From NCBI GenBank assembly GCA_937876355.1, contig CALFHN010000063.1, forward strand, positions 1 to 33,844: a DNA stretch of 33,844 nt. Direction: 5' to 3'. The DNA comes from an uncultured Bacteroidota bacterium. GTDB taxonomy: Bacteria > Bacteroidota > Rhodothermia > Rhodothermales > UBA10348. Shown here in pieces: positions 1 through 33,844 of the stretch. Below the pieces are notes generated by a model, which did not search any database, had not been told where the DNA came from, and worked only from the letters and a program-made list of their open reading frames with translations. Position 1 is the first letter of the stretch; each line of letters opens with the position of its first letter. A program made the translations under genes and the position numbers.

Positions 1-2655
1 CAACCGTTTAGATACAGGGTTTCATCATCAGAGGTCACCAGTTCATGGTATTCTATTCGAATTGTTGAACGTCCTCTCATCCAAGAGATAGGAATTCTAC
101 TAACCTACCCTGAATACACCCGCATTCCGCAAAAGCGACTTGATCCAAACGTGGGCGACTTCTCCGCTCTAGTAGGATCAACGGCACATATTACTTTGAA
201 ATTATCAGGCGCAGCGTCCGAACAAGGTTTCATCAAATTTGAGAGCGCGCGCAAGGTCGAAATGGAGATTAGTGGCTCCGTTTCAAATGCTCAATTTTCA
301 ATTCTTCGATCAGACAAGTACGAATTCAAACTCAGTACTTCCGATGGAATTGATAATATTGACCCCATACAATACAGCATCGAGACGATTTCCGATTCTT
401 CGCCGTCTGCAACTATTCTTGCGCCTGCTCCCCTAGTTGACGTTCCCAACGACTTGCAAATAGGTGTTTTGGTTCATATCACGGACGATTTTGGCTTTCG
501 GGACCTCGTGTTGAATTATCGGATGGCCGAGAGCCGTTTTGGAGAAGTTTCCGAAGTATTCGATTCCAAGCCAATTTCCTTGGCCAACGATCGGTTGCTG
601 GACCAGGAAGTACCGTTTATATGGTCTCTCGGCTCAGATACCAACCTTGATCCTGTACCAGGAGATGTTATTGAGTATTATTTTGAAGTTCGGGATAACG
701 ATTCTATTTCCGGATTCAAAGCTGCCCAGACTCGGGTGCATCGTCTTCGGATGCCTTCCATCTCCGAACAATACGAGAGTCTCGACACCAAAAAAGACAA
801 TACCCAGCAGTCTATAGAGGACCTTCTCGAGAAGGCGAATGAAGCACGAGAACAATTTGAAGAACTAAAAGCTGACCTTCTTCAAAAACCAGAGGCAGAT
901 TGGCAAGATGAACGCATGCTGGAACAGTTGCAGCAACGTGAAGAAAACCTTGAAAACGCCGTTGACGAAATTTCTTCCCAAATGGAGGAAATTGCCGAAC
1001 AGATGAGCCAGAACGAGCTCGTTTCTGAAAGCACGATGGACATGTTTGAGGAGCTTCAAAAAGTGGTCGAGGAAGTCCGTACTCCGGAGTTAACGGATGC
1101 GCTGAAACAACTTCAGGAAGCCATCGAATCCATGGACCTCAACCAAATGCAGGAGGCTCTTCAAAAATTCGATTTTTCAGAGGACATGTACCAAGATCGC
1201 CTTGAGCGGACACTTGATTTATTCAAGCAGTTTCGAGTTCAGCAAGACATGGATGAAATTGAAAAAAGGGCCCAAGATTTATCTGAAACTGAGAATAAGC
1301 TGGCTGAAGAAACGGCAAAATTGGAAAACGAAGAGAACGCCCCTCAAGATGCCTCTGGGGACAACAAACAGCCGCAGGACCGCGCAGAAGATTTAGCCAA
1401 GCAGCAAGAAATGGCGGCAGAGGAGATGAAGAAGTTAGAAGAAAAAATGGAAGAAGTGCGGGAACGCATGGAAGAGCTAAAAAATGCTCCGTCCGAGGAG
1501 ATGAAAGATTTGCTTGAAGACACTCAGGACGAGCAAATATCGCAAAAAATGAATCAGAACGCTGATGAATTGCGAGAAAACGAGTTGCAAGAGGCGAAAC
1601 AGGGCCAACAAAAAATGTCCCAGCAGTTGAGCCAGATGTCGGCTAAAATGGACGAAATGAAAATGAGCATGCAAGGGGCACAAATGCAGCTCAATATTGC
1701 CGCTATTCGCATGGCTTTAGAGGATGTACTAACCCTATCAAAACAGCAGGAATTACTGAGACTTGAAATAATTGACCTTTCTTCCGAGTCACCCCTGCTT
1801 CGGCCTGCAGCACAAACTCAGACCTATTTGAGCGAAGGACTAACTGTTGTCTCCGACTCTTTGCAGCAGATCGCAAAAGAAATCCCTCAAATGACTCGCG
1901 ACATTCAGCAACGGGCTGGAGATGGCCTTCGAGAAATGAACGAGGCAACGGTTGCTCTTTCCGAGCGAGCTGCTCGCCGAGCTGGCGGTTTTCAAAAAGG
2001 TGCGATGACCAATCTAAATGAATTGGCCCTGATGTTATCCGAGCTTCTCAATCAGCAAATGAACGGTTCAGGTGCAGGTCAAAGCAATCAGTCAATGGAG
2101 CAGATGATGGAGCAGCTCCAACAAATGGGACAACAGCAGCAACAAATTAACCAGCAAATTCAGCAGTTACTCAACGACATGCAAGGGTCTCGTCTCACAA
2201 ATGACATGACCGACAGACTTAAGCAATTAGGTAGCCAGCAAGAAAAAATGCGCAATGAACTGCGCCAAATGGCTCGTGACAAAAACTCTCGCAACAAAGT
2301 TTTGGGTGATTTAAACCGTATTGCTGACCAAATGATGGAATCCATAGAAGAGCTTCAACAAAATCATGTTTCGAGAAGAACGGTTGAGCGTCAAGAGCAA
2401 ATATTGACCAGACTTTTGGAAGCGTCGCGGTCTATGCAAGAGAGGGGGAAAGACAATAAAAGAGAGGGGAAAACTGCGGAGGAAATCCTGAGAGTAAGCC
2501 CCGCTGACCTGCCTCCGTCGGAACGTCTGGAAAGGCTAAGGAAGGATCTTATTCGGGCGCTAGAAACTGGATATTCAAGCGATTATCAAGCCTTGATCCG
2601 TCGCTACTTCGAATTGCTTCAGCAAGATTCTGCAGAAGAAAGCAGCCTTAAATAA
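1..2655 (+). CDS. DUF4175-like coiled-coil envelope protein (5' truncated)
   Basis: The frame is open from base 1, so the gene starts outside the window; 884 residues are visible. The first ~200 visible residues look like beta-sandwich (Ig-like) repeats, including YPEYTRIPQKRLDPNVGDF and a later TDDFGFRDLVLNYRMAE stretch, which are characteristic of the Bacteroidota family annotated DUF4175. From roughly visible residue 255 onward it becomes a very long charged coiled coil rich in Glu, Lys, Met and Gln, with a Gln-rich segment encoded near 2090-2180. The N-terminal membrane segments expected for the family would lie upstream of the window. DUF4175 proteins are thought to be inner-membrane or periplasmic; their function is not established. 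The TAA stop at 2653-2655 overlaps the 3' end of the convergent DCC gene by 8 bp. Family call is from motif memory, moderately sure. Confidence 0.8.
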   Translation, partial: QPFRYRVSSSEVTSSWYSIRIVERPLIQEIGILLTYPEYTRIPQKRLDPNVGDFSALVGSTAHITLKLSGAASEQGFIKFESARKVEMEISGSVSNAQFSILRSDKYEFKLSTSDGIDNIDPIQYSIETISDSSPSATILAPAPLVDVPNDLQIGVLVHITDDFGFRDLVLNYRMAESRFGEVSEVFDSKPISLANDRLLDQEVPFIWSLGSDTNLDPVPGDVIEYYFEVRDNDSISGFKAAQTRVHRLRMPSISEQYESLDTKKDNTQQSIEDLLEKANEAREQFEELKADLLQKPEADWQDERMLEQLQQREENLENAVDEISSQMEEIAEQMSQNELVSESTMDMFEELQKVVEEVRTPELTDALKQLQEAIESMDLNQMQEALQKFDFSEDMYQDRLERTLDLFKQFRVQQDMDEIEKRAQDLSETENKLAEETAKLENEENAPQDASGDNKQPQDRAEDLAKQQEMAAEEMKKLEEKMEEVRERMEELKNAPSEEMKDLLEDTQDEQISQKMNQNADELRENELQEAKQGQQKMSQQLSQMSAKMDEMKMSMQGAQMQLNIAAIRMALEDVLTLSKQQELLRLEIIDLSSESPLLRPAAQTQTYLSEGLTVVSDSLQQIAKEIPQMTRDIQQRAGDGLREMNEATVALSERAARRAGGFQKGAMTNLNELALMLSELLNQQMNGSGAGQSNQSMEQMMEQLQQMGQQQQQINQQIQQLLNDMQGSRLTNDMTDRLKQLGSQQEKMRNELRQMARDKNSRNKVLGDLNRIADQMMESIEELQQNHVSRRTVERQEQILTRLLEASRSMQERGKDNKREGKTAEEILRVSPADLPPSERLERLRKDLIRALETGYSSDYQALIRRYFELLQQDSAEESSLK

Positions 2656-3058
2656 ATCGGGACCTGATGTCGGAAGTTGGGATCCGGCAGGACTCCATTT
2701 TGCCAAACCACTTGTAGCGATTGTTAGCGATGAACCGATAAACGGCATCTCGAACAGGTCGAGGTATCACAATAAATCCGTAAAGCAGAGGCCAGGCACC
2801 GTTCAGTTTTCGGGCAATTCGTAGTGCAGCTTCAGAGTCGCGATACACAATATTTTTTTCTACGAGAATGATCGATTCCAAATAATTTTCTGACTGACCG
2901 GTTTTTTGCAGTACTTCACGCCCTTCTTCCGACTGTAATGCCCCAAATTTAAAATATTGATGCGCGTCTCTGTCTAGCACAAAATTGACGCTGGAATTGC
3001 AAAAGTTGCATACCCCGTCAAACAGTACAACTGCGGTTTGTGAGCCAATTTCATTCAT
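2648..3058 (-). CDS. DCC-family thiol-disulfide oxidoreductase-like protein (DUF393)
   Basis: A complete 136-residue protein. The N-terminus contains LFDGVCNFCNSSVNFVLDRD, with the DxxCxxC pattern that names the DCC family (Asp14, Cys17, Cys20), followed by FKFGALQSEEG, typical of DUF393. The family has a predicted thioredoxin-like fold and is suspected to act in thiol-disulfide exchange, but substrates are generally unknown. Length matches the usual 110-140 residues. There is no signal peptide, so a cytoplasmic location is expected. It converges on the DUF4175 gene with an 8-bp overlap of coding 3' ends and is otherwise a single-gene unit; its promoter must lie in 3059-3390. The start ATG at 3056-3058 puts only nine residues before the first beta strand, which suits the family. 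Confidence 0.88.
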   Translation of the reverse strand: MNEIGSQTAVVLFDGVCNFCNSSVNFVLDRDAHQYFKFGALQSEEGREVLQKTGQSENYLESIILVEKNIVYRDSEAALRIARKLNGAWPLLYGFIVIPRPVRDAVYRFIANNRYKWFGKMESCRIPTSDIRSRFI

Positions 3059-3390
3059 ATTACGTCATACGCTGAAGACAATTGGGTTGTTCACTTGTTC
3101 AAACTGTTCAATTTGAATTCAAATTTTAATGCGCTGAAAAGTTTTTCATTCATGATAAGTCCAAATCAAGTGCTCGAAGTGTTGAAAAAACAATCAGATA
3201 TTGGTAAATTGAGTATTCCGTCATTCTCCGAATCAGATTCTACCACACGATTTCGGGAAAGACACATAACACCAATCGACCGGGAAGTGAAGGTGTTCCA
3301 CAAACTTGCAGTCGCCTGCTGGGCAGCACGAGTTTCGCACTTCCTTACCTGGACCGATTGATTTTGCCCGTCAACACAAGTGACTAAGGT
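3059..3390. other. Divergent intergenic region (332 bp)
   Basis: No convincing gene. It separates the minus-strand DCC gene from the plus-strand starch-synthase-like gene, so it should hold both promoters. The left part is AT-rich and carries a 16-bp perfect palindrome (3110-3125) and two GTTCAA direct repeats beside it. I found no clean Bacteroidota-type TAnnTTTG element on either strand. The right half (3200-3360) is open in several frames on both strands but gives no recognisable protein. Confidence 0.6.
3110..3125. promoter_or_regulatory. 16-bp perfect palindrome, possible operator
   Basis: AATTTGAATTCAAATT reads identically on both strands and lies 52 bp upstream of the DCC start codon and 266 bp upstream of the starch-synthase-like start. 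Two-fold symmetric AT-rich sites are typical of dimeric repressor operators, but AT-rich palindromes also arise by chance; role is inference only. Confidence 0.3.
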
Positions 3391-4164
3391 ATGGCCAACG
3401 CGATGAGGATTCTGTTTATCACCGGTGAAGTTGCCCCTTTCTCCGATACGTCTGAGCTGGCAAAAGTGGTGCGAACGCTTCCCGAAGCTCTTCACGAATC
3501 AGGAAAGTTTGAGACACGAATCATGATGCCACGCTACGGTACAGTTAGCGAGCGAAGAAACAGGCTTCATGAAGTGATCCGATTGTCTGGTAGCGAAATC
3601 CAGTTAGGCGAAAGAACCGAAACATTACGGGTTAAAGTTGCCTCCATTCCAGGGATTCGTTTGCAAGTATATTTTATGGATAACCCATACTACTTCAAAA
3701 GAAAAGGCATTTTTGCGGATCGACAGGGCGAATTTTTTGAGGACAACCTTGAACGTTCTGCTTTTTACGCCCGTAGCGTCATTCGTACGATCCGCAATTT
3801 GGGATGGCAGCCGGACATTGTCCATGCTTTTGGCTGGCTAAGTGGAATGGTTCCTTACGTACTGCGTACAGAATTTGATGACGACGAGTTGTTTAAAGAT
3901 TCAAAGATCGTTTACACACCTGAATTAGTGGACTTTGATCTTCGTTTTACAGAAAAATCTTTTGATTCATTGAGTATGGCCCGTCATGAAATTTTGATCG
4001 GAGGTTCTCCGGTAGATGCGGGAAAACATTTTTCAGATGCAACAATTTTCCCAGCGTCGATGGCTGATTCCTCTGGTAACCCGTGTTTTTCTGGTCAACC
4101 AGAACAAGAGATGGATGAAGCAGTAGCCGTTTACGAAAGTGTTCTTTCAGGAGTAACAGTATAA
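3391..4164 (+). CDS. Short starch/glycogen-synthase-like protein (GT5 N-terminal domain only), probable pseudoenzyme
   Basis: 257 residues matching only the N-terminal Rossmann half of GT5 glycogen synthases: RILFITGEVAPF at residues 6-17, YYFKRKGIFADRQGEFFEDN at ~100-119 (canonical YFDR..G..D..GE...DN), and DIVHAFGWLSGM at 142-153. The C-terminal GT-B half is absent. The canonical KTGGL ADP-glucose motif reads DTSEL here (Asp19 where Lys is expected, Ser21-Glu22 where Gly-Gly is expected), and the HxHDW motif is degraded to HAFGW. Glycosyl transfer is therefore unlikely. Short proteins of this type are recurrent in Bacteroidota, commonly beside DUF4270 genes as here, which argues against a recent pseudogene. 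A second in-frame ATG at 3403 (giving MRILF) is an alternative start. It leads the envelope cluster. Confidence 0.82.
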   Translation: MANAMRILFITGEVAPFSDTSELAKVVRTLPEALHESGKFETRIMMPRYGTVSERRNRLHEVIRLSGSEIQLGERTETLRVKVASIPGIRLQVYFMDNPYYFKRKGIFADRQGEFFEDNLERSAFYARSVIRTIRNLGWQPDIVHAFGWLSGMVPYVLRTEFDDDELFKDSKIVYTPELVDFDLRFTEKSFDSLSMARHEILIGGSPVDAGKHFSDATIFPASMADSSGNPCFSGQPEQEMDEAVAVYESVLSGVTV

Positions 4165-4357
4165 TTGACCTTTTGACGAATACACTAGGAAGTACCCCAA
4201 AGGGTAGAAACAACGGCCATTTCTTGAGCATACTACAAGACTGAGGTTCGCCAAGATTAAGTCATTAGATATTATGCTTCATACACTGACGATTCATACG
4301 AAATAGCATATCACGTACGTTGTGCTTTAACAGCTTTCACCTTTTTTAGCTTATTGG

Positions 4358-5527
4358 ATGTATAACCTATTTTGGTCCAAACAACGTTTCGTTGTCCCAC
4401 TTCTGTCCCTTTTAATATTGTCTGCGTGCGACGACCCTTCCCCGATTGGTCTAAATCTAGTAGATTCTCAATCGGGAGATACTCAAGTTACCGAGTTCGC
4501 TCCTTCTTTTGCCGGTCATTCCAACTTTGGTGATGTGACGGGCGGTACAAATATCACAGGGGCAGTTAGAACCTTATTCGGTACAGTTTCAGATCCCGTA
4601 GTTGGCCCCTTCTCGATGACGGGCTACATGGATTTCATTAATAGCAGCAACGTTTCTTCTGAGTTTAGGGCAGCTGCCGTTTCGTTTGCGGATTTAGAAC
4701 TTAATCTTGATTATATCTACGGAGATACGTTAAATCCTGTAACCTTAGATATATATGAAATTGGAGCTGATTGGATTTCAGAGAGTGGGCGTGCTGATTC
4801 GTTTCTAGATGCACAATCCCTTGTCACTAGCACAACGGTTATGCCAGAAAAAGGAGTTTTTCACATTCCTCTTCCTTCAACATGGATTTCCGGAAAGGAC
4901 GCTGTCCTTCGCAGTACTACGTTCGTGGACGAATTTCACGGATTTGCTCTTCGTGCCTCTCAAGGAAGTGCTGTTTTAGGAGTGCATTTCAGTGGATCTT
5001 CGCTTCGGGCTTCGTCCGTGCCCGGTGACACGGTAAATTTTTCACTTTCCAAGGTTCTCTCAGCGTCTTCTTTTGTTAGTGATGCAGCAAATCCGGAGTA
5101 TTTATCCCTGAGAGACGGCGCGGCAGAGACTATATCCCTACGGTTTCCTTTCGAAAGCAAGGATTTTGGCGAAGCTGCATTTCATCGGGTAATTATTCGC
5201 TTGAACTCCGCCGATGTTAGCAGTCTTTATCCTGTGGGATTTGAAAGATCAAATCCAATTGCAGTTGGTTTACGGGCCGTTGCGGTAGATGAAACTACCA
5301 GATTGAACATAATTGTGGGAGAAATCGCTGAGAATGGTACCATTTCGTTCGATTCAGCGACCCTAGCCAACGTTGTTCAAAGCTCAAACCTTGCTAATTC
5401 AGGCCTAGATCGATTTGAGCTCTATTTCCCTGTCGAGTCCAATACTGTTGGGATAATAGCATTTAAGAAAGGCCTCCCAGCAACTTTTGGCCCTCGAGCT
5501 GTCATTACTTATACGTCCCTCAATTGA
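4358..5527 (+). CDS. DUF4270-family outer-envelope lipoprotein
   Basis: 389 residues. The N-terminus is a clear lipoprotein signal: basic start, hydrophobic VVPLLSLLILSA, then Cys24 as the lipidation site, followed by DDPSPIGLNLVD, the typical opening of DUF4270 proteins. The mature part is beta-rich with few charged helices and no enzyme motif. The family is Bacteroidota-specific, secreted and of unknown function. The Asp-Asp directly after the lipid Cys favours surface or outer-membrane retention in this phylum (an inference). It lies 193 bp after the starch-synthase-like gene and 4 bp before the next gene's likely start, so it is probably co-transcribed with the beta-barrel gene. Confidence 0.87.
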   Translation: MYNLFWSKQRFVVPLLSLLILSACDDPSPIGLNLVDSQSGDTQVTEFAPSFAGHSNFGDVTGGTNITGAVRTLFGTVSDPVVGPFSMTGYMDFINSSNVSSEFRAAAVSFADLELNLDYIYGDTLNPVTLDIYEIGADWISESGRADSFLDAQSLVTSTTVMPEKGVFHIPLPSTWISGKDAVLRSTTFVDEFHGFALRASQGSAVLGVHFSGSSLRASSVPGDTVNFSLSKVLSASSFVSDAANPEYLSLRDGAAETISLRFPFESKDFGEAAFHRVIIRLNSADVSSLYPVGFERSNPIAVGLRAVAVDETTRLNIIVGEIAENGTISFDSATLANVVQSSNLANSGLDRFELYFPVESNTVGIIAFKKGLPATFGPRAVITYTSLN

Positions 5528-5531
5528 GACT

Positions 5532-6866
5532 ATGAATTTTCCCAACGAATCCCGGACGTATGGCATGCGAATAAACCTCATTATCTGTCTAGTGTTGATG
5601 ATTGGAGTAGTTGTCCCTTCCACTGCCAACGCCCAAAGTCAAACGGACGGTTCGATATATTCTCGGTTTGGCCTGGGCCTACGTCAAAGCTTCACCTCAT
5701 CTAAAAATCAGGCGATGGGCGGAGGCGGCTTGGCATTATCGTCCTCACAGTATTTAAACACGTCCAACCCTTCATCGTATAGTGACCAATATCTTACCCG
5801 TTTTGCTGGCGGATTGACCTACGAATCTATCACCGCAAGCTCAGACGGCTCTCCGTCAGGCACGTTAGCGGCTAGTTCTTTGTCGGGAGTAAATTTTGGA
5901 TTCCCCCTGAAGTCGAATGTAACTGGTGTCGGGTTCTCTTTTGCGCCTTATAGCCGGGTAAGTTACCGAGTAGACGTTGAGTCGACGGTTATTTCCGACC
6001 CAACCACTGGTACTGCTTCCCCATACGTTACCAGCTTCAAGGGAAATGGCGGACTTCAGAGTCTAACCGCAGGAATAGGCCACAGAGTCAATAACCGTCT
6101 GTTTCTTGGAGCAAGCATAGACTTTATTTTTGGTATTCTTGAGGAATCTCAAAACACACTATTCAATTCAGCTTTATATACCGACCGTTCGAGTGTTGGA
6201 TCGACTCGAATGAGCGGCATTTCGACTACCGCAGGATTTAGATATGTGGTTCCGGGAATGCCTGCCAATCAAGGCCTGGTTCTAGGTGGTACACTCCATC
6301 TCCCGACGACTTTAAAGGCCACTCGTTCTCGCGCTCTGGTTAATCAACTGGATAGGGACACGTTAGGCACAACTTTAAGTGGGGATGTAAATTTGCCGTT
6401 TGGTTTTGGATTAGGTGTTGCATACCAACCCGTACCGAAATGGACACTGGTGGCTGACTTCGAATTTGAAAATTGGGGGGCTTTTGAAAGTGATCTAGAC
6501 TTCCCGGGATACGAATCAAATGGTGATCCCAACACATCTAATCGCGTACGTGCTTCTGCAGGAGCTGAATTTTGGCCCGCGGCTCGAAACCCATTTGCCT
6601 CTTGGTCGTCAAGAATCGCTTACCGTCTTGGATTGTATACGGAACAGTCCTATATATCACCCTTTCCAGATGAAAATATACGCTCAATAGGCGTAACGGG
6701 AGGGCTTAGCATCCCATCCTTGATACCTGGCACGACAATTGACTTTAATTTGGACGTGGGACAGCGGGGTAAATCCTCGAATGGTCTCATACAAGATCGA
6801 TACATTCGATTTGGATTAAACCTTAACTTTGGTGAACGATGGTTTGAGCGTCCGCCACTCGGTTAA
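5532..6866 (+). CDS. Outer-membrane beta-barrel protein (Bacteroidota SPYSRFG-like type)
   Basis: 444 residues from ATG 5532. An alternative ATG at 5565 gives a tidier signal peptide (MRINLIICLVLMIGVVVPST, cleavage after ANA). The mature protein starts QSQTDGSIYSRFGLGLR, resembling the SPYSRFGxGD opening of a family of Bacteroidota outer-membrane proteins, followed by QAMGGGGLALSSSQYLNTSNPSS, as in FadL/OmpP1-like barrels that begin with an NPA/NPS-type strand. The rest alternates hydrophobic and polar residues with many Gly, Ser and aromatic residues, as in transmembrane beta strands, and ends in a short Phe/Trp-containing tail. Substrate is unknown. Only 4 bp separate it from the DUF4270 lipoprotein gene, suggesting a barrel-lipoprotein pair at the outer membrane. 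Confidence 0.75.
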   Translation: MNFPNESRTYGMRINLIICLVLMIGVVVPSTANAQSQTDGSIYSRFGLGLRQSFTSSKNQAMGGGGLALSSSQYLNTSNPSSYSDQYLTRFAGGLTYESITASSDGSPSGTLAASSLSGVNFGFPLKSNVTGVGFSFAPYSRVSYRVDVESTVISDPTTGTASPYVTSFKGNGGLQSLTAGIGHRVNNRLFLGASIDFIFGILEESQNTLFNSALYTDRSSVGSTRMSGISTTAGFRYVVPGMPANQGLVLGGTLHLPTTLKATRSRALVNQLDRDTLGTTLSGDVNLPFGFGLGVAYQPVPKWTLVADFEFENWGAFESDLDFPGYESNGDPNTSNRVRASAGAEFWPAARNPFASWSSRIAYRLGLYTEQSYISPFPDENIRSIGVTGGLSIPSLIPGTTIDFNLDVGQRGKSSNGLIQDRYIRFGLNLNFGERWFERPPLG

Positions 6867-6954
6867 CACAAACTGATCTTTGAACGAAGTTCTTAACGGC
6901 TAACACCAGAAACGTTTTACGGTGTTTTCCATGTACTGCAAAATAATCGGAATT

Positions 6955-8280
6955 ATGCGCAACCTCTATAAAAATAGATCTCTGACCTTGAGCAGTCTTC
7001 TGCTCCTTGGTGCCACCTGGAGTCTTATGGCATCTTTTAACACTGCCAGTGCACAGACTGCGTGTAACACGGACGACATTCCGATGAACTACAGTCTGTA
7101 TGCTGAGGACTTCAAGAACGGTGGTTATGAATCCGCCCTTCCCTATCTACGCTGGATTCTGAATTGCGCCCCCGCTTATCCAACAAAGTCAGACCGTAAT
7201 TTCAAACGCTACGTTGAGCTTTTTGAAGGATTGGCTAGTGCCTCTGACGACGCAACCGTGCGCCGGAGCTTTTTGGATAGCGCTCTAGTTGCTTATAACA
7301 CGTTCCCAGAGAAAATGACATCAGCGGGCATTACTTATGAAATTTTTGATTGGACATTTAACAAAGCTCGCTTCCTTCAAGAACACGGTGAAGACATGGC
7401 CGACTTGCAAGGTGAGGTAGGACGCGTATACCTCGAGGCATATGAACTCGACCACTCTCAGCTGCAGAATTATTACATCAACTTTATCATCTACGATATG
7501 GTATCGAAAGACAATAAAGCCGATGCCGTCGAGTTTATGGATCGAGTTGAGGTAGATTATGCTGGAAATGCAGAAGTATTGGGCACCATCGAGTCTTGGA
7601 GAGGTCAATTATTTACTTCTCCAGGAGAACGCATTTCGTTTCTAGAAAGCCGAGTCGAAAAAGATCCTACTGATTCAGATTTGCAAGCTGAACTCCTTCA
7701 GCTTTATATGGACGAAAAAATGCGTGACCGAGCATACGAATTGGCGGACAAGGTCATGCAGAATACCCCAACTCCTCGGCTGTACAGAACGGTGGCGAAG
7801 ATGCGTCTGGATGACGGTGACACAGTAGATGCCATCCGGCTGTATAATGAGTCTCTCGAAATGCCAGGTGGAGCAGACGCGGCCAAAGAGGTGTATTTTA
7901 ATATCGGGATAGCACATCAGCAGGAAGGGCGCCTAGCAAATGCTAGAACCCAGTTTCAACAGTCATTTCGTGCCGATCCTACTTATGTTCAAGCGCTGAT
8001 TGCCATCGGGGATTTGTACGTAACATCCGTTCAGGGTTGTGGCTCGTTTGAGCGCGAAGATCGCGCCGTTTACTGGCTGGCAGCAGACTATTTCGATCGA
8101 GCTGCAGGCACCTCCTCGCTTGAAGCTTTTAAAAGTCAAGCTAGAAATAGGGTATCCAGCATTCGACGTTTTTTCCCAACCGCCGAAGACAAATTTTTCA
8201 AAAGTTGGAACCCAGGCGACAAGTACGCCATCGATTACGGTTGTTATTCCTGGATCGGGGAATCAACCACTGTTCGATAA
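6955..8280 (+). CDS. Secreted TPR-repeat protein
   Basis: 441 residues from ATG 6955, chosen because it gives a normal signal peptide: MRNLYKNRS, a hydrophobic stretch, and cleavage near NTASA before QTACN. In-frame ATG 6931 and GTG 6922 are longer alternatives. The mature protein is helical with tetratricopeptide-type repeats: the clearest are around ALPYLRWIL near the start and EVYFNIGIAHQQEGRLANAR followed by the next helix pair (nt ~7890-8020). Four cysteines (CNTDD, NCAPAYP, QGCGSF, YGCYSW) could form two disulfides in the periplasm. It probably acts as a protein-binding scaffold; no partner can be named. It follows the beta-barrel gene by 88 bp and is followed by a strong terminator, so it is the last gene of the envelope cluster. 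Confidence 0.78.
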   Translation: MRNLYKNRSLTLSSLLLLGATWSLMASFNTASAQTACNTDDIPMNYSLYAEDFKNGGYESALPYLRWILNCAPAYPTKSDRNFKRYVELFEGLASASDDATVRRSFLDSALVAYNTFPEKMTSAGITYEIFDWTFNKARFLQEHGEDMADLQGEVGRVYLEAYELDHSQLQNYYINFIIYDMVSKDNKADAVEFMDRVEVDYAGNAEVLGTIESWRGQLFTSPGERISFLESRVEKDPTDSDLQAELLQLYMDEKMRDRAYELADKVMQNTPTPRLYRTVAKMRLDDGDTVDAIRLYNESLEMPGGADAAKEVYFNIGIAHQQEGRLANARTQFQQSFRADPTYVQALIAIGDLYVTSVQGCGSFEREDRAVYWLAADYFDRAAGTSSLEAFKSQARNRVSSIRRFFPTAEDKFFKSWNPGDKYAIDYGCYSWIGESTTVR

Positions 8281-8306
8281 AAGGGTTGAGATTGTTTGTT
8301 GATTCT

Positions 8307-8345
8307 ATGGAGGGCTGCGCTTTGCGCAGCCCTCCATTTTAATTT
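8307..8345 (+). terminator. Strong intrinsic terminator after the TPR gene
   Basis: A perfect 14-bp stem (8307-8320 paired with 8324-8337) with a TTT loop, GC-rich in its upper ten pairs, followed directly by TTTTAATTT. It sits 27 bp after the TPR stop codon and closes the envelope transcription unit. Confidence 0.88.
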
Positions 8346-8447
8346 GAGTGACCTTTGTCGTGTAAAACCGGCGCCTCTGGTCAAATAATAGAGCAACCTA
8401 GAATGTTCAATCCCGAAATCCTTGCGAAATGTTAGTTGATCTATTGA

Positions 8448-9812
<1,365 letters not shown>

Positions 9813-9874
9813 TACCTTATCAATCGCCCTTTCCACTCAAGATCAATAGCCACTGGTGTATTGAAAAACTCGTA

Positions 9875-10192
9875 ATGGCTTTTTCTGACTGGTTAAAACA
9901 TGCTCTGGGTCGTTTCCGACGGGTAGTGATCGCTGCCAGTGGAATTGCTGTCATTGTTTGGTTTGTATTATTTGACAGCTACAGTCTGGTAACCCGAATT
10001 AGATTGCATCGTGAAAAGGCCGAATTAATCGAGAACAATACCATTTTACGAAATGAAATGGCTCGTTTAGACGAAGTGCTCTCGCGGGATTTGACGCCAA
10101 ACGAAATTGAACGTATTGCAAGAGAAAAGTATTTTATGAGTCGCGCGGATGAAACCGTTTATACCGTCATTGATCCTCTCCAGAAAAAATAA
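9875..10192 (+). CDS. Septum formation initiator, FtsB/DivIC family
   Basis: 105 residues with the FtsB/DivIC architecture: a short basic cytoplasmic N-terminus (LKHALGRFRR), one membrane helix (VVIAASGIAVIVWFVLF, about residues 17-33), a leucine/charge-patterned periplasmic coiled coil (~40-75), and a C-terminal NEIERIAREKYFMSRADE segment that matches the conserved EKYGM..pGE-type ending of the family. FtsB-like proteins act with FtsL and FtsQ in the divisome to activate septal peptidoglycan synthesis. A position directly after eno is seen in many bacteria and supports the call. It is 62 bp after eno and 16 bp before the ROK gene, so very likely in the same transcript. Confidence 0.88.
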   Translation: MAFSDWLKHALGRFRRVVIAASGIAVIVWFVLFDSYSLVTRIRLHREKAELIENNTILRNEMARLDEVLSRDLTPNEIERIAREKYFMSRADETVYTVIDPLQKK

Positions 10193-10208
10193 GGTTGCAT
10201 AGTCCCTC

Positions 10209-11189
10209 ATGACAAGAAAGGCAATTGGCATTGATCTGGGCGGAACTACCATTAAAGCTGGATTAGTTTCAGAATCAACAGGATTAATTGAAGAGAATTC
10301 TATCCCAACAGGTGCCGAAGATGGCCCTGAAAAGGTTTTGGATAGAGTCGCAAGCCTCATTACTGAGTTTCGTCAGGGCAACTCAGATGTAGTTGGAGTT
10401 GGAATAGGAGCCCCCGGAGCTATTAATTGGGAACGCACAACCGTATCGGGTCCTCCAAATTTTCCAGGATGGCAAAGTGTTCATGTGGGCAATGCCCTTG
10501 CTTCTCGACTCAACAAACCAATTTTGACTCTTGTTGAAAATGATGCCAATGCAGCGGCGCTAGGGTCCGCTCATTATGGTGTTGGTCATAGATTTGATTC
10601 CTTCATCATGGTGACGCTTGGCACTGGTGTTGGCGGAGCGATCATCTATCAGAATAAAATATTCCGTGGAGCTACCGGAGCAGCCGGAGAGATTGGTCAC
10701 ATGACCATAAATTATGAAGGGCCGTTTGCCCGAAGCGGAGTTGCAGGTGCCATAGAGGCGTATTTAGGTCAGCGGTTTTTATCGAGGCATGCACGTTATA
10801 GACTGATGAATAAAAAGGATAGCCTCATGCACAAAATGGCGGAGGCTGACCTGCAAGGGATAACGCCTAAAATGCTTTTTGAGGCTGCTGAACTTGGAGA
10901 TGAAGGTGCCAAAGAAGTATTGGCATGGGCAGGACACAAACTTGGGTGTGTTTTAGGGTCGGCTGTCAATTTGCTTGATATCAGAAAGATTGTAGTTGGA
11001 GGAGGCCTATCCGCAGCAGGAAATTACATTTTAGATGCTACCAGATCGACTTTAATTCATTACGTAACTCCAGTACTTCAAGGAGGACTTGAAGTGGTTC
11101 AGGAAACCCGAGGAAATGACGTAGGTATGCTTGGTGCAGGCCATCTCGTATTTCAACACCTGGACGAACACGGTATATCCCCTGACTGA
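10209..11189 (+). CDS. ROK-family sugar kinase lacking the zinc-binding cysteines
   Basis: 326 residues. The phosphate-binding loop is AIGIDLGGTTIKAGLV at the N-terminus; ENDANAAALG holds the catalytic Asp112; TLGTGVGGA is the second phosphate loop; GEIGHM (Glu161, His164) is the sugar-binding ExGH motif. Family members such as glucokinase normally continue with CxCGxxGCxE, whose cysteines bind structural zinc with the His. Here the segment reads ARSGVAGAIE (Ala174, Ser176, Ala181), so all three cysteines are gone while Glu183 remains. Most likely an ATP-dependent hexose or amino-sugar kinase acting in the cytoplasm; substrate cannot be read from sequence. It follows the FtsB-like gene closely and the downstream lptD reading frame begins near its 3' end. 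Confidence 0.88.
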   Translation: MTRKAIGIDLGGTTIKAGLVSESTGLIEENSIPTGAEDGPEKVLDRVASLITEFRQGNSDVVGVGIGAPGAINWERTTVSGPPNFPGWQSVHVGNALASRLNKPILTLVENDANAAALGSAHYGVGHRFDSFIMVTLGTGVGGAIIYQNKIFRGATGAAGEIGHMTINYEGPFARSGVAGAIEAYLGQRFLSRHARYRLMNKKDSLMHKMAEADLQGITPKMLFEAAELGDEGAKEVLAWAGHKLGCVLGSAVNLLDIRKIVVGGGLSAAGNYILDATRSTLIHYVTPVLQGGLEVVQETRGNDVGMLGAGHLVFQHLDEHGISPD

Positions 11190-11238
11190 GCGTACTTCAG
11201 CCTTGTATTGTAGTACATTTCGAAGGCCCTCCTCCCTG

Positions 11239-13902
11239 GTGCGTTGCTTTCGGTTATGCGTGTTTGTGTTTGTTGTCCTTCTTTCGACTTCTGTTGCTGA
11301 AGCCCAAAACTCATCGACCGAGGCAGATTCTTCTCGCACCACTCCCCTCTCGACCACCCCACCCAGCAGTGGATTAACTAGCCCCGTAGAATTTTCTGCG
11401 GTTGATTCACTCATATTTCGTCTCAAATCGGGCTCGAGGCTTTCAACATTACATGGAAGCGCAAAGGTTACCTACGACGGCACGATCTTAACGGCCCATG
11501 AGATCGACTTGTTAATGGCCGAGGAAGAACTTCATGCAAGAGGAGTCAGGTCCGATACCGGATGGGTCGGACGCCCGCAGATTATTCAGGGAGGCGATCC
11601 ATTTATAAGCGACGAACTCTCCTTTAATTTAAAAACTCAGCGCGGAAGAATGGTCGCCGCTCAGACCCAATACGAAGAAGGTTTTATTCGAGCGGGTGTC
11701 TTGAAGGCCATGGAGGACAGCACCTTATTTATCAAAGACGGCTTGTATACCACATGTTCTTGTACAGAAGATCCTTCGTATTCCCTCCGATCAAATAAAA
11801 TGAAAATGATTGGGCGCAAGTGGATTTACACTGGTCCTATCCAATTGTTTTTATACAACATACCTACACCCCTCTGGCTCCCCTTTGGTTTTCTACCGGC
11901 TCAAGACACAAGAAGAAGCGGTCCTCTACCACCGACTTATGGCGAAGACCAGTTTGGATTTTACCTCCGTGATTGGGGCTGGTACTTCTCCCTAAACGAG
12001 TACATGGATTTACAACTTCAAGGCGGGTTTTGGACACGCGGCAGTTGGGAATCAAAAACGATGTACCGATACAGAAAAATGTATGCGTACGATGGACAGG
12101 TTATGTTTGACTACGCCCGTTTTAGAAATGGAGAACCCGGCGATCCTGATTATTCCATTCGAAAAACCAGTGCATTTAGGTGGATGCACAATCAAACCAT
12201 CGGTCAAAAAGCGTCCTTTAATGCAAATGTAAACATGTCTTCGTCTTCCTATTTGCAGGCCGTATCCCAGAATTATGACGACCGGATTCGGCAGGATCTA
12301 CAATCCAGCGTAAAATTTAGCCAAAGGTGGACTGGGAAAAACCTAACTGTTCAAATGAACCAAAGGCAGGTCCTTTCGACTGGGGACGTTACGATGACCC
12401 TTCCTAGTTTGGCATTTTCACAAACCAGCTTTAAACCGTTTGCACGTCAGACTCGCCTACCAGGAACCAAGGACGGACTTCGGGACAAATTAACGGTCGG
12501 TTATAATTTCAATATGAATAACCAGTATCAGTTTCGGCCTTTGGAGGATTCAGAATTATTGGCTCGTGGAGACACGTTGGCAGCCGAGATCAATTGGTTT
12601 GACGCTCTTCTTTCAAAAGATGATTTTGCGAGGGCAACAGGAAGCAACCGTCAATTCGACATCAAGGCTTCGCATCGGATACCGATTTCGGCTCCATTTT
12701 CCATTAGACGAGTTCCTCTTTTGGGTGATTTAAACCTTAACGTCTCCCCATCTCTCTCGTACTCCGAAGACTGGTACTTGGAAACGGAAAGGCGCGAATT
12801 GAATGTTGATTCTACGGGGACAGATATCACATACGAGCCTGGGTTTTTTGCGCTTAGACAATTCAGTTCTTCCGTCTCGATGGGAACGACCTTTTACGGC
12901 CTATTTCCGGTGTCTGGGTTTGGATATCAAGGCATTCGTCACACGGTGCGTCCTCAAATTGGTTTTTCTTATAGACCTGATTTTTTTGGAGAGGGTTGGG
13001 GTAATACGCGTGATTACACGGACAAAAATGGTGAAAATATCGAATACGCGGTCGTTTCTGGCGTAGGAAGAGGGCGGCAACAAGCCCTTACTTTTTCACT
13101 GAGTAATATATTCGAAACTAAACGCATCCAAGCTGACTCTCTCTCAACCAGCAGAGGGACTGGAGCACTGCAACTCCTTAATTTGAGTGTTTCAACAGCG
13201 TATAATTTTGCCGCCGATTCGTTAAAAATGAACGATGTTAGGCTAAGTGCACGTACGCGAATATTGGGAAAGGTTGATATCAACCTAAGCAGTTCCTTTT
13301 CTCCGTATCAAGTGAACGAATTAGGACGCCTCGTTGATGATTCTTCCGTTTCATGGACTTCCCCATTAGGCAGAATGACATCCACGAATATTACCATGAG
13401 AACGTCTCTACGGAGCAAAAGGGGTGCTGGGGACCGGCCATTGACCACTCCAAGGGCGGGTTTGGTCCAAACCCAACCTGGATTCGGGGCTTCAAGTCTG
13501 GACGGATCATCTAACATTCTTCAAAACTCGTACGGACTTTCAACAAATACGGATTTTTCGATACCGTGGTCGACAACGCTAGACTTTTCGTACAGCATTA
13601 CTAAAACTGGTATTTCGTCAATTCGTCGCGCCATCTTGAATGCCTCATTTGACCTTAGTTTGACTCCAAACTGGAAACTCGCGTCTCGAACTGGGTATGA
13701 TATTGAGGCAGGTAAAATGGCGACTACCAGTCTCGTCCTATCCAGAGACTTTGAGTGTTGGCAAATGTCGTTCAACTGGGTCCCGTTTGGATTATATCAA
13801 TCTTGGGGGTTCGACCTGCACGTAAAAAGTGGGCATTTACGCGATCTACTGCGAATTAGACAGCCAAAATCAGATGTCAAAAATCGATTTGGTGCTTTTT
13901 AG
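11239..13902 (+). CDS. lptD: LptD-like LPS-assembly outer-membrane protein
   Basis: The frame is open from ATG 11131, but that start would overlap the ROK gene by 59 bp and bury the signal peptide. GTG 11239 gives RCFRLCVFVFVVLLSTSVAEA followed by a mature N-terminus, so I prefer it (887 residues); TTG 11203 is also possible. Residues after the signal contain an OstA/LptA-like beta-jellyroll (LHGSAKVTYDGTILTAHEID), then YTTCSCTEDPSYSLRSNKM and PTPLWLPFGFLP, typical of Bacteroidota LptD, then a long beta-barrel with many aromatic strands. LptD inserts lipopolysaccharide into the outer leaflet of the outer membrane. The permease partner type is encoded at 16354. The 80 bp beyond its stop lead into the convergent ABC gene without an obvious hairpin. 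Confidence 0.87.
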   Translation: MRCFRLCVFVFVVLLSTSVAEAQNSSTEADSSRTTPLSTTPPSSGLTSPVEFSAVDSLIFRLKSGSRLSTLHGSAKVTYDGTILTAHEIDLLMAEEELHARGVRSDTGWVGRPQIIQGGDPFISDELSFNLKTQRGRMVAAQTQYEEGFIRAGVLKAMEDSTLFIKDGLYTTCSCTEDPSYSLRSNKMKMIGRKWIYTGPIQLFLYNIPTPLWLPFGFLPAQDTRRSGPLPPTYGEDQFGFYLRDWGWYFSLNEYMDLQLQGGFWTRGSWESKTMYRYRKMYAYDGQVMFDYARFRNGEPGDPDYSIRKTSAFRWMHNQTIGQKASFNANVNMSSSSYLQAVSQNYDDRIRQDLQSSVKFSQRWTGKNLTVQMNQRQVLSTGDVTMTLPSLAFSQTSFKPFARQTRLPGTKDGLRDKLTVGYNFNMNNQYQFRPLEDSELLARGDTLAAEINWFDALLSKDDFARATGSNRQFDIKASHRIPISAPFSIRRVPLLGDLNLNVSPSLSYSEDWYLETERRELNVDSTGTDITYEPGFFALRQFSSSVSMGTTFYGLFPVSGFGYQGIRHTVRPQIGFSYRPDFFGEGWGNTRDYTDKNGENIEYAVVSGVGRGRQQALTFSLSNIFETKRIQADSLSTSRGTGALQLLNLSVSTAYNFAADSLKMNDVRLSARTRILGKVDINLSSSFSPYQVNELGRLVDDSSVSWTSPLGRMTSTNITMRTSLRSKRGAGDRPLTTPRAGLVQTQPGFGASSLDGSSNILQNSYGLSTNTDFSIPWSTTLDFSYSITKTGISSIRRAILNASFDLSLTPNWKLASRTGYDIEAGKMATTSLVLSRDFECWQMSFNWVPFGLYQSWGFDLHVKSGHLRDLLRIRQPKSDVKNRFGAF

Positions 13903-13981
13903 TCAGGTTTGACGAGGAATCGTATGGTTTTCCATCGAGCAAATTTTGCGAAATAGCAGGATAGGATCGAGAGAACGTCCC

Positions 13982-14998
13982 CTAGAGATCATTTTTCACG
14001 ATTTGACTAGCCACTATCTTTACGCTCAAATGACTCGTATCAGGGACGTTATTGGTGGTTTTTACAACCAATTTTGTCCCTTGAACCATAAGTTCGATCT
14101 CAGTGATCATTCCTAAAAATTGTCGTGAAAGGACCTCTCCCTCGACGCCGCCCGATTCGACAACCTGGACGTGCTCCGATCGAATCGCAACCGCTTGTGA
14201 CTCATTAATAGTAAGACCCGTGAACAACAGAGCATCCTTTGGATTAGTCAGGATGTTACTCCCCCCTAAAAAAGATGCCACAAAGGCAGACTCGGGTTCG
14301 TTATAGAGCTGCTTGGGCGGACCAACTTGGATTATCTTCCCGTTACGCATTACTGCGATTTGATCTGAAAGCGCTAACGCCTCCTCTTGATCGTGGGTAA
14401 CATAGACACTTGTTAGTCCCAGACGGCGCTGTAATGCCTTCAATTCGATCCGGGTTTGTTGTCGCAGTGCCACATCCAGATTCGACAGAGGCTCGTCAAA
14501 CAGGATCACGTCGGGCTCAATGGCCACCGCCCGTGCTAGCGCGATGCGCTGTTGCTGTCCACCAGATAGCGAGGTCACAGGTGTATTCAAGAACTCGCCC
14601 ATGTCAACTCGATCTAGCGATTCTTTAACTCGGTTCTCGCGATCACGTGCCTTCATTTTTCGGACCTTCAACCCATATTCCACATTTTCTTTTACCGACA
14701 TATGTGGAAACAGGGCATAATTCTGAAAAACCATTACCGTCGGACGCCGCCTAGCATCCAATCTTGTTACGTCCTCATCTCCAATAAAGACCTGTCCACC
14801 ATCAGGAAACTCAAACCCTGAAATAATCCTGAGCGTCGTAGATTTACCGCAGCCACTCGGACCAAGAAGGGAAAAAAATGAGCCGGCGGGAATATCTAGA
14901 GATACGTTGTCCACCGCCAACAAATTCCCAAACCGACGAGATACATCGGATAACCTGACGGATTCTCCTCTATTTTCCGCTGTAATGGATTCAGTCAC
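13982..14998 (-). CDS. ABC transporter ATP-binding protein (PotA/FbpC/MalK-like)
   Basis: 338 residues. All ATPase motifs are intact: Walker A GPSGCGKST (46-54), Q-loop Gln92, signature LSGGQQQR (144-151), Walker B VILFDE ending at Glu169, and switch His202 in VTHDQEEAL. The sequence IIQVGPPKQLYNEPESAFVA and the C-terminal ~100 residues, including the QAVAIRSEHVQVV segment, fit the TOBE domain of polyamine, iron(III) or carbohydrate importers. It energises uptake across the inner membrane together with permease and binding proteins that are not in this window, so the substrate is undetermined and the gene is an orphan here. It is 63 bp downstream of sucC on the same strand and may be co-transcribed with it. 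Confidence 0.9.
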   Translation of the reverse strand: MTESITAENRGESVRLSDVSRRFGNLLAVDNVSLDIPAGSFFSLLGPSGCGKSTTLRIISGFEFPDGGQVFIGDEDVTRLDARRRPTVMVFQNYALFPHMSVKENVEYGLKVRKMKARDRENRVKESLDRVDMGEFLNTPVTSLSGGQQQRIALARAVAIEPDVILFDEPLSNLDVALRQQTRIELKALQRRLGLTSVYVTHDQEEALALSDQIAVMRNGKIIQVGPPKQLYNEPESAFVASFLGGSNILTNPKDALLFTGLTINESQAVAIRSEHVQVVESGGVEGEVLSRQFLGMITEIELMVQGTKLVVKTTNNVPDTSHLSVKIVASQIVKNDL

Positions 14999-15061
14999 AG
15001 GTTACTCAGCCTATTAAACGAATTGGAAAATCAGGTAAAACACTCTCCAATGAAACTGCCC

Positions 15062-16237
15062 TTAAGCTACTAAAGCTTTATTGACTTTATCAGCAGCTTC
15101 TTGAAATAGAATCGCCGTTTCAACTTTTAATCCACTTTCATCGAGTATTTGTTTACCCTCTTCAGCGTTAGTCCCCTGAAGTCGAACGATCAGCGGTAGG
15201 CTAATTTGCACCTTGTTTGCGGCCTCAACAACGCCTCGTGCAACCTGGTCACATCGAACGATTCCGCCAAATATATTGACGAGAATGGCCTTGACCTCCG
15301 GGTCTTTGAGAATGATCCTGAAACCAGCTTCAACGGTCGTGGGATTTGCAGCGCCGCCTACGTCCAAAAAGTTAGCAGGCTCCCCTCCTGCCAATTTGAT
15401 AATGTCCATGGTGGCCATTGCAAGACCGGCTCCATTGACCATACAGCCAACGTTTCCATCCAACTTGACGTAATTGAGACTATGTTCTGATGCTTCTACT
15501 TCTAGCGGATCTTCTTCATTTACATCACGCATCTCCGCCAAATCCTTGTGGCGAAATAATGCATTGTCATCAAGATTTAGCTTTGCATCAATCGCTAATA
15601 CATCACCGCTTGTGGTGAGCGTCAAAGGATTAATTTCAGCAATCGAGCAGTCTGTTGCCTCATATGCAAGGTAGAGCGCCATTATGAACTTGACGGCCTT
15701 CTTAAATGCATCTCCTTCAAAACCTAGGCCGAAAGCAAGCCTACGAGCCTGAAACCCCTGCAATCCTATCATGGGATCAACCCATTCTTTTAGAATTAAT
15801 TCTGGCGTTTCTTCAGCTACCTTTTCAATCTCCACGCCGCCTTCGGTGGATGCCATAATGACGGTTAGATTTGTCTGACGATCCAGCGTGATGCCGAGAT
15901 AAAATTCTTTCTCGATGTCAACGGCATCAGCTATCAACACAGAACGGACCAATTGACCTTCCGGGCCCGTTTGAGGTGTTTTAAGCATCATGCCCAAAAT
16001 GGCACTAGCTTTTTCCGATACCTCTTCTAAGGATCTGGCGAGTTTGACCCCGCCCCCTTTTCCGCGGCCTCCGGCATGAACCTGAGCTTTGACTACAAAA
16101 AGTTCAGCTCCCGTTTCCGCTTGCAGCTTTTTAGCAGCTTCAATTGCTCCATTAACGGTAGTTGCAAGAACTCCTTTTTGGACTGGAACGCCGTAGCGGG
16201 CAAGAATTTCTTTGGCTTGGTATTCGTGGACTTTCAT
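15062..16237 (-). CDS. sucC: Succinyl-CoA synthetase (ADP-forming) beta subunit
   Basis: 391 residues from the ATG at 16235-16237, chosen because the family begins [12 protein letters not shown]; an upstream in-frame ATG would add 18 uncharacteristic residues. It forms the ATP-grasp half of the TCA-cycle enzyme that makes succinate and ATP from succinyl-CoA. Visible family motifs are [18 protein letters not shown] in the nucleotide-binding domain, [23 protein letters not shown], and GGAANPTTV and [10 protein letters not shown] in the C-terminal CoA-ligase domain. Length matches the E. coli protein. The alpha subunit gene sucD is not adjacent, so it must lie elsewhere. Divergent from the lptF/G-type gene, with 116 bp between start codons. 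Confidence 0.96.
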
Positions 16238-16353
16238 GGATTCTAGAAATGCGTAACTTGAAGCTTTAAAACTACGATGCGTTTGAAGCATTTACTTACC
16301 ATATTGGTGAACTCCGGACATATTCTCTGTTTCTTTTAGGCAACCGTATCTAA

Positions 16354-17433
16354 ATGACCTACGATCTACACATTATTCGACGATTTCTTTCTGGCTATTT
16401 CGTGCTAGTGTTAGGTCTTATTGTGTTTTTTGTCATTCTACATTACGTGGAATACATCGACGACTTCATGGATCGTGGCGCCACAATGAAAGACGTTTTC
16501 TTGTTGTACTACCCCAATTACATACCGGAAATCGTCAGGCTCATTTCTCCTTTGGCACTTTTTATTTCGGCTGTCTTTTTAACCGGCAGGCTTTCTCAAA
16601 AACTAGAACTTGCCTCTCTAAAGTCGGCGGGAGTTTCTCTATATCGATTGCTCGTCCCCTTTTTGGTAGTTGGGGTTGTCGTCACTGGATATATGTTTTG
16701 GTTTAATGGCTGGATTGTACCCCAAACCAATCAAGTTCGACTCGCATTCGAACAAGACTATACCAAGGACGCCCAAGGACAGGCCGAATTTGCCAATATT
16801 CATCGCCAAAATGCACCTGGAAGTGTCATTTCAGTCAATTTTTACGAACGCAATTCCAAAACCGCAACCACGGTGACGATTCAGTCCTTCATAAATGGAG
16901 TGATGACGGAACGCATCGATGCAGATCGAATGACGTGGGTTGACTCCACTGCGTCCTGGAAATTGATTCAGCCCACGGTGAGAAAGTTTGACCTAGATGG
17001 AAACATGACCCAGATGGAATTGGCTCTCATTGATACAACGTTATCAATTCTGCCCAGAGACCTTGCTCGCACCCAAGGAGACGTAGATGCCATGTCAATT
17101 AGCTCAGCAAAAGAATATTTGGATTCCCTTCGCCGAACAGGAGCAAACAGGCTTGGCCGGCCCCTTGTCATGTATTACAGCAAGTTTTCCTATCCCTGGG
17201 CCAACCTGATTCTAATTTTACTTGCCGTTCCTTTGGCTTCCATTCGGCGACGAGGAGGTCAGGCCGTCCAACTTGGGATAGGGCTTTTTTTTGCTTTCAT
17301 CTATTTGGCATTGATGAAATTAATTGAACCGTTCGGTTATGCCGGCACCATTTCTCCATTGGTCGCTGCCTGGGCGCCCCATGTTCTGTTCCTTATTTTG
17401 TCATTGGTTGTCATGTGGCGTGTGAACAAATAA
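16354..17433 (+). CDS. LPS export permease, LptF/LptG family (YjgP/YjgQ)
   Basis: 359 residues with the family layout: three hydrophobic helices in the first 120 residues (LVLGLIVFFVILHYVEYIDD; a second around LISPLALFISAVFL; a third around LLVPFLVVGVVVTGYMFWF), a periplasmic beta-jellyroll domain (~130-270), and three C-terminal helices (~285-357). The N-terminal YDLHIIRRFLSGYF and the LASLKSAGVSLYRLL coupling-helix region are typical of LptF/LptG. These permeases extract LPS from the inner membrane together with LptB and pass it to the Lpt bridge ending in LptD, encoded at 11239. Bacteroidota may carry one or two such genes, and I cannot decide between F and G. It ends 6 bp before the convergent DUF3467 gene. 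Confidence 0.9.
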   Translation: MTYDLHIIRRFLSGYFVLVLGLIVFFVILHYVEYIDDFMDRGATMKDVFLLYYPNYIPEIVRLISPLALFISAVFLTGRLSQKLELASLKSAGVSLYRLLVPFLVVGVVVTGYMFWFNGWIVPQTNQVRLAFEQDYTKDAQGQAEFANIHRQNAPGSVISVNFYERNSKTATTVTIQSFINGVMTERIDADRMTWVDSTASWKLIQPTVRKFDLDGNMTQMELALIDTTLSILPRDLARTQGDVDAMSISSAKEYLDSLRRTGANRLGRPLVMYYSKFSYPWANLILILLAVPLASIRRRGGQAVQLGIGLFFAFIYLALMKLIEPFGYAGTISPLVAAWAPHVLFLILSLVVMWRVNK

Positions 17434-17439
17434 AAAATC

Positions 17440-17766
17440 TTAGGCCTCCCCACCTGGGATTCCAAAATGAACTGCTGGGCCCTGTCCTGAAGATTCGCCG
17501 ATATCCCCGTTAGCACGCTCAAAGCGTTCAATGTTTTCTGCCAAGGCCCGAAGGAGTCGTTTGGCATGTTGTGGAGTCACGATGATTCTGCTTTTTACCC
17601 GCGCTTTTGGCACACCTGGCATTACTCGGATAAAGTCCAATATAAATTCCTCAGAGGAATGGGCTAACATTACCAAATTAGAGTACGTGCCTTCTGCAAT
17701 ATCCTCAGACAACTCAATATTAAGTTGTGGACTGTTTGATGGGATGCCGTCTTTTTTGTCTTTCAT
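17440..17766 (-). CDS. DUF3467 protein
   Basis: 108 residues. The core NIELSEDIAEGTYSNLVMLA, followed by SSEEFILDFIRVMPG and then KARVKSRIIVTPQHAKRLL, is the signature of DUF3467, a small cytoplasmic family of unknown function common in Bacteroidota. Its fold resembles small beta-strand plus helix proteins in which the TPQHAKRLLRAL helix is followed by a short acidic tail. The C-terminal 20 residues here are low-complexity Gly/Glu-rich. It starts 8 bp downstream of the cystathionine-synthase-like gene, so the two should share a transcript, although no functional link is known. Confidence 0.88.
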   Translation of the reverse strand: MKDKKDGIPSNSPQLNIELSEDIAEGTYSNLVMLAHSSEEFILDFIRVMPGVPKARVKSRIIVTPQHAKRLLRALAENIERFERANGDIGESSGQGPAVHFGIPGGEA

Positions 17767-17774
17767 AGAGATAA

Positions 17775-19172
17775 CTAAAATTTAGATTTTGAATGCCCTG
17801 CCAGAGCTTCAATTAGATCACTTTTTGTAATAATGGAATAACTTCCTGATTCTGTCCGAACTAGAACAGCGCCAGGTGCTTCTTTCATAAGGGAGGTTAG
17901 GCCTCCAAACGGCGTATCCAAATCCACTATTGGAAACGGTGGCCCCATGGCTTCGGAAACAACGGATCCTCTTGAATTTGGCTCTTCAATCAATTTATTG
18001 AGTACCACCGATTCTGTAACGCTTCCAATTACGGAGCCGTGATCGATCACCGGAAGTTGAGAAATTCCGCGTTCTACCATCCGGTCAATAGCCGTTTGTA
18101 ATGTATCACTTGGTTTAACAAACACGATTTCTGAATTTAAATGAGACTCGGTAACTACGTCTGCTGCACAGAGTTCGTGCTTGTCATCTAAAAATCCATG
18201 GCTTCTCATCCAGGTGTCATTGTACGTTTTTGACAGGTATCTAAAGCCGGTGTCAGGTAGTAAAATGACTACAATATCTTCTTTTGTTAACGTCCCAGCA
18301 TGTTCCTTAAGCCACTTCCTCGCACCCGAAACAGCTAAACCACTTGTTTGCCCCACAAACAAGCCTTCCTGGCGAGCCAATTTTCGCGTCATAACCATAT
18401 TTTCCTTGTCGGTGGAACGCACGTAATGATCTACTTGGTCAAAATCCATATTCAGCGCTAGAATATCTTCTCCTGCACCCTCGGTTAAATACGGATATAT
18501 TTCAGCCTGGTCGAATTCGCGGGTATGAAAATACTTGTGATAGACTGATCCAAATGTATCTACTCCAACAACTTGAACGTTGGGGTTTTGCTCTTTCAAA
18601 TACTTTGCAGTTCCAGATATGGTACCTCCCGTACCAGCAGATGCAACGTAGTGAGTGATTTTACCTTCTGTTTGCTCCCATATTTCTGGTCCAGAGGTCT
18701 GGTAATGTGCTAGCGCATTTGCGGGGTTATCATATTGATTCAAATACACCGAATTCGGAGTCTCTTCCGCCAACCTCCTAGAAACTGAATAGTAGGATCG
18801 AGGGTCTTCTGGAGCGACGTTAGTAGGACATATCAATACTTCAGCTCCCAACGCGCGAAGTACATCTGCTTTTTCAGGGCTTTGTTTATCAGTGGTCGTA
18901 AAAATGCATTTATAACCCTTCGTTATCGCAGCGAGAGCCAGTCCTGTGCCGGTATTGCCTGAGGTGCCCTCCACAATGGTTCCTCCCGGCTTTAAACGTC
19001 CATCTTTTTCTGCTGCTTCGATCATAGCAATTCCAATCCGGTCTTTGACAGATCCTCCTGGGTTAAAAAATTCGACCTTGGCCAGTACGGTACAAGGCAA
19101 GTCTGAAAACAATGTATTCAGGCGTACCAAGGGCGTATTTCCAACTGTCTCGAGTATCGAGTTATACCACAT
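17775..19172 (-). CDS. Cystathionine beta-synthase-type PLP enzyme with C-terminal CBS pair
   Basis: 465 residues. Residues 1-320 are a fold-type II PLP enzyme: NPGGSVKDRI with Schiff-base Lys43, the EGTSGNTGTG substrate loop (68-77), and GTGGTISG (180-187) that holds the PLP phosphate. Residues ~340-460 form two CBS domains (MVERGISQLPVIDHGSVIGS and the final segment ending YSIITKSDLIEALAG), which bind adenosyl ligands in regulated family members. Likely reaction: serine plus homocysteine to cystathionine in transsulfuration. O-acetylserine sulfhydrylase activity is an alternative because the catalytic domains are similar, but the attached CBS pair favours cystathionine beta-synthase. No heme-binding N-terminal extension is present. 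It leads a two-gene unit with the DUF3467 gene. Confidence 0.88.
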   Translation of the reverse strand: MWYNSILETVGNTPLVRLNTLFSDLPCTVLAKVEFFNPGGSVKDRIGIAMIEAAEKDGRLKPGGTIVEGTSGNTGTGLALAAITKGYKCIFTTTDKQSPEKADVLRALGAEVLICPTNVAPEDPRSYYSVSRRLAEETPNSVYLNQYDNPANALAHYQTSGPEIWEQTEGKITHYVASAGTGGTISGTAKYLKEQNPNVQVVGVDTFGSVYHKYFHTREFDQAEIYPYLTEGAGEDILALNMDFDQVDHYVRSTDKENMVMTRKLARQEGLFVGQTSGLAVSGARKWLKEHAGTLTKEDIVVILLPDTGFRYLSKTYNDTWMRSHGFLDDKHELCAADVVTESHLNSEIVFVKPSDTLQTAIDRMVERGISQLPVIDHGSVIGSVTESVVLNKLIEEPNSRGSVVSEAMGPPFPIVDLDTPFGGLTSLMKEAPGAVLVRTESGSYSIITKSDLIEALAGHSKSKF

Positions 19173-19356
19173 ATTGTCGAGGATTGTTATAAATGATCGA
19201 TAATTCCAGAGAAAGGAGTAAAAAGACGCAAGACAGACTATTTTGCTCTATTCCTTCTTTGAGATAAGGTACGATTTTAGTCGGCCAGACGCTTTATGTA
19301 TTCAAAGAAGCGCGTGAAACACACGAAACACCCTGACGATCCTTTCTATTACTTGA

Positions 19357-20793
19357 ATGTCAGATTATTCTTCGCCTGCCGGTATGATTGAGCCCGAGTT
19401 ACTAGTGGCTACGTGCTCCGCCGATGGTGTTATTTTGTCCAGAAACTCGGCTTGGTCCGGACTTTTGGGAGAAAGTCAGGATATATGGGCCAACTTGCAA
19501 GCTGAAGATGCGGACATCGCGCGTCAAAACTTGAAAGAGGCTTCGCACGGTTCTCTAGTCACTCACGCCCTCTTTATGGTTGAACGCAAAGACCGAGATA
19601 TCCCAGTACCGGTTTTACTCCACTTCATTCCCGTTCAGGATAATAGCACCTCGAGGTCTTCATCCGTTGCCATTTCAGGGGAAGTTCTATCAGAGCCTTC
19701 GACTTGGACTGAGAGTCAAACCCATCGACATCGGATGGAAACGCTTGGCCGTATGACCATGGGAATGGCTCATGACTTCAACAACTTACTCAGCGGAATC
19801 TTGGGCCACATTGAGCTCTGGAAAATTGAAGGATCCGAACATGCAGATCATCATCTGACAACCATTGAGCAAGCAGCCCGTGATGGGGCTGAACTTATTT
19901 CAAAAGTCCAGCGATACATTCGTCAAGAAGTTCGCACTACGTTTGAACAAATCGACCTCACGGCTTTGGTTTCTGAGTGTATTTCTTTCACCAAACCCTA
20001 TTGGTACAACGAACCTAGGCGCCAAGGGATCGAAATCTTGATATCTTCTAACCTACGGGAATTGCCGCCGATTGAAGGGTCCGCTTCTGAGCTCAGGGAT
20101 GTGCTGGTAAATTTAATACTAAATGCTGTACACGTGTTGCCAACGGGAGGCAGGGTGGTATTTAATGCGCATTCGAAAAAAGACTCTATGGAGTTACAGG
20201 TTTCGGATACGGGGACGGGGATGTCCAGCGAGGTCCAAAAACGAGTATTTGACCCGCTTTTTACCACTAAAGGCGACCGCGGCACCGGGATGGGATTAGC
20301 AGTTGCAGCTGGCATCCTCCGAGAACACGGCGGCTCAATTTCGGTGACGTCCGAGCTGGGCACAGGGTCAGTTTTTACGCTCAGTTTTCCACGCGTTTTG
20401 ACCGAAGTTGTACCCGTTTTTAATAGTGTCACCCACCCTATTTCGAAATCATCCAAGCGCATATTGGTCGTGGATGACGAGGAAATGGTCAGGAATATCA
20501 TCAGTAAATTGTTGACCGTTCGAGGACACGAGGTTACTTCTGCTTCTTCCGGACCCGAGGCGTTGAGTTTTGTCAAACCCAGAATTTTTGATTTTGTGAT
20601 CACCGACCAGGGAATGCCTGAAATGAGTGGTCGCGAGTTTGCCCATCAAGTCCGGAAAATTGATCCCACTATTCCGATCATCCTGCTTACTGGCGATACT
20701 GACCTTCGCGTTGATTTAGGAACGATTAATCGGGTTATGACAAAACCGTTCAAAATAAATGAGTTGGAAGCAGCGATGTCCGAGCTCTCGTAG
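19357..20793 (+). CDS. Cytoplasmic hybrid histidine kinase with C-terminal receiver
   Basis: 478 residues with no membrane segment, so a soluble sensor. Residues ~8-108 resemble a PAS domain (LLVATCSADGVILSRNSAW). HisKA: GRMTMGMAHDFNNLLSGILG with phospho-accepting His139. HATPase: N-box around VNLILNA (Asn252, Asn256), G1 SDTGTGMS (Asp284), F-box VFDPLFTTK, G2 RGTGMGLAVA. Receiver (~366-478): acidic Asp373-Asp374, phospho-acceptor Asp417 in FVITDQGMPEMSG, and Lys463 in MTKPF. All catalytic residues are present, so autophosphorylation and His-to-Asp relay to its own receiver are expected. No output domain or cognate regulator is adjacent. It is followed by lon after 104 bp in the same direction. 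The signal sensed by the PAS region cannot be inferred. Confidence 0.92.
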   Translation: MSDYSSPAGMIEPELLVATCSADGVILSRNSAWSGLLGESQDIWANLQAEDADIARQNLKEASHGSLVTHALFMVERKDRDIPVPVLLHFIPVQDNSTSRSSSVAISGEVLSEPSTWTESQTHRHRMETLGRMTMGMAHDFNNLLSGILGHIELWKIEGSEHADHHLTTIEQAARDGAELISKVQRYIRQEVRTTFEQIDLTALVSECISFTKPYWYNEPRRQGIEILISSNLRELPPIEGSASELRDVLVNLILNAVHVLPTGGRVVFNAHSKKDSMELQVSDTGTGMSSEVQKRVFDPLFTTKGDRGTGMGLAVAAGILREHGGSISVTSELGTGSVFTLSFPRVLTEVVPVFNSVTHPISKSSKRILVVDDEEMVRNIISKLLTVRGHEVTSASSGPEALSFVKPRIFDFVITDQGMPEMSGREFAHQVRKIDPTIPIILLTGDTDLRVDLGTINRVMTKPFKINELEAAMSELS

Positions 20794-20897
20794 CGGATCA
20801 TCTCATATACCGACAAGTTGTCAGCAATACTTCTTTGGCTTGGTTATTGAATCGCACTAAATCCAGATCAGAAAACCCGATCCCACTTAATAATTAC

Positions 20898-23402
20898 ATG
20901 CTGCAGGAACTGGAATTTTTGTTAGACGACGACTTGGAACAGAGTATACCGCTACCGACAGCGGATGAAGAAAAGGAAATGAGTTTGTCCGATGTTCCGG
21001 ATACGCTTCCCATTTTAACACTTCGAAATACCGTTCTTTTCCCTGGAGTGGTCTTGCCCATTACCATAGGCCGAGATACATCATTAAAATTGGTAAAAGA
21101 TTCCTTTGGTGAAGATCGGCTCATTGGTGTTGTAGCCCAAAAAAGCTCCGAAACGGAGAATCCGACACCTGCGGATTTGTACGAATTTGGAACAGTTGCC
21201 AGTATTTTGAAATTGATCAAAATGCCGGACGGAAGCAAATCCATTGTTATTCAAGGCAAACGCCGCTTTACCATCACCCAATTTGTAAAAGAAGAGCCTT
21301 ATTTCACCGCACGCGTTCAGGCTGTGGTAGAGGATCTTTCTGGTGCTGAAATCGAAGTCCAGGCAAGGATGCGTTCCATCAAGGAATTGGCCATTCAGAT
21401 CGTCAATTTATCTCCGAATTTGCCGAGCGAAGCTGCATACGCCATTCAAAACATAGATTCTCCTGCCTTTCTCATTCATTTCATTGCCTCCAATCTTCAG
21501 ATTGAGGTCTCAGAAAAACAACGCTTGCTAGAAACGTTGCCTCTTATTGAGAGAGCAGAGTTGGTCATGGACCATCTGAACCAAGAACTCCAAGTCCTTC
21601 AATTATCGGAAGAGATCCGGTCCAGAGTCAAGACAGACGTCGATCAGCAGCAGCGCGAATATCTTCTTAGACAACAGCTTAAGGCCATTCAGGAAGAACT
21701 GGGGGAAAGCGAAAACGATGCAAACGACGTCCGTGACTTAAGAACAAGAGCTGAAAAAAAGGCGCTACCAGAGCACGTTCGAACTGTTTTGAAAAAAGAG
21801 TTGGAGAAGCTGGGACGCTCAAATCCAGCCTCCCCTGACTATGCCGTGACAAGAAATTATGTCGATTGGATCCTTGATACACCCTGGATTGACTACTCTA
21901 AAGACAAATTGGACATTGTCCGGGCAGGCAAAATTTTGAACGAGGACCACTACGGCCTCGAAGCTGTGAAGCAACGAATTTTGGAGTACCTAGCGGTTCT
22001 CAAGCTCAAAGGAGATATGAAGGCCCCTATTTTATGTTTTCATGGGCCACCAGGCGTCGGAAAAACTAGTTTAGGAAAGAGTATTGCTCGCACACTAAAC
22101 CGAGAATTTGTCCGAATGTCTTTGGGCGGCATCCGAGATGAGGCTGAAATTCGCGGCCACAGACGTACGTATGTGGGCGCCATGCCAGGTCGCATTATTC
22201 AAGGAATGAAAAAAGCAGGTACGGCAAACCCTGTTTTTATGCTTGATGAAATTGATAAGCTTGGGTCAGATTTCCGAGGAGATCCTTCTTCCGCTCTATT
22301 GGAAGTGTTAGATCCTGAACAGAACAACGCCTTCAATGACCACTATTTAGAGGTCGATTACGACCTTTCGAACGTTTTATTTATCGCCACCGCCAATTAT
22401 TTGGATCAGATTCCGCTTCCGTTACGAGACCGGATGGAAATGATAGAGATCAATGGATATACCCAAGAAGAAAAACTGGCCATTGCAAAACAGTATCTAG
22501 TACCTCGTCAAATTGAACGAAACGGGTTGACAAAAAGTCAATTGACATTTGCGAATGCCTCGCTAAAGCTGGTTATTGATGGATACACAAGAGAATCTGG
22601 GGTTCGTCAACTTGAGCGAACCATCGGTTCTGTGGCTCGTGGCGTGGCCAAAAAGGTAGCCATGGACGAAATAGAGTCTGCAAAAATTGAAGCAGCGGAC
22701 GTTGAATCGTATTTGAAAGCTAGAAGATTTTTCTCGGATGTGGCAGAAAGAACCGAGGTGCCTGGGGTTGCAACCGGCTTAGCCTGGACCCCCGTTGGAG
22801 GCGACATCTTATTTATCGAAATATCGGCCTCTAGAGGGTCTGGCCGCATGATTTTAACTGGCCAGCTTGGCGATGTCATGAAAGAATCGGCTCAGGCAGC
22901 ACTTTCATACGTGAAAGCCAATGCAGCGGAATGGGGAATTCCATCTGATGCCTTCAAATATTGGGACTTACATGTACACGTCCCGGCTGGCGCTGTACCT
23001 AAAGACGGCCCTTCGGCAGGAGTCGCCATGCTTTCCGCATTGGTTTCGATTTATACTCAACGCCGAGTCAAGCACAACGTCGCCATGACTGGCGAAATAA
23101 CCCTTCGAGGTTTGGTCTTACCAGTGGGCGGTATCAAGGAAAAGGTCTTGGCTGCCAAACGCGCCGGGATCAAATCAGTAATTCTACCTGAAAAAAATCG
23201 CAAAGACGTTGAAGAAATTAAACCTTCTTCGCTTAAAGGTTTATCGGTTACCTACATAAAAAGGATGGAAGATGTGATCGAACTTGCTCTTCAACCTAAA
23301 GTGCTAAACAATCCAGCAAAATATTTTTCCATTCCTGAAAGCGAAAAACCAGGAGCTTCCAAACATGCGAATGGACTACAGGCAGTTGAGGTTGTTGCTT
23401 AA
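20898..23402 (+). CDS. lon: ATP-dependent Lon protease
   Basis: 834 residues from ATG 20898; an in-frame TTG at 20835 would add 21 residues that do not look like Lon. Domains: LON substrate-binding domain (~40-240, [19 protein letters not shown]), coiled-coil linker, AAA+ module with Walker [11 protein letters not shown] (~residue 381-390) and Walker [13 protein letters not shown], and the C-terminal serine-lysine protease domain with catalytic Ser706 in [11 protein letters not shown] and Lys at ~749 in [14 protein letters not shown]. It degrades misfolded and regulatory proteins in the cytoplasm. The acidic extension before the LON domain ([19 protein letters not shown]) is common in Bacteroidota Lons. 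It may be read from the upstream kinase transcript or from its own promoter in the 104-bp gap. Confidence 0.97.
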
Positions 23403-23448
23403 CCTAGTTCATACGTAAGCGCCCTTGGTTCACGCGGTTTGGTATTCT

Positions 23449-23727
23449 TCAATTGAGCTTGTTTGATGTTTCTTCCAAAATAACGGCATCTTTCGCTTCT
23501 TTTGAAGGCATATCCGACCCGTCTCCCTCATTTTCCTCATTTCCCTCATTGAGTCCACTTTGAAATGCTTTCTCAGCCTCCGCCCAAATACCGCTTAAGG
23601 TGGAGAATGTATAATCAATCGCACGTTCTGCGATCTTGTAAGCAGTCCCGGCTATAAACACCGCCTTACCTGCTGTATTCAAATTGTCGTATTCGACTAG
23701 CTGTTTTTTTTCGTTCTCTGAATCCAT
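23449..23727 (-). CDS. Small helical protein, paralogue of the neighbouring H1-tailed protein
   Basis: 92 residues, no database family recognised. The N-terminal two thirds (YDNLNTAGKAVFIAGTAYK and onward to TLSGIWAEAEKAF) form amphipathic helix; the last 30 residues are acidic and probably disordered (EGNEENEGDGSDM). Ungapped comparison with the 127-residue protein encoded at 23805-24188 gives 11 identities over 42 positions, notably D-x-L, K-A-x-F, and T-L-S-x-I, so the two look like tandem paralogues. It lacks the lysine/alanine-rich tail of its neighbour. No signal peptide, so cytoplasmic. It is 77 bp downstream of the neighbour's stop on the same strand and converges on lon. A phasin-like role is a possible guess only. 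Confidence 0.65.
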   Translation of the reverse strand: MDSENEKKQLVEYDNLNTAGKAVFIAGTAYKIAERAIDYTFSTLSGIWAEAEKAFQSGLNEGNEENEGDGSDMPSKEAKDAVILEETSNKLN

Positions 23728-23804
23728 CCAGCAAAAATAGGCACGGGCTTTGAAATATGGTAATCCAGATTCTAAGCGGATGTTTAATCCGTTGAGTTTG
23801 GTCC

Positions 23805-24188
23805 TTATTTTTTCGCGCCAGGCGTTTTCTTAGGCGCCGCTTTTTTAGCTGCTTTCTTTTTGGGGGCAGCCCGTTTCGATGTTCCTTTGCCTGCTGGCGC
23901 TTTTTTCTCTGCGGCGGCCTTTTTAGTGCTGGCCTTTTCTGCGCCGGCCTTCTTATTTGCGGTTGGCTCAGATGCCGTACCCGTTCTCTTTTTCACTTCC
24001 TCTTTTGCTTCGGCAAATGCATCGGACATGATGCTCGAAAGCGTTTCAACCGCATCTTCAACACAGTCAATTACTGCTTTTGCGGTTGATTCCAGAAGAA
24101 AAAAAGCCTTTTCATCTACGTGAAGGTCATCAAATGCTTCTCGGGTAGATGAGTACTCCTCAGTGCGACTGTTCTTTTTTTTTGTCAT
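23805..24188 (-). CDS. Small helical protein with histone-H1-like Lys/Ala-rich tail
   Basis: 127 residues. Residues ~14-66 are amphipathic helix (DDLHVDEKAFFLLESTAKAV through DAFAEAKEEV) and match the 92-residue neighbour. From ~residue 67 the protein is a basic low-complexity tail with KKAAAEKKAP, KKKAAKKAAPKK-type repeats, like histone H1 or the AlgP/PhaF-type tails of bacteria, expected to bind DNA or other polyanions non-specifically. The layout of two adjacent related proteins, one with and one without such a tail, is reminiscent of the PhaF/PhaI phasins of Pseudomonas, but the helical part here is much shorter and no PHA gene is in view. Alternatively it is a nucleoid-associated protein. 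It lies downstream of ppdK beyond a long hairpin. Confidence 0.7.
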   Translation of the reverse strand: MTKKKNSRTEEYSSTREAFDDLHVDEKAFFLLESTAKAVIDCVEDAVETLSSIMSDAFAEAKEEVKKRTGTASEPTANKKAGAEKASTKKAAAEKKAPAGKGTSKRAAPKKKAAKKAAPKKTPGAKK

Positions 24189-24288
24189 CGTAATAATCAG
24201 GTTCAGAGAGACAGATTAAAAGGAATTAGACGTATGGCTCATGCCGATGTTGCGGTTTTTCGTGTAAGTTGTACAATCGCTTAAACGC

Positions 24289-24322
24289 GTAGCGGGGCGG
24301 CCCGAAAGGGCCGCCCCGCTAC
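24289..24322 (-). terminator. Very stable GC hairpin with GAAA loop, possible ppdK terminator
   Basis: A perfect 15-bp stem (24289-24303 with 24308-24322) closed by a GAAA tetraloop. It lies 190 bp past the ppdK stop. There is no T-run directly after the stem on either strand, so it may instead be an attenuator, an mRNA 3'-end stabiliser, or a REP-like palindrome. Confidence 0.5.
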
Positions 24323-24430
24323 ACTCTAACTATTAAATCATAACTCCCATCCCCTTCGCAATTTTCAAGTCGATTTAAACCGATTTGGTAAACTGCGTTG
24401 GCAGACAACTAATTAGCCGCTACACAAGTC

Positions 24431-24487
24431 TGCGCGCGCCATGCAACACGCCCCATGCTAGGCGCGCCATGCTGCGCGCCCCATGCT
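24431..24487. repeat. Degenerate tandem repeat, four ~14-bp units
   Basis: Units at 24431-24444, 24445-24459, 24460-24473 and 24474-24487, each ending CCATGC with a preceding CGCGCC or CGCCC core; the last three also end in T. One unit carries the 8-bp palindrome GGCGCGCC. The block is far richer in G+C than its surroundings and begins 24 bp beyond the ppdK stop. Confidence 0.75.
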
Positions 24488-24511
24488 AACCTTGGAGCCA
24501 GAACAAAAGAG

Positions 24512-27157
24512 TTATTTCCTCTGAGCAAGGTTGGCTTGTGCTGCCGCAAGGCGCGCAATCGGTACACGGAACGGAGAACATGAAACGTAATCCATTCCAA
24601 CTTCGGAGCAAAAATGGACAGACCGAGGGTCTCCTCCATGTTCTCCACAAATACCAACTTTTAAGCCTTCTTTTACCGAACGTCCGCGCTCGGTGCCGAT
24701 GCGTACAAGTTGCCCGACTCCAGCAATATCCAACGATTGAAACGGATCTTCAACCAGAATTTTAGAATCCACATATTCTGGCAAAAATGTACCCGCGTCG
24801 TCACGACTATATCCAAATGTCATTTGAGTTAAGTCGTTGGTACCGAACGAGAAAAACTCGGCTTCTTTTGCTATTTGATCAGCAACCAAACAGGCTCGGG
24901 GAATCTCGATCATAGTACCTATGAGGTACTCAACTTTTGCACCCATTTCAGCAAACACAGTGTCCGCTGTAGCTCGAATAATAGCCTTTTGATTTACAAA
25001 CTCTTCGACCGTGCCAATAAGTGGAACCATTATTTCTGGCAACACCTTAATACCTTTTTGAGTCAACTCTACGGCTGCCTCAATGATGGCGCGAGTTTGC
25101 ATTTCCGTGATTTCCGGATAGGTAATTCCTAAACGGCAACCGCGATGGCCAAGCATGGGATTAAACTCAGCAAGAGCATTAACTTTGGCTTCCACTACAT
25201 CGTAGGAAACGCCCATTTTATCCGCCATATCCTGTTTGTCTTCTTTGCTGTGAGGCAAGAACTCGTGCAGGGGTGGATCAAGTAATCGGACCGTAACAGG
25301 TTTTCCTGCCATGGCTTCAAAAATGCCGGTAAAGTCTGCTTTTTGAAAAGGAAGCAGCTTGGCAAGAGCTTTAACGCGTGCATCTTTGTCTTTGGCTAGA
25401 ATCATTTCCCGAACGCGATCGATCCGTTCACCTTCGAAGAACATGTGTTCTGTACGACAAAGTCCAATTCCTTCTGCACCAAACTCAATAGCCTTTCTAG
25501 AATCGGCAGGTGTATCCGCGTTTGTACGAACACCCATAACCCGGAAGGTGTCAACCCAGCTCATAAACTGGGCAAATTCGCCAGTCAATTCTGGATCAAC
25601 CAGTCCTTGAGCACCAAGAATGACCTCGCCAGTAGAACCGTTAAGAGAAACCCAATCGCCTTCTTTAACGGTAACTGTTCCGTTTGAAAATGTTTTTGCA
25701 GCGTAATTAATTACAATTTGGCTACATCCAGCTACGCAGGGCTTGCCCCATCCGCGGGCAACAACGGCCGCATGCGACGTCATCCCACCACGAGAAGTTA
25801 AGATCCCTTGAGCGGCATCCATCCCTCCAACATCCTCTGGACTTGTTTCAATACGTACCAAGATGACTTTTTTACCAGCAGCAAAAGCCTCTTCGGCGTG
25901 ATCTGCAGAAAAAACCACTTGACCAACCGCGGCGCCTGGCGAAGCAGGCAGCCCTTTGGCAATAACGTCGGAACGATATGCCGTAACATCCTTAAATCTT
26001 GGGTGCAGCAGCTGGTCAAGATGACCTGGCTCTACTAAATCACGCACCGCAGATTCAATACTGACCATTTCCTCACTGACTAGATCTACGGCAATTTTAA
26101 CGGCCGCAGCACCCGTTCTTTTTCCGCTACGAGTCTGCAAAATGAACAGGTTTCCTTCCTGAACAGTGAACTCAATATCCTGCATGTTGAGGTAATGACG
26201 CTCAAGAGTCTGCGTAACCGTTACAAGCCGCTCATACGCCGCCGGAAATTCCGACGCCATTTGAGAGATGTCCTCAGGCGTACGAATACCAGCCACAACG
26301 TCTTCGCCCTGAGCGTTAACTAGAAACTCGCCGTAGAGTTTGTTTTCACCAGTCGAAGGGTTTCGCGTAAATAGCACACCTGTACCACTATCAGAGCCCA
26401 TATTGCCATATACCATGGCCTGAACGTTGACTGCAGTACCAATGAGGCCAGAAATTTTATTAATCGAGCGGTATTTTTTAGCGCGATCCCCGTCCCAAGA
26501 TCCAAAAACTGCATTAACAGACAGTTTTAGTTGTTCAAACGGATCGGAAGGAAATTCAAATCCAGCGTGTTTCTTAAATATCGCCTTGTATCGCCTAACG
26601 AGTTCTTTTAAGTCGTCGCCAGACAAATCTACGTCATTTGTGACGCCTTTTTCGACCTTAAGAGCCTCAATAGCTTCTTCAAAATACTCGTGATGAACGC
26701 CCATCACTACGTCTCCGAACATATCGATAAATCGACGATATGCGTCGTACGCAAACCGAGGGTTACCGGTTTTTGCAGCGAGTCCCTCAACAGCAGCATC
26801 ATTGAGTCCAAGGTTGAGAACCGTATCCATCATTCCAGGCATGGATACTGCAGCGCCACTTCTCACCGACACCAGGAGTGGATTTGACGGATCTCCAAAG
26901 CCGGCCCCCATCTGGCCTGCAACAAAAGAAATACCTTCTCTTACCTGATCTTCAAGACCTTCTGGCCATTGACCTTCATGGTCGCTGTAAAATTGGCAAC
27001 TGTCCGTGCTGATTGTAAATCCCGGAGGCACCGGAAGTCCAATTGAGCACATTTCGGCCAGATTTGCTCCTTTGCCCCCAAGATGGGCTTTCATGGTCTT
27101 ATTGCCGTCGGCAACGCCGTCGCCAAATTTAAAAACCAATTTGTTCATGGTGTTCAT
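24512..27157 (-). CDS. ppdK: Pyruvate, phosphate dikinase
   Basis: 881 residues, standard length. The enzyme interconverts pyruvate, ATP and phosphate with PEP, AMP and pyrophosphate in the cytoplasm. The N-terminal ATP-grasp domain has [20 protein letters not shown] and the [20 protein letters not shown] segment; the central phosphohistidine domain has [18 protein letters not shown], holding the swivelling His at about residue 460; the C-terminal PEP/pyruvate TIM-barrel has [17 protein letters not shown] and the catalytic Cys in [10 protein letters not shown]. It is transcribed away from topA and shares the 27158-27464 region with it. With enolase encoded at 8529, it gives this cell a reversible route between pyruvate and PEP. 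An in-frame ATG three codons later is an equally good start. Confidence 0.97.
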
Positions 27158-27464
27158 CTGAATAATATAAAAGGTATTGATTGATCCAAATCCATCTTCA
27201 GTTAGCCTGATTGGAGGTCAGTTGACCCTAGGCGATTACGTAATAGGGCCATGAAGAGCCCATCATTTTATGATTTCACCAAATCCGAATCCTAGTCAAG
27301 ATACGTTTTCTGAAGATGCCCTATACGAGGTGAACATCTAAGAAATCATTAAACAGTAGTTAGGAACTCTTCTCATCATTCGGAACGCAAACGGATAACG
27401 AGCGTGTGAGGGGTCACTTAATTTATTGTCCCAACGCTCGCTTGAGCCCTCTACAATTAGTTAC
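27158..27464. other. Divergent ppdK/topA promoter region
   Basis: 307 bp between two divergent genes; both promoters should be here. No clear TAnnTTTG element was found; TACGTTTT (27302-27309) is a one-mismatch candidate on the plus strand. Close to topA, CGAGCGT (27399-27405) can pair with ACGCTCG (27434-27440), with an inner GTGA/TCAC hairpin, making a possible structured topA leader. Confidence 0.5.
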
Positions 27465-30107
27465 ATGAAGCGACTTGTCGTCGTAGAATCACCAACAAAA
27501 GCTCGTACTATTCGAAAGTATCTTCCTGCTTCATACCAGGTTGAAGCCAGTATGGGACATGTTCGGGATCTACCCCCCTCCGCTTCACAAATTCCAGAGA
27601 AGTATAAAAAGTCTGGTTGGTCAAGACTTGGCGTCAATGTAGAGGAAGACTTTTCCCCATTGTATATCGTCCCTACTGACAAGAAAAAAGTTGTCAAACA
27701 ACTTAAAGATGCACTGAAAGATGCAGACGAGTTGTATATCGCGACGGACGAAGACCGGGAAGGGGAATCAATAGGATGGCATTTATTGGAAGTCCTGAAA
27801 CCAAAAGTGCCCGTGCGCAGAATGGTCTTCCACGAAATCACCGAAACCGCGATTCTGGAAGCGCTTGAAAATACGCGGGAAATGGATACCAACTTGGTAG
27901 AGGCTCAAGAAACCCGACGGGTTCTGGATCGATTGGTTGGATATTCTATTTCTCCTTTGCTTTGGAAAAAAATCGCTCCGAGGCTTTCTGCCGGCCGTGT
28001 CCAAAGTGTTGCCGTTCGTCTCATTGTAATTCGCGAAAAACAACGCATTTTATTTATTCCAGCAAGCTACTGGGGTATTTCTGCGTTGCTGGGTGCTGCA
28101 GGCGGGGGTGTTTTTGAAGCAAATATGGCCCGTACTGGAGGACTACGACTCGCTACCGGCAAAGATTTTGATGACAACACTGGCCGCTTGAATAGCGGAA
28201 CTGTAGATGGCAAAGATTGTGTTGTTCTAAGCGAACAAAAAGCCAAATATCTAGAAAAGAGTCTTCCTGTATCTGAGTGGATCGTTCAAAGTGTTGAAGA
28301 CAAAACGTCAACACGAAACCCATCTGCTCCGTTTATTACATCTACGCTCCAACAGGAAGCTAGCAGGAAGCTGCGACTTTCAGCCCGTGACGCGATGAGT
28401 GTTGCCCAAAAGTTGTATGAGCAAGGATTTATCACATACATGCGAACAGATTCTACGAACCTCTCATCTGAAGCCGTCAATGCGGCTCGAACTGCAGTAG
28501 AAAAACGCTATGGAAAAGAATATTTAAGTGATGGCCCTCGCCAATTTGCAAATAAAGTGCGCAACGCACAGGAGGCCCATGAGGCCATCAGGCCTGCTGG
28601 AACTGAAATGCGAACATCCGCCGAATTAAAACTTTCCGGCGAGCAAGCCTCTCTTTACGACCTCATTTGGAAAAGAACAGTCGCGTCGCAGATGGCGGAA
28701 GCAAGAATTAGTCGGCGGTCAGTCCAAATTGGAACTGGGTCTGGAGATGACGAATCTATTTTCCGCGCAAGTGGACAAACTGTCCTTTTTCCAGGGTTTT
28801 TTAGAGCATATGTCGAAGGATCCGACGATCCTGAAGCGGCTCTTGAAGACCGAGAGCAACCTCTTCCAGAATTAAAGAAGGGAGATGTGGTCTCAATGGA
28901 GAGTATTGAAGCGAAAGGCCACGCCACCAAACCTCCGGCTCGTTTTACCGACGCAAGCATCATAAAAATCCTAGAGCAAGAGGGTATTGGGCGGCCAAGT
29001 ACGTATGCCTCCATTATCGACACCATCGTTCGTCGAGGATACGTTCGTCGGGATCGTAACCAATTGATTCCTACTTTTACCGCATTCGCAACAACCAATC
29101 TGCTAGAACTCCAGTTTACCTCTTTAGTAGACACCGGTTTTACTGCTGAAATGGAGCAGGTACTAGACGATATTGCGGATGGCAAAAAGAAAGCCCTTCC
29201 CTATCTGAAGAGCTTTTTTAACGGGGACCAAGGCCTAGAGAAGAAGGTCGCTGAAGGTCTGGATAGTATTGATGCTAGGGCAGTCTCGGCAATCACTTTC
29301 GAAAAGTGGAATCCGTTCATCGTTCGGGTTGGCAAATATGGCCCGTATGTTGAGCTGGGAGAGGGAGAAGAACGAAAGGTGGCTTCCGTTCCGTATAACA
29401 CGTCTCCGGGCGAGCTAACGGCCGACGATTTGCAAGGCTTCTTGGACGAAAAAGAACGTGGCGACGATGTTCTTGGAATTCATCCTGAGTTGGAGATGCC
29501 CGTTTTTGTGAAAAAGGGACCCTTTGGACACTATGTTCAGCTGGGCGACGATGAACAAGAGGGCAAACCAAAAAGGACTTCGATTCCCAAAACTATTGAC
29601 CCATCAACTGTCGATTTTGCAGTAGCGGTCAAATTGCTGGAGCTTCCGCGAGAGTTAGGAAATCATCCAGAATCTGGAAAAGTCATCAAAACGAATATTG
29701 GTCGATTCGGACCGTACGTACAGCACGCCTCTGTTTTTGCCTCGCTGACAAAGGATGATGATGTATTGACAATTGAGTTTGATCGAGCAATGGAGCTTTT
29801 GCTCAAAAAAGAAGCAAAAAGCAAACCGCTACGCACGATTGGAGAGCATCCCGAAACGGGAGAATTAGTAGAAGTCTGGGAAGGCCGCTATGGACCATAC
29901 GTCAAACACCAACGTGTAAATGCTTCGCTTTCAAAAGATCAATCGATTGAGTCGATAACATTAGAGCAAGCCTTGGAATTGATCGCCGAAAGGGCAGGAA
30001 AGGAAAAAAAACCTCGGGCAAGAGCAAAAACGAAGACCAAGGCTAAAACCACAACCAAGGCAAAAGCAGGAACCAAAACTAAAAAAGCTCCTCCAAAGAA
30101 GAAATAG
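27465..30107 (+). CDS. topA: DNA topoisomerase I (type IA) with C-terminal repeats and basic tail
   Basis: 880 residues from ATG 27465 (MKRLVVVESPTKARTI); the reading frame extends 13 codons upstream from a TTG but the family starts at MK. It relaxes negatively supercoiled DNA by single-strand passage. Toprim domain: catalytic Glu8 in VVVESPTKA and acidic TDEDREGE. The active-site Tyr is Tyr325 in FITYMRTDSTNLS. The C-terminus has no Cys4 zinc fingers but four Gly-Pro/His-Tyr repeats (VGKYGPYVELG, KKGPFGHYVQLG, IGRFGPYVQH, WEGRYGPYVKH), the topA C-terminal repeat type found in Bacteroidota and others. The last ~35 residues are a Lys/Thr/Ala-rich basic tail likely to increase DNA affinity. It ends 18 bp before the convergent rsgA. 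Confidence 0.96.
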   Translation: MKRLVVVESPTKARTIRKYLPASYQVEASMGHVRDLPPSASQIPEKYKKSGWSRLGVNVEEDFSPLYIVPTDKKKVVKQLKDALKDADELYIATDEDREGESIGWHLLEVLKPKVPVRRMVFHEITETAILEALENTREMDTNLVEAQETRRVLDRLVGYSISPLLWKKIAPRLSAGRVQSVAVRLIVIREKQRILFIPASYWGISALLGAAGGGVFEANMARTGGLRLATGKDFDDNTGRLNSGTVDGKDCVVLSEQKAKYLEKSLPVSEWIVQSVEDKTSTRNPSAPFITSTLQQEASRKLRLSARDAMSVAQKLYEQGFITYMRTDSTNLSSEAVNAARTAVEKRYGKEYLSDGPRQFANKVRNAQEAHEAIRPAGTEMRTSAELKLSGEQASLYDLIWKRTVASQMAEARISRRSVQIGTGSGDDESIFRASGQTVLFPGFFRAYVEGSDDPEAALEDREQPLPELKKGDVVSMESIEAKGHATKPPARFTDASIIKILEQEGIGRPSTYASIIDTIVRRGYVRRDRNQLIPTFTAFATTNLLELQFTSLVDTGFTAEMEQVLDDIADGKKKALPYLKSFFNGDQGLEKKVAEGLDSIDARAVSAITFEKWNPFIVRVGKYGPYVELGEGEERKVASVPYNTSPGELTADDLQGFLDEKERGDDVLGIHPELEMPVFVKKGPFGHYVQLGDDEQEGKPKRTSIPKTIDPSTVDFAVAVKLLELPRELGNHPESGKVIKTNIGRFGPYVQHASVFASLTKDDDVLTIEFDRAMELLLKKEAKSKPLRTIGEHPETGELVEVWEGRYGPYVKHQRVNASLSKDQSIESITLEQALELIAERAGKEKKPRARAKTKTKAKTTTKAKAGTKTKKAPPKKK

Positions 30108-30125
30108 TTAGCTGATTGAATGGAC

Positions 30126-31058
30126 TTACCGTCCGACATCTAGTTTACCAGACTTGGCAGCCGAGAGCATGTTCAAATAGCTTTCATATCGTTCAATCGC
30201 CAACACATCACTTTCAACCAATTCTTTGATCCGACAATTCGGCTCGTGATCGTGTGTGCAATTGGGAAATCTACACTCGCTCATGTATTCGCGGTACTCT
30301 ATAAAATAGTGCGATAATTCTTCCGGTTCGACGGAGTACAATCCAAATTCGCGAAGCCCAGGCGTGTCCCCTATAAATCCTCCTTGAGGAAGCTGGATCA
30401 GTTCGGCATACGTAGTGGTGTGTTTTCCCTTTTGTGTACTATCACTGATTGCCCCTATTTTCAGATCTGAATTGGGTATTATCACATTCAACAAAGAGGA
30501 CTTCCCAACACCAGATGGACCAATAAAAACATGAATCCCAGAGGCCAGCCAAGTTTCAAGATCTTTGGTCCCCCCTTCTACTTTTGTAGACGTAAACACC
30601 ACTTCATATCCCAATCCAGCATATAGCTCGGCAAAAAACATCACCACTTCTTCGGCCGCTTCATCCATCAAATCAGCCTTATTGAAAATGATGCCCGCTG
30701 GAACGTGCAAATACTCGGCCATCACCAAAACGCGATCAATAAAACCGGGGTTAATTCTGGGATTTCGGATACTCTGAACAATCCACGCCTTGTCGATATT
30801 TGCGACAATAATATGCTCCTTCCCTTGTCTCCTGCCGGCCGCCCTTCTACTTAACTTATTATTCCGGTGAAGTCGTTCGACTATGACGCCGGAACCATCC
30901 TCGTTGAGATCATAAATGACCTGATCTCCAATTACAATTGGATTAGTGGCGTCTTCTGCTGCAAGTCTAAATTTGCCTCGAATCGTACAAGAAACTTTGC
31001 CTTCAGAAGACAAAACTTCATACCAACTACCTGTAGACCTTAGTACGATTCCTTCCAA
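30126..31058 (-). CDS. rsgA: Ribosome small-subunit-dependent GTPase A
   Basis: 310 residues with the circularly permuted GTPase order of RsgA/YjeQ: N-terminal OB fold (VSCTIRGKFRLAAEDATNPI and IVIGDQVIYD), then G4 FNKADL before G1 GPSGVGKSSLLN and G3 DTPGLREFGL, and a C-terminal zinc knuckle CRFPNCTHDHEPNC (three Cys and one His). It matures the 30S subunit in the cytoplasm. The start ATG lies 1 bp after the stop codon of the upstream small membrane-protein gene, so the two are translationally close and surely share a transcript. The 3' end faces topA with an 18-bp gap. Confidence 0.96.
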   Translation of the reverse strand: MEGIVLRSTGSWYEVLSSEGKVSCTIRGKFRLAAEDATNPIVIGDQVIYDLNEDGSGVIVERLHRNNKLSRRAAGRRQGKEHIIVANIDKAWIVQSIRNPRINPGFIDRVLVMAEYLHVPAGIIFNKADLMDEAAEEVVMFFAELYAGLGYEVVFTSTKVEGGTKDLETWLASGIHVFIGPSGVGKSSLLNVIIPNSDLKIGAISDSTQKGKHTTTYAELIQLPQGGFIGDTPGLREFGLYSVEPEELSHYFIEYREYMSECRFPNCTHDHEPNCRIKELVESDVLAIERYESYLNMLSAAKSGKLDVGR

Positions 31059-31059
31059 T

Positions 31060-31413
31060 TCAGGCCCGTGTTTTTCTACGAACGTTTATGGGCTCAACAT
31101 CCACTACTTCGTCATCCAAAACAAGTCTAGAATCGGCGTTATGGGCTGCAAGTTGAGGTTTTTCACTTGTCAAACGGGCGATCTCTAATTCTAGATCTTC
31201 AATTTTTCCGCTCAATCCTGTGATAGATTGTTCAACGGCGCGTCGCATCATGCCTTCAAGTTCACTAGTTGTCAGGCTGCCCGAACCTGAAGTGCTCGAC
31301 ACAGATTTCGCCTCACGACCACTTTTTCGGTGACTTAAAACCATTTTTACGAGCGTTAACACGGAGACGCTCAAAATGGTCATAACAAAAAGAATCAGTA
31401 CTTCTTCTGGCAT
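31060..31413 (-). CDS. Small single-pass membrane protein with coiled coil (paralogue 2)
   Basis: 117 residues, no named family recognised. One N-terminal membrane helix (EVLILFVMTILSVSVLTLVK), a basic juxtamembrane HRKSGREAK, a Ser/Gly linker, then a predicted coiled coil (LTTSELEGMMRRAVEQSI through IEDLELEIARL) and a basic C-terminus. By the positive-inside rule the coiled coil faces the cytoplasm. It shares VKMxLxHxK, SELE and a late I-(E/D)-(D/E)-LE pattern with the 98-residue protein encoded just upstream, so the two are tandem paralogues. The architecture recalls PspB-like membrane proteins, but I see no specific match. It is 1 bp from rsgA. Confidence 0.7.
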   Translation of the reverse strand: MPEEVLILFVMTILSVSVLTLVKMVLSHRKSGREAKSVSSTSGSGSLTTSELEGMMRRAVEQSITGLSGKIEDLELEIARLTSEKPQLAAHNADSRLVLDDEVVDVEPINVRRKTRA

Positions 31414-31438
31414 AATATCACTACGGTTTCAGATTCTT

Positions 31439-31735
31439 TTAAGAGTCGATTGATTTTGCTCTGGATTGATTGCTTGATTTTTCAGACGAATCACCCAAAA
31501 GTAAATTTTCGGAGGATGCCAAGAGTTGAGCAGATTCCAACTCGTCAATTCGAGCAATCAGAGGCTCCATTGCTTCATGGACAGTAGTTAAAATGCGCTC
31601 TTCCAACTCGGAATACTTCATACTGGACCCCTCCTGAACGGTTGGAAGAACCACATTTTGTTTTTTGTGCTCGAGAATCATTTTCACAAATAGTAAAAAG
31701 GACCCGAAGACAATCCCAACAATGGCAATTTGCAT
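31439..31735 (-). CDS. Small single-pass membrane protein with coiled coil (paralogue 1)
   Basis: 98 residues. Membrane helix at the extreme N-terminus (IAIVGIVFGSFLLFVKMIL), basic EHKKQ at its inner end, a linker, and a coiled-coil segment (YSELEERILTTVHEAMEPLI then ARIDELESAQ), then a Ser-rich polar tail. Likely an inner-membrane protein with a cytoplasmic coiled coil. It shares VKM(V/I)LxH(R/K)K, SELE and the terminal LE pattern with the 117-residue protein 25 bp downstream. First gene of a three-gene unit that ends with rsgA. Function unknown. Confidence 0.68.
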   Translation of the reverse strand: MQIAIVGIVFGSFLLFVKMILEHKKQNVVLPTVQEGSSMKYSELEERILTTVHEAMEPLIARIDELESAQLLASSENLLLGDSSEKSSNQSRAKSIDS

Positions 31736-31829
31736 AATTTTTCTCTTCTCAGTGTCTTAATGCAGCTTCAATAAGCTGGGGCAAAGTTTTCCTACGCTCA
31801 ACCTACCAACAGGTTACGACTATAACGGG

Positions 31830-33041
31830 CTAGATATCGTTTCCCCGAGGAGTGAATGACTGTATTCCAGTCAACTCTCGTCCTAAAATTAACCCGTGAA
31901 TGTCGTAAGTGCCTTCGTACGTGTTGACACTTTCTAAATTCACCATGTGATGAATTACTCTAAACTCTCCGGTGATACCGTTGCCCCCCAGCATATCGCG
32001 AGCGATGCGTGCAATCTCTAACGCCTTTCCACAATTATTTCGTTTAGCCAAAGAAATCATTGAAGGAGTAGCTTGGCCCGCATCTTTGAGTTGTCCCAAA
32101 CGCCATGCAAGGAGTTGCATCTGCGTAATGTCGGTGACCATGTTCGCAAGCTTTGTCTGAACCAATTGCATGGCTCCGAGCGGGTATCCGAACTGTTTGC
32201 GCTCCATCACATATTTCCGTGCGCGTTGGTAACAATCTTCGGCCGCTCCCAGAGCTCCCCAAACGATTCCATAACGAGCGTTATTCAAACACGAAAATGG
32301 ACCCTTTAGACCTTTAACTTCTGGAAACATGTTCGCATCGGGTACAAATACGTCTTCCATCACAATTTCGCCCGTAATAGATGCCCTAAGTGACATTTTA
32401 TTGTGCGTCTTGGGCGCAGATAATCCCTTCATTTCTTTGTCAAGAACAAATCCCCGAATTTCTCCAACATCTGACGATTTATCTTTTGCTTTGGCCCAAA
32501 CCACAAAAACATCTGCCGTAGGCGAATTGGTGATCCACATTTTCGCACCATTCAATAGCCAACCTCCTTCGGTCCGCAGAGCGGTCGTAGTCATGGATCC
32601 AGGATCAGAGCCATGATCGGGTTCTGTTAACCCAAAACAGCCTATCAGTTCAGCAGTCGCTAGTTTCGGAAGATACTTTTGCCTCAACTCAGGCGTCCCA
32701 AAAGCATGAATGGGATACATAACGAGCGAAGATTGGACCGATGCGAACGAACGATAGCCAGAATCCACGCGTTCCAATTCCCTAGCAATGAGGCCATAGG
32801 CTGTGTAGCTGATGCCTGCGCCACCAAACTCCTCTGGAATTGTGGATCCTAGAAGGCCTAATTCACCTAATTCACGGGGAATGTCAGAATGGAATACTTC
32901 ATTCTGATTTCCTTCAAGGGCTCTTGGCTCAAGTTGTGACTGAGCATATTCCCTTGCGGTTTCCATGATCAATCTTTCTTCTTCGCCCAGAAGAGACTCA
33001 AATTGAAAAGCATCATCTGGGTTAAAAAACGGCTTGGACAT
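31830..33041 (-). CDS. Glutaryl-CoA dehydrogenase
   Basis: 403 residues, an acyl-CoA dehydrogenase flavoprotein. The sequence is close to glutaryl-CoA dehydrogenases throughout: [17 protein letters not shown] with Arg97 at the position that binds the substrate's gamma-carboxylate, [58 protein letters not shown], and [19 protein letters not shown] with catalytic base Glu376. It oxidises and decarboxylates glutaryl-CoA to crotonyl-CoA and CO2 in lysine and tryptophan breakdown, passing electrons to electron-transfer flavoprotein. No other degradation gene is adjacent. It is divergent from the tyrA gene and separated by 94 bp from the small membrane-protein gene downstream on the same strand. 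Confidence 0.94.
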
Positions 33042-33192
33042 ACAATCGAAAAGTTTTGTTACGAATCCTTTTGTGGAATTACCCTAAGATACTGTGTCCA
33101 GATTCTACAGACACCTTTCCACCTGAATACCTTGTGAACTTGGCGTGTTTTCGCAGCCAAATACGTACATTCGGATGTTAATTATTACAGCT

Positions 33193-33844
33193 ATGCCCCT
33201 AAAAGTAGTCATTATTGGAGTTGGATTAATGGGAGGATCGATGGGTCTTGCCATTCGCACGGCCGACCCATCTATTGAAGTAATAGGAGTCGATTCTGAC
33301 CAAACTCTCGCGCTTGCTCTCGCACGCGGCGCTATTTCGAGTGGTTGTTCAAACGCCACTGAGATCGTGGGAAGCGCCGACGTCATACTTATTGCCACTC
33401 CCCCATCCATTGCGTTGGCAGTTCTCGAAGAAATTGCTCCGCTGATTCCGCCTGGCACCGTTGTATCCGATATGAGTTCGGTGAAGCGGCCAATTTCAGC
33501 CGTAGCTAAACAATCACTCAAAAAAGGCGTGTTGTTTGTTGGAGGCCATCCGATGACTGGATCTGAAAAAACTGGAATCCAACATGCAAATACGTTGTTG
33601 TTTGAAAATGCCACCTATGTCCTGTGCCCTATTGATCAAACCTATATTGAGTTTTCGTCCCAATACAAACGTTTGACATCGATCTTAGGACTAACTGGCG
33701 CGCGGCTCATTGTCATGTCTGCAGAAAAGCACGACCGCATAGCTGCGTGCGTGAGCCACATTCCGCAACTAATGTCCGTTTTGTTGGTCAATCTTGCCGG
33801 TAAGGCTCGCATAGATGATCCAGAAGTACTTCTTTTGGCTGCCG
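33193..33844 (+). CDS. tyrA: Prephenate dehydrogenase (3' truncated by window end)
   Basis: The frame runs from ATG 33193 (or 33175, six codons earlier) to the window edge without a stop, giving 217 visible residues. The N-terminus is an NAD-binding Rossmann fold, KVVIIGVGLMGGSMGLAI with GxGxxG at residues 9-14, then an acidic residue at the end of strand 2 (VIGVDSD). GGHPMTGSEKTG contains the catalytic His (His119), and EKHDRIAACVSHIPQ is the family's helical-domain motif. It oxidatively decarboxylates prephenate to 4-hydroxyphenylpyruvate on the way to tyrosine. The C-terminal part of the dimerisation domain and any ACT domain lie beyond the window, so the exact subtype is unresolved. Divergent from the glutaryl-CoA dehydrogenase gene, with 151 bp between starts. 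Confidence 0.92.
   Translation, partial: MPLKVVIIGVGLMGGSMGLAIRTADPSIEVIGVDSDQTLALALARGAISSGCSNATEIVGSADVILIATPPSIALAVLEEIAPLIPPGTVVSDMSSVKRPISAVAKQSLKKGVLFVGGHPMTGSEKTGIQHANTLLFENATYVLCPIDQTYIEFSSQYKRLTSILGLTGARLIVMSAEKHDRIAACVSHIPQLMSVLLVNLAGKARIDDPEVLLLAA

Follow-up and report, generated by a model that had tools for sequence, protein, structure and literature searches.

A conserved GT5-derived pseudoenzyme encoded ahead of the BAM subunit gene bamH in Bacteroidota

Why should half of a glycogen synthase be encoded at the head of a cluster of outer-membrane genes? The question is raised by an uncultured Bacteroidota bacterium, in which the window (the whole 33,844-nucleotide stretch of DNA analysed here) carries an uninterrupted reading frame at positions 3391–4164 of the forward strand. 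The 257-residue product, hereafter the half-GT5, matches the starch synthase catalytic domain (PF08323) over residues 6–192 (E 6.5e-42; 144.3 bits, cut-off 22.7), the alignment covering profile positions 1–180 of 239. No Pfam match is found past residue 192 and no glycosyltransferase C-domain is detected, in agreement with the original prediction that the second GT-B domain is absent. The score against TIGR02095 (glgA) is 106.3 bits, below the cut-off of 328.45, and the best curated model, the PRK14098 starch synthase, is matched far under its cut-off and over only the first 183 of its 489 positions. A separate full-length GlgA is encoded in the same genome, on another contig. No Rfam match lies within window positions 3000–7000.

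The half-GT5 corresponds to the Rossmann domain on the N-terminal, acceptor side of a glycogen/starch synthase and, judging by its sequence, is not catalytic; active-site residues are discussed here using E. coli GlgA numbering and roles (K15, G17, G18, D137, H161, N162, R300, K305 and E377). At the position of the KTGGL donor-phosphate motif, as aligned with full-length syntenic homologues, it reads DTSEL (residues 19–23; 3445–3459, forward strand), so that the ADP-glucose motif is indeed destroyed. The HxxDW motif position reads HAFGW (residues 145–149; 3823–3837, forward strand) both in the sequence and in the homologue alignment, with the catalytic-site Asp gone and the His and Trp retained; HAFGW had been correctly reported, although as a replacement for HxHDW, whereas GT5 enzymes in general have HxxDW, which takes the form HCNDW in the closest relatives. 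The equivalents of H161 and N162 are also lost, and R300, K305 and E377 fall within the deleted part. GlgA residues still present are E13, P16, P47, R122, H145 and W149.

The same losses recur throughout the family. None of 77 short homologues retains KTGG: K15 is kept in eight, the G17 position holds Ser or Thr in 76 and Ala in the remaining one, and no short form has Gly at G18. Gly replaces D137 in 64, H161 is kept in nine and N162 in 21, and the C-domain with R300, K305 and E377 is deleted in all 77. In the full-length forms linked to bamH, K15 and E377 are present in 41/41, R300 in 36/41 and K305 in 38/41. These patterns bear on whether the half-GT5 might be the acceptor domain of a split GT-B enzyme, paired with a separately encoded donor domain. 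Alg13/Alg14 is such a split glycosyltransferase pair, the acceptor-side domain is predicted to fold well alone, and the same genomes encode numerous GT4-type proteins whose C-domain resembles that of GlgA. However, KTGG is missing from 77/77 short forms, D137 from 64/77 and H161 from 68/77, and in our neighbour survey no C-domain gene recurs next to the half-GT5, which makes a split enzyme very unlikely.

Departures from the canonical active site were also seen in full-length proteins. In three Chlorobiaceae members of the PRK14098 type K15 is replaced by Arg and the GG pair by SA or SS, with R300 and K305 lost, such that this ‘starch synthase’ looks catalytically altered; the sampled Chlorobiaceae mostly have one GT5 match per genome. 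In six of the bamH-linked full-length GT5s the KTGGL motif is eroding (e.g. KTSEFA, KTSELA and KWTDSA), a pattern resembling activity loss under way.

The half-GT5 is predicted to be a complete domain and not a fragment, since the AlphaFold model (13 homologues; pLDDT 92, pTM 0.91) is confident and its best Foldseek matches in the PDB are GT5 synthase structures, namely the E. coli glycogen synthase (2qzs), Arabidopsis SSIV (6gne) and the A. tumefaciens enzyme (1rzu), with TM-scores of 0.65–0.71 by query length. The model has one Rossmann domain and, after it, a C-terminal helix (residues 237–252; 4099–4146, forward strand), which is probably the last helix of GlgA, retained. In all short groups this helix aligns to the last helix of GlgA, with Tyr248 conserved in 96% of short compared with 100% of full forms, and the tail has a weak profile match to the extreme C-terminus of GlgA (P 0.08 and 0.025). 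The last helix of GT-B enzymes packs back onto the N-domain, and internal loss of the C-domain therefore fits better than simple truncation; the C-domain was apparently removed by an internal deletion that spared the last helix. Compared with GlgA as defined by PF08323, TIGR02095 and PRK14098, the half-GT5 thus has the N-terminal Rossmann domain and probably the last helix, but lacks the C-domain, KTGGL and the Asp of HxxDW.

Selection on the protein is strong. In pairwise NG86 comparisons the dN/dS is 0.02–0.09 where dS is unsaturated, which with the intact frames rules out a decaying pseudogene, for which a ratio near 1 would be expected. The dN of the half-GT5 is lower than that of BamH in 18/18 species pairs, and lower than that of BamG wherever comparable; for the pair L158/L159 the values are 0.045 (half-GT5), 0.61 (BamH) and 0.41 (BamG). 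In most pairs the rate of evolution is higher over the last 70 residues than over the remainder. We also considered a split frame or sequencing error hiding a C-domain, and rejected it given that many genera share this protein length and that there is no room before bamH. The assignment as a GT5-derived pseudoenzyme, with an intact fold, lost catalytic residues and ongoing purifying selection, is well supported, and so is the earlier description of a conserved, non-catalytic GT5 half with an intact frame.

Beginning about 195 bp downstream, the next gene (4358–5527, forward strand) encodes the DUF4270 lipoprotein that had been noted beside the half-GT5, and is identified here as bamH, whose product is a surface lipoprotein. 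The three top PDB matches to its model (Foldseek, E 5e-14 to 1e-12) are the BamH chains 9his_G, 9hjm_G and 9n2d_C, one from each of the three solved Bacteroidota BAM complexes, and its family profile matches 9hjm_G at E 1.8e-7; as a single sequence it scores 17.4 bits against the DUF4270 Pfam model, under the cut-off of 27. Its lipobox, LSAC, is followed by DD after the Cys, and the start LSAC-DDPSPI agrees with the reported rule of at least two acidic residues among the first six residues of the lipoprotein (PMC12578637). Next is bamG, encoding the FadL-like outer-membrane barrel of the BAM complex (5565–6866, forward strand). Its listed open reading frame starts at TTG 5487; the ATG at 5565 is the likelier start, with a signal peptide following it. 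The product exceeds the cut-off of the NCBIfam BamG equivalog model (NF053685; 258.1 against 250 bits) and by profile matches the solved chains 9hiv_F, 9hjm_F and 9n2d_B (E 1.9e-56 to 2.3e-45). Reports from 2025 describe BamG and BamH as part of the unusual BAM complex of Bacteroidota, along with BamA and BamD; both behave as essential in Flavobacterium johnsoniae, and BamH is dispensable yet important in Bacteroides thetaiotaomicron (PMC12611786, PMC12578637). By keyword search, these reports do not list the half-GT5 among BAM-complex proteins or in purified complexes. Although bamH and bamG lie directly downstream of its gene, the half-GT5 itself has no signal peptide that we could see, and is thus presumably cytosolic.

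The half-GT5 is nearly universal in the Bacteroidia and Rhodothermia sampled. Its reading frame is no product of chance: all 60 searched relatives gave a match, which in 58 covers the greater part of the frame; the other two comprise one weak, GlgA-type match only and one frame split across contigs. Across Bacteroidota genomes at least 90% complete, 391/393 matched the family profile, a count that includes full-length GT5s. To examine linkage, every open reading frame of 122 loci was profile-searched for GT5, BamH and BamG. The loci were picked on GT5 sequence alone and near copies were removed before counting; linkage was therefore not selected for. With class names (Rhodothermia, Bacteroidia and Ignavibacteria-like) that are our own assignment, made partly by gene content, short forms of about 255–300 residues are found in nearly all sampled Rhodothermia and Bacteroidia, and full-length forms of about 490 residues in Ignavibacteria-like classes and Chlorobiaceae. 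A same-strand bamH follows the GT5 gene at 42/43 short Rhodothermia loci, 26/30 short Bacteroidia loci and 40/41 full-length loci, as well as at the single sampled locus of a second short form described below, i.e. at 109/115 loci with Chlorobiaceae left out. The adjacency to a DUF4270 gene, which the original prediction had mentioned for other Bacteroidota, is thus phylum-wide. BamG follows at 40/43 short Rhodothermia, 0/30 short Bacteroidia and 35/41 full-length loci; in Bacteroidia, bamG has departed and bamH has mostly stayed. The Chlorobiaceae, which lack BamG and BamH according to one report (PMC12611786), have a full-length member that is unlinked.

No other gene family was found in the neighbour survey to recur comparably across all three groups. 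Group-specific neighbours are a GmhB-like HAD phosphatase (26/41 full-length loci), glmS (16/30 Bacteroidia loci) and a heptose adenylyltransferase (8 loci), which lend the surroundings an envelope-precursor flavour. Annotated Bacteroides and Prevotella records show a divergent panD–panC, then ‘glycogen/starch synthase’ and DUF4270, the last two separated by 21 bp or overlapping by 4 bp; these came from a plasmid search whose nearest matches were Bacteroidales records labelled as plasmids, some of them chromosomal-looking, and were used for annotated neighbours only.

The spacing of the two genes prompts the suggestion that the half-GT5 gene is a leader reading frame without a protein function, which by its place in the operon and by translational coupling would set how strongly bamH is expressed. 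In Bacteroidia the gaps are short (median 21 bp; 24/26 at 50 bp or less, or overlapping). Against this, the amino-acid sequence is under strong selection, the gaps are longer in Rhodothermia (as in the window), and in four Bacteroidia genomes the half-GT5 persists with bamH encoded elsewhere in the genome. We regard a mere leader role as highly improbable. The linkage may nonetheless reflect a shared promoter history instead of joint function. In the F. johnsoniae BAM study the fjoh_0824 promoter served as an inducible promoter, and this locus tag adjoins that of bamH (Fjoh_0823) (PMC12611786); from gene order in related genomes fjoh_0824 would be the half-GT5 gene, in which case the use of its promoter offers a hint of co-transcription.

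A tree of N-domains informs on the origin of the short forms. Those of Rhodothermia group with those of Bacteroidia in a single clade (SH-aLRT 99) that lies within the bamH-linked full forms and apart from canonical GlgA. In the Ignavibacteria-like classes the same place before bamH–bamG is occupied by a full-length synthase, with catalytic residues intact in nearly all cases. Syntenic homologues that have both KTGGL and the entire GT-B fold, which the original prediction had set against its reading, thus exist, but only in these classes, where they are apparently ancestral, and none is among the 77 short forms. These full-length proteins (for example those at loci L066–L070) share with the half-GT5 its syntenic place, its branch of the GT5 tree and the motif at R43–R64 discussed below; they differ in having 490 residues, the whole GT-B fold and, usually, a HAD gene before bamH (26/41). 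A full-length GT5 ahead of bamH–bamG is likely to be the ancestral state. The HAD gene (e.g. L066:7708–8298) encodes a HAD-IIIA phosphatase that resembles GmhB and may belong to ADP-heptose synthesis, and its presence inside the cluster raises the question of whether an envelope sugar, and not glycogen, is what the full-length GT5 acts on.

A second short GT5, of 286–288 residues, occurs in two genera of one Ignavibacteria-like family (L193, which is identical to L227, and L226). Its motifs are partly intact (KTSAIG and KTGSIA), its loci have the Ignavibacteria-like gene order with the GmhB-like HAD gene before bamH, and L226 and L227 carry the same C-terminal tail as the other short forms. 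The tree places L193 among full forms; a single clade of all short forms is not rejected by the AU test (p 0.36), and so the case for a second origin comes from the gene order and the full-length tree neighbours of that family. Shortening in this family was probably a second, independent event.

If not catalysis, what is the fold retained for? The half-GT5 descends from the acceptor (glucan) side of GlgA, and its Bacteroides neighbours include an alpha-amylase, a GT4 protein and a debranching enzyme, as might be expected if it regulated a true glycogen synthase or sensed glucan within glycogen metabolism. But among 26 Bacteroidia genomes, chosen for having a single GT5 match, 25 have the half-GT5 and no GlgA over the TIGR02095 cut-off, and bamH is the constant neighbour where glycogen genes are not. 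A regulatory place in glycogen metabolism is accordingly improbable in our judgement. The same 25 genomes make a part in glycogen synthesis itself unlikely, as had been foreseen, and membership of a glycogen-synthesis pathway was ruled out by them together with the TIGR02095 score and the motifs.

With only half of the enzyme present, kept across Bacteroidota and almost always placed before bamH, the protein probably has an envelope-related job and not one in glycogen synthesis. As gene linkage, the proposed tie to the envelope is stronger than originally claimed, because the DUF4270 protein is BamH and bamG follows. We propose, and hold to be about evenly balanced between right and wrong, that the half-GT5 is an ancient cytosolic pseudoenzyme that acts alongside BamH in envelope biogenesis, as a binding or regulatory protein. 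On this model a full-length, starch-synthase-type enzyme would originally have stood first in the bamH–bamG cluster; in the last ancestor that Bacteroidia and Rhodothermia share, the donor-binding C-domain would have been lost, apparently via the internal deletion that spared the last helix, while the acceptor-side domain that remained would have seen its donor and catalytic residues erode. The leftover fold would have been retained under strong selection for another job, the binding of a ligand or partner, through which it may regulate or assist envelope biogenesis together with BamH. The glycogen synthase of Pyrococcus abyssi forms a trimer mediated by its N-domain (PMC11046441), and self-assembly of the half-GT5 is therefore also possible. 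More tentatively, and on balance we lean against it, the protein could be a universal cytosolic envelope factor of Bacteroidota through which production of the phylum-specific BAM machine responds to sugar or nucleotide status, with the full-length GT5 having done, or still doing, a related job in sister classes.

The ligand might also be a nucleotide or a cofactor unrelated to sugars, possibly a corrinoid. The half-GT5 of B. thetaiotaomicron, BT_4307, is among sixteen proteins enriched in both of two vitamin B12 photo-probe screens (log2 fold changes of 2.6 and 1.05; PMC8941943). Such probes catch non-specific binders too, no B12-binding motif was found in the half-GT5, and its neighbourhood is without B12 genes; we consider a ligand of this kind unlikely.

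A candidate functional site is suggested by conservation in the alignment. In the stretch RIMMPRYGTVSERRNRLHEVIR (residues 43–64; 3517–3582, forward strand), R43, G50, R55, H60 and R64 are conserved in 99–100% of short and 88–98% of operon-linked full forms, and canonical GlgA differs. Q92 and N119 are likewise conserved in short and bamH-linked full forms but not in canonical GlgA. The unlinked Chlorobiaceae members retain much of the R43–R64 stretch, which is therefore a family trait and not proof of contact with BAM.

Nearly every sampled Bacteroidia and Rhodothermia genome carries the half-GT5, yet it is annotated as a glycogen synthase. The Bacteroides ‘glycogen/starch synthase’ (BT_4307; WP_007757275.1; about 280 residues), directly upstream of DUF4270/BamH, is the same protein, differing in name alone, and the name is unsupported by sequence. 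In B. thetaiotaomicron BamH is Bt4306, adjacent to BT_4307 to judge from locus tags and the gene order of the related B. finegoldii. BT_4307 has been cited as a potential glycogen synthase (PMC10797578) and is elsewhere called putative, and possible glycogen storage in B. thetaiotaomicron has been inferred in the literature from this protein. We found no description of the protein or of its linkage to bamH in the openly accessible journal literature, and the main text of a Porphyromonas gingivalis essential-gene study does not name it. Should it act with BamH, the outer-membrane assembly machine first described in 2025 would have a cytosolic partner that has gone unrecognised. The half-GT5 is also a clear case of an enzyme becoming a conserved non-enzyme, and living lineages still show the full-length counterpart, full-length forms that are degenerate, and another, probably independent shortening.

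Two further genes flank the cluster in the window. Directly after bamG, a gene at 6922–8280 (forward strand) encodes a TPR-repeat protein, assigned by weak TPR-family matches; a TPR protein recurs after BamG at 30 Rhodothermia and seven full-length-type loci, and may thus be a further factor linked to BAM. P. gingivalis PG0448 (FadL-type) and PG0449 (TPR), a pairing resembling that of bamG and the TPR gene, appear in a list of Bacteroidetes-specific proteins (PMC1887533). Upstream of the half-GT5, positions 151–2655 encode an 834-residue, Gln/Glu-rich coiled-coil protein without a Pfam match; a long protein recurs upstream at 14 Rhodothermia loci and possibly belongs to the same family.
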